A stretch of DNA of 64,000 bases from NCBI RefSeq assembly GCF_024612015.1, contig NZ_CP102512.1:2976001-3040000 (forward strand), written 5' to 3'. Source of the stretch: Streptomyces sp. CA-210063 (lineage in GTDB: Bacteria > Actinomycetota > Actinomycetes > Streptomycetales > Streptomycetaceae). Numbering within the stretch: position 1 is the first letter of the stretch; every line of letters begins with the position of its first letter. Of this stretch, positions 1 through 64,000 are shown piece after piece. The notes under the pieces are model-generated. The model did not search any database. It was not told where the DNA came from and saw only the letters and a list, made by a program, of their open reading frames with translations. Position numbers and translations under genes: made by a program.

Positions 1-2
1 TC

Positions 3-389
3 AATCGCTTCTACATCCGGCTCCCCACGTTGCAGAAGCTGTCGTTCACGACGCTGTCGGTGCTGGACACGCTGACCCACAGCGGCCCGACGCGGCTGAC
101 CGAACTCGCCAAGAACGAGCAGATCAGCCAGCCGGGGCTCACTCAGTTGGTCACCCGGCTCGAGCGCGACGGACTCGTGGAACGTCGCCCCGACCCGACG
201 GACGGACGCGCCGTCCTCATCCACATCACCGAAGCCGGCCGCCAGATCGGCCAGGCCCGGCACGACGACCGGGCCCGTCATCTGCTCCCGCTGATCGCCC
301 AGCTGACGCCCGAGGAACGACGCGCGATCGCCGGGGCCCTCCCCGTGCTCACCCGCCTCGCGCAACTCGGGACCCGGTCTCGGCGGTAG
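3..389 (+). CDS. MarR family transcriptional regulator (5' partial)
   Basis: The reading frame is already open at the window edge and runs to a stop at 387-389, so the true start lies upstream; the in-frame TTG at 30 falls inside the helix region and is unlikely to be the start. The visible 128 residues contain the winged helix-turn-helix: LTELAKNEQISQPGLTQLV is the recognition region, followed by the wing RLERDGLVERRPDPTDGRA, the typical MarR D-x-R-A signature. The C-terminal helix that follows is the dimerisation segment. MarR proteins are cytoplasmic dimers that repress nearby genes and release DNA on binding small phenolic ligands. The target is not visible here. The convergent neighbour is a MerR gene 43 bp away. 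Confidence 0.85.
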   Translation, partial: NRFYIRLPTLQKLSFTTLSVLDTLTHSGPTRLTELAKNEQISQPGLTQLVTRLERDGLVERRPDPTDGRAVLIHITEAGRQIGQARHDDRARHLLPLIAQLTPEERRAIAGALPVLTRLAQLGTRSRR

Positions 390-432
390 GGCTGTCCACG
401 CTGCGCATCAGCTCCACCTTCGGACAGGCCCT

Positions 433-807
433 TCAGCGAGCGTCCGCCCGCTCCTGCCGTGCCTCGGTCGCGTCGCGGAACGCGGCCAACGCGGCCCGGC
501 GGCGGCTCAGTTCCGCGATGTCCGCGTCCATCCGTGCCAGGTGCGCGGTCATCGTGCGCAGCACTTCCGGGCAGGGCTCGATGCCCGGCCCCTCGCCGTC
601 GGCACACGGCAGCATCTCGCGGATGGATTCGGTGGTCAGCCCGGCCGCCAGCATGCCCCGGATGCGGGCGACGACGTACGGGGCGTCAGGTGCGTACACG
701 CGGTATCCGCTGCTGTCGCGGTCGGGGCGGAGCAGGCCCTGCTCGTCGTAGTACCGCAGCAGCCGGGCCGCGACTCCGGTCCGCCGTGACAGCTCGCCTA
801 TCAGCAC
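433..807 (-). CDS. MerR family transcriptional regulator
   Basis: A 124-residue protein starting with GTG at 807, preceded by a strong GAGGAGAA ribosome site. It opens with the MerR DNA-binding helix-turn-helix (IGELSRRTGVAARLLRYYD, residues 3-21) and the wing ending in GYRVYAPDA. A short coiled-coil dimerisation helix follows (about residues 70-115). The segment LPCADGEGPGIEPCPEV holds two cysteines (about residues 67 and 79) where metal- or redox-sensing MerR proteins place theirs, but they are not arranged as a known metal site. It is divergent from an alpha/beta hydrolase, with a dyad-containing promoter region between them, so it probably controls that gene and itself. The inducer cannot be told from sequence. 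Confidence 0.88.
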   Translation of the reverse strand: MLIGELSRRTGVAARLLRYYDEQGLLRPDRDSSGYRVYAPDAPYVVARIRGMLAAGLTTESIREMLPCADGEGPGIEPCPEVLRTMTAHLARMDADIAELSRRRAALAAFRDATEARQERADAR

Positions 808-820
808 TGATTCTCCTCAC

Positions 821-880
821 CACGCCCGGGACCCGACTCACCAGCCCGGGACTTGACTCACCAGCCCGGGACTTGACCTT
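821..880. repeat. Three 20-bp direct repeats overlapping the MerR/hydrolase promoter
   Basis: Three adjacent 20-bp units (821-840, 841-860, 861-880) share the core CAGCCCGGGACTTGACTCA. The second and third units each carry a TTGAC hexamer usable as a -35 element (853-858 and 873-878); only the last is followed by the dyad. This looks like local duplication of the promoter's -35 region. Confidence 0.75.
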
Positions 881-901
881 CACACCGGTGTGATGGGTCA
901 A
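873..901 (+). promoter_or_regulatory. Probable MerR operator/promoter dyad
   Basis: TTGACC (873-878) is followed by CACACCGGTGTG (881-892), a perfect 12-bp palindrome, and then GGGTCAA, giving an imperfect 29-bp dyad. A long -35/-10 spacer holding a dyad is the hallmark of promoters activated by MerR proteins, which untwist the spacer. The site lies 11 bp before the hydrolase ATG and 66 bp from the MerR GTG. A -10 match on the plus strand is weak, so the exact promoter is inferred. Confidence 0.65.
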
Positions 902-911
902 CGTACGAGGC

Positions 912-1601
912 ATGCGCGATTCATTCCCCTCCCTCGCCACCACCGTCACGGGCACCGGCCCGGGGCTGCTGCTGGCCCATGGCGCCACCGGCAGCACCGA
1001 AGGCAACTTCGGGCCGGTGCTGCCCGCCCTCGCCGCCGCCCACACCGTCGTCGCCCCGGACTACCCCGGTTCGGGTGCGACGCCGGTCGCCGAAGCCCCG
1101 CTGGACCTGGACGAACTCGCGGACTCGGTCGTCGATTCCGCCGTGCGGCGCGGCGTCGGGCGGTTCGCGGTGCTCGGCTTCTCGCTCGGCACGCTGGTGG
1201 CGGTGCGCGCCGCCGTACGCCATCCCGAGCGGGTGACCGCGCTCGTGCTGACCGCCGGGTTCGCCCGGCCCGACGACCATCTGCTGGGCCTCCTTCCCGG
1301 TTGGCGGGCCGAGGAGCCCCCCGCCCTCCGCCCGCATCTCGATCTGGTCCCTTCCCTCGACATCACCGGTGACCTGGTCGAGGTCGCCGTACCGACGCTG
1401 GTCGTCGCGACGACCGCCGACAGCCTGGTCCCGCCCAGCGGCTCCCGCGCGCTGGCCGACGGGATCCGGGGCGCGCGGTACACGGAGATCGACAGCGACC
1501 ACGTGGTCATGGTCGAGCGTCCGGAGGAGTGGCTGAAGCCGGTCCTCGGTTTTCTCCACTCCCTCGCGCTTTCGGACGGGAAGGGCGGTGGGTGGGAATG
1601 A
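912..1601 (+). CDS. Alpha/beta hydrolase
   Basis: A 229-residue cytoplasmic enzyme of the alpha/beta hydrolase fold. The oxyanion region is LLLAHGATGS (about residues 19-28), the nucleophile elbow is GFSLG (about 94-98, Ser as nucleophile), the acid is probably the Asp in TTADSLVPP (about 175), and the catalytic His is in DSDHVVMVE (about 199). The lid is short, as in small esterases and C-C bond hydrolases. No signal peptide is present. The substrate is unknown. It is divergent from a MerR regulator and starts 11 bp after the MerR-type dyad, so it is probably induced by the MerR ligand. It ends 19 bp before the stop of the convergent P450 gene. Confidence 0.87.
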   Translation: MRDSFPSLATTVTGTGPGLLLAHGATGSTEGNFGPVLPALAAAHTVVAPDYPGSGATPVAEAPLDLDELADSVVDSAVRRGVGRFAVLGFSLGTLVAVRAAVRHPERVTALVLTAGFARPDDHLLGLLPGWRAEEPPALRPHLDLVPSLDITGDLVEVAVPTLVVATTADSLVPPSGSRALADGIRGARYTEIDSDHVVMVERPEEWLKPVLGFLHSLALSDGKGGGWE

Positions 1602-1620
1602 AACCGCGGGTCGTCCCCCT

Positions 1621-2952
1621 TCACCTGGCCGGCGGTGCCAAGGTCGCCGGGGTCGGGCCGTCGGGGCGGACCGTGAAGCCGTGGACCGCCTTCGTGGGCG
1701 TGGACCGGAAGGCCACGGTGTGGGCCGGCAGGAGGTGTTCGAGCAGCACGGTCGATTCGCGGAGCGCGAACTGCAGGCCGAGGCAGGCGCGGGGGCCAAT
1801 ACCGAAGGGGAAGTAGGCGCCCGGGTGGGTGGGGCGGCCGTCCGGCGTGGTGAAGCGCCGGGGGTCGAAGTGCTCCGGGCCCGGCCACAGTTCGGGATCG
1901 CGGTGGGTGAGGTACGGGCAAACGAGCAGGTCGGTGCCCGCCTCGACGGTGTAGCCGGCGAGGGTGTCGTCCTCGGCGGCGTGGCGGGGCAGGATCCAGG
2001 CGGACGGGTAGAGCCGGAGCGTCTCGTGGACCAGGGCCTGGAGGGCCTGGCGGCGCTCGGCCGAGCCTTCGTCGCCGGCGGCGAGCGCCTGTTCGCGGGC
2101 GGCGGGGTACCGGTCGAGGAGCAGGTAGAGCCAGGTCAGGGTGGTGGCGGTGGTCTCGTGCCCGGCCGCGAGCAGGGTGACGAACTCGTCGCGGATCAGC
2201 TGGTCGGTGTATTCGGGGCGCTCGGTGGCGGCGTCGGTCAGGATGTGCAGCAGGCCCGGGCCGTCGGGGCCGGCCTCCCCGCTGCGGGCGGCCTCGATGG
2301 CGCGCCCGGCGACCGCGTCGATCCGGGCGAGGTCGGCGGCGACGGCGTCCCGGGCGTCGGTGGCATCGGCAGGGAGAGTCGGCAGGGCGGCCCCCACGGC
2401 TTCGACGGCTGCCAGTTCGCGCTCGGTCTCGTCGTCGAGGGGGTGCCCGGTGAGAGAGCGCCAGATGGTGTCCAGGGCGAAGCGGCGCATCTCCTGCCCG
2501 ACATCGAGGGTCTGGCCGGTACGGGCGTACGCGCCCCAACGCCCGGCGGTCGTTCGGGCGGCCTCCGTGATCCGCTGTTCGTAGCGGCGCATCCCGGTAC
2601 CGGTGAACTGGGCCTGCAACAAGCGGCGTTGCCGTTTCCACGCCTCACCGGTGGCGGCGAGGACGCCGTCGCCGATCAGCAGACGGGCGCGGTGTGAGCG
2701 CTTGACGTACCGCTCGGGCTGTCGGGCGAGTACGTGCTGGACCGCCCGCGGGTCGGTGACGAGAACGGTGGGCGCCGGCCCGAGGCGGAACGCCGCGACG
2801 CCGCCGAGCTGTTCGCGCACCTGGGACAGCAGCTCGATCAGTTCGCCTCCCCCCGCGTGCCACCGCTTCACCAGTCCGGGCTCGGCCTCCGGTACCGGCC
2901 GCCCCGTTCCGGGGACGTGGGGAAGGGCGCCGAGACCGGCTTCGGTGTCCAT
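1621..2952 (-). CDS. Cytochrome P450
   Basis: A 443-residue soluble P450. The oxygen-binding I-helix motif AGHETT lies at about 263-268, the ExxR motif ETLR at 310-313, and the heme-binding loop FGIGPRACLG at 383-392 with Cys390 as thiolate ligand; all three signatures are intact. A longer frame exists upstream, but ATG at 2952 has a GGAG site seven bases before it and starts the normal P450 N-terminus. No ferredoxin or reductase gene is adjacent, so electron donors must come from elsewhere. It is divergent from the ABC importer below, and the Zur-like box lies in the shared 204-bp gap. The subfamily and substrate cannot be assigned; sequence around the meander (HRDPELWPGPEHFDP) resembles fatty-acid or sterol type P450s more than macrolide ones, a tentative impression. 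Confidence 0.92.
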   Translation of the reverse strand: MDTEAGLGALPHVPGTGRPVPEAEPGLVKRWHAGGGELIELLSQVREQLGGVAAFRLGPAPTVLVTDPRAVQHVLARQPERYVKRSHRARLLIGDGVLAATGEAWKRQRRLLQAQFTGTGMRRYEQRITEAARTTAGRWGAYARTGQTLDVGQEMRRFALDTIWRSLTGHPLDDETERELAAVEAVGAALPTLPADATDARDAVAADLARIDAVAGRAIEAARSGEAGPDGPGLLHILTDAATERPEYTDQLIRDEFVTLLAAGHETTATTLTWLYLLLDRYPAAREQALAAGDEGSAERRQALQALVHETLRLYPSAWILPRHAAEDDTLAGYTVEAGTDLLVCPYLTHRDPELWPGPEHFDPRRFTTPDGRPTHPGAYFPFGIGPRACLGLQFALRESTVLLEHLLPAHTVAFRSTPTKAVHGFTVRPDGPTPATLAPPAR

Positions 2953-3084
2953 GTTTCTTCTCCTGGTCGGCCGTTGGGCTTCGCTGCCCTGACGGAGCAC
3001 GGGCACCACGGACTGTACGGGAGTGGGCACGTCCGGTGACAGCACATGCCCTGACCGGCCAGGAGCGGCCGGAAACCATGCTTC

Positions 3085-3099
3085 TGAAAATGATTGTCA
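3085..3099 (+). promoter_or_regulatory. Zur-like box upstream of ABC importer
   Basis: TGAAAATGATTGTCA is a 7-1-7 inverted repeat with one mismatch, very close to the actinobacterial Zur (zinc uptake regulator) core TGAAAATnATTTTCA. It is a conspicuous AT-rich island 58 bp before the lipoprotein start and 133 bp before the divergent P450 start. A possible -10, TACGGT, is at 3106-3111. It does not resemble the actinobacterial iron (DmdR/IdeR) box. Binding by Zur is inferred. Confidence 0.6.
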
Positions 3100-3156
3100 T
3101 CGTGCTACGGTCGATGCGCGTTCAACCTTTGACCACGCCTTTACTCGGAGTGTCCC

Positions 3157-4647
3157 GTGCGCGTCCCGGCCCGTCTCGTCCCTCTCACCGCGGTCACCAC
3201 CGCGGCCTCCGCCCTGCTCACGGGCTGCTTCGCGTCGACGGAATCCGCGGAGACCGGGAGCGAGGGCAAGCGCATACGTGTGGCGCACATGCTGCCGCCC
3301 CGCTCGGGCCTGTCACCGCTCTCCGACGACGCGTTCAAGCTGTCGCGCTGGTCGACCGCCGAGACCCTGGTGAAGCTGAACGCGGAGGGCGACGCACAGC
3401 CCGCGCTGGCCACCGAGTGGGAGCGGTCCGGGAAGACCTGGACGTTCACGATCCGGGACGGCGTCACCTTCCACGACGGTACGAAGCTCACCGGCGAGGC
3501 CGTCGTCAAGTCGCTCACCGTGGCCGCCACCGCCTCCCCCAAGCCCCGCATCCTCGACGGCGTGGACCTGACGGCGAAGGCCGACGGCAATACCGTCACC
3601 GTCACCACGGGCACCGAGGACCCGCTCGTCCCGCAGCGCCTCAGCTCGCCGCAACTGTCGATCCTCGCGGCGAAGGCGTACAAGGGGAAAACGGTGAACC
3701 CCGTCGGCGCGGGCACCGGCCCCTTCGAGCTGACCAAGGTCAACGGCACCGCCTCCGCCGCCCTCGACCGCTACGACGACTACTGGGGCGGCAAGGCCAA
3801 GGCCCCCGGTATCGACGTGAAGTTCGTGCCGGACGGCACCGCCCGCGCGGCCTCCCTGCGCACCGGCGAGGCCGACATCGTCGAGGCGATCCCGGTGTCG
3901 CAGGCGGCCGTGCTCGACCAGGACCTGATCACCGAGGTCCCGATGCCCCGGACCAACACCCTGTACCTGAACACCGAGAAGGGCGTCTTCAAGGACGCCT
4001 CGCTGCGCGCCGCCGCCCGTGAGGCCATCGACGCGAAGTCGATCGTCGACGGTGTGTACGAGGGGCGGGCGGATGTCGCCGAGGGGCTGCTGGGCCCCGC
4101 GCTCCCCTGGGCCGCCGAGCTGCGCTCGACCGTGAAACACACCGAGGCCGGGGACCCGTCGGGCAAGTCGATCACCATCGGCACCTTCACCGACCGCGCC
4201 GAGCTGCCCGAGGTCGCGGCAACGCTCCAGCAGCAGCTGCAGAAGGCCGGGTTCAAGGTGAAGCTCGACGTGCGTGAGTACGCCAACATCGAATCCGACG
4301 CGCTGGCGGGCGAGTTCGACGCGTTCATCCTCTCCCGGGCGACCGTCCTCGACTCCGGCGACCCTGCCGCGTACCTGTACAGCGACTTCGCCTCCGACGG
4401 CTCCTTCAACCTCTCCCAGCTCGCCGACAAGACCGTCGACACGGCCCTCGACAAGGCCGCCGACACCGCCGCCGGCGACGCCCGCCGCCAGGCCGTCATC
4501 GACGCCGAGGCCGCCGTCCTCACCACCGACGCGGCCGTGCCGATGCTCCACGAGCGGGTCATCCAGGGCGACGCGGCCGGAGTCGTGGACGCGGCGCACG
4601 ACCCGCGCGAGCGGGAGCTGGTCACGGCGGACACGTACATCAAGTGA
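3157..4647 (+). CDS. Peptide/nickel-type ABC transporter substrate-binding lipoprotein
   Basis: A 496-residue solute-binding protein of the SBP_bac_5 (DppA/NikA/CntA) family. The N-terminus is a lipoprotein signal ending in the lipobox LLTGC, so it is anchored outside the membrane. Family landmarks are WTFTIRDGVTFHDGTKLTGE (about 95-114) and TGPFELTKVNGTASAALDRYDDYWGG. It starts with GTG after a CGGAG site. Its stop codon overlaps or nearly meets the permease start, so the genes form one operon with the two ATPases downstream. A Zur-like box lies 58 bp upstream. Members of this family bind peptides, nickel chelates or metallophore-metal complexes; the Zur-like box makes a zinc-metallophore substrate an attractive but unproven guess. 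Confidence 0.88.
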   Translation: MRVPARLVPLTAVTTAASALLTGCFASTESAETGSEGKRIRVAHMLPPRSGLSPLSDDAFKLSRWSTAETLVKLNAEGDAQPALATEWERSGKTWTFTIRDGVTFHDGTKLTGEAVVKSLTVAATASPKPRILDGVDLTAKADGNTVTVTTGTEDPLVPQRLSSPQLSILAAKAYKGKTVNPVGAGTGPFELTKVNGTASAALDRYDDYWGGKAKAPGIDVKFVPDGTARAASLRTGEADIVEAIPVSQAAVLDQDLITEVPMPRTNTLYLNTEKGVFKDASLRAAAREAIDAKSIVDGVYEGRADVAEGLLGPALPWAAELRSTVKHTEAGDPSGKSITIGTFTDRAELPEVAATLQQQLQKAGFKVKLDVREYANIESDALAGEFDAFILSRATVLDSGDPAAYLYSDFASDGSFNLSQLADKTVDTALDKAADTAAGDARRQAVIDAEAAVLTTDAAVPMLHERVIQGDAAGVVDAAHDPRERELVTADTYIK

Positions 4648-4655
4648 GGAAAGCC

Positions 4656-6722
4656 GTGGGGAAGTCGGCAGACGCGGCGCGAGTGGATCGGGGCGCGGAG
4701 AGGCCGCCCGACGCGGCGCGGGAGAACCGTGCCGGAGCGGAGTCGGCCGGTTCCCCCCAAGTGGGCCTTGCCGCAGGGGAGTCGGCTGGTTCCGCCCCAG
4801 TGGGGCCCGCCGCAGGCGAGTCCGCCGGTACGGCTCAAGTGGGGCCTGACGCAAGGAAGTTCACCGGTCCGGCCCGAGTACGACGTGCCTCGACGAAGTT
4901 CGCCGGTCCCACCCGAGTGCGGCGTGCCGCCAGGCACTTGGTCGGTCCCGCCGGGCTCACCCGCTTCGTCTGTCTGGTCGCCGTGCTGGCCGTCGTCGGT
5001 CTGCTGCCGTGGCTGTCCGGCCGCGATCCCGCGCTGACCGTGCTGCGCGCCCGGTCCGCAGAGCAGGAGGCCACGCCCGAGGCGCTGGCCGCGATCCGTG
5101 ACGACCTCGGCCTGGGTGCCGGTCCCCTTTCCCTGCTGGGGGGCTGGGCCTCGGGGCTGCTGCGCGGCGATCTGGGCACCTCGTGGGTGTCGGGCACGGA
5201 CGTGCTTCCCTCGGTGGTCTCCGGCCTCCAGGTCTCCCTCGGTGTGATGGGCGCCGCCTTCGCCGTCGCGGTGCTGCTGGCCTGCGCGCTGGTCGCCCCG
5301 GTGCTCGTACGGGGCCGGGGCTCGGCCGGCGCGTTCGCCGCGATGCTCGCCGCCGTGCCCGAGTTCCTGCTGGCCACGGTGGCGTTGCTGGTGTGCGGGG
5401 TGTGGCTGGGCTGGCTGCCGACGGCGGGCTGGGCCGGCCCCGAGTACCTGGTCCTGCCCGCGATCGCCCTCGGTGTCCCGGCCGGCGGTCTGCTGGGCCG
5501 CCTGGTCGCGGACGCGCTGCCCGCCGTGCTCGACGAGCGCTGGGTGGAGCTGTGGCGCGGCGCGGGCGTGAGCCGGGCCCGGATCTCGGCGGCCGCGCTG
5601 CGCCGTGTACTGCCGCCCCTGGTACCGCAGTTCGGCATGGCCGCCGTGGGCCTGACGGGCGGCGCGGTCGCCGTGGAGACGGTGTTCGCGGTGCCCGGCA
5701 TCGGCCGTACGGCGCTGGGGGCGGCCAAGTCCCAGGACCTCCCCCTCCTCCAGGGCTCGATCCTCGCCCTCCTCGCCCTCGGCCTGGTCGCCGGCGCCCT
5801 GGCTGCCCTCGCCCGGCGCCGGCTCCTCGGCCCGGCCCTGCGCGACGCTGGCCTCACCCTCCCGCCGGCCCGCCCGGTCCGCACCCACCCGGCGATACCC
5901 CTGGCCCTGGCCGTCGTCCTCCTGGTCACCATCGGCTGGGGCCTGCTGCGCGACCCGTACGCCGTGGACACCACCGCACGTCTCCTCCCGCCGTCCTGGG
6001 GGCACCCGCTCGGCACGGACGGGCTCGGCCGTGACGTGCTGGCCCGCCTCGGCCACGGCGCGGCCTCCACGGTCGGTACCGCGGCGGCGGTCTGCGCGCT
6101 GAGCCTGCTGGTCTCTCTCGCGCTCGGCTTCCTGCCGGGCGTGGCCGAGGGCGCGGCGGACATCGCCAACGCGCTGCCCCCGGTGATCGCCGGCATCCTC
6201 GTCGCCGCCGCGGCCGGCCCCGGTACGGGCGGCGCGGCCCTCGCCGTGGCCCTGATCTCCTGGCCGGCCCTGTCCGCCCACGCGGCGGCGCTGGTCCAGG
6301 AGGTCCGCGCGTCCACGTTCCTGACCGCTCAACGGGCCATCGGCGCGAGCCCGTGGTGGATCCTCACCCGGCACGTCCTCCCGTCCGTCGCCGCCCCGGT
6401 CGCCCGTCACGCCGTCCTCCGTCTCCCGGGCATCGCCCTGGCTCTCGCCTCCCTCGGCTTCCTGGGCCTCGGCGCCCAACCGCCCACCCCCGAGTGGGGG
6501 TTGCTCCTCGACGAGTCCCGCGCGTACGTGGAACGCGCCCCGTGGGCCGCCCTGGCCCCGGCGGTCGCCCTGGCCCTGCTGGCCGGGCTGGCGGTGTCGG
6601 GGGCGGCGTACGCGGAGGGGCAGCGCGGCCGGAAGACCGGCCGGAGTGCGCGGAACTCCAAGGGGCCCACGGGCTCGAAGAGCGGACGGACCATGGCGAA
6701 GGAGGCCCCCGTTGACGCCTGA
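4656..6722 (+). CDS. Fused DppB-DppC type ABC transporter permease
   Basis: One polypeptide of about 688 residues carries both permease halves that are normally separate proteins. The first BPD_transp_1 unit spans about residues 105-390 (coupling loop VELWRGAGVSRARISAAALRR) and the second about 405-655 (coupling loop FLTAQRAIGASPWWILTRHV). The DppC hallmark LGTDGLGRDVLARL precedes the second unit. GTG at 4656 is preferred because AGGAAA stands six bases before it; GTG at 4644, overlapping the previous stop, is the alternative. The first ~100 residues are not membrane protein but degenerate 13-residue repeats of the type ESAGSxxVGxAAG, coded by 39-bp tandem DNA repeats. The true start might therefore lie near the first membrane helix (about 4960). 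It imports the ligand delivered by the upstream lipoprotein. Confidence 0.85.
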   Translation: MGKSADAARVDRGAERPPDAARENRAGAESAGSPQVGLAAGESAGSAPVGPAAGESAGTAQVGPDARKFTGPARVRRASTKFAGPTRVRRAARHLVGPAGLTRFVCLVAVLAVVGLLPWLSGRDPALTVLRARSAEQEATPEALAAIRDDLGLGAGPLSLLGGWASGLLRGDLGTSWVSGTDVLPSVVSGLQVSLGVMGAAFAVAVLLACALVAPVLVRGRGSAGAFAAMLAAVPEFLLATVALLVCGVWLGWLPTAGWAGPEYLVLPAIALGVPAGGLLGRLVADALPAVLDERWVELWRGAGVSRARISAAALRRVLPPLVPQFGMAAVGLTGGAVAVETVFAVPGIGRTALGAAKSQDLPLLQGSILALLALGLVAGALAALARRRLLGPALRDAGLTLPPARPVRTHPAIPLALAVVLLVTIGWGLLRDPYAVDTTARLLPPSWGHPLGTDGLGRDVLARLGHGAASTVGTAAAVCALSLLVSLALGFLPGVAEGAADIANALPPVIAGILVAAAAGPGTGGAALAVALISWPALSAHAAALVQEVRASTFLTAQRAIGASPWWILTRHVLPSVAAPVARHAVLRLPGIALALASLGFLGLGAQPPTPEWGLLLDESRAYVERAPWAALAPAVALALLAGLAVSGAAYAEGQRGRKTGRSARNSKGPTGSKSGRTMAKEAPVDA
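4741..4955 (+). repeat. 39-bp degenerate tandem repeat in the permease 5' end
   Basis: Five full 39-bp units (4741, 4780, 4819, 4858, 4897) and a half unit share the skeleton AGTCGGCCGGTTCC...AGTGGGGC...CCGCAGG. Since 39 is a multiple of three, each unit adds 13 residues and keeps the frame. The units diverge along the array, the first three being most alike. Confidence 0.85.
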
Positions 6723-7743
6723 CGACGTACTCCTGTCGGTACGCGAGCTGCGGATCGCGTTCAACGGGGTGGAGGCCGTGCGCGGTCTGTCCTTCGACGT
6801 CCGCCCGCGCGAAGTGCTCGCCCTGGTCGGCGAGTCGGGCGCGGGCAAGTCCCTCACGGCCCGGGCACTGCTCGGGATGCTGCCGAGGGGCGCGACGACG
6901 AGCGGAACCGTACGGCTGCGGGGTGAGACGGACATCGCCGCCCACCGTGGCCGCCGTATCGCCCTCGTCCCCCAGGACGCCCTCTCCGCCCTCTCCCCCG
7001 TGCACCCCGTGGGCGACCAACTGGCCGCCGCCGTACGGTCGGTGGCGGGCGTCTCGCGCAAGGAGGCCCGCGCCCGTGCGGTCGCCGCGCTCGACCGGGT
7101 CGGGATCCCGGACGCCGTACGCAAGGCGCGGGCTTATCCGCACGAGTACTCCGGCGGTATGCGTCAGCGAGCGGTGATCGCCATGGCGACGATCAACGAA
7201 CCGGACGTCGTCGTCGCCGACGAACCCACGACCGCGCTCGACGCGGAGCTCCAGGAACAGGTGCTGCGGGTCCTCAGCGAGCAGCGCGAGGCGGTCGGCG
7301 CCGCGCTCGTGCTGGTCACCCACGACCTGGGCGTCGTCCGGGAACACGCCGACCGCGTCCTGGTCATGTACGCCGGGCGTCAGGTCGAACAGGGCCCGGC
7401 GAAAGGGGTGTTGGGGCGACCCCGAGCGCCGTACACGGCGGGCCTGCTGGCGTCACTGCCACCCGAGGCCGGCAGCGCTGCCGACAGCGTCGGCGGTGAC
7501 GATCCTCGCGCTGCCGCCGGCCGTCGTCGCCGTCGGCTGCCCTCCATTCCCGGCTCGCCGCCCACCCCCGACGCCCTCCCACCGGGCTGCGCTTTCGCCC
7601 CCCGCTGCCCGCTGGTGGAGGACCGCTGCCGTCACGAGGAACCGCGACCGTGGCCGACGGCCGACGACGGTCACGAGGTCTCCTGCCACCGGTGGGACGA
7701 AGTCCCCTACCCCGCAGCCGAGTTGTTCCAGGAGCCCGTATGA
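6712..7743 (+). CDS. ABC transporter ATP-binding protein (DppD type)
   Basis: A 343-residue nucleotide-binding subunit on the inner membrane face. It has Walker A GESGAGKS (about 40-47), a Q-loop VPQDALSALSP, the signature EYSGGMRQR (about 146-154), Walker [13 protein letters not shown] and the H-loop THDLGVV. The C-terminal oligopeptide/dipeptide domain contains the cysteine cluster GCAFAPRCPLVEDRC, which in homologues can bind an iron-sulfur cluster. TTG at 6712 is chosen because GGAGG is seven bases upstream; it overlaps the permease end by 11 bp. Its stop codon (ATGA at 7740-7743) begins the 17-bp repeat ladder that leads to the second ATPase. Confidence 0.88.
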   Translation: MTPDDVLLSVRELRIAFNGVEAVRGLSFDVRPREVLALVGESGAGKSLTARALLGMLPRGATTSGTVRLRGETDIAAHRGRRIALVPQDALSALSPVHPVGDQLAAAVRSVAGVSRKEARARAVAALDRVGIPDAVRKARAYPHEYSGGMRQRAVIAMATINEPDVVVADEPTTALDAELQEQVLRVLSEQREAVGAALVLVTHDLGVVREHADRVLVMYAGRQVEQGPAKGVLGRPRAPYTAGLLASLPPEAGSAADSVGGDDPRAAAGRRRRRLPSIPGSPPTPDALPPGCAFAPRCPLVEDRCRHEEPRPWPTADDGHEVSCHRWDEVPYPAAELFQEPV

Positions 7744-7795
7744 ACCAGGAACCCATATGAACCAGGAGCCCGCATGAACCAGGAGCCCGCATGAA
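7728..7795 (+). repeat. 17-bp tandem repeat forming a ladder of overlapping mini-ORFs
   Basis: Four 17-bp units CCAGGAGCCCGCATGAA (7728, 7745, 7762, 7779), differing at only a few bases, join the two ATPase genes. Every unit holds a GGAG/GGAA ribosome site and an ATG (7740, 7757, 7774, 7791). The first three ATGs each open a six-codon frame (MNQEPI or MNQEPA) that stops at the TGA overlapping the next ATG; the fourth ATG is the start of the downstream ATPase. This is directly visible; that ribosomes use the ladder is inferred. Confidence 0.9.
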
Positions 7796-8474
7796 CCAGA
7801 GCGACCCTCTGCTCGGCGTACGCGACCTGGTCGTCCGCTACGGCACGGTCACCGCGGTCGACCGGGTGTCCTTCACGGTGGACGCGGGCGAGACCCTGGC
7901 CCTGAACGGCCCGTCCGGCTGCGGCAAGTCCTCCACGGTCGCCGCCGTGCTCCAGCTGCGGCGCCCGGAGTCGGGCGAAGTCCGTTTCGAGGGGCGGGAG
8001 TTGACCGCCCTCACCGAGAGTGAGCTGCGCCCGCTCCGCCCCCGTATGCAGCCCGTCTTCCAGGACCCGTACGGCTCGCTCAGTCCCCGCCACCGCATCC
8101 GGGACGCGGTGGCGGAGCCTCTGCGCGTCCAGGGCCGCTGGGACGCCACCGGTCCCGCCCGGGTCGCCGAACTCCTCGACCGGGTCGGCCTGGACCCGGC
8201 CTACGGCGACCGCTTCCCGCACGAGCTGTCCGGCGGACAGTGCCAACGTGCCGGGATCGCCCGGGCGTTGGCGTCCGAGCCCCGCCTGCTGGTCCTCGAC
8301 GAGCCGGTGTCCGCCCTCGACCCGTCGATCCGGGCCGGAGTCCTCAACCTGCTCGCCGACCTCCAGGACGAGCTGGAGCTGGGGTACCTCTTCATCTGCC
8401 ACGACCGTGCGGTCGTACGCCACTTCGCGGACCGTTCGATCGAGATGCGGGCGGGGAAGCTCGTCCCGGCCTAG
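7791..8474 (+). CDS. ABC transporter ATP-binding protein (DppF type, short)
   Basis: A 227-residue ATPase with Walker A GPSGCGKSS (about 41-49), Q-loop FQDPYGSLSPRH, signature ELSGGQCQRAGIARAL, Walker B LLVLDEPVSALD and H-loop CHDRAVV; the usual Asp after the H-loop His is kept. It lacks the C-terminal oligopeptide-binding extension of about 80 residues seen in most DppF/OppF proteins, so it is trimmed to the core domain. The ATG at 7791 is the last rung of the repeat ladder. It completes the importer: lipoprotein, fused permease and two ATPases. A decayed kinase gene follows after 37 bp. Confidence 0.87.
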   Translation: MNQSDPLLGVRDLVVRYGTVTAVDRVSFTVDAGETLALNGPSGCGKSSTVAAVLQLRRPESGEVRFEGRELTALTESELRPLRPRMQPVFQDPYGSLSPRHRIRDAVAEPLRVQGRWDATGPARVAELLDRVGLDPAYGDRFPHELSGGQCQRAGIARALASEPRLLVLDEPVSALDPSIRAGVLNLLADLQDELELGYLFICHDRAVVRHFADRSIEMRAGKLVPA

Positions 8475-8511
8475 GGGGCCGGGGGCCGGGGGATCAGGGG
8501 GACGTGAACCG

Positions 8512-9186
8512 TTGAACAACGCGACTGAGGTGTTCCAGCCGTTGCAGGCGGACGATCCGGCCCAGGTGGCCGGCTACCGCCTCGCGGCCCGGCTCGGCGC
8601 GGGTGGCATGGGCCGGGTCCATCTGTCGCACACGCAGGGCGGCCGGCCGGTGGCGATCAAGGTGGTGCGCCCGGAGCTGGCCGACGACCAGGCCTTCCGG
8701 CGGCGCTTCGGCCGGGAGATCAAGGCGGCCCGGCGGGTCCGGGGCGCGTACACCGCCGAGGTGATCGACGCCGACGCGGACGGCGTACCGCCCTGGCTGG
8801 CCACGCTGTACTTACCCGGCCCCTCCCTCGCGGAGGCCGTCGGCCGCCGCGGGCCGCTGCCGGTGCCGACGGTGCTGTGGCTGATGGCGGGGGTGGCCGA
8901 GGCCCTGCAGGCCATCCACGACGAGGGCATCGTGCACCGCGACCTGAAGCCGTCGAACGTGCTGCTGGCCGCCGACGGGCCCCGCGTGATCGACTTCGGT
9001 ATCTCGCTGGCCTCCGGCATCACCTCGAACACCGCCACCGGCACGGCGGTCGGCACACCGCAGTTCATGGCTCCCGAGCAGGCGACCGGGGGTGACGTCA
9101 CGCCGGCGACCGATGTCTTCGCGCTGGGCCAGACGGCGGCGTTCGCGGCACTGGGCGAGCCGCTCTACGGGGACGGCCCCTCGTGA
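8512..9186 (+). pseudogene. Truncated serine/threonine protein kinase
   Basis: Only the first 224 residues of an STPK remain. The glycine loop LGAGGMGRV, the ATP lysine in VAIKVV, the catalytic loop HRDLKPSN, the metal motif DFG and GTPQFMAPE are all present. The frame then stops right after DVFALGQ...YGDGPS, before kinase subdomains X-XI, the membrane helix and the sensor domain. A fragment matching the sensor-domain end of such proteins follows in another frame, which indicates an internal deletion. The start is TTG at 8512 after AGGGGG. It contains an in-frame TTA codon (8812-8814), the rare codon read by the bldA tRNA in Streptomyces. With the C-lobe incomplete it is probably not an active kinase. 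Confidence 0.75.
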
Positions 9187-9419
9187 TCACGATGATGTAC
9201 GCCGATCCGGGCGCCACCCTCGCAACATGCCGTATCGCCCTCACCGGCGCCGAGAACCGCAGTTTCACCCTTGCCGGGGCGGCGGCCGGCAGCGAGTTCT
9301 GCGTCAAGCACCCCTCCGGAGACATCGCCCTGCTGGTGGTCCAGGTGAAGTCGACGGCGCTCGGGGACAGCGAGGCCGGCTTCGTCACCGCGGACATGAC
9401 GGTCTGGCCGGCGGGCTAG
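9183..9419 (+). pseudogene. C-terminal remnant of the kinase sensor domain
   Basis: This 78-residue frame overlaps the kinase stop by four bases in a different frame. The segments FTLAGAAAGSEFCVKHPSG and IALLVVQV...VTADMTVW resemble the extracytoplasmic C-terminal ends of Streptomyces STPKs located next to transporters (pattern GSxxCVRHxSGxIALV...VTVW). It has no signal peptide or membrane helix of its own. The best reading is that one gene lost its middle part by deletion, leaving both ends. A stand-alone small protein translated by coupling cannot be excluded. Confidence 0.6.
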
Positions 9420-9452
9420 GGGGTTCGCCTCGTCCGAGGCGGTTGTCCGGGC

Positions 9453-10061
9453 CTAGACCCCGTAGCCCCCCGCACCCCCGGCCTTCGCCGCGGCCGCCAT
9501 CACCCGGCGAAGCCCCTCGGCGAGTTGGTCGGCCTCGGGGGCGCTCGGCGGGTCGAAGGTCCACTGGGCGATCAGCCCGGTCATCAGGGTCACGAAGAAC
9601 TTGCCGAGGGTGTCGACGTCCTGTTCCGTGACGTCCTCGCCCCGGCCGCCCATGAACATCGAGATCAGGCCCCGCCCGGCCTCGCGCTGCGCCAGCGCCA
9701 AGTGGTCCCGGACTTCGGGCAGTTGGTCGCCCATGACGATGATCTCCATGCTGAGCCGCCACATCGAACCGGGCTCGCGCATGGTGTCGATGACGTTGCC
9801 CCACACCTCCTCGAACCGTTCGACCGACCCGGGCTCGGCCCCGCCCGTCACCGGCTCCTCCGCGTCGAAGGCCTGGGACAGGTCTCCGACCAGGGCCACG
9901 TACGCCTGCGCCAGCAACGCGCCTTTCGAGCCGTAGTGGTAGCCGATCGACGCCAGGTTCGTCCCCGACTCCTTGACGATGTCGCGCGCCGTCGTCCGCG
10001 CGAACCCCTTCTCCAGCAGGCAGCGCTTGGCGCCTTCGAGCAGATCCTCACGGTGTCCCAT
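9453..10061 (-). CDS. TetR family transcriptional regulator
   Basis: A 202-residue TetR repressor. The N-terminal helix-turn-helix is TTARDIVKESGTNLASIGYHYGSKGALL (positions about 24-51 of the protein), followed by an all-helical ligand and dimer domain. Two starts are possible: ATG at 10061, giving the usual short N-terminus MGHREDLL, or ATG at 10106, which adds 15 residues; neither has a strong ribosome site. It is divergent from an MFS exporter, and a perfect 11-bp-arm palindrome lies between them, so it most likely represses itself and the exporter and is released by an exported compound. Confidence 0.9.
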   Translation of the reverse strand: MGHREDLLEGAKRCLLEKGFARTTARDIVKESGTNLASIGYHYGSKGALLAQAYVALVGDLSQAFDAEEPVTGGAEPGSVERFEEVWGNVIDTMREPGSMWRLSMEIIVMGDQLPEVRDHLALAQREAGRGLISMFMGGRGEDVTEQDVDTLGKFFVTLMTGLIAQWTFDPPSAPEADQLAEGLRRVMAAAAKAGGAGGYGV

Positions 10062-10109
10062 GCCGGTCAGCGTAGCTTCGCCGCCATACGACCGTCCTAG
10101 ACGCATGTT

Positions 10110-10138
10110 TTATACGCTCGTACTAGACGAGCGTATAA
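10110..10138. promoter_or_regulatory. Palindromic operator between tetR and MFS exporter
   Basis: TTATACGCTCG and CGAGCGTATAA form a perfect inverted repeat with 11-bp arms and a 7-bp spacer (TACTAGA). It sits 21 bp before the exporter ATG and 48 bp from the regulator ATG at 10061. Size and position fit a TetR-dimer operator covering both promoters. Confidence 0.85.
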
Positions 10139-10159
10139 GACGCCCGTACAGTCGCCGTC

Positions 10160-11743
10160 ATGACGTCGAAACCCAAGAACCCGTCCGCCCCCGACGCCCC
10201 TCGGGGACGGGCCGGTCGCCGTGAATGGACCGCCCTGTGCGTCCTGATGCTTCCGCTGCTGCTGGTCTCGATGGACGTGTCGGTGCTGTACTTCGCGGTG
10301 CCCGCGATCAGCGCGGATCTGGAGCCGAGCGGCACGCAGCAGCTGTGGATCTTCGACATCTACGCGTTCGTGCTGGCCGGGCTGCTGATGACGATGGGCT
10401 CGCTCGGTGACCGCGTCGGCCGCCGCCGGCTGCTGCTGATCGGCGCGGCGGCGTTCGGCGCGGCGTCACTGGTGGCCGCGTACGCGAACAGTGCCGAGAC
10501 GCTGATCGCGGCGCGTGCGGTGCTCGGCATCGGCGGCGCGACGCTCATGCCGTCGACGATGGCGCTGGTCCGCACGATGTTCACGGACCCGGGCCAGCGG
10601 GCGACGGCGATCGGCATCTGGTCGGGGGTCATGACGGCGGGCATCGCGCTCGGCTCCGTGCTGAGCGGTGTGCTGGTGGAGTTCTTCTGGTGGGGCTCGG
10701 TCTTCCTGGTGAACCTCCCCGCGATGGCGCTGCTCCTGGTCCTCGGCCCGGTCCTGCTCCCCGAGTCGAGGGACCCGGCACCCGGCCGCTTCGACCTGCT
10801 GAGCATCCCGCTGTCGATGGCCGCCGTCCTGCCCGTCGTCTACGGCCTCAAGGAGATCCCGTCGGAGGGCTGGAGCGTGCGCTACGTGATGTCGGTGACG
10901 GTCGGTCTGCTCTTCGCGGCTCTCTTCGTCCACCGGCAGCGCACCGCGGCCTCACCGATGCTCTCCCCCGCGCTGTTCCGCGGCCCCGGCTTCACCCCGG
11001 CCCTCGTCCTCAACCTCGTCGCGGCCTTCGGGATGATGGGCTCGGCCTACTTCACCACCCAGTACCTCCAGTCCGTCCTCGGCAAGAGCGCACTGGAGGC
11101 CGCGCTGTGGGGGCTGCTCCCCTCCGTACTCATCGGCGTCGCCGCGCCGGTCACGACGCAGCTCGTGCAGCGGGGTGTGAACCGGGCGTACGTGGTGTCC
11201 GCGGGCTTCGTGACCGCCGCGGCCGGTTACGCGCTGCTGGCCGGCGCCGGTCCGGACTCCCTCTGGCTCGTCCTCGCCGGCTGCGGTGTCCTCGCCGCCG
11301 GCATCGTCACCGTCCTGTCCCAGATGACCGACCTCGCCCTCGGCACCGCGCCCGTCGAACGTGCCGGCTCCGCCTCCTCCCTCCTCGAAACCAGCCAGGA
11401 GTTCGGCGGCGCCCTCGGCATGGCCCTCCTCGGCTCCATCGGCACCGCCGTCTACCACCACGAGATCCCGGCCTCCGCGCCCGCTCCGGCCCGCGAGACG
11501 CTCGGCGGCGCCCTGGCCGTCGCCGACCAACTCCCCGGCGCCGCGGGCGAGGCGCTGGCGACCGCCGCCCGGGCCGCCTTCACCAGCGGAATGCAGGGCG
11601 CGGCGGTCGCGGGGGCCGTGGTCCTGCTCGGAGCGGCGGTGCCGGCGGTGCTGACGCTGCGGGGCGCAGGGGCTCGGGATCGCGACGGGGAGTGCTGCGC
11701 CCCGGCGGAGGCGCAGGAAGTCAGCGCGGCGGGCCGGCCGTGA
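10160..11743 (+). CDS. MFS drug efflux transporter (DHA2, 14-helix type)
   Basis: A 527-residue integral membrane exporter of the QacA/EmrB-like DHA2 family. About fourteen hydrophobic segments are visible. Family marks are GSLGDRVGRRRLLLIGAAAF (motif A, about 79-98) and GGATLMPSTMALVRTMF (helix 4 region). Helix 5 carries the antiporter motif C-like stretch SGVMTAGIALGSVLSGVLV. It should expel lipophilic or cationic drugs in exchange for protons. It starts with ATG 21 bp after the palindrome and lacks a clear ribosome site. It is controlled, by inference, by the divergent TetR. Its last 23 bp overlap the tail of the convergent LuxR gene. Confidence 0.93.
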   Translation: MTSKPKNPSAPDAPRGRAGRREWTALCVLMLPLLLVSMDVSVLYFAVPAISADLEPSGTQQLWIFDIYAFVLAGLLMTMGSLGDRVGRRRLLLIGAAAFGAASLVAAYANSAETLIAARAVLGIGGATLMPSTMALVRTMFTDPGQRATAIGIWSGVMTAGIALGSVLSGVLVEFFWWGSVFLVNLPAMALLLVLGPVLLPESRDPAPGRFDLLSIPLSMAAVLPVVYGLKEIPSEGWSVRYVMSVTVGLLFAALFVHRQRTAASPMLSPALFRGPGFTPALVLNLVAAFGMMGSAYFTTQYLQSVLGKSALEAALWGLLPSVLIGVAAPVTTQLVQRGVNRAYVVSAGFVTAAAGYALLAGAGPDSLWLVLAGCGVLAAGIVTVLSQMTDLALGTAPVERAGSASSLLETSQEFGGALGMALLGSIGTAVYHHEIPASAPAPARETLGGALAVADQLPGAAGEALATAARAAFTSGMQGAAVAGAVVLLGAAVPAVLTLRGAGARDRDGECCAPAEAQEVSAAGRP

Positions 11744-14654
11744 TCAGTCCCTCCCGGTACGCGATGGCCACCGCCTCCGTACGGCTCGCCGCGCCCAGCT
11801 TGGCCAGGATGTTCGACACATGCACGCTGGCCGTCTTCCCGGTGATGAACAGTTCCTCACCGATCTGCCGATTGGTGCGCCCGAGCGCGAGCAGCCGCAG
11901 CACATCGCTCTCCCGCGCGGTGAGGGCGGGGATGCCCTCGCCCTCCGAAGCCTCCGCCAACCGCCCCCGCCGGACGAGCGCGTCCAGGGCCGCACGCAGC
12001 ACGACGGCGCCCAGCCGGTCGGCGGTCTCGCCCGCCAGCCGGGCCTGAGCCGTGGCCTCCTCCCGCGCCCCCTCCCCCAACAACGCCTCGGCGAGCCGCA
12101 GTCGACACCGGGCCCGCTCGTACGGGTCGCCGAACGCGAACGCGTCCACCGCTCTCCGCCACGCCCCCGCATCGGGCCCGGTGCACACCCGCACCCACTC
12201 CGCCTCGGCCCGGGCCAGCCAGGCAAGCCCCTCCGGCCCCTGCTCGATCCCCTCCTCCCCCAGAGCGGCGGTGGCCCGCGCCAGTTCCACCAGCTCACCC
12301 CCGAGGGCGGCCCAGCCGCGAGCGCCCGCCTCGTCCCCCACCGACCGCCGCTCCACCGCCGCGTCCGCGAGCGCGGAGAGCGCGAGGGCGGCGAGCCGTA
12401 CGGTGACGTCGGGCCGGGAGCCCGAGGCGTCGGAGAGCGCGGCGACGGTCGTGCGGAACTGCCCGACCGCGGCCTGCGGATCGCGCCGCCCCACGGCCGC
12501 CTCGGTGAGGACGATGCCCGCGACCTGCGCGGCCATCCAGTCGAACGGCCCGTCGAGCAGCGCGCGGGCCCGGTCCACGGCGCTCTCGTCGCCGCGCGCG
12601 AAGGCGACGCACAGGGCGGGCCCGATCGCGTAGCCGCCCGCGGCGGGCAGCCGGTCCGCTTCGGCGGCCGAGCGGACGCACTCGTCCCAGCGGCCCAGGG
12701 TGTAGAGGCAGAGGGAGTGGAGGTAGCGCATCTCCACCGGGTACGGGGAGGAGAGAAGACCGGCGCGGCCCGCGCGGTCGAGGCCCTCGGAGAGCCAGTC
12801 GAGGCAGGCGTCGAGGTCACCGGATTCGAAGCAGCCGACCGCGAGATTGAACAGGGCGCGCATCTCGACGGGGACGTTGCCCGCCCCGCGGGCCAGCTCG
12901 CGGGCGTGGCGCAGGCGTGCACGGCCCTCCTCGGAGCGCCGGTTGTTCCGGGCGTCGAGACCGACCACGGAAATGATCAAGTCGGCCTGGGCATCGACCA
13001 GTTCGAGCCGCCCCGCGACACGCAGCGCATCACTCGCGACCCGACCGGCCTCCCCGACCTTCCCCAAGTACCGCGCCGCCATGACATGCGTGGCCGCCGC
13101 CCACACCCAGGTCCGGGACGGCGGTTCGGCGGGGATCATCGCCAGCGCCTCGCTGCTGTACCGGAACGCGGCCTCCATGTGGTCCACGCGTATCAGGTCC
13201 CCGGCGAGGGTGTAGCGCACCCGGGCGGCCAGCTCCGAGTCCGCGTCCGGACCGGCTCCGGCCAGCGCCGAGCGGGTGAGCGAGACCGCGCGGTGGTTCT
13301 CCCCGGCGCGCGCGGCGGCGGCCGAGGCGCGCAGGGTGAGGGTGACCGTGTCGAGGTCCCGGGGCCGGGCACCGGCGTCCACGGACGACCACAGATCGAG
13401 GGCACCCTCCAGATGCCGCAGCTCCTCGGCGGGCGCCCCGATCCGGTGCGCGTGGTCGGCGGCCTCGACGGACGCGGTCAGCGCGTCGGCGAGGTCATGG
13501 CTCTCACGCGAGTGGTGGGCCCGCTCGGCGCTCTCCCCCGCGCGCCCCCGGCGGGCCAGCAGCTTGGCGAACATCCCGTGCAGCCGCACCCGTTCGCCCG
13601 GCAGCAGATCCGCGTAGACCGCCTCCCGGGTGAGAGCGTGCCGGAACTCGTACGTCGCCCCCGCACCCGGCAGCAGCAACTGCCGCCCCACCACCTCCCG
13701 CAGCGCCGACTCCAGCTCCTCGTCCGGGAGTTGTACGGCGTCCCGCAGCAGGTCGTGCTCCACCTTGCGGCCCGCCACCGCCGCCGTGCGCAGCACCTGC
13801 TGGGCGGCGCCGGGCAGTTGCTCGATACGGATCAGCAGGACGTCGGCCAGACCGCTCGGCAGCACCGTCCCCGGCTCGTCCGCCGTCGCGGCCAGCAGCT
13901 CCTCCGCGTAGAACGCGTTGCCCTCCGCCCGCTCCACGATCCGGCCGACCGTGGCGTCGTCCGGCGGCTCGGCCCGCAGCGAACGCACCAGCCGAGTGAC
14001 CTCCGCGTCCGGCATCGGCCGCAGCTCCAGCCGCTCCACGGCGGGCAGCCGCACCAGCTCGGCGAGGAGGGGGCGCAGCGGGTGGCGGCGGTGCAGGTCG
14101 TCCGCGCGGTACGAGGCGAAGACGGCGAGGCGGTGGGCGGGGGTGCCGGGGGTGGGGCGCTGGAGCACGCCCCGGCTGAGCAGGAAGCGGAGGAGGTCGC
14201 GGGAGGACTGGTCGGCCCAGTGCAGGTCCTCCAGCACGAGCAGGACGGGGGTCGTCTCGGCGAGGTCCGCCAGCAGCGCGGCAATGCCCTCGAAGAGCTG
14301 CAGCCGGTCACCGCCGTACGCGCCGCCACCGAGGAGGCGGCCGGTCGCCGGGTGCGTCCGGAGGAGCGGCGCGAATCGTTCGTCCGCGGCGAGGGCGCCG
14401 AGGATCTCCGTGAACGGGAGGTACGGCAGACCGACATCACCCAGGTCCACACAGTGCCCGGTGAGCACGGTCGTTCCCTTGCCCACCGCGTACGCCGCCG
14501 CCTCCGCCAGCGTCCGGCTCTTCCCCACCCCCGCGTCCCCCGCGACCAGCACCGCCCGGGGCTCACCCGCCCCGGCCCGGTCCAGCACATCCGTCAACCG
14601 GGCCAGCTCGGCGTCCCGCCCGACGAACGGCGCGTGAAATATGTTCTGCGGCAC
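11721..14654 (-). CDS. LAL-type (large ATP-binding) LuxR family regulator
   Basis: A 977-residue regulator with the layout AAA ATPase - helical/TPR middle - LuxR HTH. Walker A VAGDAGVGKSRT lies at about 35-46 and Walker B VLLVLEDLHWAD near 130. The middle 500 residues are alanine-rich helices of TPR character. The C-terminal LuxR domain is LTARESDVLRLLALGRTNRQ followed by SVHVSNILAKLGAASRTEAV. GTG at 14654 is chosen because AGGA is about eight bases upstream. Such proteins are often pathway-specific activators of antibiotic or sugar genes (MalT-like) and need ATP. It converges with and overlaps the MFS gene by 23 bp. The target is not evident. Confidence 0.92.
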   Translation of the reverse strand: MPQNIFHAPFVGRDAELARLTDVLDRAGAGEPRAVLVAGDAGVGKSRTLAEAAAYAVGKGTTVLTGHCVDLGDVGLPYLPFTEILGALAADERFAPLLRTHPATGRLLGGGAYGGDRLQLFEGIAALLADLAETTPVLLVLEDLHWADQSSRDLLRFLLSRGVLQRPTPGTPAHRLAVFASYRADDLHRRHPLRPLLAELVRLPAVERLELRPMPDAEVTRLVRSLRAEPPDDATVGRIVERAEGNAFYAEELLAATADEPGTVLPSGLADVLLIRIEQLPGAAQQVLRTAAVAGRKVEHDLLRDAVQLPDEELESALREVVGRQLLLPGAGATYEFRHALTREAVYADLLPGERVRLHGMFAKLLARRGRAGESAERAHHSRESHDLADALTASVEAADHAHRIGAPAEELRHLEGALDLWSSVDAGARPRDLDTVTLTLRASAAAARAGENHRAVSLTRSALAGAGPDADSELAARVRYTLAGDLIRVDHMEAAFRYSSEALAMIPAEPPSRTWVWAAATHVMAARYLGKVGEAGRVASDALRVAGRLELVDAQADLIISVVGLDARNNRRSEEGRARLRHARELARGAGNVPVEMRALFNLAVGCFESGDLDACLDWLSEGLDRAGRAGLLSSPYPVEMRYLHSLCLYTLGRWDECVRSAAEADRLPAAGGYAIGPALCVAFARGDESAVDRARALLDGPFDWMAAQVAGIVLTEAAVGRRDPQAAVGQFRTTVAALSDASGSRPDVTVRLAALALSALADAAVERRSVGDEAGARGWAALGGELVELARATAALGEEGIEQGPEGLAWLARAEAEWVRVCTGPDAGAWRRAVDAFAFGDPYERARCRLRLAEALLGEGAREEATAQARLAGETADRLGAVVLRAALDALVRRGRLAEASEGEGIPALTARESDVLRLLALGRTNRQIGEELFITGKTASVHVSNILAKLGAASRTEAVAIAYREGLITAGPPR

Positions 14655-14700
14655 CCCGTCATCCTGGCACGCACCACCACCCCGCACCGCCGCCTTTCCT

Positions 14701-14917
14701 CGCCCCCGCCGCCCCTACCCGTTCCCATCCCCAGGGGCTGCGCCCCTTCGCCCCCCAACCGCGGGTCCGTCGTGGTTGCTCGCGCAGTTCCCCGCGCCCC
14801 TTCAGGGGCGCGGGGAACTGCGCGACAAGCCCCCACCCACCCGCACCCGACAACGAACCCCTCGGGGTCGAAGGGGCAGCGCCCCTGGGGATGGGACGGG
14901 TAGGGGCGGCGGGGGCG
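14701..14917. repeat. Nested palindromic intergenic element, copy 1 (complete)
   Basis: This is the most complete copy of a recurring element. The outer arms (14701-14754 and 14864-14917) are near-perfect complements built around CCCAGGGGCTGCGCCCCTTC. The inner arms (14781-14800 and 14805-14824, CGCGCAGTTCCCCGCGCCCC) are a perfect 20-bp inverted repeat with a four-base loop. It lies between the serA terminator and the start of the LAL gene, both leftward. The related copies in the window are at 30731, 38686, 44751 and 63455. Confidence 0.85.
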
Positions 14918-14959
14918 AAAAAGGCGGGACCCGGCCACCCCAGGTGACCAGGCCCCGCC
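14918..14959 (-). terminator. Intrinsic terminator of serA
   Basis: On the minus strand a 17-bp stem (14943-14959 paired with 14923-14939, a few G-U pairs, three-base loop) is followed by five T residues. It starts 18 bp after the serA stop, a standard rho-independent terminator. Confidence 0.85.
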
Positions 14960-14976
14960 TCCTTGAAGAACGAACC

Positions 14977-16566
14977 TCAGACCAGGTTCACCGACCGCGC
15001 CGACGTCGCGCCGATCTCCTCCGCGACCTCCGCGAGGACCAGCGGGGGAACCGTGTCGTCGACGGTGAGAACCGCGAGGGCCTCGCCACCGGCCGTGGAG
15101 CGGGCGACCTGCATACCGGCGATGTTGATGCCGGCCTCGCCGAAGATACGGCCGACGGTGCCGACGACCCCGGGACGGTCGACGTAGCTGAAGACGACCA
15201 TGTGGTCGGCGAGGGCGAGGTCGACGTCGTATTCACCGACCGCGACGATCTTCTGGTGGTGCTTCGGACCGGCGAGCGTGCCGGAGACCGATACTTCCTC
15301 GCCACTGCCGAGCGTGCCGCGCACGGTGACGACGTTGCGGTGGTCCGGCGACTCCGAGCTGGTCGTCAGACGGACCTCGACACCGCGCTCCTGAGCGAAC
15401 AGCGGAGCGTTGACGTAGGAGACCGTCTCGTCGACGACATCCTCGAAGACACCCTTGAGCGCGGACAGTTCCAGCACCTTCACATCGTGCTGGGTGATCT
15501 CGCCGTACACCTCGACGTCGAGACGGACCGCGACCTCACCGGCCAGCGCGGTGAAGATACGGCCGAGGCGCTCGGCGAGCGGCAGGCCCGGCTTGACGTC
15601 CTCGGCGATGACACCGCCCTGGACGTTCACCGCGTCCGGGACCAGTTCACCCGCGAGGGCGAGGCGCACGGACCGCGCCACCGCGATACCCGCCTTCTCC
15701 TGGGCCTCGTCGGTCGAGGCGCCCAGGTGCGGGGTACAGACGACCTCGTCCAGCTCGAACAGCGGCGAGTCGGTGCAGGGCTCCTTGGCGTACACGTCGA
15801 GGCCCGCGCCCGCGACCCGGCCCTCCTTGAGCGCCGAGTACAGCGCGGCCTCGTCGACGATCCCACCGCGCGCGGCGTTGACGATGCGCACCGACGGCTT
15901 GACCTTGTGCAGCGCCTCGGCGCCGATCAGGCCGACCGTCTCGGGGGTCTTCGGCAGGTGGACGGTGATGAAGTCGGAGACCTCGAGCAGCTCGTCCAGC
16001 GACAGGACCTTGACGCCCATCTGCGCGGCCCGCGCGGGCTGCACATAGGGGTCGTAGGCGACGACCTTCATGCCGAAGGCGGACATGCGCTGGGCCACCA
16101 GGGCACCGATGCGGCCGAGGCCGACGACACCGAGGGTCTTCTCGGCCAGCTCCACGCCCGTGTACTTGCTGCGCTTCCACTCGCCGTTCTTCAGCGCCGT
16201 GTTCGCCTGCGGGATGTGGCGGGCGGAGGCGAGGAGCAGACCGCAGGCCAGCTCGGCGGCGGTCACGATGTTCGAGGTGGGGGCGTTGACGACCATCACG
16301 CCGGCCTTGGTGGCGGCGGAGACGTCCACGTTGTCCAGGCCGACGCCGGCTCGCGCGACGACCTTCAGCTTCTTCGCGGCGGCGATCGCCTCGGCGTCGA
16401 CCTTGGTGGCCGAGCGGATCAGGATCGCGTCGACGTCGGCGATGGCCGGGAGCAGTTCGGCTCGGTCCGCTCCGTTGACGTGCCGGATCTCGAAGTCCGG
16501 TCCTAGCGCGTCGACGGTGGCGGGCGACAGCTCTTCAGCGATGAGTACGACTGGTTTCGAGCTCAC
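14977..16566 (-). CDS. serA: D-3-phosphoglycerate dehydrogenase
   Basis: A 529-residue cytoplasmic enzyme that oxidises 3-phosphoglycerate with NAD+ as the first step of serine synthesis. It is the long actinobacterial form: catalytic and Rossmann domains (about 1-300, nucleotide loop GVVGLGRIG near 147, catalytic Arg in ARGGIVDE, Glu in AKEP, His in TPHLGAS), an intervening domain (about 320-450), and a C-terminal ACT domain (RPGVVGTVGRIFGEAGINIAG) for serine feedback. GTG at 16566 is preferred over the longer frame because GAGG lies six to nine bases before it and the protein then begins SSKPVVLIAEEL as in homologues. It sits downstream of ilvC with its own 294-bp gap, so it is probably transcribed separately. 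Confidence 0.97.
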   Translation of the reverse strand: MSSKPVVLIAEELSPATVDALGPDFEIRHVNGADRAELLPAIADVDAILIRSATKVDAEAIAAAKKLKVVARAGVGLDNVDVSAATKAGVMVVNAPTSNIVTAAELACGLLLASARHIPQANTALKNGEWKRSKYTGVELAEKTLGVVGLGRIGALVAQRMSAFGMKVVAYDPYVQPARAAQMGVKVLSLDELLEVSDFITVHLPKTPETVGLIGAEALHKVKPSVRIVNAARGGIVDEAALYSALKEGRVAGAGLDVYAKEPCTDSPLFELDEVVCTPHLGASTDEAQEKAGIAVARSVRLALAGELVPDAVNVQGGVIAEDVKPGLPLAERLGRIFTALAGEVAVRLDVEVYGEITQHDVKVLELSALKGVFEDVVDETVSYVNAPLFAQERGVEVRLTTSSESPDHRNVVTVRGTLGSGEEVSVSGTLAGPKHHQKIVAVGEYDVDLALADHMVVFSYVDRPGVVGTVGRIFGEAGINIAGMQVARSTAGGEALAVLTVDDTVPPLVLAEVAEEIGATSARSVNLV

Positions 16567-16753
16567 GTGAGTCCTCACAAGTCCAATGCTGCGGACGGCC
16601 GTCCCGACGGCCGCAGGCGGTGGAGGGTGGTGGCCGCGTGGAAGACGCACGACGCTGTGGGCCTGACGCGTATGTAGTCCAGCAGTGTAGTGGCGACGAG
16701 ACGGTCGTCTCACGCGACTGCGGAAGGATCACCCGGACGGGAACCGTGCCCCG

Positions 16754-16780
16754 AAAAAGCCCCTCCGGCACTTGAGGGGC
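16754..16780 (-). terminator. Intrinsic terminator of the ilvBNC operon
   Basis: On the minus strand GCCCCTC (16774-16780 side) pairs with GAGGGGC across an 8-base loop and is followed by five T residues (16754-16758). It lies about 80 bp after the ilvC stop. A second GC hairpin without T-run (CGGGGCAGAGCCCCG, about 16788-16802) precedes it. Confidence 0.8.
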
Positions 16781-16860
16781 GGGGTCCGGGGCAGAGCCCC
16801 GCGACGGCGCCCCCGCAAGAGGGGAACCGCCGCGGAATCCGGCTCAGCACAGCGCAGCGA

Positions 16861-18508
<1,648 letters not shown>

Positions 18509-18528
18509 GTCTGAAGGGTCTCTCTCGC

Positions 18529-20382
18529 TCAGTCGTCTTCGTTGTCGCCGAAGTCGGGGCGGACGTCCCGGGCGGCCATGATCGTGTCGTTCGAGGTGCC
18601 GGCGGCGACCATCGGCCACACCATCGCGTCCTCGTGGACGACGAAGTCGACGACGACCGGGCGGTCGTTGATCGAGTTCGCCTCCTCGATGACCTTGTCG
18701 AGGTCGTCCGGGGACTCGCAGCGGATCGCGTGGCAGCCCATGGCCTCCGACAGCTTCACGAAGTCGGGGACGCGGGTGCCGCGGGCGTTCGGATTGACGT
18801 CGTCCGGGCCGCTGTGCAGGACGGTGTTGGAGTAGCGCTGGTTGTAGAACAGGGTCTGCCACTGGCGGACCATCCCGAGGGCGCCGTTGTTGATGATGGC
18901 GACCTTGATCGGGATGTTGTTCAGGGCGCAGGTGGTGAGCTCCTGGTTGGTCATCTGGAAGCAGCCGTCGCCGTCGATCGCCCAGACGGTCTGCGCCGGA
19001 GCTCCGGCCTTGGCGCCCATGGCGGCCGGGACCGCGTAGCCCATCGTTCCGGCGCCGCCGGAGTTCAGCCAGGTGGCGGGCTTCTCGTACTGGATGAAGT
19101 GGGCGGCCCACATCTGGTGCTGGCCGACGCCCGCCGTGAAGATCGTGCCCTCGGGGGCGAGTTGTCCGATGCGCTCGATGACCTGCTGCGGGGAGAGCGA
19201 GCCGTCGGCCGGCTGGTCGTAGCCGAGCGGGTAGGTCTCGCGCCAGCGGTTGAGGTCCTTCCACCAGGCGGTGTAGTCCCCCTGTCCGCCCTCGCTGTGC
19301 TCCTTCTGGACGGCCTGGATCAGGTCGGCGATGACCTCGCGGGCGTCACCGACGATCGGCACGTCGGCGGCGCGGTTCTTGCCGATCTCCGCCGGGTCGA
19401 TGTCCGCGTGGACGATCTTGGCGTGCGGGGCGAAGCTGTCCAGCTTGCCGGTGACGCGGTCGTCGAAGCGGGCGCCGAGGGCGACGATCAGGTCGGCCTT
19501 CTGCAGTCCGGTGACGGCGGCCACGGAGCCGTGCATGCCGGGCATGCCCAGGTGCTGCGGGTGGCTGTCGGGGAACGCGCCGAGCGCCATCAGGGTGGTG
19601 GTGACGGGCGCGCCGGTCAGCTCGGCGAGCACCTTCAGCTCAGCCGTGGCGTGGGCCTTCAGGACGCCGCCACCGACGTAGAGGACGGGCCGCTTGGCGG
19701 CGGTGATCAGCTTGGCGGCCTCGCGGATCTGCTTGGCGTGCGGCTTGGTGACGGGCCGGTAGCCGGGCAGGTCCATCGTCGGCGGCCAGCTGAAGGTGGT
19801 CTTCGCCTGCAGGATGTCCTTGGGGATGTCGACCAGGACCGGTCCCGGGCGGCCGGTGGAGGCGATGTGGAACGCCTGCGCGATCGCCCGGGGGATGTCC
19901 TCCGCCTTGGTGACCAGGAAGCTGTGCTTGGTGATCGGCATGGTGATGCCGACGATGTCCGCCTCCTGGAAGGCGTCCGTACCGATGGCCTTGGACACGA
20001 CCTGCCCGGTGATCGCGACCAGCGGCACGGAGTCCATGTGCGCGTCCGCGATCGGGGTGACCAGGTTGGTGGCGCCCGGCCCGGACGTCGCCATGCACAC
20101 CCCGACCTTGCCGGTGGCCTGCGCGTAACCGGTGGCCGCGTGGCCGGCGCCCTGCTCGTGGCGGACCAGCACATGACGCACCCGCTTGGAGTCCATCATC
20201 GGGTCGTACGCCGGCAGGATGGTGCCGCCGGGGATGCCGAATACCGTGTCGGCCCCGACCTCCTCAAGAGAGCGGATGAGGGACTGCGCACCCGTGACGT
20301 GCTCGACGGGGGTGGACTGTCCTCCGGATCGGGGCCGCGGCTGCGGATGGTGGGCCCCGGTGGCCTGCTCGGTCATCGGCAT
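18529..20382 (-). CDS. ilvB: Acetolactate synthase large (catalytic) subunit
   Basis: A 617-residue thiamine-diphosphate and FAD enzyme that joins two pyruvates, or pyruvate and 2-oxobutyrate, as the first committed step of branched-chain amino acid synthesis. The catalytic Glu is in [14 protein letters not shown] (about 80-93), the central FAD domain spans about 220-370, and the thiamine motif runs from GDGCFQM to the NN of VAIINN (about 485-510). ATG at 20382 is used here; a second in-frame ATG at 20376 (MTEQATG) is equally plausible. It is the first gene of ilvBNC. A 13-residue leader peptide and a terminator lie upstream, so it is controlled by attenuation. Confidence 0.97.
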
Positions 20383-20457
20383 TCTCTTCTCGATGCTGAG
20401 GGTGTTTTGCGAGGTTCGTGCGGTGTTCGGCTGGCGTTCGACTGGTGCCCGTGCAAC

Positions 20458-20491
20458 AAAAAACCCCTCGTGCCATGAGGCAAGCGAGGGG
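20458..20491 (-). terminator. Attenuator terminator of the ilvBNC leader
   Basis: On the minus strand CCCCTCG (20485-20491) pairs with CGAGGGG (20464-20470), with an additional inner TGCC/GGCA stem, and six T residues follow (20458-20463). It lies between the leader-peptide stop and the ilvB start, the expected place of the attenuation terminator. Confidence 0.88.
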
Positions 20492-20548
20492 AGCGCGCCG
20501 GATACGGTCGCTGGGGATTCCGGATCGTCGTTCCGGTGGGTCCCAGCT

Positions 20549-20590
20549 TCAGCCGACGCGCTGTCCAAGTACGAGGATTCGGGTGCGCAT
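20549..20590 (-). CDS. ilvB leader peptide (attenuation)
   Basis: A 14-codon frame reading [13 protein letters not shown], with Ile-Leu-Val-Leu in a row at positions 5-8 and another Val at 12. It starts with ATG at 20590 after a GGGGGGAGGG site and stops 58 bp before the attenuator hairpin. Stalling on scarce branched-chain aminoacyl-tRNAs at these codons would favour an antiterminator and let RNA polymerase reach ilvB. The promoter is not certain; CATAAT on the minus strand at 20649-20654, within the 3' end of the upstream gene, is a candidate -10. Confidence 0.88.
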
Positions 20591-20623
20591 GGCACAGACC
20601 CTCCCCCCGGCGCGCACCGCATG

Positions 20624-23600
20624 TCAAGCGGGTGGGACGGGAGTCTCATTATGTGAGCGAAGGGCACTTCCGCCTCCGTAGACAGCGGGCACACCACTTG
20701 TGTACACCCCTGCCCCACCGCCCGCGAACGCGGGTTCCGCGGGCCCGCTGGGCACCGGGTAGTGCCCGAAGGACAGGGCCCGGCGCAGCCGGTACTCGTC
20801 CAGCGGTCCGGAGAAGGCGGCGCCCTGACCATGGGTGCAGCCCATCGCGCGCAGGGCGACGACCTGCTCGGGCAGGTCCACCCCGTCGGCCACGGACTGG
20901 AGCCCCAGGTCGTTGGCGATGCGCAGCAGCCCGCTGGTGATCTTGTTCAGCCGCGAGGATTCCACGACCCCCTCGACCAGGCCCCGGTCCAGTTTCAGGA
21001 CGTCGACGGGAAGCCGGCGCAGCGCCGTGATGGCCGCGTGGCCGCTGCCGAAGCCGTCCAGGGCGATCTGGACACCGAGGCGCCTCAGGTGGTTCAGCCG
21101 GCGCTCCAGGTCGTCCATAGGACCCTTCAACTGGGTGTCGGACAGCTCGACGATCAGCGAGCCGGAGGGAAGTCCGTGGCGGGTCAGGAGCGTCTCCACG
21201 GAGTTGGGGGGCAGCGAGCGGTCCAGCAGGCGCCGGGCGCTCATCCGCACGGACACCGGTACGTTCATGCCGTTGGTGAGCCGGTCGGCAGCCTGCTCGA
21301 CGGCCTGCTCCAGCATCCAGCGGCCCAGTTCGGCGGTCTTGTCGCTGTCCTCGGAGACCCGCAGGAACTCGGCAGGTGTGAACAGCACCCCCTGGGACGA
21401 GCGCCATCGGGCAGCCGTCGCGACCGATGAGATCCGGCCGGTCTCCAGCTCCACCACGGGCTGGTTCAGCAGCATGAACTCGCCGTCGTGCAGCGCGGCC
21501 CGCAGCCGGGTGGCCAGCTCGGCCTTGCGTACGACGTCCTGCTGCATCTGTGGCTTGTACAGCTCGACGCGGCCCTTGCCGGACGCCTTGGCCCGGTACA
21601 TGGCGAGGTCGGCGTTGCGCAGCAGCTCGCCCGCGCCGAGACCGGGCTCGGCGAAGGAGACCCCGATGGAGGCGGCCACCCGGACATCGTTGCCGTCGAT
21701 GGTGTACGGCTGCGAGAGGGTGATCCTGAGCCGGTCGGCGAGCTCGAAGATGTGCTGCTCGCGGGCGGCGCGGTCGCGGGAGCCGTCCCCGACGATGAGG
21801 GCCGCGAACTCGTCGCCGCCGAGGCGGGAGGCGGTGTCCCCCTGCCGGACGGCGTCCTGGAGCCTGCGGGCGGCCTGGACGAGCAGCTCGTCCCCGGCCT
21901 GGTGCCCGATGGTGTCGTTGACGGCCTTGAAGCCGTCGAGGTCGATGAAGAGGACCGCCGTGTTGCGCAGGGCGATGCCGCGGTCGGAGGAGCGGCGGCC
22001 GGAGAGCGCCTGCTGGACGCGCTTGGTGAACAGGGCGCGGTTGGGCAGGTCGGTGAGCGGGTCGTGCTCGGCGTTGTGCTGCAGCTGGGCCTGCAGGCGC
22101 ACTCTTTCGGTCACGTCCCGGCTGTTGAAGATGAGGCCGCCGTGGTGACGGTTGACCGTGGACTCCACGTTCAGCCAGCCTCCCCCACTCCCGGCTTCGC
22201 TCGAGCGGGAGGTGCCCCCACCGCCGGCCTTGAAGCGGCACTCGATGCGGGTGGTGGGCTCCTCGGCGGGGTCGGCGGCGAGGAAGCGGCGCACCTCGTG
22301 GACGACGCAGCCGAGGTCCTCGGGGTGGATGATCGAGGCCAGCTCCTTGCCGACGAGATCCTCCGCGGGACGTCCGTAGACCCCGGCGGCGGCCGGGCTG
22401 ACGTAGCGGAGGATGCCGTTCGGGGCGGCGATCATGATGACGTCGCTCGAGCCCTGCACCAGGGAGCGGAAGTGGTTCTCCTTCTGGGCCAGTTCCTGGG
22501 TGAGGGTGATGTTGTCGAGGAGCATGATGCCCTGGCGCACGACGAGGGCGAGCACGACGGTGCAGGCGGTGATGAGCACCACGCGGTCGACGCTGCTGCC
22601 GTTGAGGACGTTGTAGAGGATGCCCAGGGTGCAGACGGCGGCGGCCAGATACGGAGTGAGCGCGGCCAGGGATCCGGCGATGGGGCGGTTGGCCGGATAC
22701 CGACTGTGACCTCCGCCCTGGAGGAGCACGTGCACATGTCCTCCCTGTGGACCGTCGTGCCGGTGGCCCGGATGGACGTCGTGGCGGTGTCCCGACTGCG
22801 CGTCGTGGCGCTGGCCCGGGATGTGTTCGTGCACCACGCGCGCGTGCCCGCCCTCGTCCGTCTGTCCGTGCCGCTGGCCTGCCCAGGGGGCGTAGGCGAG
22901 GAGCAGGGAGCCCGCGAACCAGCCGGCGTCGAGGAGCTGGCCCGAGCGGTAGCTGGCGTGCAGCAGGGGCGAGGTGAACAGGGCGTCGCACATCACCGTG
23001 AGCGCGAGGGCGCCGATCGCGGTGTTGACCGCGGAGCGGTGCATCGAGGAGCGCCGGAAGTGCAGCGCGAGCACCATGCTGACCAGGGCGATGTCGAGCA
23101 GCGGATAGGCCAGCGAGAGCGCGGTGTGCGCGGTGTTGGAGTCTTCGAGCTGGGCGTTCTGCGCGAGCGCGAGGCTCCAGGAGAGGGTGACCAGGGAGCC
23201 GCCGATGAGCCAGGAGTCCAGCGCCAGGCAGACCCAGCCGGCCTTGGTCACGGGCCTCTTGGCGAGCACCAGCAGGCCGACGATGGCGGGGGGCGCGAAG
23301 CAGAGGAAGAACAGGTCCGCGTAGCTCGGCTCGGGCACGGGCCGCTCCAGGACGACCTCGTACCACCCCCAGACGCCGTTGCCCAGCGCCGCCATGGCGG
23401 ACGACAGGGCGAACAGCAGCCAGGCGGGCCGAAAGCGGCTGCGGCGGCTGCGCGCGTAGCGGAAGCAGGAGACGGCGGCCGCGCCGGCGGCGGCGCTGAG
23501 CCCGAAGTCACCCATGACGAGGGCGACTTGCTCATTGCCCCAGCTGAACGCGGCACCGACGGCGTAGGCCGCGCAGAGCAGGGCGAGGACGAGCTGGGCC

Positions 23601-24025
23601 CGCAGGGTCGCGCCACCGCGCTCGGGTGAGGGCCCGCCGTGGGGCAGCGGCCCGGGCAGTGGCTCGGCCGACCGGAGCATGGGGCTCAGCGTGGAGGAGG
23701 ACTGGCGGGGGCTCACCGGGTCTCCCCGGTGAACGCCGCTCCCGTGTCCCGCTGGTCCCGGTGCGTGGGGTGGGTGTGCTTTCTGTGGCTGCTGTGCCTG
23801 CGGTGCTGGCCGTGACCGCCGCGGTCGCCCTGACTCCCCTGCGGGTGCCTCCGCGTCGCAGCTCGCCAGGGCCGCCGTCGGCGACTCCGCCGCGTCGGAT
23901 CGTTCGTCCATAGGCCGTGCATCGCCCGTCGCCCCCCTCGCTGTCTCAAGTCCCGTCCCCGGCGCCGACGGTGCGCGGCGCAGCCCCTGTCGGGACGATA
24001 CACCAGTCTCGTCACTCAGGGACAT
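20624..24025 (-). CDS. cdgC: Membrane GGDEF/EAL protein (probable diguanylate cyclase)
   Basis: A 1133-residue protein. Residues 1-140 are Pro/Ser/Gly-rich and the start is uncertain. A membrane block spans about 141-505 with about ten helices, interrupted at 384-440 by a strikingly His-rich loop. A PAS domain follows (515-645), then GGDEF (650-815), then EAL (830-1085). The active site RLGGDEF is intact and an RQGD inhibitory I-site sits five residues before GGDEF. The EAL domain lost its signatures: EALVRW is ATAARW, the DDFGTG motif is DGFGSG, and AEGVE is ADGVD, so it probably does not hydrolyse c-di-GMP. It lies immediately upstream of the ilvB leader. The symbol rests on my memory that the Streptomyces GGDEF/EAL gene beside ilvB is called cdgC. 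Confidence 0.88.
22179..22220. repeat. 42-bp Streptomyces repeat inside the PAS coding region
   Basis: This 42-bp stretch, with CTTCGCTCGAGCGGGAGGTG at its core (22195-22214), matches the intergenic copy at 52185-52226 at all but one base. It contains a TCGCTCGAGCG self-complementary centre. Its length is 14 codons, so it inserts a Gly/Ser-rich stretch (about residues 601-617) into the PAS domain without breaking the frame. Confidence 0.85.
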
Positions 24026-24107
24026 AGCTTCTCTACGCTAAGTGACCACCTGCGGCAACACGAGCACGGTCCGCTTCCGAAGGAATGCGGAGGGTGCCCG
24101 AAGTGGA

Positions 24108-25109
24108 TTACGCGTCGTCCGTCTCGCCTGTCGTAAGGACCACGTTGCGCAGTGGCTCCCGGTTCACGAATCGCCCCAACTGGTCCACCAACAGCCTTTT
24201 GGCACGCGGCAGGAAGGCCGACGTGGGGCCGCCGACATGGGGGCTGATGAGCACCCCGGGCGCGCGCCAGAGCGGGTGCCCCGGCGGCAGCGGCTCGGGG
24301 TCGGTGACATCGAGCGCCGCGGTGATGCGCCCGCTGTCGAGTTCCGCGAGCAGTGCCTTGGTGTCGACGACGCCTCCGCGGGCAACATTCACCAGGAGGG
24401 CACCGTCCTTCATACGGGCCAGGAAATCGGCGTTGACCAGGCCTTTCGTCTGTTCCGTGAGGGGAGTGGAGAGGATCACGACATCGGCCTGCGGCAGCAG
24501 GGCGGACAGTTCGGTGAGCGGGTGCACCGGGCCGCGCGCCGTGGTGCGCTCGGAGCGCGCGACGCGCGCCACCCGCGCCACCTCGAAGGGCACGAGCCTG
24601 TCCTCGATGGCGGCGCCGATCGCGCCGTAGCCGACGATCAGGACGGTCCGGTCGGCGAGCGCGGGACGGAACGCGCCCTGCCAGCGCTCCTGTTGCTGGG
24701 CCCGTACGAAGTCGGGGATGCCGCGCAGCGAGGCGAGGGTCAGGGTGAGCGCGAGTTCGGCCGTACTCGCCTCGTGCACGCCACGCGCGTTGCACAGCTG
24801 GACACCGGGGGCGACCGCGGACAGCCGGGCGAGGACGTCGTCCACGCCTGCCGTGAGCGTCTGGATCACCCGCAGGTTCCGCATGTGCTCCAGCGGGTTC
24901 ACCTTCACCGGCCAGCGCTTCATATAGGGCACCACGTACAGGACGCAGTCCTCGGGGTCGCCCGGATACGGCTGCGTGCCGTCCTCACCCCCGTCCCAGA
25001 AGAGGTAGTTGGGGCCCTGCGGGAGCCCCTCGATCTCGTCCGGCGGGATGGGGAGCCACACATCGGCGGTCACATCCGCGGTCGGGTCGGCAGTCACGTC
25101 AGCAGTCAT
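24108..25109 (-). CDS. D-isomer specific 2-hydroxyacid dehydrogenase
   Basis: A 333-residue NAD(P)-dependent oxidoreductase. The Rossmann loop VLIVGYGAIGAAIEDRL is at about 148-164. The catalytic Arg is in NVARGGVVDT, the Glu/Asp of the active site in VTDPEPLPPGHPLW, and the His in ISPHVGGPT. The family reduces 2-oxo acids to D-2-hydroxy acids (glyoxylate, hydroxypyruvate and others); the substrate is not clear here. The N-terminus MTADVTADPTADVTADV is a short TADV repeat, so the functional start could be slightly downstream. It is divergent from an aldo/keto reductase across 76 bp. Confidence 0.92.
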   Translation of the reverse strand: MTADVTADPTADVTADVWLPIPPDEIEGLPQGPNYLFWDGGEDGTQPYPGDPEDCVLYVVPYMKRWPVKVNPLEHMRNLRVIQTLTAGVDDVLARLSAVAPGVQLCNARGVHEASTAELALTLTLASLRGIPDFVRAQQQERWQGAFRPALADRTVLIVGYGAIGAAIEDRLVPFEVARVARVARSERTTARGPVHPLTELSALLPQADVVILSTPLTEQTKGLVNADFLARMKDGALLVNVARGGVVDTKALLAELDSGRITAALDVTDPEPLPPGHPLWRAPGVLISPHVGGPTSAFLPRAKRLLVDQLGRFVNREPLRNVVLTTGETDDA

Positions 25110-25185
25110 GCTCCGGAGGCTATGTCAGGTACCTGGTACGGCAGAGGTTAGGTTGGGGGGCCAGGAGAGGGAGGGTCACGACCAG

Positions 25186-26184
25186 GTGGACCGCAGGACG
25201 ATCGGCGCGGCGACGCTCGAGGTGGGGGCCGTCGGACTCGGGTGCATGCCGATGAGCTGGGCGTACACCGGGTCGCGGCAACGGGGCGACGAGTCGATGC
25301 GGACGGTGCACCGGGCGCTCGACCTCGGCACGACACTGCTGGACACGGCCGACATGTACGGCCCGTTCACCAACGAACTGCTGGTGGGCCGGGTGCTGAA
25401 GGAGCGACGCTCGGAGGCCTTCGTCTCCACCAAGGTGGGTCTGCTGGTGGGCGAGCAGCACATCGTGGCCAACGGCCGCCCCGGCTATGTGAAACGTGCC
25501 TGCGACGCCTCGCTGCGTCGGCTCCAGACCGACGTCATCGACCTCTACCAGCTCCACCGGGCGGACCCCGAGGTCCCCGTCGAGGAGACGTGGGGCGCGA
25601 TGGCGGAACTCGTACAGGCCGGAAAGGTACGGGCGTTGGGTCTGTGCGCGGTGGGCGCGCGGGCGGGCCGCCGGCCGGGCGCGGGCATGTACGACACCAC
25701 GATCCGCCAGCTCCAGCGGGTCCAGCAGGTGTTCCCGGTGAGCGCGGTCCAGGCGGAGCTGTCGGTCTGGTCGCGGGACGCCCTGGACTCCCTCCTCCCC
25801 TGGTGCGTGGCCCGCGGCATCGGCTTCCTCGCCGCCATGCCCCTGGGGAATGGTTTCCTCACCGGCACCCTGACGCCCGGCGGGGGCTTCGAGCCCGACG
25901 ACCTCCGCGCCCGTCACCCTCGCTTCACCGCCGACATGATGGCCGCCAACCAGCCCCTCGTCGTCGGCCTCCGCCGCGTCGCGGCCCGTCACGGGGCCGA
26001 CGTGACCCCGGCGCAGGTCGCCCTCGCCTGGGTGCTGTCCCTGGGTTCCCACGTGGTGCCGGTGCCGGGCACGAAGCAGGCACGGTGGGTGACGGAGAAC
26101 GCGGCGGCCCACGCGCTGCGTCTGACGGCCGCGGATCTGGCGGAGGTGGCGGCCCTTCCTCCCGCCCGGGGATCCTGGGACTGA
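25186..26184 (+). CDS. Aldo/keto reductase
   Basis: A 332-residue NADPH-dependent TIM-barrel reductase. The catalytic tetrad is visible: Asp and Tyr in LLDTADMYGPF (about 53 and 58), Lys in FVSTKVGLL (about 85), His in LYQLHRADP (about 127). The C-terminal cofactor site is VVPVPGTKQARWVTENAAA. It resembles the YghZ/AKR13-like group. GTG at 25186 starts the conserved DRRTIGAATLEVGAVGLG; GGGAGGG lies about 11 bases upstream. Substrate unknown. Confidence 0.93.
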   Translation: MDRRTIGAATLEVGAVGLGCMPMSWAYTGSRQRGDESMRTVHRALDLGTTLLDTADMYGPFTNELLVGRVLKERRSEAFVSTKVGLLVGEQHIVANGRPGYVKRACDASLRRLQTDVIDLYQLHRADPEVPVEETWGAMAELVQAGKVRALGLCAVGARAGRRPGAGMYDTTIRQLQRVQQVFPVSAVQAELSVWSRDALDSLLPWCVARGIGFLAAMPLGNGFLTGTLTPGGGFEPDDLRARHPRFTADMMAANQPLVVGLRRVAARHGADVTPAQVALAWVLSLGSHVVPVPGTKQARWVTENAAAHALRLTAADLAEVAALPPARGSWD

Positions 26185-26288
26185 GGCGTCGCCCGCCAGC
26201 CGGAAAATCCTCTTGATCGGGCGGAGGTGGAACCTGTGGGGCACTCGCGGTGTAAGACAAGTAGAAGCTCCACGTCGAAGGGATCGTG

Positions 26289-27455
26289 ATGGTGCAACGT
26301 CGAGTGGTGACGGCCGCGTTGGCCGCAGCCGTGCTCCTGGTGACGACCGGCTGTTCCTCGGACGACGGAGAGCAACCGGACGCGGCCGGTGGCTCACCCC
26401 CGAGCAGCAGCAGCGCGGCGGCGTCCCCGTCGGAGCGGGCGGCGGACGCGGCGCCCCCCGACAAGGGCTCGGTGAAGGTGGTCCGCACCGTCGCCGAGGA
26501 CCTCGACACGCCCTGGGGGCTCGCCGCCCTTCCCGAGGGCGGCCTCCTCGTGTCCTCCCGTGACGAGGCCACGATCAGCAGAATCGACGAGGAGAGCGGC
26601 AAGAAGACCGAGCTCGGCGAGGTCCCCGGCGTCGCCCCGGCCGGCGAGGGCGGCCTCATGGGCATCGCCGTCTCCCCGGATTACGCCTCCGACCACATGA
26701 TCTACGCGTACTTCACCTCGGAGTCCGACAACAGGATCGTGCGGATGCTGTACGACCCCGAGAAGCCCGCCGGCCAGCAGCTCGGCGCCCCCGACATCAT
26801 CCTCCGCGCCATCCCCAAGGGCACGAACCACAACGGCGGGCGGCTCGCCTTCGGCCCCGACCAGATGCTCTACGCGAGCACCGGCGAGCGGTACGAGGGC
26901 CCTCTGGCCCAGGACAAGAACTCCCTCGGCGGCAAGATCCTCCGCATGACCCCGGACGGCCGGCCCGCCCCGGGCAACCCCTTCGACAACTCCGTCGTGT
27001 ACTCGTACGGCCACCGCAACGTCCAGGGCCTCGCCTGGGACAGCAAGCAGCGCCTGTGGGCCTCGGAGTTCGGCCAGAACACCTGGGACGAGCTGAACCA
27101 CATCCAGCCCGGCGGGAACTACGGCTGGCCGGACGTCGAAGGCAAGGGCGACAAGTCCGGCTACATCGACCCGGTGGCCGTGTGGGGTACGGACGAGGCC
27201 TCCCCCAGCGGTATCGCCATAGCGGAGGGCTCCGTCTGGATGGCAGGCCTCCGGGGCCAGCGCCTCTGGCGCATCCCCCTGGACGGCACCAAGGCCTCCG
27301 CCGACCCGCAAGCCTTCCTGGAGGGCGACTACGGCCGCCTCCGTACGGTCCTCTCCGCCGGCGGCGACAAGCTCTGGCTGGTGACCAGCGAGACGGACGG
27401 CCGCGGCTCCCCGGAGGGCGGCGACGACAAGATCCTGGAGCTGGAGGTGAAGTAG
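26289..27455 (+). CDS. PQQ-dependent sugar dehydrogenase-like lipoprotein
   Basis: A 388-residue six-bladed beta-propeller of the glucose/sorbosone dehydrogenase family (GSDH). The N-terminus is a lipoprotein signal with lipobox VTTGC, then a Ser-rich linker. Family motifs are DTPWGLAALPEGGLLVSSRD (about 71-90), GEGGLMGIAVSPDY, the catalytic His in GTNHNGGRLAFGPDQ and the PQQ-site stretch YGHRNVQGLAWD. It should oxidise aldose sugars or aldehydes outside the cell, if PQQ is available; no PQQ synthesis gene is nearby, so the cofactor is uncertain. ATG at 26289 has AAGGGA six bases upstream; GTG at 26286 is the alternative. It converges with the LAL gene after 34 bp. Confidence 0.9.
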   Translation: MVQRRVVTAALAAAVLLVTTGCSSDDGEQPDAAGGSPPSSSSAAASPSERAADAAPPDKGSVKVVRTVAEDLDTPWGLAALPEGGLLVSSRDEATISRIDEESGKKTELGEVPGVAPAGEGGLMGIAVSPDYASDHMIYAYFTSESDNRIVRMLYDPEKPAGQQLGAPDIILRAIPKGTNHNGGRLAFGPDQMLYASTGERYEGPLAQDKNSLGGKILRMTPDGRPAPGNPFDNSVVYSYGHRNVQGLAWDSKQRLWASEFGQNTWDELNHIQPGGNYGWPDVEGKGDKSGYIDPVAVWGTDEASPSGIAIAEGSVWMAGLRGQRLWRIPLDGTKASADPQAFLEGDYGRLRTVLSAGGDKLWLVTSETDGRGSPEGGDDKILELEVK

Positions 27456-27489
27456 ACCGCCAGCTGCTCCTCGGCGCTCCGCCCTGCCG

Positions 27490-30400
27490 TCAGCCCGCTG
27501 CCAGCCGCTCCCCGGCCCCCGTCGGAAACAGCCCCAGCCGATGGGCCACCGCCGCCGCCTCGCCGCGGCCCGAGACACCGAGCTTGGCGAGGATGTTGGA
27601 GACATGGACGCTGGCCGTCTTGGGGGAGATGAAGAGTTCCTCGGCTATCTGGCGGTTGGTGCGGCCGGCGGCCACCAGACGGAGGACGTCGTGTTCGCGG
27701 CCGGTGAGGCCGAGCGCGGCGACGGGGTCGGCGGGGGTGAGGGCGGGCTCGGGGCCGCGCCTCAAGGTCAGGCGGGCACGGCGGGCCAGGAGGGCGACCT
27801 CGTCGGCGAGCGGACGGGCGCCCAGGTGGTCGGCGACGGCGGCGGCCAGCCGCAGCAGTTCCGTCGCGCGGTCCCGGGCCTCGTCGTCGGCGCCGTCGGC
27901 CAGCAGCGCCTCGGCGAGGCGGTGCCGGACGCGGGCGAGGTCGTAGGGCCGTTCCAGGGGCTCGAAGGCGGTGACGACGTCGGACCAGGTGTCCGGGTCG
28001 GATACGCCTTCGGCGCGCTGGAGTTCGGCGCGCACCCACTGTTCGTGGGCGAGCCAGATCGGTGCGCCGGTGGTGAGTTTCCTGACCGCGGTGAAGATCC
28101 GGTCGAGGACCTCGGCGCGGCCGGGCCCGGTGGCCGGCAGGACGCGGGCGTCGGCCTCGGCGGTCGCGGCGGTGAGCAGCAGGGGCCAGGCGTAGCGCTG
28201 GGTGCCGACGGGGAAGCCGGTGTCGAGGACGCGGGCGAGTTCGGTGCGGGCGTCGGGGAGGCGGCCCTCGGTGGCGGCGACGCCGATGGCGAGGGCCGAC
28301 AGCGGCAGGTTGTTCTGGGGCATGGGGTTGTGGCTGCCGTAGTGGCCGTGGGCGATGGCGACTTGTCGGCGAGCCTCGGGGGTGTCGCCGCGGGCGACGG
28401 CGACGGCGGAGCAGATGAGACTGCTGAGGCCACGCGGCTTGTGGCTGGAGCCGACGATCTGGGCCTTCTCCACGGCCTCCAGGGCCTCGTCCCAGCGGCC
28501 CAGGGAGAGCAGGGACTCGGCGAGGTTGCCCCAGACCCAGGCCTCGGACTCCAACAGGCCCATGCGTCCGGTGACTTCGATGCCTTCCCTCAGCAGGCGC
28601 ACAGCGTCCTGGGAGCGTCCGATGCCCTCCAGGCAGGACGGGACGTTCACATAGGCGCGGCCCAGGACGGCGGCGGGGTGGCCGCGTTCGAGGGTGCGGC
28701 GGCGGACCTCCTCCATCTCCGCGATGCCCGTCTCGACGTCACCGGCGTCGACCATCAGTCCGCCGAGAGTGAGGCGCGCGTTCAGTTCGATGTCCTCGGC
28801 GCCCACCATGTGCGCGTACTCGACGGCGCGCTGGGCGTCGGAGAGCGCGTCGGGGCCGGGGGCGTGGAGCATGGACCAGCAGGCGACGCGGGACAGTACC
28901 TCGGCGTGCACCTCCGAGGGCGGCAGACCGCGCACCAGGTCCTGGGCGGTGGCGAGTTCCTTCCAGCCGTCGCCCCGGGCCAGCCCCTCGGTCAGCATCG
29001 ACCGCTGCACCCAGAACCAGGCGGCGCGCAGCGGGTCGTCCCCGTCCGCGAGCAGGTCCAGCGCCCGCCGGGTGATCCGCATGGCCCGCTCCCGCTCCCC
29101 GCACAGTCGTCCGGCGACGGCGGCCTCGGCCATGAGGTCGAGGTAGCGCAGGGGGGTGGTGGCGGGGTCGCAGCCGCAGGGAGGGTAGACCTCGGTGTAG
29201 TCGATGGGGCGCAGTGCGGCGCGTACGGCGTCGGGGGCGGCCTCCCACAGCTCCATCGCCCGCTCCAGGAGCCGTAGTTGCTCGGCGTGGGCGTGCCGGG
29301 CGCGGGCCTCGGCGGAGGCGTCGAGGACGGCGGGCAGGGCCTTGGCGGCGTCGTGGGCGTGATACCAGTAGCTGGCCAGGCGGGTGGCGCGGCCGTCGGC
29401 CGGGACGAGCGTGGGGTCGGCCTCCAGGACCTCGGCGTAGCGGCGGTTGAGGCGGGAGCGTTCGCCGGGCAGCAGGTCGTCGCTGACGGCCTCGCGGACC
29501 AGGGAGTGGCGGAAGCGGTAGCCGTCGCCGCCGGGTGCGGCGAGCAGGATGTTGGCGCCGACGGCGGCGCGCAGGGCTTCGATGAGGTCGTCCTCGGGCA
29601 GCCGGGCCACGGCCGCGAGCAGGGCGTACTCCACGGTGGAGCCGCCCTCGGCGACGATGCGGGCGACCCGCTGGGCGTCCTCGGGGAGACGTTCGACGCG
29701 GACGAGGAGCAGGTCGCGCAGGGAGTCGGTGAGGCCGACGCAGCCGCCGTCGTGGGCGGCGACGGCGAGTTCCTCGACGAAGAAGGCGTTGCCGTCGGAG
29801 CGTTCGAAGATCTCGTCGGCGTGCTCCGGTTCGGGTTCGGCGGCGAGGATGCCGGCGAGTTGGTGGCCGACCTCGGCGCGGTTGAAGCGGGGCAGTTCGA
29901 TGCGGCGGACCGTGCGGAGGCGGTCGAGTTCGGCGAGGAGGGGGCGCAGCGGGTGGCGGCGATGGATGTCGTCGGAGCGGTAGGTGGCGAGGACGACGAG
30001 GCGGCCGGTGCGCAGGGTGCGCAGGAGGTAGGAGAGGAGGTGGCGGGTGGAGGCGTCGGCCCAGTGCAGATCCTCCAGGGCGAGGACGATGGTGCGGTCG
30101 GCGGCGAGGCGTTCCAGGAGGCGGGCGGTGAGTTCGAAGAGGCGGGCCGTGCCCTCCTCGTCGTGCCGTGCGCGGGGGGTCTCGCCGAACTCGGGCAGCA
30201 GCCGGGCCAGTTCCTGTTCCTGACCGGCGGCAGCGGCGGTCAGCTCGTCCGGCAGCCGGCGGTGCAGGGCGCGCAGCGCGGTGGAGAAGGGCGCGAAGGG
30301 CAGTCCGTCGGCGCCGATCTCGACGCAGCCGCCGAGCGCGACGACCGCGCCCGCGCGCACGGCCTCCGCGGCGAACTCCTCGACCAGGCGGGTCTTCCCC

Positions 30401-30645
30401 ACCCCGGCCTCACCGCCGAGCAGCAGCGCCTGTGGCCCGCCCCCGTCTCCCCCGCTTCCCGCCGCCCGTGCGGCGCCCCCACCGGCCGCGCGGGCCAACG
30501 CCTCGCGCAACACCTCCAGTTCGCCGGCACGACCGACGAACACCGGACTGACGGACCTGGTCTCCACGTCGCCGAGCATCGCACGAGGCGCGGACACTCC
30601 GGCACCGATTATCGGCGGCTGCCCGGCCGCCGAGCTGTCGTTCAC
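27490..30645 (-). CDS. LAL-type LuxR family regulator (second)
   Basis: A 1051-residue regulator of the same type as the one at 11721-14654. Walker A LLGGEAGVGKTRLV is at about 73-86 and Walker B IVLALEDLHWAD near 170. A long helical TPR-like middle follows, and a C-terminal LuxR domain with LTGREHDVLRLVAAGRTNRQ and SVHVSNILAKLGVSGRGEAA. GTG at 30645 has a perfect GGAGG seven bases before it. The two LAL proteins share architecture and motif wording and are paralogues of moderate divergence. No target gene is evident; a PQQ-type dehydrogenase converges downstream and a small charged protein lies upstream. Confidence 0.93.
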   Translation of the reverse strand: MNDSSAAGQPPIIGAGVSAPRAMLGDVETRSVSPVFVGRAGELEVLREALARAAGGGAARAAGSGGDGGGPQALLLGGEAGVGKTRLVEEFAAEAVRAGAVVALGGCVEIGADGLPFAPFSTALRALHRRLPDELTAAAAGQEQELARLLPEFGETPRARHDEEGTARLFELTARLLERLAADRTIVLALEDLHWADASTRHLLSYLLRTLRTGRLVVLATYRSDDIHRRHPLRPLLAELDRLRTVRRIELPRFNRAEVGHQLAGILAAEPEPEHADEIFERSDGNAFFVEELAVAAHDGGCVGLTDSLRDLLLVRVERLPEDAQRVARIVAEGGSTVEYALLAAVARLPEDDLIEALRAAVGANILLAAPGGDGYRFRHSLVREAVSDDLLPGERSRLNRRYAEVLEADPTLVPADGRATRLASYWYHAHDAAKALPAVLDASAEARARHAHAEQLRLLERAMELWEAAPDAVRAALRPIDYTEVYPPCGCDPATTPLRYLDLMAEAAVAGRLCGERERAMRITRRALDLLADGDDPLRAAWFWVQRSMLTEGLARGDGWKELATAQDLVRGLPPSEVHAEVLSRVACWSMLHAPGPDALSDAQRAVEYAHMVGAEDIELNARLTLGGLMVDAGDVETGIAEMEEVRRRTLERGHPAAVLGRAYVNVPSCLEGIGRSQDAVRLLREGIEVTGRMGLLESEAWVWGNLAESLLSLGRWDEALEAVEKAQIVGSSHKPRGLSSLICSAVAVARGDTPEARRQVAIAHGHYGSHNPMPQNNLPLSALAIGVAATEGRLPDARTELARVLDTGFPVGTQRYAWPLLLTAATAEADARVLPATGPGRAEVLDRIFTAVRKLTTGAPIWLAHEQWVRAELQRAEGVSDPDTWSDVVTAFEPLERPYDLARVRHRLAEALLADGADDEARDRATELLRLAAAVADHLGARPLADEVALLARRARLTLRRGPEPALTPADPVAALGLTGREHDVLRLVAAGRTNRQIAEELFISPKTASVHVSNILAKLGVSGRGEAAAVAHRLGLFPTGAGERLAAG

Positions 30646-30730
30646 CAGGCCTCCACGTCTCCATGCCGGGCTTCCGCGTCAGAGCTCGGGGGTTCGGTTG
30701 TCGGGCGAGTGCGGGTGCGTGGGGGCTGAT

Positions 30731-30806
30731 CGCGCAGTTCCCCGCGCCCCTAAAGGCGAAAAGCACGGGGCGCAGCCTCTGCTTTTCAGGGGCGCGGGGA
30801 ACTGCG
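30731..30806. repeat. Nested palindromic element, copy 2 (inner part)
   Basis: Inner arms GCAGTTCCCCGCGCCCCT (30733-30751 region) and the complement (30788-30806) enclose a second hairpin, GAAAAGCA...TGCTTTTC. The outer arms of copy 1 are missing. It lies after the stop of the 55-residue protein and before the LAL start. Confidence 0.8.
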
Positions 30807-30857
30807 TGGGCAACCACACTCCTCCCGCACTCGCCCAAGAACGCCCACACCCCACAG

Positions 30858-31025
30858 TCATGCGGCGCGTAGGAACCGGAGCCGACGTGGGCGTTCGCGG
30901 GGCACCCTGCCCTCCTCGTCGCGCTCTTCGCGGCGGGCGCGGCGTACCTCGCGTACCTGGCGGTACTGCTCCGCCTCGCGGATCAGCTCTGCGGAACGGA
31001 TCTGCTGGAGCTCGTACTCGAACAT
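30858..31025 (-). CDS. Small highly charged conserved protein (55 aa)
   Basis: A 55-residue frame beginning MFEYELQQIRSAELIREAEQ and continuing with an Arg/Glu-rich helix (Arg is about 15 of 55 residues) that ends FLRAA. ATG at 31025 has GAGGGG eight bases upstream. The whole length is predicted as one amphipathic helix or coiled coil with no membrane segment. I recognise the type as a small protein common in Streptomyces genomes, but no function is known to me. It is leftward, with a nested palindrome directly after its stop. Confidence 0.75.
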   Translation of the reverse strand: MFEYELQQIRSAELIREAEQYRQVREVRRARREERDEEGRVPRERPRRLRFLRAA

Positions 31026-31132
31026 CTCGTACCCCTCGTGAAGAGTCGGTCTCGGCTCGCTTGTTGCGATGCCTCAACCTTCGTCTCCAAGGCGGGGCCG
31101 CCACATCGGGAGAGTTCCGCATCTTGAACGGA

Positions 31133-31186
31133 TGAGGGGCCTTAGTTCCGTCGTAGGTATCCCTACGACGGAACTAAGGCCCCTCA
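31133..31186. terminator. Perfect 25-bp hairpin between two leftward genes
   Basis: TGAGGGGCCTTAGTTCCG... (31133-31157) and its exact complement (31162-31186) form a 25-bp perfect stem with a four-base loop, TATC. It starts 25 bp after the stop of the membrane protein at 31211 and lies 108 bp before the 55-residue gene. No T-run follows, as is usual for Streptomyces hairpin terminators; it could act in both directions. Confidence 0.75.
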
Positions 31187-31210
31187 GATGCCATCCTGGC
31201 TGGGCGGACG

Positions 31211-31807
31211 TCAGGTACTGGGCAGTACCAGCAGGATGTCGGTGTACTTCAGGACGGCCAGCACCAGCCCGATGAAGCCGACCGAGACACCGGCCCAGGC
31301 GACGGACTTGATCCACGGCGTCTGCACCTGGTCGGGGTCACCGAACGCGGGTCGCACCAGCACGGCGACGCCTACGAGCAGTGCGAGCAGCGCGAAGACG
31401 CCGCCCCACAGCGCGCTGGCCTGCCAGGCGTCACCGTAGACGGCCTGGAGCTGCGTGGCGACGGTCGCGTTGGTCGCGGCCTGCATCTCCAGCTGGCCGG
31501 TGATCTCCTCGCGTGCGGAGGCCACCGTGCCGACCCAGCCGCCGGTCAGCGAGACGAGGCCCAGCACGACGGACACGATGCCGGCGGCACCCTGTCCGAC
31601 TCCGGGCGACGCCTTCGCGGCGGTGGGCGGGAACTCGTCGTCGAACTCTCCGGCTTCCTCGGAGTCGTCGGCGGAGGTCTGCCCCTCGGCTTCCGTCGCG
31701 GCTTCCTCCTTCGCCACGTCCTCCTTGGTGACGTTCACCGCCTCGTCGTCGTTCTTGGCCTCGGCGCCCGTGTCGGCCCCGGTCTCGTCAGCTGTCTTGG
31801 TTCCCAT
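31211..31807 (-). CDS. Membrane protein with acidic N-terminal tail
   Basis: A 198-residue protein of unknown function. Residues 1-70 are acidic and disordered (many Asp/Glu/Ala/Thr). Three hydrophobic segments follow: about 75-95 (GIVSVVLGLVSLTGGWVGTV), 127-150 (ALWGGVFALLALLVGVAVLV) and 167-193. The loop between the first two helices is a helix-forming polar stretch. ATG at 31807 has GAGGT just upstream; a longer upstream frame lacks a good start. I do not recognise a named domain. It is followed by the perfect hairpin. Confidence 0.8.
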   Translation of the reverse strand: MGTKTADETGADTGAEAKNDDEAVNVTKEDVAKEEAATEAEGQTSADDSEEAGEFDDEFPPTAAKASPGVGQGAAGIVSVVLGLVSLTGGWVGTVASAREEITGQLEMQAATNATVATQLQAVYGDAWQASALWGGVFALLALLVGVAVLVRPAFGDPDQVQTPWIKSVAWAGVSVGFIGLVLAVLKYTDILLVLPST

Positions 31808-31842
31808 ACCTCGCACCGTACGAATGTTGTCTGAGAGGTTTC

Positions 31843-32418
31843 TTAATGATCGCTGTGAGCGCTGCGGGCGCGTGCCGCTCGCCATTCGGGCGCCAGGACG
31901 GACCATATCTCCAAGTCGTGCCGGACACCTCGGTGGGGATATCTCTCCCGCTGCACACCGTCCCTGACCATGCCGAGCCGTCGGGCCACGTCCAGGCTCG
32001 GCGTGTTGCCGGAGGCGGCGATCCACTCGACCCGGTGGATGGCGCGGACGTCGACGGCCCAGTCGATCAGGATCCGCATCGCGCGCGTGACCAGGCCCCG
32101 TCCGGTGCCGGCGGGTTCCAGCCAGCAGCCGACCTCGCAGTTGGCGTGCTCCGCGTCGAAGTTGAGGAAGAGGACCCCGCCGACGAGCTTGCCGTCGAGC
32201 CAGATGCCATGCAGGGAGCCGGTGTCGGCGGCGCGCATGTCGGCGTACCGCTGGAGGACGGCACGCGCGGACACGACGTCCGTGGCGGTCTGGCCGAAGG
32301 GGACGTACTGGTTGATGAAGTCCCGCCCCCGCTCCAGGTGTGCGAGGAACTCCTCGGCGTGCCAGGGCTCCAGGGGCCGCAGTTCGGCTCCGTCGTCACC
32401 CAGGGATATCGCGTACAT
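31843..32418 (-). CDS. GNAT family N-acetyltransferase (RimJ/RimL type)
   Basis: A 191-residue acetyl-CoA-dependent acetyltransferase. The opening AELRPLEPWHAEEFLAHLER and the acetyl-CoA loop EPAGTGRGLVTRAM (about 116-129, the GxGxG/A site) with WIAASGNTPSLDVARRLGM are typical of RimJ/RimL proteins, which acetylate N-terminal residues of ribosomal or other proteins. The substrate is not known. ATG at 32418 lies inside the 3' end of the upstream MMPL gene, a 23-bp overlap, so the two are cotranscribed. Confidence 0.9.
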   Translation of the reverse strand: MYAISLGDDGAELRPLEPWHAEEFLAHLERGRDFINQYVPFGQTATDVVSARAVLQRYADMRAADTGSLHGIWLDGKLVGGVLFLNFDAEHANCEVGCWLEPAGTGRGLVTRAMRILIDWAVDVRAIHRVEWIAASGNTPSLDVARRLGMVRDGVQRERYPHRGVRHDLEIWSVLAPEWRAARARSAHSDH

Positions 32419-34693
32419 CCGGCTGTCGCTCCTTCGCCCGTACGTCCGTCGCGTCGGCGTCCCGCGCCGGTATGCCCTCGGCGTCCCCCGCCAGTACGTC
32501 CGCCGCCTCGGCGTCCGTCGCGGCGGCCAGCCTCTCATGGGCGGCGCGGGCCTCGGGCGGTTCGATGCTGATGCGGGGCAGCCGGCGGTCGAGCCAGCGG
32601 GGCAGCCACCAGTTGGCGCCGCCGAGCAGGTGCATCAGGGCGGGGACGAGGAGCGTGCGGAGGACGAAGGCGTCGAGGGCGACGGCGGCGGCGAGGGCGA
32701 TGCCGAACATGGCGATCACGCGGTCGCCGCTGAGCACGAAGGCGAGGAAGACGGAGATCATGATGACCGCGGCGGAGTTGATCACCCGGCTGGTCTCGGC
32801 CAGGCCGACGCGGACCGCGCGCCGGTTGTCGCCGGTCTCCAGCCACTCCTCGTACATCCGGCTGACCAGGAAGACCTGGTAGTCCATGGAGAGCCCGAAG
32901 AGGACCGAGACCATGATCACGGGGAGGAAGGGCTCGATCGGCCCGGCCCGGCCGAGGCCCAGCAGTTCGCTCCCCCAGCCCCACTGGAAGATCGCGACGA
33001 CCACGCCGAACGCGGCGGCCACGGCGGCCACGTTCATCGCGGCGGCCTTGAGCGGGATCCCGATCGACCGGAAGGCGAGCAGGAGCAGCAGACAGCCGAG
33101 GCCGATGACGACACCCACGAACAGCGGCAGCTTGCCGACGATCACGTCCGCGAAATCGTCGTAACCGGCGGTCACCCCACCGACGTGCAGATCGAGCGAG
33201 GTACCGGTCTCGGTGCGCGGCAGCACCTCGTCGCGCAGCCGTTCGACCAGGTCGCTGGTCTTCGCGGACTGCGGGGAGGAGTCCGGTACGACGGTGAGGT
33301 ACGCGGCGTCGCGGTCGGTGTCGTACGTCACCGGGGTCACCGCCGAGACGCCCTCGGTGGCCCTCAGCGCGGTGTCGAGGTTGTCGAGCGCGAGCTGGTC
33401 GGCGGCGCCGTCCACCTTGGTGACGAGGGTGAGCGGGCCGTTGACGCCGGGCCCGAAACCGTCGGCGAGGAGGTCGTACGCCTGGCGGGTGGTCGTCGTC
33501 TCGGGGTCGTTGCCCTGGTCGGAGGTGCCCAGGCGCAGTCCGAGCATGGGCAGGGCGAGCAGGGTCATGACGACGAGGGCGATCGCGCCGAGCTTCTTGG
33601 GGTGCCGTTCGACGAACGCGGACCAGCGGGCGGCGAACCCCGTGGGCAGTTCGGGCTCGGGGCCGTGCTCGGCCAGATGGCGGCGCTCGCGGCGGCTCAG
33701 CGCCCGCATGCCGATCAACGACAGCAGGGCCGGCAGCAGCGTGACGGAGGCGGCGACGGTGAGGACCACGGTGAGCGAGGCGGCGATCGCGACCCCGTTG
33801 AGGAAACCGAGCCGCAGGATCAGCATCCCGAGCAGGGCTATGCAGACCGTGGCACCCGCGAAGACGACGGCCCGCCCGGTGGTCGCGACCGCGTTCCGCG
33901 CCGCCTCCTCGACGGACAGCCCCCGCTTCAGCCCCTTGCGGTGCCGGGTCACGATGAACAGCGCGTAGTCGATGCCGACGCCGAGGCCGATCAGGGTGCC
34001 GAGCATGGGCGCGAAGTCGGCGACCGTCATGGCGTGCCCGAGCAGGGTGATCCCCGCGTAGGCGGTGCCGACACTGACCAGGGCGGTCGCGATCGGCAGC
34101 AGGCTGGCGGCGAGCGAGCCGAACGCCAGGAAGAGCACGACGGCGGCGACGAGCACGCCGACGATCTCGGCGAGGTGCCCGCCGGAGGTCTCGGTGAGTC
34201 CGATCGAGGTGCCGCCCAGCTCCACCTGGAGCCCGTCGCCCTCGGCGTCCTTCGCGGTGTCGACGACGGCCTCGGCCTGCGCCTTGTCCACGTCCTCGGC
34301 CGGCTCGTCGAAGGTGACGGTGGCGTACGCCGTACGGCCGTCCTCGCTGATCCGGCCGCCGTCGGCGCCGTCGTACGGGTCGGTCACGGCGGCGACGCCC
34401 GGCAGCTCGGCGATCTCGTCGAGGGTCCGGGTCATCGTCTGCTCGACGGCGGCGGCCCGTACGGACCCGTCGCCCGTATGCCAGACGACGGTGGCGTTGT
34501 CACCGCCGATGCCGGGGAAGCCGTCGTTCAGGAGGTCGGTGGCGCGGCTGGACTCTGTTCCGGGGGTCTTGTAGTCGTTCGAGTACGCGGCTCCCGCGAC
34601 GGCGGCCCCGGCGGCCGTGCCGGCGAAGGCGAGGAGCCACAGAAGTACGGCGACGAGACGGTGCCGGACGCACCAGCGCGCGAGGGCTGCCAC
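32396..34693 (-). CDS. MMPL family transporter
   Basis: A 765-residue RND-superfamily exporter of the MmpL type. It has two repeats, each one helix, a large extracytoplasmic loop, then five helices. Helix 1 is LVAVLLWLLAFAGTAAGAAVAG (about 10-31). The first bundle contains DFAPMLGTLIGLGVGIDYALF (about 240-260), and the second contains VSVLFGLSMDYQVFL with EEWLETGDNRRAVRVG, the Asp-Tyr pairs needed for proton coupling. Such proteins export lipids or lipophilic metabolites. GTG at 34693 has AGGAG ten bases upstream. A GNAT gene overlaps its 3' end. The upstream 219 bp are AT-richer than the surroundings and presumably carry the promoter; an 8-bp inverted repeat TTGGCTCC/GGAGCCAA is at 34819-34859. 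Confidence 0.92.
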   Translation of the reverse strand: MAALARWCVRHRLVAVLLWLLAFAGTAAGAAVAGAAYSNDYKTPGTESSRATDLLNDGFPGIGGDNATVVWHTGDGSVRAAAVEQTMTRTLDEIAELPGVAAVTDPYDGADGGRISEDGRTAYATVTFDEPAEDVDKAQAEAVVDTAKDAEGDGLQVELGGTSIGLTETSGGHLAEIVGVLVAAVVLFLAFGSLAASLLPIATALVSVGTAYAGITLLGHAMTVADFAPMLGTLIGLGVGIDYALFIVTRHRKGLKRGLSVEEAARNAVATTGRAVVFAGATVCIALLGMLILRLGFLNGVAIAASLTVVLTVAASVTLLPALLSLIGMRALSRRERRHLAEHGPEPELPTGFAARWSAFVERHPKKLGAIALVVMTLLALPMLGLRLGTSDQGNDPETTTTRQAYDLLADGFGPGVNGPLTLVTKVDGAADQLALDNLDTALRATEGVSAVTPVTYDTDRDAAYLTVVPDSSPQSAKTSDLVERLRDEVLPRTETGTSLDLHVGGVTAGYDDFADVIVGKLPLFVGVVIGLGCLLLLLAFRSIGIPLKAAAMNVAAVAAAFGVVVAIFQWGWGSELLGLGRAGPIEPFLPVIMVSVLFGLSMDYQVFLVSRMYEEWLETGDNRRAVRVGLAETSRVINSAAVIMISVFLAFVLSGDRVIAMFGIALAAAVALDAFVLRTLLVPALMHLLGGANWWLPRWLDRRLPRISIEPPEARAAHERLAAATDAEAADVLAGDAEGIPARDADATDVRAKERQPDVRDIPG

Positions 34694-34912
34694 GGAATCG
34701 CACTCCTGGGGGGGATGTTTTGTGGATCTTTGACCGTGTACAGCCGCATATGGAACTGAACAGCATGCAAAGAACGCATGAGCAATGCTTGGTAACTGTT
34801 GCACCCTGAAGTGATCGTTTGGCTCCTTTGAGGGTCTCCTCACACGGGATGGGAGCCAACTCACAGGACAGTTCGCGGCACTCTGTCGCCCTGCGTCCCC
34901 CTCATGGACACG

Positions 34913-34951
34913 CCTGAGGGCGGCCCGTCGCCGTGCTGGGCCGCCCTCAGG
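34913..34951 (-). terminator. Terminator hairpin after gatB
   Basis: CCTGAGGGCGGCCC (34913-34926) pairs perfectly with GGGCCGCCCTCAGG (34938-34951) across an 11-base loop. It stands 25 bp after the gatB stop. Confidence 0.8.
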
Positions 34952-34976
34952 GATACGCAGTCGATCAGCCGGTCGT

Positions 34977-36491
34977 TCAGCCCTCGCCGACGCCCAGCTT
35001 CTCCAGGATCAGCTCCTTGACGCGGGCCGCGTCCGCCTGACCGCGCGTGGCCTTCATGACCGCGCCGACCAGGGCACCGGCCGCGGCCACCTTGCCGCCG
35101 CGGATCTTGTCCGCGATGGCCGGGTTGCCGGCGATCGCCTCCTCGACGGCCGTCGTCAGGGCGCCCTCGTCGGAGACGACCTTCAGACCGCGCTTGTCGA
35201 CGACCTCGTCCGGGGTGCCTTCGCCCGCGAGGACGCCTTCGATGACCTGACGCGCCAGCTTGTCGTTCAGGTCACCCTTCGCCACCAGCTCGGTGACCCG
35301 GGCGACCTGCTCCGGCGTGATCGCCAGCTCGTCAAGCGACGTGCCGGACTCGTTGGCGCTGCGGGCCAGCTCGCCCATCCACCACTTGCGGGCGGAGGCG
35401 GCGTCCGCCCCGGCCTCGATCGTGGCGACGATCGGCTCCAGCGCACCGGCGTTCAGGATGGCCTGCATGTCGGTGCCGCTGATGCCCCACTCCTCGCGGA
35501 GCCGGTTGCGGCGGACCAGCGGCAGCTCGGGCAGCCCGGCACGGATCTCCTCGACCCACTCGCGCGAGGGGGCCACCGGCACCAGGTCCGGCTCGGGGAA
35601 GTACCGGTAGTCCTCGGCCTCCTCCTTCACACGGCCCGAGGTCGTGGACCCCGTGTCCTCATGGAAGTGCCGGGTCTCCTGGATGATCGTCCCGCCACTG
35701 TCGAGGACGGCCGCGTGCCGCTGGATCTCGAAGCGGGCCGCGCGCTCCACGGAGCGCAGCGAGTTCACGTTCTTCGTCTCCGAACGCGTGCCGAACTTCT
35801 CGCGGCCGTGCGGGCGCAGCGACAGGTTGACGTCGCAGCGCATCTGGCCCATCTCCATACGGGCTTCCGAGACGCCGAGCGCCTTGATGAGCTCGCGCAG
35901 CTCACGGACGTACGCCTTGGCGACCTCGGGAGCGCGCTCGCCCGCACCCTCGATCGGCTTGGTGACGATCTCGATGAGCGGGATGCCCGCGCGGTTGTAG
36001 TCGAGCAGGGAGTGCGAGGCGCCGTGGATACGGCCCGTCGCGCCACCGACGTGCGTCGACTTGCCGGTGTCCTCCTCCATGTGGGCGCGCTCGATCTCCA
36101 CGCGGAAGGTCTCGCCGTCCTCCAGCTGTACGTCGAGGTAGCCGTTGAAGGCGATCGGCTCGTCGTACTGGGAGGTCTGGAAGTTCTTCGGCATGTCCGG
36201 ATAGAAGTAGTTCTTCCGGGCGAAACGGCACCACTCGGCGATCTCGCAGTTCAGCGCGAGACCGATCTTGATCGCGGACTCGACGCCGATCGCGTTGACG
36301 ACCGGGAGGGCGCCGGGCAGGCCGAGGCAGGTGGGGCAGGTCTGCGTGTTGGCGCCCTGCCCGAGCTCGGTCGAACAGCCGCAGAACATCTTGGTCTTGG
36401 TGCCGAGTTCGACATGGACCTCAAGGCCCATGACGGGGTCGTACGACGCCAGCGCGTCCTCGTACGACACCAGGTCGGTCGTGGTGGTCAC
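34977..36491 (-). CDS. gatB: Aspartyl/glutamyl-tRNA amidotransferase subunit B
   Basis: A 504-residue subunit of the GatCAB complex, which converts Glu-tRNA(Gln) and/or Asp-tRNA(Asn) to the correct amide. GatB binds the tRNA and phosphorylates the acyl group. Near the N-terminus are [23 protein letters not shown], with two of the zinc cysteines, and [14 protein letters not shown] with the others. The cradle domain follows ([36 protein letters not shown]), and the helical YqeY-like tail spans about 360-500. It starts with GTG at 36491. It is the last gene of gatC-gatA-(small membrane protein)-gatB and is followed by a terminator. Confidence 0.97.
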
Positions 36492-36507
36492 GGTGGAAAC
36501 TTCCCTC

Positions 36508-36750
36508 TCAGCCCAGCAGGACGTCGTCGTCGCCCAGCCGCTTCAGTTCGCGGTACAGGATGGCGAGACCGGTGACGATGCCGACGGCGGCCACGGACGC
36601 GTCGATCAGTCGCAGCGTGTCCTGCTCCGCGCGGGCCTTCTTGATCCGCTTGGCGATGCCCCACGCGCCGAACGCGGTGGTGGCGATGGACACGTACGTA
36701 CCGGACTTGGACTTCTGGAAGTCCTTGGCCTTGGACAGTGCGTTGCTCAC
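36508..36750 (-). CDS. Small membrane-associated protein in the gat operon
   Basis: An 80-residue protein of unknown function placed between gatA and gatB. Its GTG start at 36750 overlaps the gatA stop (GTGA), and GGAGG lies about ten bases upstream; gatB starts 16 bp after its stop. Residues 1-15 are polar, then [17 protein letters not shown] is weakly hydrophobic, a charged middle ([15 protein letters not shown]) follows, and [19 protein letters not shown] is a clear hydrophobic segment. No known domain is recognised. The coupling suggests it is made with the amidotransferase, but a role in tRNA amidation is not implied by sequence. Confidence 0.8.
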
Positions 36751-38243
36751 AGCGACGGAGCCTCCTCGAGAAGCGGGTGCCCCCACTTTTCCACGAAGGC
36801 GGCCTCGACGGCGGCGCCGACCTTGTAAAGACGGTCGTCCTTCAGTGCCGGGGCGATGATCTGGAGCCCGACCGGCAGCCCGTCCTCCGGCGCGAGGCCG
36901 CAGGGCAGGGACATCGCGGCGTTGCCCGCGAGGTTGGTCGGGATGGTGCAGAGGTCCGCCAGGTACATCGCCATCGGGTCGTCGGCGCGCTCGCCGATCG
37001 GGAAGGCGGTGGTCGGCGTCGTCGGCGAGACGATGACGTCGACCTTCTCGAACGACTTCTCGAAGTCGCGCGTGATGAGCGTACGGACCTTCTGGGCGCT
37101 GCCGTAGTACGCGTCGTAGTAGCCGGAGCTGAGCGCGTACGTGCCGAGCATGATGCGGCGCTTCACCTCGGGACCGAAGCCCGCCTCACGGGTGAGGGAG
37201 GTGACGTCCTCGGCGGAGCGGGTGCCGTCGTCGCCGGTGCGCAGGCCGTAGCGCAGCCCGTCGAAGCGGGCGAGGTTCGACGAACACTCGCTCGGTGCGA
37301 TCAGGTAGTACGCGGCCAGCGCCAGGTCGAACGACGGGCAGTCCAGCTCGACGATCTCGGCGCCCAGCTCCTTCAGGAGCGCGACCGACTCGTCGAACCG
37401 CTGGAGCACACCGGCCTGGTAGCCCTCACCGCGGAACTGCTTGACGACACCGACGCGCATCCCGGCGACACTGCCGTTGCGGGCGGCCTCGACGACCGGC
37501 GGGACCGGGGCGTCGATGGACGTGGAGTCGAGCGGGTCGTGCCCGGCGATGACCTCGTGGAGGAGCGCCGCGTCCAGGACCGTACGGGCGCAGGGGCCGC
37601 CCTGGTCGAGGCTGCTGCTGAACGCCACCATGCCGTAGCGGGAGACCGCGCCGTACGTCGGCTTGACGCCCACCGTGCCGGTGACGGCGGCCGGCTGGCG
37701 GATGGAACCGCCGGTGTCGGTGCCGATGGCGAGGGGCGCCTGGTAGGAGGCGAGCGAGGCGGAGGAACCGCCGCCGGAGCCGCCCGGGATCCGGGTGAGG
37801 TCCCACGGGTTGCCGGTCGGGCCGTACGCGCTGTTCTCGGTGGAGGACCCCATGGCGAACTCGTCCATGTTGGTCTTGCCGAGGATGACGACGTCGGCGT
37901 CCTTCAGCTTCTTGGTGACGGTGGCGTCGTACGGCGGGATCCAGCCCTCCAGGATCTTCGACCCCACGGTGGTCGGAACCCCGACCGTGGTGAAGATGTC
38001 CTTGAGCGCGAGCGGGACACCGGCGAGCGGCCCGAGCTTCTCGCCCTTGGCCTTCTTCTCGTCGACGGCACGGGCCTGGGCGAGGGCGCCCTCGCGGTCG
38101 ACGTGGAGGAAGGCGTGCACCTTCTCGTCGACGGCCTCGATCCGGGCCAGGTGGGCCTCGGTGACCTCTACGGCGGTGAGTTCACCGGACGCGATCTTCG
38201 CGGCGATCTCCGCCGCGGTGAGCTTGATGATGCTGTCGGTCAT
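36747..38243 (-). CDS. gatA: Aspartyl/glutamyl-tRNA amidotransferase subunit A
   Basis: A 498-residue amidase-signature enzyme that releases ammonia from glutamine or asparagine for the GatCAB reaction. The Ser-cisSer-Lys triad is visible: Lys in [10 protein letters not shown] (about 78), the cis-Ser and the nucleophile Ser in [13 protein letters not shown] to [12 protein letters not shown] (about 155-180). Length and order match other GatA proteins. It starts with ATG at 38243, 7 bp after gatC, and its stop overlaps the start of the small membrane gene. Confidence 0.97.
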
Positions 38244-38250
38244 GACGTGA

Positions 38251-38547
38251 TCAGTCCTCCCCCAGGATCTGCGGCACCTTGAAACGCTGCTGCTCCTGGG
38301 CCGGGGCGGCGGAAAGCGCCTGCTCGGGGGTGAGCGACGGACGGACCTCGTCCGCGCGCATGACGTTCGTCAGCGGCAGCGGGTGCGAGGTCGGAGGTAC
38401 GTCTTGGTCGGCGACCTCGCTGACGCGGGCGACCGCGCCGATGATGTCGTCCAGCTGGCCTGCGAAGTGTTCGAGCTCTTCGGGCTTCAGCTCCAGACGC
38501 GCCAGCCGGGCGAGGTGGGCGACCTCCTCGCGCGTAATGCCAGGCAT
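38251..38547 (-). CDS. gatC: Aspartyl/glutamyl-tRNA amidotransferase subunit C
   Basis: A 98-residue subunit that wraps around and stabilises GatA and GatB. It begins with [21 protein letters not shown] and ends with the conserved [13 protein letters not shown] at 38547 is chosen because the protein then starts MPGITREEV as in homologues. First gene of the gat operon; gatA begins 7 bp after the stop. The upstream 316 bp hold a copy of the nested palindromic element near rmdB. Confidence 0.96.
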
Positions 38548-38685
38548 GCAGCGATCCTCTGGGGTGAGTGTGTGTGGTTTGGCGCCAATCCTATGGGGCG
38601 CGCGCCGCTCGCTGCGCCGCCGGGCCGGGCGCCTCATGGCTCGGGACGCCTGTGATCGGGCGACTGCGGGTGATTCGTGGTTGCT

Positions 38686-38857
38686 CGCGCACTTCCCCGC
38701 GCCCCTGAAAAGCCGTGGCTGCGCCCCGTGCTTCTTCTTTCAGGGGCGCGGGGAACTGCGCGACCAGCCCCCACCCACCCGCAGCCGAAAAACGCACGCG
38801 ACGGGGGTCGAAGGGGCGCAGCCCCTGGGGATGGGACGGGTAGGGGCGGCGGGGGCG
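38686..38857. repeat. Nested palindromic element, copy 3
   Basis: Inner arms at 38686-38707 and 38741-38762 (one mismatch) are followed by the right outer arm (38803-38857), which ends six bases before the rmdB stop. The left outer arm is missing. It fills most of the gap between the gatC start and the end of rmdB. Confidence 0.8.
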
Positions 38858-38863
38858 AGGAAA

Positions 38864-41227
38864 CTACTCGTCGGCCGTCGCCGCAGGCAACGCCGCAGCC
38901 GGCCGCTGCCACCCCCGTGACCCCCGCGCCCGCAGCCACGCCGTGGTCTCCTCCGGCGGCATAGCGGCAGCGACCAGCCACCCCTGCACCGCATCACACC
39001 CCAGATCCCGCAACCGCTCCCACGTCTCGTCGTCCTCGACCCCCTCCGCGACGACGAGCAGCCCGAGCGAATGCGCGAGATCGACCGTGCAGCGCACGAT
39101 CTCCGCGTCCTCGTTGTCGATCGCCAGCCGAGCCACGAACGACCGGTCGATCTTCAGCTCGCTCACCGGCAGCCGCCGCAGATGCACGAGCGACGAATAT
39201 CCCGTCCCGAAGTCGTCGAGCGACATCTTCACCCCGTGCCCGGTCAGCCCGGCAAGGGTGTCCGCGGCCCGCTGGGGGTCTTCGAGCAGCACATGCTCGG
39301 TTATCTCCAACTGCAACGCCCCGGCGGGCACCCCATGGCGGGCGAGCCGCGCGGCCACCGCCCCGGCGAAGCCGGGCGTATGCACATCGCGCGGGGACAC
39401 GTTCACGGCGACCGGGACGTGCAGTCCCTGCGCCCGCCACCGCGCCACCTGACCGAGCGCCGTCTCCAGCACGTACTCCGTCAGATGCGGCATCAGCCCG
39501 GACGACTCGGCGATCGCTATGAACTCGTCCGGCGGCACCTTCCCCCGCTCGGGATGCACCCACCGCACCAGCGCCTCGAGGCCCGCGACCTGCCCGTCGA
39601 AGCGGACCTTCGGCTGGTAGTGCAGCTCGACCTCCTGCGCGTCCAGCGCACGCCGCAGATCGCCGAGGAGACCGAGCCGGTCCGGTGTGTTCGAGTCCCG
39701 CTTGGACTCGTAGACCTCGACGCCCGTCCGGTCCACCTTCGCCTGGTACATCGCCACGTCCGCGCGCCGCAGCAGCCCCTCCGCGTCGAGCGCGTGGTCG
39801 GGGAAGACGGCGAGCCCGGCGCTGGCCTCCAGGACGAGGGTGAGCCCGTCGAGGTCGAGCGGTGAGCCGAGCGCGGCGACGAGATTGCGGGCGACGCGCG
39901 AAGCGGACGTCGTGGAGTCGGCGACGGGCAGCAGTACGGCGAACTCGTCACCGCCGAGCCGTGCGGCCTCCGCTCCGCGCGGCAGGGCGACCCGCAGCCG
40001 ATCCGCTATCTGCAACAGCAGTCGGTCGCCCGCGAGATGCCCGAGCGTGTCATTGACAGACCTGAAGCGGTCGAGGTCGATCAGCATCAGTGCCGACCTC
40101 GCCCCGATGCGTTCGGCGTCGTCCAGGGCGGTCCAGGTCCGTTCCAGCAGCCACTGCCGGTTCGGCAGTCCGGTGAGCGGGTCGCGCAGCTGCTCCTCGG
40201 CCCGGGCGCGGGCTATCCACAGGGTGGAGTCCAGCGCGATGAGGGGGATCGCGAAGAGCGGCAGCAGCAGGGGCTGGGCGGTGGCGACGACACAGACGAG
40301 CGGCGCGATGCCGAGCAGCGCGACGGCGACGAGCCCCTGTCTGACCAGGGCCGTACGCGCGACGGTGGGGAGACCGCCGCGCGGCGCGGCCAGATACCAG
40401 AGCAGGGCGCGGCTGACCACGAGATAGGCGATGGCGACCAGCGCCACCTGGGGCGCCGAATAGAGGTTCCAGTACTCCGGGTCCCAGGGCCGCTCCACCG
40501 AGGGGACCCGGCCGAAGACCCTCAGAACGAGCGCGGCGGCGCCGATGCCGAGGATGTCGACCGCGCCGTGCAGCACGCCCTGCCGCCAGCGGCCCCGGCG
40601 GGCGATGCCGACGAGGACGACGACGGTGAGGCTGACCATCCCGGCGGCCACCCAGCCGTACAGCAGCAGGACGGCGAGGGTGAGGGCGGCGCCGGAGCCG
40701 GTGCCGCCCCACCAGCGGGCGCGGCCCATGGCGACGAGATGGCCGACGATGATGCCGGTCAGCAGGGCGAGGGACCAGCCGACGGCTCCGGACGGGAAGA
40801 GCGCGTGCTGCCCGGCGAACGCCCGGTAGAAGCCGGCGCCCAGGATGGCGCCCGCGAGGCCCACGATCACGGCGGGCAGCGCGGGCCAGGACATGTGCCG
40901 CTCGGCGTCGTGCTCCGGCAGTTCGTGTCCGCGGCCCTCACTGAGCGCGCCCGTGAGGGAAGGGGCGCCGCCCGTGCCGACCGCCGTGCCGGCGGTGAGC
41001 TGTGCCGGGCCCGGTACGAGGGGTCCGCGTGCGCTCGCGCCCGCACGGCCCGTCGGCCGGCCTGTCCCGACCCTGGAGTCCGCCGTCGTCTCCTGCCCGG
41101 GACCCCGCTCTCGGCTTCCCTCGAACGGGCGTCCCCCCATGAGCAGGGAGCGCCCCCGTCGCCAGGCCCCGGACACCCGGCGCAGGCGCAGCCGTGAGTC
41201 CGGGGCGACGCTCTCGGTCGGTTCCAT
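38864..41227 (-). CDS. rmdB: c-di-GMP phosphodiesterase with GGDEF and EAL domains
   Basis: A 787-residue membrane protein. Residues 1-110 are Gly/Arg-rich. Hydrophobic segments lie at about 115-345. The GGDEF domain is at about 355-515 and EAL at about 530-775. RLGGDEF is intact but the I-site position reads RGAE, not RxxD. All EAL signatures are intact: LEALVRW, NVSPRD, LEITEH, DDFGTGYSSL, KIDRSF and AEGVE. ATG at 41227 has GAGAGGGACGGG just upstream. A GGDEF/EAL gene next to ligA matches S. coelicolor RmdB (SCO5495), an active phosphodiesterase affecting aerial development; that identity is from memory of the neighbourhood. It should lower c-di-GMP and delay or release sporulation control through BldD. 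Confidence 0.92.
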   Translation of the reverse strand: MEPTESVAPDSRLRLRRVSGAWRRGRSLLMGGRPFEGSRERGPGQETTADSRVGTGRPTGRAGASARGPLVPGPAQLTAGTAVGTGGAPSLTGALSEGRGHELPEHDAERHMSWPALPAVIVGLAGAILGAGFYRAFAGQHALFPSGAVGWSLALLTGIIVGHLVAMGRARWWGGTGSGAALTLAVLLLYGWVAAGMVSLTVVVLVGIARRGRWRQGVLHGAVDILGIGAAALVLRVFGRVPSVERPWDPEYWNLYSAPQVALVAIAYLVVSRALLWYLAAPRGGLPTVARTALVRQGLVAVALLGIAPLVCVVATAQPLLLPLFAIPLIALDSTLWIARARAEEQLRDPLTGLPNRQWLLERTWTALDDAERIGARSALMLIDLDRFRSVNDTLGHLAGDRLLLQIADRLRVALPRGAEAARLGGDEFAVLLPVADSTTSASRVARNLVAALGSPLDLDGLTLVLEASAGLAVFPDHALDAEGLLRRADVAMYQAKVDRTGVEVYESKRDSNTPDRLGLLGDLRRALDAQEVELHYQPKVRFDGQVAGLEALVRWVHPERGKVPPDEFIAIAESSGLMPHLTEYVLETALGQVARWRAQGLHVPVAVNVSPRDVHTPGFAGAVAARLARHGVPAGALQLEITEHVLLEDPQRAADTLAGLTGHGVKMSLDDFGTGYSSLVHLRRLPVSELKIDRSFVARLAIDNEDAEIVRCTVDLAHSLGLLVVAEGVEDDETWERLRDLGCDAVQGWLVAAAMPPEETTAWLRARGSRGWQRPAAALPAATADE
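41105..41140. repeat. Degenerate copy of the 42-bp repeat in the rmdB 5' end
   Basis: CGCTCTCGGCTTCCCTCGAA followed by CGGGCGTCCCCCCAT resembles the repeat at 22179 and 52185, with several changes. It codes for the Gly/Arg-rich N-terminal stretch of RmdB. Confidence 0.5.
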
Positions 41228-41406
41228 TCCCGTCCCTCTCACAGCCGGCGGTGCCCGCGCCACGCGGCCCGTCGCTCCCGACAACCCTCAACGGCGCCGC
41301 GTCCGAAAACCCACCACGCGTCCGGGCACGGCAGGCGCACACCTCAACAGTAGGCCGCACAAGGCTTCCACGGGCAGCGGTCGACGTCGGTTGCCCGAAT
41401 GCGACC

Positions 41407-41446
41407 GGCCACCCGTATGCATCTGGTATGCGCCGAACGGGTGGCC
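41407..41446 (-). terminator. Hairpin after ligA
   Basis: GGCCACCCGT (41407-41416) pairs perfectly with ACGGGTGGCC (41437-41446) across a 20-base loop that itself holds TATGC/GCATA. It begins 9 bp after the ligA stop. No T-run follows. Confidence 0.7.
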
Positions 41447-41454
41447 TTCAACCC

Positions 41455-43683
<2,229 letters not shown>

Positions 43684-44730
43684 TTACTCTGGGTTGTCCG
43701 CGAGAGATCTCGCCGCCTTGACGCAGTGGGCGAGCGCCCGGCGCGCGTACGCCGGGGAGACCCCCGCGAGCCCGCACGTCGGAGTGACCGTGACCGCCTC
43801 CGCGAGAAGCCCCGGATGCAGCCCCAGCCTGCGCCACAGCGTCCTGACACCCATGACGCTACCGGCAGGGTCTGACAACGGGTCCTCCGTGGTCGGCACG
43901 ACACCGGCCAACAGCTTCGTGCCCCCTTCCACCGCTTCCCCGATCGTGTCGTCGTCACGCTCGGTGAGCAACGAGAAGTCGAAGGAGATGCCGGTGGCAC
44001 CGGCGCGGCGGAGGAGCGCGAAGGGGACGTCGGGGGCGCAGGAGTGCACGACGACCGCGCTCTGTGGGGTGTCGCCCTCTGTGGTCTCCCCCTTCGGGGC
44101 GTGCACCCCGATGACGTCCCGGAGCGTGGACTCGACGAGCTGACGGTCGACGGCGCGGTGGGTCCGGTAGCCGCTCGCGCTCTTCACCTGCCCGCGCAGG
44201 ACGTCCATGAGGGACGGCTCGTCGAGCTGGAGCACGATCCGGGCGCCGGGTACGCGTCGCTGCACCTCGGCGAGGTGCTGGCGCAGCCCCTCGGCGAGCG
44301 AGCCGGCGAGGTCCCGGCAGGCACCGGGGTCGGAGAGGACCGCCTCACCGTTCCTCAGCTCCAGCGCGGTGGCGAGGGTCCACGGTCCGACGGCCTGCAC
44401 CTTCAGCGGGCCCTCGTACCCCTGGGTGAACTCCTCCAGCGCGTCCAGGTCCTCGCCCAGCCACGACCTGGACCGCTTGGTGTCCCGCCCCGGCCGGTCC
44501 CCGAGCCGCCATCCGCTGGGCTCCACGCGCGCGTACAGCTCGACCAGCATCCCTGCGGTTCTGCCGATCATGTCGGCGCCGGGGCCCCTGGCGGGGAGTT
44601 CGGGCAGATACGGCATCCCCGTCTCCGGCCCCTCGAACGTCCCGGTGACGGTCTTGGCGGCCTCTCGGGCGTCGCCGCCGGGCAGGGAACCGATGCCGGT
44701 GGCGGGGCCGAAGCTGAAGTTTTCGTTCAC
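43684..44730 (-). CDS. Short MetE-like (cobalamin-independent methionine synthase core) protein
   Basis: A 348-residue protein corresponding to the C-terminal half of MetE. TGIGSLPGGDAREAA starts the barrel, VLQLDEPSL is the substrate region, and the zinc ligands appear as His and Cys in VVHSCAPDVP and Cys in TPTCGLAG. The N-terminal half of full MetE, needed for polyglutamyl-folate binding, is absent. Short relatives in other organisms take the methyl group from other donors; the donor here is unknown. It starts with GTG at 44730 and is followed 15 bp later by ligA. No cobalamin or SAM riboswitch was seen upstream. Confidence 0.85.
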   Translation of the reverse strand: MNENFSFGPATGIGSLPGGDAREAAKTVTGTFEGPETGMPYLPELPARGPGADMIGRTAGMLVELYARVEPSGWRLGDRPGRDTKRSRSWLGEDLDALEEFTQGYEGPLKVQAVGPWTLATALELRNGEAVLSDPGACRDLAGSLAEGLRQHLAEVQRRVPGARIVLQLDEPSLMDVLRGQVKSASGYRTHRAVDRQLVESTLRDVIGVHAPKGETTEGDTPQSAVVVHSCAPDVPFALLRRAGATGISFDFSLLTERDDDTIGEAVEGGTKLLAGVVPTTEDPLSDPAGSVMGVRTLWRRLGLHPGLLAEAVTVTPTCGLAGVSPAYARRALAHCVKAARSLADNPE

Positions 44731-44750
44731 GTTCCGAAGCCTACGTTTTC

Positions 44751-44955
44751 CGCCCCCGCCGCCCCTACCCGTCCCATCCCAGGGGCTCCGCCCCTTCGAC
44801 CCCGGGGCCGTGTGTTGTCTGCGGGTGGGTGGGGGCTGGTCGCGCAGTTCCCCGCGCCCCTAAAGGACACGGCCCTGCGGGCCGAAAAGCACGGGGCGCA
44901 GTCCCTGCTTTTCAGGAGCGCGGGGAACTGCGCGACCAGCCCCCACCCACCCGCA
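44751..44955. repeat. Nested palindromic element, copy 4 (longest inner arms)
   Basis: Inner arms 44821-44857 and 44918-44954 are a perfect 37-bp inverted repeat, including GTGGGTGGGGGCTGGTCGCG. The loop holds a second hairpin, GAAAAGCA...TGCTTTT. The left outer arm (44751-44804) is present and the right one is missing. It lies between the SDR stop and the MetE-like start. Confidence 0.85.
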
Positions 44956-44984
44956 CCCGCCGACCCACAGGCGCACCCGAGCTC

Positions 44985-45677
44985 CTAGGCGCTCCCGGGC
45001 CGGACCGTCAGGTCGTTCACTTCCGCGTCCCTGGGCAGATCCAGCGCCATGAGAATCGTCGTCGCGACGGACTCGGGGGCGATCCATCGAGACGCGTCGT
45101 ACTCCTTGCCCTCCTGCTGGTGCACCTTGGCCTGCATGGGGCTGGCGGTGCGGCCGGGGTACACCGTGGTGACCCGCACCCCGTTCCCGTGCTCCTCCCA
45201 CCGCAGCGAGTCCGCCAACGCCTTGAGGCCGTGCTTGGAGGCGGCGTAGGCGGACCAGTCGGCGTGGGCGTTGAGGCCGGCGCCGGAGTTGACGAACACC
45301 ACGTGCCCCCGCGTGGCCCGGAGTTGGGGCAGGAAGTGGCGGGTCAGCTCGGCGGGGGCGACGAGGTTGACATTGAGCTGGTGGCGCCAGGTCTTGGGCG
45401 TCAGCTCGCCGACCGGGCCGAGGTCGACCACCCCCGCGATGTGCAGCAAGGAGTCCACCCGGTCGGGCAGGGTCTGGTGGGAGAAGGCCCAGGAGAGCTT
45501 GTCCGGGTCGGCCAGGTCGCCGACCAGCGTCTTCGCCCCCGGGAACGCCGCCGCCAGTTCCTTCGCCCGCCCCGCGTCGCGCGCGTGCAGCACGAGGTCG
45601 TCCCCGCGCTCGTGCAGCCGTCGGGCGACGGCCGCGCCGATGCCGGAACCCGCCCCGGTGATCACATGAGTAGCCAT
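44985..45677 (-). CDS. Short-chain dehydrogenase/reductase (SDR)
   Basis: A 230-residue classical SDR. The cofactor loop TGAGSGIG is at residues 7-14, an Asp in GDLADPDKL sits near 55, the catalytic Ser is in VFVNSGAG (about 131), and Tyr and Lys are in YAASKHG (about 144 and 148). The length matches small actinobacterial SDRs of unknown substrate. ATG at 45677. It is leftward, 40 bp after the LOG-family gene, so a shared transcript is likely. Confidence 0.92.
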   Translation of the reverse strand: MATHVITGAGSGIGAAVARRLHERGDDLVLHARDAGRAKELAAAFPGAKTLVGDLADPDKLSWAFSHQTLPDRVDSLLHIAGVVDLGPVGELTPKTWRHQLNVNLVAPAELTRHFLPQLRATRGHVVFVNSGAGLNAHADWSAYAASKHGLKALADSLRWEEHGNGVRVTTVYPGRTASPMQAKVHQQEGKEYDASRWIAPESVATTILMALDLPRDAEVNDLTVRPGSA

Positions 45678-45717
45678 ACCGTCATGCTCGCATCACCGTG
45701 GCGGGACGAAAAACAGC

Positions 45718-46257
45718 TCACGCCACGCCGCGACTCTCCTCCAGATATGCCATCGCCCCCACCGGCTCCTCCGCGAAGAAGACCAGGTCGGTGAGGGGGC
45801 GGGGCAGGAAACCCTCGTCCTCCATGCGCCGGAACTGCTCCTTCAGGCCGTCGTAGAAGCCGGCGGTGTTGAGGAGCACGACCGGCTTGTCGGTGTGGCC
45901 GTGCTTCTTCAGTTCCAGGATCTCGGTCGCCTCGTCGAGCGTGCCGGTCCCGCCGACCATGACGACGACCGCGTCGGCCTTCTCCAGGAGCAGCCTCTTG
46001 CGCTCGGCGAGGTCCCGGGCAATCACCATCTCGTCCGTACCCGGTCGCGCCTTGGCCGCCAGGAACTCGACCGAGACACCCAGCAGCCGGCCGCCCGCCT
46101 CCTGCACACCATCGGCGACCACCTTCATCAGCCCGACGTCCGAACCGCCCCACACCAGGGTGTGCCCGCCCTTGCCGATCAGCTTGGCGAAATCCCGCGC
46201 GGGGCGTGTGTAACGGTCGGCGAGATCGGCGGCGGAGAGGAAGACGCAGATGTTCAT
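45718..46257 (-). CDS. LOG family protein (cytokinin-riboside phosphorylase type)
   Basis: A 179-residue protein of the LOG/YvdD family (formerly called lysine decarboxylase). The Rossmann-like fold is visible with LVWGGSDVGLM, VSVEFLAA, AERKRLLLEKADAVVVMVGG and GGTGTLDEATEIL. The usual PGGxGTxxE reads VGGTGTLDE, and the first Gly triplet reads GGSDVG rather than GGG, so substrate binding may differ from canonical nucleotide phosphoribohydrolases. Family members cleave nucleoside 5'-monophosphates to free bases. ATG at 46257 is 9 bp after the methyltransferase stop. Confidence 0.85.
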   Translation of the reverse strand: MNICVFLSAADLADRYTRPARDFAKLIGKGGHTLVWGGSDVGLMKVVADGVQEAGGRLLGVSVEFLAAKARPGTDEMVIARDLAERKRLLLEKADAVVVMVGGTGTLDEATEILELKKHGHTDKPVVLLNTAGFYDGLKEQFRRMEDEGFLPRPLTDLVFFAEEPVGAMAYLEESRGVA

Positions 46258-46266
46258 GGGTCCACG

Positions 46267-47139
46267 TTAGGGGGCGCCACCGACATCGGGGCCCTCTTGC
46301 CCACCGGCTTCCCGCCCCGCGGCCACCGTCACCCGGATCTTCGACTGGAGGTGCGGCAGTTCCTCCCAGTCGTCCATGAAGCGGGCGGACAGGCCGTGTC
46401 TCCGGGCGAGTTCGAACAGGGTCTCGGTCCGGTAGTAGAAGTCCTCATGGAGCACCTGGTGTTCCGGACCCTCGGTGCGGCCGAACGTGAAGTCGAAGAA
46501 GCCGCCGGGGGCCAGGACACGGCCCACATGTGCGAGGCACTGCTCGATGACGTGCGGCGGGGAGTGGGAGAACACGCTGTGCGCGTGGACGACGTCGAAG
46601 TGGCCGGCGGGCAGGAAGGCGAACGTGAGGTCGGCGACGAGCGCCAGATGAGGGAGCTTGAATTGCAAACCCTCTCGCGCGAGGGTGCGCTGGGCCTCCA
46701 TGAGGATGGCCGGCGAGATGTCGATCCCGTAGTAGTTACCGACGTCCAGGTGGTCGATGAACAGCCGCCCGGCCCGCAGGTTCCCGCAGCCGATCTCCAG
46801 CATCCGGTGCCGGGGCTCCAGACCGTGCCGCAGGAGGTAGTCGAACTGCATCCGTCCGATGCGTTCCCACTTCTCCACGGAGGGGTTGTGCCCGACCGCG
46901 GCCTCGGGGCTGCGTGCGGTGTCGGCGGCCATGACGGCCCGGTAGTACGCGATGTGGTCGCGGTGCTTCAGCTGCAGCCACGTGTCCCGCACCACCCGCT
47001 GGGCGTGCGCGGGCACGCGCTTGGGATGGCGCAGGGCGTAACGCATCCGGTGCGTGAGACTCCGACGGTTTCGGGACGGGTCTCGGGACGGGTCTCGGGA
47101 CGGGTTTCCGGCCTGTCCGGACGGATCCGTGGCTGTCAT
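46267..47139 (-). CDS. SAM-dependent methyltransferase
   Basis: A 290-residue class I methyltransferase. The SAM loop LEIGCGNLRAG is at about 114-124, followed by YYGIDISP (acidic loop) and VHAHSVFSH with LAPGGFFDFTFG. The N-terminal 100 residues hold a helical region with LKHRDHIAYYRAVMAAD. Residues 13-24 are a short RDPS repeat from a 12-bp DNA repeat. The substrate is unknown. First of a leftward trio with the LOG protein and the SDR, spaced by 9 and 40 bp. Confidence 0.88.
   Translation of the reverse strand: MTATDPSGQAGNPSRDPSRDPSRNRRSLTHRMRYALRHPKRVPAHAQRVVRDTWLQLKHRDHIAYYRAVMAADTARSPEAAVGHNPSVEKWERIGRMQFDYLLRHGLEPRHRMLEIGCGNLRAGRLFIDHLDVGNYYGIDISPAILMEAQRTLAREGLQFKLPHLALVADLTFAFLPAGHFDVVHAHSVFSHSPPHVIEQCLAHVGRVLAPGGFFDFTFGRTEGPEHQVLHEDFYYRTETLFELARRHGLSARFMDDWEELPHLQSKIRVTVAAGREAGGQEGPDVGGAP
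47071..47106. repeat. 12-bp tandem repeat in the methyltransferase 5' end
   Basis: Three units of TCGGGACGGGTC (47071, 47083, 47095) code on the minus strand for three RDPS/RDPS/RNP-like tetrapeptides. Units stay in frame. Confidence 0.8.
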
Positions 47140-47261
47140 GACAACCTCCTACGTCCCCCTGCGGCCGCTACGGCCTCCTGGAAGAGCTCGAGAGCTCACC
47201 AGCAGCCTGCGCCGCGCACGCGAAGACGGCTACCCGGGGAGGGACGATCGGGGCCATGGCC

Positions 47262-48392
47262 CTACGCGACTCCCATCCGCGCGCGCGTGGTCGACGCGAT
47301 CGTCGCCGAGCCCACGACGCGTGTGTCGTCGTACAGGACGATCGCCTGGCCGGGAGCGACGCCGCGGACCGGCTCGGTGAAGCGGACCTGGAGTTCGCCG
47401 TCGACCAGCTCCGCACGGACCTCCGTCTCGCCGCCGTGGGCGCGGAGCTGGGCGGTGTAGGTGCCGGGGCCGGTGGGGGCCGCGCCGCACCAGCGGGGCT
47501 TGATCGCGGTCAGGGCGTCGACGTCGAGGGCGGCGGCCGGGCCGACCGTCACCGTGTTGTTGACCGGGGAGATGTCGAGGACGTAGCGCGGCTTGCCGTC
47601 GGGGGCGGGCGTGCCGATGCGGAGGCCCTTGCGCTGGCCGATGGTGTAGCCGTAGGCGCCCTCGTGGGTGCCGAGCTTCGCCCCCGACTCGTCGACGATG
47701 TCGCCCTCCGCCTTGCCGAGGCGGCCGGCGAGGAAGCCCTGGGTGTCGCCGTCGGCGATGAAGCAGATGTCGTGGGAGTCGGGCTTCTTGGCGACCGCGA
47801 GGCCCCGGCGCTCGGCCTCGGCGCGGATCTCGTCCTTGGTGGTGACGGTGTCGCCGAGGGGGAACATGGCGTGGGCGAGCTGCCTGTCGTCGAGCACGCC
47901 GAGGACGTACGACTGGTCCTTGGCCATGTCGGAGGCGCGGTGCAGCTCGCGCGTGCCGTCGTCCTTGACGATCACCTGGGCGTAGTGGCCCGTGCAGACG
48001 GCGTCGAAGCCGAGGGCGAGGGCCTTGTCGAGCAGGGCCGCGAACTTGATCTTCTCGTTGCAGCGCAGGCAGGGGTTCGGGGTGCGTCCGGCCTCGTACT
48101 CGGCGATGAAGTCCTCGACGACGTCCTCGCGGAAGCGCTCGGCGAGGTCCCACACGTAGAAGGGGATGCCGATGACGTCGGCGGCGCGGCGGGCGTCCCG
48201 GGAGTCCTCGATCGTGCAGCAGCCGCGCGCCCCGGTCCGGAAGGACTGCGGGTTCGCGGACAGGGCCAGATGGACGCCCGTCACGTCGTGCCCGGCTTCC
48301 GCCGCGCGGGCGGCGGCCACGGCGGAGTCGACCCCGCCGGACATGGCGGCGAGGACACGGAGGGGGCGGGGGCGCTGCGAGATCTCAGTCAT
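47262..48392 (-). CDS. mnmA: tRNA-specific 2-thiouridylase
   Basis: A 376-residue enzyme that thiolates uridine 34 of tRNA for Glu, Gln and Lys. The PP-loop [11 protein letters not shown] lies at 18-28. The first catalytic Cys is in [12 protein letters not shown] (about 110) and the second in [10 protein letters not shown] (about 211). Family stretches [14 protein letters not shown] and [12 protein letters not shown] follow. ATG at 48392 has GGAGGGG seven bases upstream. Sulfur would come from a cysteine desulfurase such as the one coded at 50862. Its 5' end faces the divergent amidase. Confidence 0.97.
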
Positions 48393-48452
48393 AACCCCTC
48401 CAGGGTACGGGGCGCCGGGAACCGGAGCCCGCGAGTATCCGTTGACGATCTC

Positions 48453-49172
48453 GTGGGAACAAGACGGGCTTCGAAGAACAGTTCCGGGGATGTCGGCGGG
48501 GGTCCGTCCGGCGGCAAGGACGCGGGGCGGCGCATCGGTCGCCGGGCCCTGCTCATCGGCACGGCCGTGGCCGCCGCCGGCACCGCCGTGGTGGCCCGGG
48601 ACGAGTTGACGCGCGCGTGGTGGCGGGTGCCCGGCGTCGAGAAGCCGCGCAAGGACGGCGAGGTCGACTACACCGGGGCCCGGTGGGTGGCCGCGTCGGA
48701 CGCGAACTGGCGGATGGCGGACCGGCCGGACGACTTCGGCATAGAGATGGTGATCATCCATGTCACCCAGGGCAGCTTCGACAGCGCCGTGAAGGTCTTC
48801 CAGGACCCGGCGCACGGAGCGGCCGCGCACTACATCGTCCGCAAGGACGGCCACGTCACGCAGATGATCCGCGAGCTGGACGTGGCGTACCACGCGGGCA
48901 ACCGCGACTACAACGAACGCAGTGTCGGCATCGAGCACGAGGGCTTCGTCGAGCGCCCCGAGGACTTCACCGACGAGATGTACGAGGCCTCCGCGCGGCT
49001 CACGGCCCGGATCTGCGCGCGGTACGAGATACCCCTCGACCGCGAGCACATCCTCGGCCATGTCGAGGTCCCGGGCACGGACCACACGGACCCCGGCGAG
49101 GGCTGGGACTGGGACCGCTACATGAAGCTCGTGCGCGCGGCCGCCACCGCGCAGACCTCGACGACCGCCTGA
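48453..49172 (+). CDS. N-acetylmuramoyl-L-alanine amidase, Tat-exported
   Basis: A 239-residue peptidoglycan amidase of the Amidase_2 (AmpD/PGRP-like) family. A twin-arginine signal [18 protein letters not shown] (about 28-45) leads to export. Zinc ligands are His in VIIHVTQGS (about 107), His in [16 protein letters not shown] (about 220) and Asp in the same loop; Glu in VGIEHEGF is near the active site. GTG at 48453 is the only sensible start; the ribosome site is weak. It cleaves the bond between MurNAc and L-Ala. It converges with the DUF6777/PASTA gene. Confidence 0.88.
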
Positions 49173-49348
49173 CGTTCGACCGACGACACCTCGACACCCA
49201 CCGACGACGACGGGCTCGCCGGTCCGCCGGTGCGGGTGCGGACAGCCAGGTCACAGCGCCGGGACGGGGCCGGGACAGCAGTGCCACAAACCCGGGCTGA
49301 TGTGACGCGCATCAGCCAGTCGGGGGCCCGGTGGCCGGCATCTCCCGG

Positions 49349-50737
49349 CTAGCCGGTGCCGCCGAAGAAACCGCCGTCCGCACTGGTTCCGCCGCCGTCC
49401 GTGCCGGTTCCGCCGTCCGTCACTTCGCCGGTTCCGCCGATGTCCGTGCCGCCCACGTCCTCGCCGGCCGACGGATCCGTGCCGACCACCAGGGTTACGG
49501 CGGACTGGGGCCCGGCCTCGCTGAGGCCGACCGGTGTCTGCCGGATGACCACGCCCACCTGGTCCGGGGACGACACGGCCTCTGGCTCCACCACGGGGAC
49601 CAGTCCGACGGCGGTGATCTCCGCTTCCGCCTCGGCCTGAGGCCGACCCACCACGTCGGGCACCGTCACCTGTTCCGGCGTCGTCTCCTCCGCGACCAGC
49701 AGAGTCACCGAGTCGCCCACAGCCACCGTGGTACCGCCCTCCGGCCTTGTGCCGGCGACCGTGCCGGGGGACACATCAGGGTCGTCCACGGTCTCGGTCG
49801 TCACGACGAGACCGGCGCCCTCCAGTTCCTGTGTCACCTCCTCCACGGACCTGCCCCTGGTCTCGGGGATCGTGACCTCGGCCGGGCTCTCCGACTCACC
49901 GTTCCCGGAGTCGGCGTTCCCGGAGTCGTCACCACTCGTCAGCTCGGGCTCCTCAGGCAACGGGACCCGCACCTCCTCGGTGGGGTCCTCCACATCGGCG
50001 ACGGTCAGTTCCCGCTGCGGAGCGTCGGCCTGCTCGACCCGTACGACCTGGTCCTTCTTGACCTTCCACGGCTTGTTGCCCTTGCCCTTGTTGTCGAACT
50101 CGACCTTGATCTCGTCGGGGTCGTACGCGCTGATGCCCAGCGGATTGCCGCAGTTGCACTTCACACGCGGCACCCCGAACACGTCGACGAGCACGGCGGT
50201 GCCCGCTTCGAGAACCGCGTCGTAGCGGTTGGCCTCGCCCTTCTTGTAACCGTGGTTGGCGACCAGGGTGTCGTTGGCGAGGACGAAGGGGGTGAGGGAC
50301 TTGACGTACTCGCGCACGTTCTTGTTCTTCGCGCCGATGCCGAGCGCCTTCGCCCAGGCGGTCTTCTTCCTGCCGTTGCCGGCCTCCAGCAGAAACTGGA
50401 GCAGCAGCTCTGGATCGCATACGTCGATCTCGGTGCTGCCTCCGTAGAGTCCCCGCTCATCGCCCTTGCGGGAGCCGCCCTGGTCGCTGAGGTTCCCGTC
50501 CAGGTCCCGGCCGTCGCCGAGTTCTCCTGTGAAGAAGGCGTTCTCGGCGAGGTAGCCGACCGCCTCCGCGGCCGCCGTACGGGCCACACAGGCCAGGCCC
50601 GTCATCGATCCGAGGAGGACGGCGAAGGCGACGAACGCGCCGGCGGTCCTCAGAGTGAACGTACGTGTTCCCCGCCGCCGGGACTTGACCGCCCCCCGCC
50701 GTCCGGACATGCGGAATCCCCGCTCGGCACGTGCCAT
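49349..50737 (-). CDS. DUF6777 protein with two PASTA domains
   Basis: A 462-residue exported or membrane-anchored protein. An N-terminal hydrophobic segment (about 29-52, FVAFAVLLGSMTGLACVA) anchors or exports it. Residues about 100-220 match DUF6777: CDPELLLQFLLEAGN, TPFVLANDTLVANHGYK, GTAVLVDVFGVPRVKCNCG. After an acidic linker come two PASTA domains (about 290-358 and 360-430: VTIPETRGRSVEEVTQELE, VTVPDVVGRPQAEAEAEIT). The tail is Gly/Thr/Asp-rich. PASTA domains bind peptidoglycan or beta-lactams, so it probably acts at the cell wall. It converges with a peptidoglycan amidase. ATG at 50737; ATG at 50710 is an alternative. Confidence 0.87.
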   Translation of the reverse strand: MARAERGFRMSGRRGAVKSRRRGTRTFTLRTAGAFVAFAVLLGSMTGLACVARTAAAEAVGYLAENAFFTGELGDGRDLDGNLSDQGGSRKGDERGLYGGSTEIDVCDPELLLQFLLEAGNGRKKTAWAKALGIGAKNKNVREYVKSLTPFVLANDTLVANHGYKKGEANRYDAVLEAGTAVLVDVFGVPRVKCNCGNPLGISAYDPDEIKVEFDNKGKGNKPWKVKKDQVVRVEQADAPQRELTVADVEDPTEEVRVPLPEEPELTSGDDSGNADSGNGESESPAEVTIPETRGRSVEEVTQELEGAGLVVTTETVDDPDVSPGTVAGTRPEGGTTVAVGDSVTLLVAEETTPEQVTVPDVVGRPQAEAEAEITAVGLVPVVEPEAVSSPDQVGVVIRQTPVGLSEAGPQSAVTLVVGTDPSAGEDVGGTDIGGTGEVTDGGTGTDGGGTSADGGFFGGTG

Positions 50738-50861
50738 GGCCCGCTCCCCCGTTGGTGCTCCCCCGAGTGCGCCGGGGCTCTACGGTCCCGGCGCGCGCTC
50801 TCAACGGTCCCAGTGGGGGCGGGTATTGGCCATGCTCTTCACTCTTTCGGGCGAGCGTATT

Positions 50862-52031
50862 TCAGGTCAGCCCGGCGTTGCGGGCGCGCTCCACCACCGG
50901 GCCGATCGCCTTCGCGACCGCCTCGACGTCCGCCTCCGTGGAGGTGTGACCGAAGGAGAAACGGAGGGTGCCGCGGGCGAGGTCCGGGTCGGTGCCGGTG
51001 GCGAGGAGGACATGGCTGGGCTGGGCCACGCCCGCGGTGCAGGCGGAGCCCGTGGAGCACTCGATGCCCTGGGCGTCGAGGAGCAGGAGCAGCGAATCGC
51101 CCTCGCAGCCGGGGAAGGTGAAGTGCGCGTTGGCCGGGAGGCGTCCTTCCGAGGAGGGGTCACCGCCCAGGATCGCGTCCGGGACCGCCGTACGGACCGC
51201 CTCGACCAGGGAGTCGCGCAGGGCGCCGATCTCCCGGGCGAACCACTCGTGCTGCTCGGCGGCGAGCCGGCCGGCGACCGCGAAGGAGGCGACGGCCGGG
51301 ACGTCGAGGGTGCCGGAGCGGACATGGCGCTCCTGGCCGCCGCCGTGCAGGACGGGTACGGGGCTGTACTCACGGCCCAGCAGCAGCGCGCCGATGCCGT
51401 ACGGCCCGCCGATCTTGTGGCCGGAGACGGTCATCGCGGCGAGGCCGGAGGATTCGAAGTCGACCGGAACCTGACCGAAGGCCTGGACCGCGTCGGCGTG
51501 CAGCGGGACGCCGAACTCCTTTGCCACGTCGGCCAGTTCACGGACCGGCAGGATCGTGCCGATCTCGTTGTTGGCCCACATCACGGTGGCCAGGGCGATG
51601 TCGTCGGGGTTGCGGGCGATGGCCTCGCGGAGGGTTTCCGGGTGGACTCGGCCGTACGCGTCGACCGGGAGGTACTCGACGGTGGCGCCCTCGTGTTCGC
51701 CGAGCCAGTGGACGGCGTCGAGGACCGCGTGGTGTTCGACGGGGCTGGCGAGGATCCGGGTGCGGGCGGGGTCCGCGTCGCGGCGGGACCAGTACAGGCC
51801 CTTCACGGCGAGGTTGTCGGCCTCGGTGCCGCCGGAGGTGAAGACGACCTCGCTGGGGCGGGCTCCGAGGGCCTCGGCGAGGGTTTCGCGGGCCTCCTCG
51901 ACGGTGCGCCGCGCTCGGCGGCCGGATGCGTGCAGCGAGGAGGCGTTGCCGGTGACGCTCAGCTGGGCGGTCAGGGCCTCTGCCGCCTCGGGGAGCATCG
52001 GGGTGGTCGCCGCGTGGTCGAGGTAAGCCAT
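50862..52031 (-). CDS. Cysteine desulfurase (NifS/IscS-like)
   Basis: A 389-residue class V aminotransferase that takes sulfur from cysteine. The N-terminus [13 protein letters not shown] is canonical. The PLP Lys is in [15 protein letters not shown] (about 199), the PLP His in EHHAVL (about 103), and the catalytic loop Cys in [11 protein letters not shown] (about 318-324). The loop is of the longer NifS/IscS type. ATG at 52031. The next downstream leftward genes include a PASTA protein and, beyond the opposite-strand amidase, mnmA, so it is a plausible sulfur donor for MnmA. Confidence 0.93.
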
Positions 52032-52184
52032 GGTGAGCCCGATTCTACGGGCCCGGTGTCCTTGGTCTGGGGCCCGGCTGGGCTTGAGGGTCTTGTGGGG
52101 CGGCGGTCGGCGGCGGGTTTGCGCCTTGCCGGGGTTGCACCGGGGCTTGGCGGCGAGGCACCCGGCGCTGTCGACTGTGCCCAC

Positions 52185-52226
52185 CCTCCCCCACTCTCGG
52201 CTTCGCTCGAGCGGGAGGTGCCCCCA
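52185..52226. repeat. 42-bp Streptomyces repeat, intergenic copy
   Basis: Same sequence as at 22179-22220 except for one base. It lies in the 387-bp gap before the cysteine desulfurase start, which also holds a hexanucleotide repeat and no supported gene. Confidence 0.85.
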
Positions 52227-52314
52227 TCGCCCTGCGGAACGACTGCCCACAGCGGAGCCAGCAGGGGGCGGCTGCGGCAGCAGCGGCGCCAGCGGCCGAG
52301 GCGGCAGGGGCAGG

Positions 52315-52356
52315 GGCAGCGGCAGCGGCAGCGGCAGCGGCAGCGGCAGCGGCAGC
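52315..52356. repeat. Hexanucleotide microsatellite (GGCAGC)7
   Basis: Seven perfect GGCAGC units lie within a broader G/C/A-rich simple-sequence tract (about 52262-52362), between the desulfurase start and the DUF4190 stop. No supported frame uses it. Confidence 0.9.
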
Positions 52357-52418
52357 GGCGGGATGTGACCGCGGTGGCAAGTGCGGCTCGGCCAAGTAAG
52401 TCGCTGCCTCTGTCTGGC

Positions 52419-52706
52419 TCAGAAGCTCCAGGACACCGTGTTCGTCGTCTGCATCAGGATGGCGAGGATGGCGAGGTCGGCGATGCCGAGGCCGAGGCCC
52501 AGGTAGGCGCGGCCTCGCCTGGTGGTGCCGCGCTTCAGGGCGAGGGTGGACAGGACGATGGCGATGGGGCCCAGGAAGAGGTTCAGGACCAGGAGGCCCA
52601 GGAGGCCGAGGACGAAGGAGGCGACGGCCATGCCGTCGGCGTCGCGGCCTCGGGTGCGGGTGGTGGTGGCGGTGGTTTCGGTCCGGCGTGCGGCGGTGAG
52701 CTGCAT
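52419..52706 (-). CDS. DUF4190-type small membrane protein
   Basis: A 95-residue protein. After a polar N-terminus (1-22) come the segments ADGMAVASFVLGLLGLLVLN and LFLGPIAIVLSTLALKRGTT, the DUF4190 pattern, then AYLGLGLGIADLAILAILMQ as a third hydrophobic stretch. Function unknown. ATG at 52706. It lies leftward, 35 bp after another small membrane gene. Confidence 0.85.
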   Translation of the reverse strand: MQLTAARRTETTATTTRTRGRDADGMAVASFVLGLLGLLVLNLFLGPIAIVLSTLALKRGTTRRGRAYLGLGLGIADLAILAILMQTTNTVSWSF

Positions 52707-52741
52707 GGCGGGTCTGCTCCCAACGGGCTGAGGCGCGGCGG

Positions 52742-52906
52742 TCAGTCGGTGGTGCGGCTGCGGCGGGCGTGGCGCTCCCGGTACGCGAAGACCGCCAGCC
52801 AGAGGGCGATGCCGACCGCGAGGGCCGACGAGACCGCCGGCGGCACATGGGCCACGGTGCCCATGACGACACCCAGCAGCAGAAGTGCGGCGACGAGGAA
52901 CAACAT
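52742..52906 (-). CDS. Small two-helix membrane protein
   Basis: A 54-residue protein with two hydrophobic segments, LFLVAALLLLGVVMGTVAHV and VSSALAVGIALWLAVFAY, and a basic tail ending RHARRSRTTD. ATG at 52906 is preferred because the protein then begins with the first helix; an ATG at 52963 would add 19 polar residues. Function unknown. It is divergent from a TetR gene, and its promoter region holds the ACAGTTG repeats. Confidence 0.75.
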   Translation of the reverse strand: MLFLVAALLLLGVVMGTVAHVPPAVSSALAVGIALWLAVFAYRERHARRSRTTD

Positions 52907-52927
52907 CGGGGGAACGCCTCTCTCGTT

Positions 52928-53022
52928 ACAGTTGGGTGAACGGTTGTAGTTACAGTTGTTCACTGACTGCCAAGTCTAGCGGGTCGCCCGGCTTTGCAAT
53001 TACGGAGAACAGTTGTTAACTG
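52928..53022. promoter_or_regulatory. Repeated ACAGTTG sites in a TetR divergent promoter
   Basis: ACAGTTG occurs at 52928, 52952 and 53009. The last two extend to ACAGTTGTTCACTG and ACAGTTGTTAACTG, 13 of 14 bases alike. CAGTTGTTAACTG (53010-53022) is a 5-3-5 palindrome ending 6 bp before the TetR ATG. The direct repeats suggest an operator used by the TetR protein on both sides. Confidence 0.6.
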
Positions 53023-53028
53023 CATGGC

Positions 53029-53655
53029 ATGAGTCACACTCTCGGCATCCGGCAGGTGCAGAAGCAGAAGACCCGGCAGGCGCTCATGGACGCCGCGCTC
53101 GGCCTGCTGGAGGAGCAGAGCCTCAGCAGCCTGGGTCTTCGCGAGGTCACCCGGGCCGTCGGCGTCGCCCCGACCGCGTTCTACCGGCACTTCCGGTCGA
53201 CCGCGGACCTGGGCGTGGCGCTGGTCGAGGAGGCCCTGGGCAGTCTGCATCCGGTGCTCGGGGATCTGATGTCGGCGATCGGCGACAGCGACGAACTCAT
53301 CGAGCGCGCCGTCGATCTGATCGCCCGCCATGTGGACGCGTACCCCGCACACGTCCGTTTCATCGCGCGCGAGCGCCACGGCGGTGTCCAGCCGGTGCGG
53401 GACGCCATCCAGGGACAACTGGCCCGGTTCGCCGATGAGGTACGCAGTGAGCTGGACAAGCGGCCGGAGACCGGGGGGTGGACCGACGACGACCGGCTGA
53501 TGCTCGCGGGCCTGTACGTCGATCAGATGCTGGTGACCGCCTCGCTGTTCCTGGAGGCACTGGACGAGCCGGAGCAGGAGCGCGACCGGGTGACCCGGCT
53601 GGCGAGCCGGCGTATGCGGCTGATCACCATCGGCTGTCGCCACTGGCTCGACTGA
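53029..53655 (+). CDS. TetR family regulator (FabR/DesT-like)
   Basis: A 208-residue TetR protein. The helix-turn-helix is LSSLGLREVTRAVGVAPTAFYRHF (about 32-55), followed by a helical C-terminal domain. The HTH wording and length resemble TetR regulators of lipid genes; this is an impression only. ATG at 53029 lies just after a short palindrome. It is divergent from a small membrane protein and should regulate it and itself. A perfect 18-bp hairpin follows the gene. Confidence 0.88.
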   Translation: MSHTLGIRQVQKQKTRQALMDAALGLLEEQSLSSLGLREVTRAVGVAPTAFYRHFRSTADLGVALVEEALGSLHPVLGDLMSAIGDSDELIERAVDLIARHVDAYPAHVRFIARERHGGVQPVRDAIQGQLARFADEVRSELDKRPETGGWTDDDRLMLAGLYVDQMLVTASLFLEALDEPEQERDRVTRLASRRMRLITIGCRHWLD

Positions 53656-53674
53656 CACCGGCCGTCTCCCGCAA

Positions 53675-53717
53675 CGCGCGGAGGGCGCGCCCGGTGAACG
53701 GGCGCGCCCTCCGCGCG
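53675..53717. terminator. Bidirectional terminator hairpin
   Basis: CGCGCGGAGGGCGCGCCC (53675-53692) and its perfect complement (53700-53717) form an 18-bp stem with a seven-base loop. It lies between the TetR stop (+) and the lipoprotein stop (-), serving two convergent genes. Confidence 0.85.
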
Positions 53718-53746
53718 TACGTACTCGCTTCCGTACGGACCCGGGG

Positions 53747-54160
53747 TCAGCCGTCCTTGGACGCCGAGGCCGAGGCCTCCTGGCTCGGCGCCCCGCTCGG
53801 GGCCTGGCCGCCCTGGCCCTGCTGACCACCGCCGGGGCCGCCACAGCCGCCCCCGCCGCCGGGCCCGCCCTGGCCGCCGGCGCCGGGGGCACCGCTCGGC
53901 GCACCGGACGGCTGGCCCGACGGCGCGCCGGATGGAGCACCGGACGGCGCCTGGCCGTTGGCTGACGGGGCGTCGGACGGGGCTCCCGAGGGAGCTCCGG
54001 ACGGAGCGCCCGAGGGGCCCTGGCAGCTCTGCCGGCCGGAGTCGCCGTTGTTCGAGGTGGTCGAGGTGGTCGACGACGAGTCACTGGAGCCGCACGCCAC
54101 GAGGAAGAGGGGTGCGGCCGCCAGCAGGGCGACGGCGGGGACGAGACGTGCACGCTTCAT
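53747..54160 (-). CDS. PSGA-repeat lipoprotein
   Basis: A 137-residue secreted lipoprotein with signal ending in the lipobox FLVAC (Cys at 23). After a Ser/Thr-rich linker the mature part is a run of PSGA/PSGQ tetrapeptides, a Gly-rich block with two Cys (about 92-108) and a short PSGA/SAS tail. It has no recognisable fold and is expected to be disordered in the cell envelope. ATG at 54160. Function unknown. Confidence 0.8.
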   Translation of the reverse strand: MKRARLVPAVALLAAAPLFLVACGSSDSSSTTSTTSNNGDSGRQSCQGPSGAPSGAPSGAPSDAPSANGQAPSGAPSGAPSGQPSGAPSGAPGAGGQGGPGGGGGCGGPGGGQQGQGGQAPSGAPSQEASASASKDG

Positions 54161-54308
54161 GAGAGACCACTCCGAGAACGATGAGGGAGTTCTTGGGTGG
54201 CATCGAATCAACGCAGCTTGGGGCTCTGTTGGGTTCGCGCTGTGCCAAGGCTGTGCGAACGGCAAAGCGATGAGTGCCTGTCGAGACGTACCCCGCCCCC
54301 CGGGCGAG

Positions 54309-55157
54309 TCAGTCCGACAGCCTGGCCCGTGCCAGCTGTCGGGACTGCGCGACCAGGCGGTCGGCACTGTCCCAGACCTCGGCGTCCTCCTCCAGGAAGC
54401 CGCCGGCGAGGTTGCGGGTGGTGATGGAGACCCGGAGCGGTCCCGGCGCCGGGCGGCACCGGACATGGACGGTCAGCTCGACCGTCGGGACCCAGCCCTT
54501 GAGGCCCAGCTCGAAGGCGGTCGGCGGCAGCGCGTCCACGGCGAGGAGCAGGGAGAACGGGTCGGCGTCGCGACCGTCGGCGAGTCCGAACCAGGACCGC
54601 ATCTCGCCCTTGCCGGACGGCGCGCCGAGCGCCCAGCCGAGCGTCGCGGGGTCGAGCTTCAGGAACAGCCGGTCGGCGATCGCGGAGCCGCCGGGGACGG
54701 GGCCGGGGGCGTCCTGCGGGCCGAAGCACTGGTCGATCGGCGGGATCGCGGGCGGCTTCGCCGTCGTACGGACGTCGTCGGGGAGGGAGTCCAGGTCGCC
54801 ATAGGAGGCGAGGACGCGTATCCGCTCGACCTCGCGGCCCTCGTCGTCGTACTGGAAGAGGGAGGCCTGGCCGGTCGACAGGGTCCGTCCGGGGCGTACG
54901 ACGTCCGTGCGGACGACCGCGGGGCCCGGCCGGGAGGCGGTCAGGTAGTGCGCGGAGATCGTGAACGGGTCGTCGTGCGGGAGCGCGTCGGCGAGGGCTC
55001 GGCCGAGGACGGCCAGGAGGTAGCCGCCGTTGACGGCGCCGGTGATCGTCCAGCCGGCGGAGAGGTCGATGTCGTAGACGCCCTCTTCGCGCCGCGTGAC
55101 GGCCGTGTCGCGGTCGAACTCGCTGCTGCCGATGGTCGCCTGGGATGCCTGAGCCAT
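54309..55157 (-). CDS. Acyl-CoA thioesterase-like double-hotdog protein
   Basis: A 282-residue TesB-like thioesterase with two hotdog domains. The first (about 20-120) has GWTITGAVNGGYLLAVLGRAL and FTISAHYLTASRPGPA; the second (about 160-280) has DRLFLKLDPATLGW, FSLLLAVDALPPTAFELGL and VHVRCRPAPGPLRVSITTRN. It should cleave acyl-CoA thioesters in the cytoplasm. ATG at 55157; ATG at 55172 would add five residues. Neighbours give no pathway. Confidence 0.85.
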   Translation of the reverse strand: MAQASQATIGSSEFDRDTAVTRREEGVYDIDLSAGWTITGAVNGGYLLAVLGRALADALPHDDPFTISAHYLTASRPGPAVVRTDVVRPGRTLSTGQASLFQYDDEGREVERIRVLASYGDLDSLPDDVRTTAKPPAIPPIDQCFGPQDAPGPVPGGSAIADRLFLKLDPATLGWALGAPSGKGEMRSWFGLADGRDADPFSLLLAVDALPPTAFELGLKGWVPTVELTVHVRCRPAPGPLRVSITTRNLAGGFLEEDAEVWDSADRLVAQSRQLARARLSD

Positions 55158-55241
55158 GGCGGTACCGTACAACAGGTGATTACTAAGCGGTAGCTTTATG
55201 TGTTGCGGTGACGTTTCACCTCGGTCGGCGAACCCCGCACG

Positions 55242-55497
55242 TCACCCCTCCTCGACCGCCGCCGACCTCCTGTTCCACGCCCGTGGCGCCCGCCAGTGGT
55301 ACCGCATCGCCAGCAGCCGCAGCGCGAAGGCCGTGGCCGCGGCGAGGGCCGAGGTGAAGGGGTTCAGGGCGTCGCGGCTGATGCACAGGACGACCAGCCC
55401 GGCGCCGACCATCGCGGGCACGGCGTACAGGTCACGGTCCCAGCGCAGCAGCGAGGCACCTCGTTGGCGAGGACGTCCCGGAACACGCCACCACCCG
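55242..55497 (-). pseudogene. Broken TRIC (trimeric intracellular cation) channel gene fragment
   Basis: On the minus strand the fragment GGGVFRDVLANEVP (55497-55456) is followed, one base out of frame, by SLLRWDRDLYAVPAMVGAGL and LRLLAMRYHWRAPRAW to the stop at 55242. These are the C-terminal third of a YadS/TRIC family (formerly UPF0126) protein. A one-base deletion near 55456 breaks the frame, and everything upstream of GGGV, the first four helices, is missing. Homology ends at about 55497. Confidence 0.82.
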
Positions 55498-55873
55498 AAG
55501 TTCACTCGATCGCGTGATTGTCTACCTGTGGGCTTGCTATGTACTGGGCCATTCGGAGTAGCGTCGCCGTGCGATCTGGGACGCCGGGTGCGGTGCCAGC
55601 GTGCGGGACCCCTGCTCCACCAGCGAGATGGTTCAGGGCCTCCCCGTCGCCTCTGGCCGCACCCAACTGGCCAGGTCGTGAGGAAATCCGCCCGCCCGGC
55701 TCGGACCACGGACAGGATCCGTGTCGCCGCCCGGGACGCGAAAGCGGATGCCCAGTGCGCCCAACACCGTTCGGGGCGTGCCAGTGGGCGAAATCGCCCC
55801 CGCTCGCTGCGCAGGGACGGTCAGGAAGTAGCCGAGGATGCGGCCACCACCCGCAAGCAACCCCAGCTACAGA
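55498..55873. other. Unassigned segment replacing the 5' part of the TRIC gene
   Basis: About 375 bp between the TRIC break point and the oppF terminator. Base composition is slightly less GC than the flanks, and no frame shows a convincing family or an inverted repeat at the edges. It may be a remnant of an integrated or recombined element. Confidence 0.5.
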
Positions 55874-55910
55874 GGCACGGGCCTGCCCCTCCCAAGGGCG
55901 GGCCCGTGCC
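55874..55910 (-). terminator. Terminator after the oligopeptide ABC operon
   Basis: GGCACGGGCC with a following TGCCC pairs with the GGGCGGGCCCGTGCC side (one G-U pair) across a short loop. It stands 32 bp after the oppF-type stop. Confidence 0.8.
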
Positions 55911-55942
55911 CCCGTGCAGCAGAGGATCAAGGCACCGAGGCG

Positions 55943-57109
55943 CTACTTGTCCTTGCCCGGTGCATCAGCAGAAGCCGTGGTCTTCGAAGGTGACTCGGCC
56001 TTCTGGACCGTTTCGGGCACCAGCTCGCCCGCCTCCTTCGCGGCCGTCAGCAGGACCACGTCCTGGGGCTGCTGGTCCTCGAAGTTCTCCGGGTGGTGGC
56101 AGGCGACCCGCTGCCCGGGCTTCAGCTCGGCGAGGGGCGGCTCGGTGGTCTTGCAGACCTGCGTGGCCTTCCAGCACCGGGTGTGGAAGCGGCAGCCGCT
56201 CGGCGGCGCTATCGGCGAGGGGACGTCGCCCTTGAGCAGGATGCGCTCACTCTTGGCGTTCCGGCGCTTGGGGTCCGGGATCGGCACGGCCGAGAGCAGC
56301 GCCTTGGTGTACGGGTGCATCGGCGCCGCGTACAGGGAGTCCCGGTCGGCCAGCTCCACAATCTTGCCGAGGTACATCACCGCGATGCGGTCGGAGACGT
56401 GGCGGACCACCGACAGGTCGTGCGCGATGATCACGTACGTCAGGCCGAGCTCGTCCTGGAGGTCGTCCATCAGGTTGACGACCTGGGCCTGGATGGACAC
56501 GTCGAGCGCGGAGACCGGCTCGTCCGCGACGACCATCCGGGGCTTCAGGGCGAGCGCGCGGGCGATGCCGATGCGCTGGCGCTGGCCGCCGGAGAACTCG
56601 TGCGGGTAGCGGTTGTAGTGCTCGGGGCTCAGGCCCACCAGCTCCAGGAGGCGCTGGACCTCCTTCTTCACCCCGCCCTCGGGCTCGACACCCTGGAGCT
56701 TGAACGGCGCCGAGACGATGGTGCCGATGGTGTGCCGGGGGTTCAGGGAGCCGTACGGGTCCTGGAAGATCATCTGCACGTCGCGGCGCAGCGGGCGCAT
56801 GCCGGCGGTGCCCAGGTGCGTGATGTCCTTGCCGTCGAACTCGATCTTCCCGCCGGAGGGTTCCAGGAGACGGGTGATGAGCCGGCCCATGGTCGACTTG
56901 CCGCAGCCGGACTCGCCGACGACACCGAGGGTCTCGCCCCGGCGTACCTCGAAGTCGATGCCGTCGACGGCCTTGACCGCCCCGACCTGCCGCTGGAGCA
57001 GGCCCTTCTTGATGGGGAAGTGCTTGACCAGGCCCTCGACCCTGAGCAGCGGTTTCTCTTCGTCGTCGCGCGGGGCCGGCACAGGGGCCCGGGTGTCAGT
57101 CTCGCTCAC
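55943..57109 (-). CDS. Oligopeptide ABC transporter ATPase (OppF/DppF)
   Basis: A 388-residue ATPase. Walker A GESGCGKST is at about 64-72, Q-loop IFQDPYGSLNPRHTIG at about 113-128, signature EFSGGQRQR at about 162-170, Walker B MVVADEPVSALD, then the H-loop AHDLSVV. The oligopeptide domain with GCRFHTRCWKATQVC ends the core, and a Lys/Glu-rich tail follows. GTG at 57109 overlaps the stop of the upstream ATPase gene. Last gene of the five-gene operon and followed by a terminator. Confidence 0.95.
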   Translation of the reverse strand: MSETDTRAPVPAPRDDEEKPLLRVEGLVKHFPIKKGLLQRQVGAVKAVDGIDFEVRRGETLGVVGESGCGKSTMGRLITRLLEPSGGKIEFDGKDITHLGTAGMRPLRRDVQMIFQDPYGSLNPRHTIGTIVSAPFKLQGVEPEGGVKKEVQRLLELVGLSPEHYNRYPHEFSGGQRQRIGIARALALKPRMVVADEPVSALDVSIQAQVVNLMDDLQDELGLTYVIIAHDLSVVRHVSDRIAVMYLGKIVELADRDSLYAAPMHPYTKALLSAVPIPDPKRRNAKSERILLKGDVPSPIAPPSGCRFHTRCWKATQVCKTTEPPLAELKPGQRVACHHPENFEDQQPQDVVLLTAAKEAGELVPETVQKAESPSKTTASADAPGKDK

Positions 57110-58200
57110 AGCTTCGGCGCAATCTCTTCGGTCCAGATCCGCGTGCGGTCCTCCGGCGACAGGTGGCAGGCGGTGAAGTGCCTGCCACCCACCTCGCGCA
57201 GTTCGGGGCGCTCGGTGCGGGTGATGTTGTCCTTGGGGATGTCCGCGTAGGGGCAGCGCGGGTTGAAGGCGCAGCCCGAGGGGACGTTGATGAGGCTCGG
57301 CGGCTGACCCTTGACCGGGATGAGCCGGTCGGTCTGCGCGCGGTCGATGCGCGGCATCGAGCCGAGCAGGCCCCAGGTGTAGGGGTGCTGGGGCTGGTAG
57401 AAGATGTCGTCGACCGGTCCGCGCTCCACGCAGCGGCCGCCGTACATCACGAGGATGTCGTCGGCGATCTCGGCGACCACGCCGAGGTCGTGCGTGATGA
57501 TGACGACCGCGGAGCCGAACTCCTTCTGCAGGTCCCGGATGAGGTCCAGGATCTGCGCCTGGACGGTGACGTCCAGGGCGGTCGTGGGCTCGTCGGCGAT
57601 CAGCAGTTCGGGGTTGTTGACCAGGGCCATGGCGATCATGGCGCGCTGGCGCATACCGCCGGAGAACTCGTGCGGGTAGCTGTCGACCCGCTTGTCGGGC
57701 TCCGGGATGCCGACGCGGTCGAGGAGTTCGACGGCGCGCTTGCGGGCCACCTTCTTGCTGACGTCGTGGTGGACGCGGTACGCCTCGACGATCTGGTTGC
57801 CGACCTTGTAGTACGGGTGCATCGCGGACAGCGGATCCTGGAAGATCATCGCCATCTCGCGGCCGCGCAGCCGGCGCACCTCTTCGGGGTCGGCGCCGAC
57901 CAGTTCCTTGCCGTCCAGCCAGATCTCGCCGGACACCTGGACGTTCTTGCCGCGCGCGCCCAGCCGGTGCAGGCCCATGATCGCCAGCGAGGTCACCGAC
58001 TTGCCGGAGCCGGACTCGCCCACGATGCCGAGGGTCTTGCCCTTCTCCAGCTGGAAGGAGAGGCCGTCGACGGACTTGACCAGACCGTCGTCGGTGGGGA
58101 AGTGCACCTTGAGGTCACGCACTTCGAGGAACGCCTCGGGGGCGTCCCCGGCGCGTGCGGGCTCGCCGACGGCGGCCCCGGTCTTGGACAGTTCGGTCAC
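57106..58200 (-). CDS. Oligopeptide ABC transporter ATPase (OppD/DppD)
   Basis: A 364-residue ATPase. Walker [10 protein letters not shown] is at about 61-69, Q-loop [16 protein letters not shown], signature EFSGGMRQR, Walker [14 protein letters not shown]-loop THDLGVV. The C-terminal domain has [15 protein letters not shown] at 58200 overlaps the stop of the permease gene (GTGA). It pairs with the OppF-type ATPase. The longer frame upstream lies within the permease and is ignored. Confidence 0.95.
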
Positions 58201-59204
58201 GAGAGCCTCACCCGCGGGTCGATCGTGGCGTACAGCAGGTCCACCACAAGGTTCATGAAGACGACGAAGAACGCCGCGAGCAGGGTCACCCCGAGGATCG
58301 GGGGCAGGTCGTTGGCGCTGATCGACTGGACCGCGTACTCGCCGATGCCGTGCAGGGAGAACACGGTCTCGGTGATGAGGGCACCGCCGAGGAGCAGACC
58401 GACATCCATGCCGAAGACCGTCACCAACGGGGTCAGCGCGGCGCGCAGACCGTGCTTCACGACCACGTTGCGCTCGCGCAGACCCTTGGCCCGCGCGGTG
58501 CGGATGTAGTCCTCGTTCATCGTCTCCAGCATGCCCGAGCGGGTGAGCCGGGCGTAGATGGCCGAGTAGAGGAGCGCCAGCGAACACCAGGGCAGGAAGA
58601 GGGTGTTGGCCCACTGCGAGGGGTTCTCGGTGAAGGGGACGTACGTCCTGCCGAAGATCTCCAGCTGGTAGCTGAACAGCAGCAGGGCCAGCTGTCCGGT
58701 GAAGAACATGGGCAGGGAGACGCCCGCGAGCGCCACGCCCATCGCGGCCCGGTCGAAGAACGAGCCGGGCTTCAGGGCGGAGATGACGCCGGCCGTGATA
58801 CCGCCCAGCAGCCACAGCACGGCGGCGCCGGAGGCGAGCGAGATGGTCACCGGCAGCCGGCTGGTGAGCTGCGGCCAGACCTCCAGGTGGTCCTTGAAGG
58901 AGTAGCCGAAGCAGGGGGCGTCGCAGCGGACCGTGGTGGGACCGAGGTCGTACGTGGCACCGGAGACGATCCCCTTGAGGAAGTTCCAGTACTGCTCGTA
59001 GACCGGCTGGTCCAGGCCGAGGTTGCGCTTGACCGCCGCGATGTCCTCGGGCGTGGGGTTCTTGCCGATGTACTGCTGTGCCAGCTGGTCGACGGTCTGT
59101 CCGGCGAGCTTCGGCAGGATGAAGAAGATGCCGAAGGTGACCGCGGTGACGACGAGCAGCAGGATCACCGCCGCGATCGTCCGGCGGATGATGTACGAGA
59201 TCAC
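58197..59204 (-). CDS. Oligopeptide ABC transporter permease (DppB type)
   Basis: A 335-residue permease with about six helices. The N-terminal helix RRTIAAVILLLVVTAVTFGI is followed by an extracytoplasmic loop of about 85 residues. The coupling helix is NEDYIRTARAKGLRERNVVVKH (about 235-256), the EAA-like motif, with LGGALITETVFSLHGIG after it. ATG at 59204. It lies 69 bp after the binding-protein gene, from which it is separated by a perfect hairpin. Confidence 0.94.
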   Translation of the reverse strand: MISYIIRRTIAAVILLLVVTAVTFGIFFILPKLAGQTVDQLAQQYIGKNPTPEDIAAVKRNLGLDQPVYEQYWNFLKGIVSGATYDLGPTTVRCDAPCFGYSFKDHLEVWPQLTSRLPVTISLASGAAVLWLLGGITAGVISALKPGSFFDRAAMGVALAGVSLPMFFTGQLALLLFSYQLEIFGRTYVPFTENPSQWANTLFLPWCSLALLYSAIYARLTRSGMLETMNEDYIRTARAKGLRERNVVVKHGLRAALTPLVTVFGMDVGLLLGGALITETVFSLHGIGEYAVQSISANDLPPILGVTLLAAFFVVFMNLVVDLLYATIDPRVRLS

Positions 59205-59217
59205 GAGGACCGGCGCC

Positions 59218-59249
59218 GGCGCCCGCGGGTGGTGTCTCCCGCGGGCGCC
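59218..59249 (-). other. Hairpin between the binding-protein and dppB genes
   Basis: GGCGCCCGCGGG and CCCGCGGGCGCC are perfect 12-bp arms with an eight-base loop, between the stop of the binding protein (59274) and the permease start (59204). Such structures often protect the upstream mRNA end or cut transcription, so binding protein exceeds permease. Confidence 0.75.
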
Positions 59250-59273
59250 AATGCCTTCACCTGCCTTCCGGGG

Positions 59274-61028
59274 CTACTTCTTTTCCTTGGTACCGACGTT
59301 GAGGTAGTCGTACTGACCGCTGAAGGCCGAGGACGACACCAGGTTGGTGGCGTACGGCGAGCGGTACAGCAGGACCTTGAAGTAGGTCAGCGGCACGATG
59401 GCGGCCTGCTCCATGACCTTCTTGTCGACCTCGGTGTACGCCGCGGTGCGGGCGGCCTCGTCGGTGTTGCCGATCGCCTCGTCGAGCAGCTTGTTGATCG
59501 CGGGGTCGTCCAGCTCGGACAGGTTGGTGTTGCCGGACTGGCCGATGGCCTTGCCGTGCACGATCTGCTGCAGGAAGCCGTAGCCGGTGGGCCAGTCGGC
59601 ACCCCACTGCATCATGATGAGGCCGATGTTGTTCTTCTTGTTGAACGCCGGCACACCCGCGTAGTCGGAGAAGTACTTGCCCGACGGGTACTGCTTGATG
59701 TCGGCCTCGATGCCGACCTTCTTCAGCGCCTCGACGATCGCGGTGGCCGCGTCGACCTCGCCCTGACGGTCGGTGCGGGCGGAGATGGAGGTCTTGAAGC
59801 CGCCCTCCTTGCCGCATGCCTTCAGGTGTTCCTTGGCCTTGGTGGCGTCACCCTTGCTGTCCGGGGTGGCGTACGTGTCGGCCTTCTCGTAGCCCGTGAC
59901 GTCGGTGGGCAGGACGGTGGAGGCGATGTCACCGCGGATCGGGCCGCCCATGGCGGTCTGCACGGCGACCTTGTCGATCGCGTACTGCACGGCCTTGCGG
60001 CAGTCGACGTTGTCGAACGGCGCGACCTTGGTGTTGATCGCCGTGTAGACGAGACGGCCGCCGAGCGCGTTGTCCGTGTTGGCCATCTGGTCCTTGTCCT
60101 TGAGGACCTGGGCCTGCGTCTGGGCGTCGACACCGGTGCCCTGGATGTCGATCATGGTGTCGCCGGACATGACGTCCTTGTCGATGGTGGCCTTGTTGAC
60201 CTTGAGGTTCACCACGATCTTGTCCGGGTACTGCTTGCGCAGCGGGTCCGTCTTGGCGTCCCACTCCGTGTTGCGGACGAGGACGATCTGCTTGCCCTCC
60301 TCGTACTTCTCGAACTTGTACGAGCCGGTGGAGACGACCTTCTTGGTGTAGTCGACGCCGGTGTCCTTGGCCTTCGGCACCGGAGCCGTCTGCGGCATGC
60401 TCGCCAGGTAGTCGAACTCCGAGAACGCCTTGTTCAGCTTGAAGACGACGGTGTGGTCGTCCGGGGTCTCGATGGACGCGATGCCCTTGTCGCTCTTGTC
60501 CGCGTAGGGGCCCTTGTACTTGTCCGGGTCGTCCAGCATCTGCTGGAAGTAGTTGGGGCCGAGGGAGAGCACGTCACGCGCGAAGTTCGAGCGCTCCACG
60601 GCGTACTTGACGTCCTTCGAGGTGACGGCGGTGCCGTCCTCGTACTTGACGCCCTGCCGGATCTTGTACGTCCAGGTCTTGCCGCCGTCGCTGGGGGTGC
60701 CCGCGCTCTCCGCCAGGTCCGGGACGAGCTCGTTGCCCGCCTCGCCCGCGCCGGGCTTGAACGTCATGAGCGGACGCGCGTAGAGGCGGCTGAAGTTGAA
60801 GCCGTACGCGTAGTACATGTTGCCCGGGTCGAGGGACTCGGGGGCGTCGGAGCTGGCGTAGGTGACCGTGCCGCCCTTCTCCGTCGACTCGTTGACGACA
60901 CCCTTGGTCGCGGCGTTGGCGCCGGCGCCCTTGGGGGTGTCCGTGCCGTCTTCCGCCTTGCTGCAGGCGGACAGCAGCAGACCGGCGCTGCTGACAACCG
61001 CGACAGCGGCCATTGCTGACCTTCGCAT
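59274..61028 (-). CDS. Oligopeptide ABC transporter substrate-binding lipoprotein
   Basis: A 584-residue SBP_bac_5 family lipoprotein. The signal ends in the lipobox LLLSAC (Cys at about 21). Family features are PESLDPGNMYYAYGFNFSRL, WTYKIRQGVKYEDGTAVTSKDVKYAVERS (in parts), and SGNTNLSELDDPAINKLLDE near the end. ATG at 61028. It captures peptides outside the cell for the DppB/DppC channel. In gene order it is second, after dppC, and is followed by a stabilising hairpin. Confidence 0.95.
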   Translation of the reverse strand: MRRSAMAAVAVVSSAGLLLSACSKAEDGTDTPKGAGANAATKGVVNESTEKGGTVTYASSDAPESLDPGNMYYAYGFNFSRLYARPLMTFKPGAGEAGNELVPDLAESAGTPSDGGKTWTYKIRQGVKYEDGTAVTSKDVKYAVERSNFARDVLSLGPNYFQQMLDDPDKYKGPYADKSDKGIASIETPDDHTVVFKLNKAFSEFDYLASMPQTAPVPKAKDTGVDYTKKVVSTGSYKFEKYEEGKQIVLVRNTEWDAKTDPLRKQYPDKIVVNLKVNKATIDKDVMSGDTMIDIQGTGVDAQTQAQVLKDKDQMANTDNALGGRLVYTAINTKVAPFDNVDCRKAVQYAIDKVAVQTAMGGPIRGDIASTVLPTDVTGYEKADTYATPDSKGDATKAKEHLKACGKEGGFKTSISARTDRQGEVDAATAIVEALKKVGIEADIKQYPSGKYFSDYAGVPAFNKKNNIGLIMMQWGADWPTGYGFLQQIVHGKAIGQSGNTNLSELDDPAINKLLDEAIGNTDEAARTAAYTEVDKKVMEQAAIVPLTYFKVLLYRSPYATNLVSSSAFSGQYDYLNVGTKEKK

Positions 61029-61102
61029 GATGGTCGGTTTCCCCTTCGTAGTTGGACAGTTGAGTGGGACTTCGGGCCACAACCGGGCCGCGGTCGCAGA
61101 CG

Positions 61103-62101
61103 TCAGCGGCTGCGGGGGTCGAGGGCGTCCCGGAGGCCGTCACCGAGGAGGTTGAAGGCCAGCACCGTGATGAAGATCGCGAGGCCGGGAACGATCATGT
61201 ACTGCGGGTCGACCTCGAAGAAGTCGACCGCCTGGTTGAGCATTCCGCCCCAGGAGGCCTGCGGCGGCTGGATCCCGACGCCGAGGAAGCTGAGCGACGC
61301 CTCGAAGATGATGTTCGTCGGGATGAGCAGGGTCGAGTAGACGATGATCGGCGCGACGAGGTTGGGCAGTAGCTCCTTGAAGAGGACGTACGGGCCGCCG
61401 GCCCCCATCCCCCGCGAGGCGTCGATGAACTCCCGCTCGCGCAGCGCCAGGGTCTGACCGCGCACGATGCGTCCCATGTACGGCCAGTTGAAGAAACCGA
61501 TGACGAAGATGAGCACCGAGATGTGCAGCGGCAGTCCTTCGAGACCGAAGGCACCGCCCTGCAGCGTCGCGGAGATGGCGATGGCGAAGAGCAGCAGCGG
61601 GAACGCCAGGAAGGTGTCCATCAGCCGGCTCACGATCGTGTCGACCCGGCCGCCGTAGTAGCCGGCGACGAGGCCGAGCACCACTCCGATGGCGTTGGAC
61701 AGGATCGTCGCGCCGAAGGCCACGACCAGGGAGACCCAGGAGCCCTCCAGGATGCGGGCGAGGATGTCGCGGCCGAACTTCGGCTCGACACCGAGCGGGT
61801 GGTCCCAGCTCATCCCGCCGAAGTCGCCCTTGGGGAGGGAGGTGTTGGGGTCGATCAGATCCTGGTTGAAGGCGTTGGGGTCGAGCCCCAGCATCGACTG
61901 CAGCGGCCGGGAGAGGGCCGCGATCAGGATCAGCAGGACGACCACGACGCCGCCGGCGACCGCCACCTTGTCGCGCTTGAAGCGGGTCCAGGCGATCTGG
62001 CCGAGCGAACGGCCCTCGATCTTCTTGGCCTCGACCCCTGCCAGCACGGCTTCGGGCTGCGCCTCTGCCTGTGATCCGGTCGTCTCTATGGGTGCGGTCA
62101 T
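61103..62101 (-). CDS. Oligopeptide ABC transporter permease (DppC type)
   Basis: A 332-residue permease. Helix 1 is VAVAGGVVVVLLILIAALS (about 47-65), followed by a loop with LGVEPKFGRDILARILEGS, the DppC hallmark. The coupling motif is EFIDASRGMGAGGPYVLFKELLP (about 225-247) and the C-terminal helix region has FLGVGIQPPQASWGGML. ATG at 62101 follows GAGGGAC. It is the first gene of the leftward operon dppC - binding protein - dppB - dppD - dppF. Confidence 0.94.
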   Translation of the reverse strand: MTAPIETTGSQAEAQPEAVLAGVEAKKIEGRSLGQIAWTRFKRDKVAVAGGVVVVLLILIAALSRPLQSMLGLDPNAFNQDLIDPNTSLPKGDFGGMSWDHPLGVEPKFGRDILARILEGSWVSLVVAFGATILSNAIGVVLGLVAGYYGGRVDTIVSRLMDTFLAFPLLLFAIAISATLQGGAFGLEGLPLHISVLIFVIGFFNWPYMGRIVRGQTLALREREFIDASRGMGAGGPYVLFKELLPNLVAPIIVYSTLLIPTNIIFEASLSFLGVGIQPPQASWGGMLNQAVDFFEVDPQYMIVPGLAIFITVLAFNLLGDGLRDALDPRSR

Positions 62102-62178
62102 CGTCCCTCGTGCTTGCCCGTGCCGGTGGTTGCCGACTGTGCCTGGCGGCCGCCCGGGTCTGCGGTACGGTCCGTCAC
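62098..62178 (-). CDS. Possible upstream ORF coupled to dppC
   Basis: A 26-residue frame (GTG at 62178) whose TGA overlaps the dppC ATG as ATGA. Third codon positions are mostly G or C, but the ribosome site is weak. It may be a leader frame controlling dppC translation or chance. Confidence 0.3.
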   Translation of the reverse strand: MTDRTADPGGRQAQSATTGTGKHEGR

Positions 62179-62465
62179 CAGTGCTGCTCTCTTGCTCTGT
62201 TGCTACTGCTTGGTATCCACGGCCCGTGCCAACGCCGGTGTCGGAACGAGCCGTTCGGGAGGGGAGGAGGTACGGCACCGAACTTCACCGTATGAACAGC
62301 GTGTTCGCCCGATCCCCCCATCGCTCTGGGGGAGTCTTCAACGGTCGCGCGATCAGGCACCAGACCCGACGGCGAATGTATGCGCAACCGTGATGTGGCC
62401 AGCGAGGTTCCGTTATCCGGACGTGACGCTCTGTTGAGCGGTGGCAACGGCCGCCGCATACGACT

Positions 62466-62490
62466 CAGGCCCCGGACGGACCGGGGCCTG
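62466..62490 (-). terminator. Terminator of the SseB-like gene
   Basis: CAGGCCCCGG and CCGGGGCCTG form a perfect 10-bp stem with a five-base loop, about 60 bp after the SseB-like stop. The rest of 62102-62551 is presumably the promoter region of dppC; I cannot place a sure -10/-35 there. Confidence 0.8.
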
Positions 62491-62551
62491 GACTTCTGCC
62501 GTGCCGCGCGGCCGGCGAGGTCTTCCGGCGACTTGCGGGGAGTACGGCGGC

Positions 62552-63340
62552 TCAGTAGCCGCCCGGATACCCGTACCCGCCCGCCGCCGGGGCCTGGGCC
62601 GGGGCCGCGTGGGCCTCGCGGTCGTAGAAGGGGCGGGCGGCGGCGCGGAGCCACATGGCGACGGGGTCGTACTCGTCGGACATGGCGACGGTGGAGACGG
62701 GCAGGCCGTCCGGGACCGCGCCGATGGACTGCTGCATCATCGCGCGCACCGAGTCGACGGCGGGTGGCGAGGTGTCGTACACGTCGAGGCCGATGGCCAG
62801 GTACGGCGCGCCGAGGGCGGGCTGCACCCAGGCGCGGCGCAGCGAGCGCACGGCCGTGGTGCGGTGGGCGTTCTGTGTCAGCAGGGCGTAGAACTGCGGG
62901 ATCTCGATGGCCGGCTCGGACAGCCGGAGCGGGCCGGCGGGCTGCCGCTCCAGGCCCGTGGCGATCCGGCGCAGATCGAGCCAGGGGATGCCGACGCCGC
63001 CGCCCGGCGCGTGCGGGTTGAGCCACAGGCCGTAGTGGTCGGAGTAGAGGGTGCGGGCCACGTCGAGGCCGTCGACCACCTCGTAACTGCGGTTCCAGCC
63101 GCTGGCGGAGAGCTCCTGGGCGGAGGTCACACACGGGGCGTAGTTGAACCCGTCGACCTCCATGTTCCCGTACTGGGCGTCCGGGGAGCCTGCCTGGCCG
63201 TGCCAGAGCAGCATCCAGATCTGGCCGGAGGACGGGTTGGCGAGGGCACGCAGCAGCGCCTCGTAGGCGTCGTAGCGCCCGGGCGTCACCTGGCGCAGCA
63301 TGTGCTCGACCTGGCCGGTGGCGATGCCGCTCGCGCTCAC
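62552..63340 (-). CDS. SseB-like protein 1 (enhanced serine sensitivity family)
   Basis: A 262-residue protein of the SseB family. VTPGRYDAYEALLRALANPSSGQIWMLLWHG starts the N-terminal domain (about 18-48, quoted in part), and the C-terminal domain contains LTQNAHRTTAVRSLRRAWVQP and LDVYDTSPPAVDSV. The tail is Gly/Tyr/Ala-rich (AAGGYGYPGGY). SseB is linked to serine sensitivity in E. coli, but the Streptomyces role is unknown. It starts with GTG at 63340. A second, related gene lies just upstream in the same direction. Confidence 0.82.
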   Translation of the reverse strand: MSASGIATGQVEHMLRQVTPGRYDAYEALLRALANPSSGQIWMLLWHGQAGSPDAQYGNMEVDGFNYAPCVTSAQELSASGWNRSYEVVDGLDVARTLYSDHYGLWLNPHAPGGGVGIPWLDLRRIATGLERQPAGPLRLSEPAIEIPQFYALLTQNAHRTTAVRSLRRAWVQPALGAPYLAIGLDVYDTSPPAVDSVRAMMQQSIGAVPDGLPVSTVAMSDEYDPVAMWLRAAARPFYDREAHAAPAQAPAAGGYGYPGGY

Positions 63341-63454
63341 GTTGGCCGCCCTTCCCTGTTGGACCCTGGTTATAGAAACAGCTTAGGTGGTGTGCGGGTT
63401 GAGCCGGTCAGGGCTCGGGGGTTGTCGTGCGTTGCGGGGTGCGGCGCCATCGTG

Positions 63455-63487
63455 GCTGATCGCGCAGTTCCCCGCGCCCCTGAAAGA
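63455..63487. repeat. Nested palindromic element, copy 5 (half only)
   Basis: GATCGCGCAGTTCCCCGCGC (63459-63478) followed by CCCTGAAAG matches one inner arm of the other copies; the second arm is missing. It lies between the two SseB-like genes, seven bases after the upstream gene's stop. Confidence 0.75.
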
Positions 63488-63493
63488 AGCTGG

Positions 63494-64000
63494 TCAGTAG
63501 CCCTGTTGATAAAAAGGGCGGACCTTTTCGCGGAGCCAGTCGGCCACCGGGTCCTGGGCGACGTCCAGGAAGACCATGTTGACCGGCCAGGGGACGGGGG
63601 TCTTGGTCAGGGCCCGGCCGAGGGCGGCGAGGGGGAGGGTGCGGTCGGCTTCCCAGGAGCCCAGTTCGACGCCGATGAACATCACGGGGTCGGCGGTCTC
63701 GACGGCGGCGAGGCAGCGGCGGGCGGAGAGGACCACTCCGGTTTCGGCGAACTCGGCGGAGGCCGCGGCGAGGAAGTCCACCGGGTCGTCCTGCCAGTCC
63801 GGCTCGTACAGCCGGACCCGGGCGCCGTTCGCCGATCCGTCCAGCGGGGTCCGTCCGGCCCGGCACAGCTCGGCCACGGCGGGTGGCGGCAGCGGGATGC
63901 CCACGACACCGTCCGGGTTCAGGGCGAGGCCGATCTGCGGGGGCAGGCCGCGAGCGAACTCGACGGCCGGCGCGATCGTGTACGACATGTGGTTGCCGAC
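63494..64000 (-). CDS. SseB-like protein 2 (5' partial)
   Basis: The frame is open to the window edge, so the N-terminal part is outside. The visible 169 residues end with VNMVFLDVAQDPVADWLREK and VRPFYQQGY, resembling the end of the neighbour SseB-like protein (VAMWLRAAARPFYD). An in-frame ATG at 63988 is unlikely to be the start because the domain needs more residues. The middle has ARVRLYEPDWQDDPVDFLAA and VVLSARRCLAAVE. Confidence 0.75.
   Translation of the reverse strand, partial: VGNHMSYTIAPAVEFARGLPPQIGLALNPDGVVGIPLPPPAVAELCRAGRTPLDGSANGARVRLYEPDWQDDPVDFLAAASAEFAETGVVLSARRCLAAVETADPVMFIGVELGSWEADRTLPLAALGRALTKTPVPWPVNMVFLDVAQDPVADWLREKVRPFYQQGY

Follow-up and report, generated by a model that had tools for sequence, protein, structure and literature searches.

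Tandem duplication of a -4 nt stop/start overlap as the probable origin of a four-step ATGA ladder between two transporter ATPase genes of Streptomyces

Two neighboring ATPase genes of Streptomyces sp. CA-210063 meet at a junction that holds four ATG codons, three of which open frames of only six codons. How did this junction arise, and could ribosomes use the small frames to pass from one gene to the next? We analyzed it within a stretch of 64,000 nucleotides (the window; coordinates below are window positions on the plus strand unless stated otherwise), and compared it with orthologous junctions and with similar arrays in sets of genomes with one genome per species.

The junction lies in a transporter operon. 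The first gene encodes a solute-binding protein of the SBP_bac_5 family (3157..4647). It is followed by genes for a fused permease with NikB/Opp2B-like and NikC/Opp2C-like halves (a 692-aa frame, 4644..6722), a DppD-type ATPase (6712..7743) and a DppF-type ATPase (227 aa, 7791..8474). These assignments are from the list of open reading frames and from profile matches. The names DppD-type and DppF-type are taken from Pfam matches and from NCBIfam matches that fall short of the curated cut-offs, and models for nickel, peptide and opine substrates all matched. The TGA of the solute-binding protein gene overlaps the GTG of the permease gene by 4 nt (GTGA, 4644-4647). For the DppD-type gene the probable start, assigned by reading, is TTG 6712; it lies behind AAGGAGG and gives an 11-nt overlap with the end of the permease gene. 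The list of open reading frames puts this start at GTG 6646 instead. The N-terminal part of the fused permease contains 39-bp tandem repeats (4730-4949; 0 mod 3), a further in-frame expansion within the operon.

A preliminary description of this DNA had proposed four near-identical units, each with a Shine-Dalgarno-like site (SD) and an ATG, and both direct reading and TRF bore this out. TRF found a 17-bp tandem array at 7728-7799 (4.2 copies, 90% matches, score 116), whereas 20 dinucleotide shuffles of the 64-kb window scored 70 at most. The unit plus CCAG matched four times in the window, with 0 matches expected from 100 shuffles. On these two results a chance origin of the array was rejected. 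The full units occupy 7728-7744, 7745-7761, 7762-7778 and 7779-7795, and a partial fifth unit, CCAG, reaches 7799. The four ATG codons are at 7740, 7757, 7774 and 7791.

The array has the features of a -4 nt overlap. The upstream DppD-type frame ends in ..QEPV and its stop (TGA, 7741-7743) lies inside the first ATGA; the first of the four ATGA motifs ends the upstream gene and the last begins the downstream gene. Between them are three mini-frames, each of which closes exactly on the next ATGA, as had been described: MNQEPI-stop (7740..7760), whose TGA lies within the ATGA of the second rung; MNQEPA-stop (7757..7777); and a second MNQEPA-stop (7774..7794), whose TGA lies within the ATGA of the DppF-type start. 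That last ATG, at 7791, does open the 227-aa ATPase, and it aligns with the start codon of the closest relative found. SD pairing was -6.6, -4.3, -6.6 and -6.6 kcal/mol before starts 1 to 4, respectively. The second site is weaker because it reads GGAA and not GGAG. The predicted RNA fold of 7690-7850 was unremarkable (z -0.47; 59/200 shuffles were equally or more stable).

The length of the unit matters for what it encodes. Because 17 is 2 mod 3, every added unit creates a six-codon frame from one ATGA to the next, and the same arithmetic upholds the earlier claim that gain or loss of units keeps the ATPase in frame. In general, when a duplication of period P spans an ATGA, the new frame meets the next TGA only if P is 2 mod 3. 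A P of 0 mod 3 just lengthens the downstream protein, and with a P of 1 mod 3 closure is possible only two units on. The closed ladder thus follows from the period and is not separate evidence of design. Repeat-based phase variation also involves a slippage-prone tandem unit at a gene start, and in this respect the window array is similar. However, each unit of the array ends on the start that follows it, and a change in copy number therefore cannot turn the frame on or off as it would in phase variation.

We found a single unit at the corresponding junction of the closest relative found (L086, genome G253), whose DppF and DppD proteins are 97% and 92% identical to those of the window. This junction, ttCCAGGAGCCCGTATGAACCAGagc, contains exactly one unit, and its ends are CCAG copies 17 bp apart. 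The single unit in this relative makes it likely that the four-unit array is a derived expansion and that the change ran from one unit to four. The CCAG copies may have seeded it by slippage. Unit 1 of the array is identical to the single unit of L086; unit 2 has two differences from it and units 3 and 4 have one each, none of them in the ATGA. The units of the array vary at three columns. Substitutions among the units indicate that the array is not freshly expanded and has been present long enough to gather changes. Within the 10.86-Mb one-contig genome, a 21-base query of unit plus CCAG, with up to 3 mismatches allowed, matched nowhere but at the array's own four overlapping copies; the reversed control pattern gave 1 match. 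A mobile or dispersed repeat was rejected on the grounds that this search, which is blind to copies differing at over 3 of the 21 bases, located the unit at this locus only.

Duplications at orthologous junctions followed the same frame rule. From 116 rows we obtained 91 junctions by removing 4 repeats of the window locus, 5 rows with less than 70% DppF identity, 1 of the wrong length and 15 duplicates. At 85 of the 91, a DppD match ended no more than 250 nt upstream; the six with no nearby DppD match were L050, L051, L061, L065, L104 and L116. A script scored tandem duplications with a period of 9-41 and about two copies or more, and found them at 7/91 junctions. Those that repeat the start have periods of 17, 23 and 26, all 2 mod 3. 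Those that are in frame have periods of 12, 15, 12 and 18, all 0 mod 3. None of the 7 has a period of 1 mod 3, for which the chance is about 0.06 with equal classes. The 26-bp duplication is in S. cyaneochromogenes (L036/L097), where the mini-frame is cut early by a TAG. The 23-bp duplication, in Streptomyces sp. S.PB5, is at one of the six junctions with no nearby DppD match (L051) and has ATGA followed by GTGA. The 17-bp array of the window was missing from the other 90 of the 91 junctions. The in-frame expansions fall on either side of the start, indicating that both protein ends vary at this junction.

We consider it probable (about 0.68) that a -4 nt coupling junction was duplicated here, that the duplication was filtered by reading frame, and that the result lets ribosomes hop from rung to rung. 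In this scheme, the -4 nt ATGA overlap of the two ATPase genes would have been tandemly duplicated, probably via slippage between the CCAG copies, and each rung frame joins a DppF-type N-terminus (MNQ) to a DppD-type tail (EPx). A terminating ribosome could reinitiate rung by rung up to the DppF-type gene, helped by the SD in every unit, and the net effect on protein level would be small. Because the frames run from ATGA to ATGA, such a ribosome would never meet a step beyond -4 nt. Tolerance of the duplication would follow from the poor conservation of both protein ends and from the ability of coupling to persist through it.

Published work on coupling bears on this scheme. In the reporter experiments described in PMC10666635, coupling in E. 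coli and Haloferax was nearly lost at an inter-gene distance of ~20 nt, and the final 15 nt of the upstream gene were enough for coupling. Studies in which coupling survived at +25 to +40 nt and more are among those reviewed in PMC12548453, which treats ribosome passage between neighboring genes as not settled. Since coupling has been reported at wider spacings, a 51-nt insert with no rungs should weaken or abolish coupling but need not fully uncouple the genes.

The main competing explanation is that the repeat is inert: slippage was neutral, ribosomes begin the DppF-type gene by de novo initiation at the fourth SD, and the upper rungs are unused. We regard this as a serious possibility, at somewhat under even odds. 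The last rung has a good SD of its own (-6.6 kcal/mol, ahead of ATG 7791), so de novo initiation could render the upper rungs irrelevant. The limitation of the array to one of the 91 junctions and the tolerance of in-frame expansions in the same linker are also as expected for an inert repeat. Likewise, and counter to hopping, another ladder in the window genome (L276) has no obvious SD and a last frame that does not reach the next ATG, and it does not feed its gene. However, the absence of 1-mod-3 periods among the 7 duplications argues against an inert repeat, as do the properties of ladders elsewhere in the genus.

The preliminary description treated the locus as singular, and this did not hold: a survey revealed ladders at many other Streptomyces genes. 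Three ATGA motifs at an exact period of 17 were present in 95/323 Streptomyces genomes. Phylum-wide, 23/306 genomes had a match, two of them Streptomyces, including the window genome, in a set of mostly much smaller genomes. Among the first 150 Streptomyces genomes, those with a match numbered 57 for a period of 14, 36 for 16, 42 for 17, 14 for 19 and 30 for 20. A period of 18 gave a match in 125/150, and we did not carry it into the locus-level test, since in-frame coding repeats appeared to prevail among the matches listed. Matches compared to reversed-pattern matches were 123/46 (period 14), 78/53 (16), 86/31 (17), 18/28 (19) and 39/13 (20). Pooled, these are 248/90 for periods that are 2 mod 3 (14/17/20) and 96/81 for periods that are 1 mod 3 (16/19). 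There was thus an excess of the pattern at 2 mod 3 and hardly any at 1 mod 3 (p=2e-5 by Fisher's test, in which each of several overlapping matches counts).

Arrays with 2-mod-3 periods were also found more often at gene starts. For each locus we asked whether a frame of 70 codons or more, with codon-position GC typical of Streptomyces, begins at the last ATG and whether one ends at the first TGA. For period 14 we retrieved 72 of the 84 loci listed and set aside another 7 arrays, which are 7-bp repeats. The loci used at the other periods were 48 (16), 59 (17), 15 (19) and 34 (20); the period-17 counts cover the first 150 genomes, and 20 loci from the wider set were inspected. The last ATG opened a coding-like ORF in 16 of 74 arrays at period 14, 7 of 55 at period 16, 20 of 62 at period 17, 1 of 15 at period 19 and 9 of 34 at period 20. 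Coding-like ORFs on both sides were found for 5, 0, 3, 0 and 3 of these arrays, respectively. Pooled, a coding-like ORF began at the last ATG in 45/170 arrays with periods of 14, 17 or 20 versus 8/70 with periods of 16 or 19 (p=0.010), and both sides were coding-like in 11/170 versus 0/70 (p=0.037). The upstream side taken alone was coding-like in 37/170 versus 9/70 (p=0.15). The upstream criterion misses the ladder of the window itself, as the end of the DppD-type gene failed the codon-position GC test, and the both-sides counts may therefore be underestimates. Restricting the arrays to a unit identity of 0.65 or more gave p=0.024 for the gene-start contrast and p=0.063 for the both-sides contrast; without half-period arrays the values were p=0.010 and p=0.070. 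Some entries in the pooled counts are not independent, as orthologous loci are among them.

The genes that follow these ladders are diverse. A Pfam family was found in 36/45 of the gene-start ORFs at periods 14, 17 and 20, among them those of response regulators, histidine kinases, transporters and methyltransferases, and no function dominated. As a point against our favored scheme, gene starts also carry 1-mod-3 arrays (8/70), and 6 of these 8 ORFs have a Pfam family. Of the eight, L196 has a Pfam match that begins inside the LtrA model, and L196 and L208 hold 8-bp units; 8 is itself 2 mod 3.

Rungs in gene-start ladders had stronger SDs and closed more reliably than those elsewhere. We compared 40 gene-start ladders with 98 other arrays (periods 14, 17 and 20; unit identity at least 0.65). 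The mean SD of internal rungs was -4.3 kcal/mol in the gene-start ladders and -1.9 in the other arrays (p=4e-6), and the gene-start value was below that of all 200 within-unit shuffles (shuffle mean -2.8 kcal/mol). Copying a working start brings its SD along, and so internal SDs indicate descent from starts more than use. Rungs closed exactly on the next start in 102/103 cases in gene-start ladders versus 215/241 in the other arrays (p=0.0008). The closure of 102/103 was equalled in 5/500 shuffles, and the other arrays had no such excess. Internal SDs and fewer premature stops than in shuffles or other arrays are what we would not expect of inert repeats.

A broader claim would be that start ladders, built of tandem SD-ATGA units at 2-mod-3 periods, are a recurrent, selected architecture of Streptomyces that has arisen independently at many genes, with a rung number that sets ribosome supply to the gene and evolves by slippage while the frame stays intact. 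We find this doubtful. Somewhat less plausible still is that the window array is an expression dial or contingency locus, in which a variable unit number was selected for setting the ratio of DppF to DppD. Unit number does differ between species at this locus (4 in the window, 1 in the closest relative found), and orthologous ladders differ elsewhere. At a Band_7 gene they have 3, 5 and 3 rungs (proteins 69-82% identical), at another gene period-14 ladders have 3 versus 4 rungs (proteins 75% identical), and at a symporter gene the period is 17 versus 14 (proteins 89% identical over the 401 aa compared). Against a dial, the differences among the window units at three columns speak against a fresh expansion, and transporters of this kind are expected to require their two ATPases in comparable quantities. 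Three translatable hexapeptides of almost one sequence might suggest regulatory leader peptides with a ligand-sensing or ribosome-stalling role, but such peptides are very improbable here: the peptides are accounted for as junction chimaeras, the unit sequences of other ladders are unrelated, the RNA fold is unremarkable, and a conserved leader peptide or attenuator was rejected because the array that bears the peptides is absent at 90/91 junctions.

Returning to duplication of a coupling junction, we class the window array as a variant of -4 nt coupling. It shares with the coupling described in PMC12548453 and PMC10666635 (NTGA) an ATGA stop/start overlap, an SD in the upstream frame and genes for subunits of one complex. 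Unlike the usual case, with one overlap between two genes, the window has four overlaps in series with three mini-frames between them. According to PMC12548453, MIRUs appear to be mobile repeats whose insertion at a start codon couples an inner frame to the gene at -4 nt, likely with minimal effect on gene expression. The small frame of the window repeat likewise stands at -4 nt to the following gene. In contrast to the dispersed, apparently mobile MIRUs, the window unit was found at one site of its genome and looks copied from the local junction; the array is MIRU-like in working but is no MIRU. The TAACTGA direct repeats upstream of start codons in Beggiatoaceae and others, for which a translational role is suggested (PMC4679880), are likewise short tandem repeats just before a start codon. 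That system, as presented there, has one fixed heptamer, proposed as a regulator binding site, and no SD-ATG in each unit. Searches of the open-licence literature found no publication on serial SD-ATGA ladders and none on MIRU together with DTGA.

Natural ladders of 3 to 7 rungs with fixed spacing would make the efficiency of reinitiation per step measurable from one construct series, and ladders at unrelated Streptomyces genes offer a natural test of ribosome transfer between genes. In addition, the frame filter hints at a simple rule on the tandem duplications that coupled gene pairs can tolerate.

Several other arrays were observed in the survey. The second 17-bp ATGA ladder of the window genome, with no obvious SD (L276; G000:C1:8412925-8412979, minus strand), appears to begin where an upstream frame stops, and the last of its frames falls 25 nt short of the next ATG. 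The same genome contains a 14-bp ladder of 4 rungs ahead of a 261-aa ORF (L362; G000:C1:7812378-7812423, minus strand); a relative (L359) has 3 rungs ahead of a 75% identical protein. It also contains a 16-bp array (1 mod 3) of ten GTGA/ATGA units ahead of a 126-aa ORF with no Pfam match (L212; G000:C1:3703582-3703681, plus strand; the GTGA units are just upstream of these coordinates). In another genome (L306, G034:C39), a unit with no clear SD forms a seven-rung ATGA/GTGA ladder between two coding-like ORFs.
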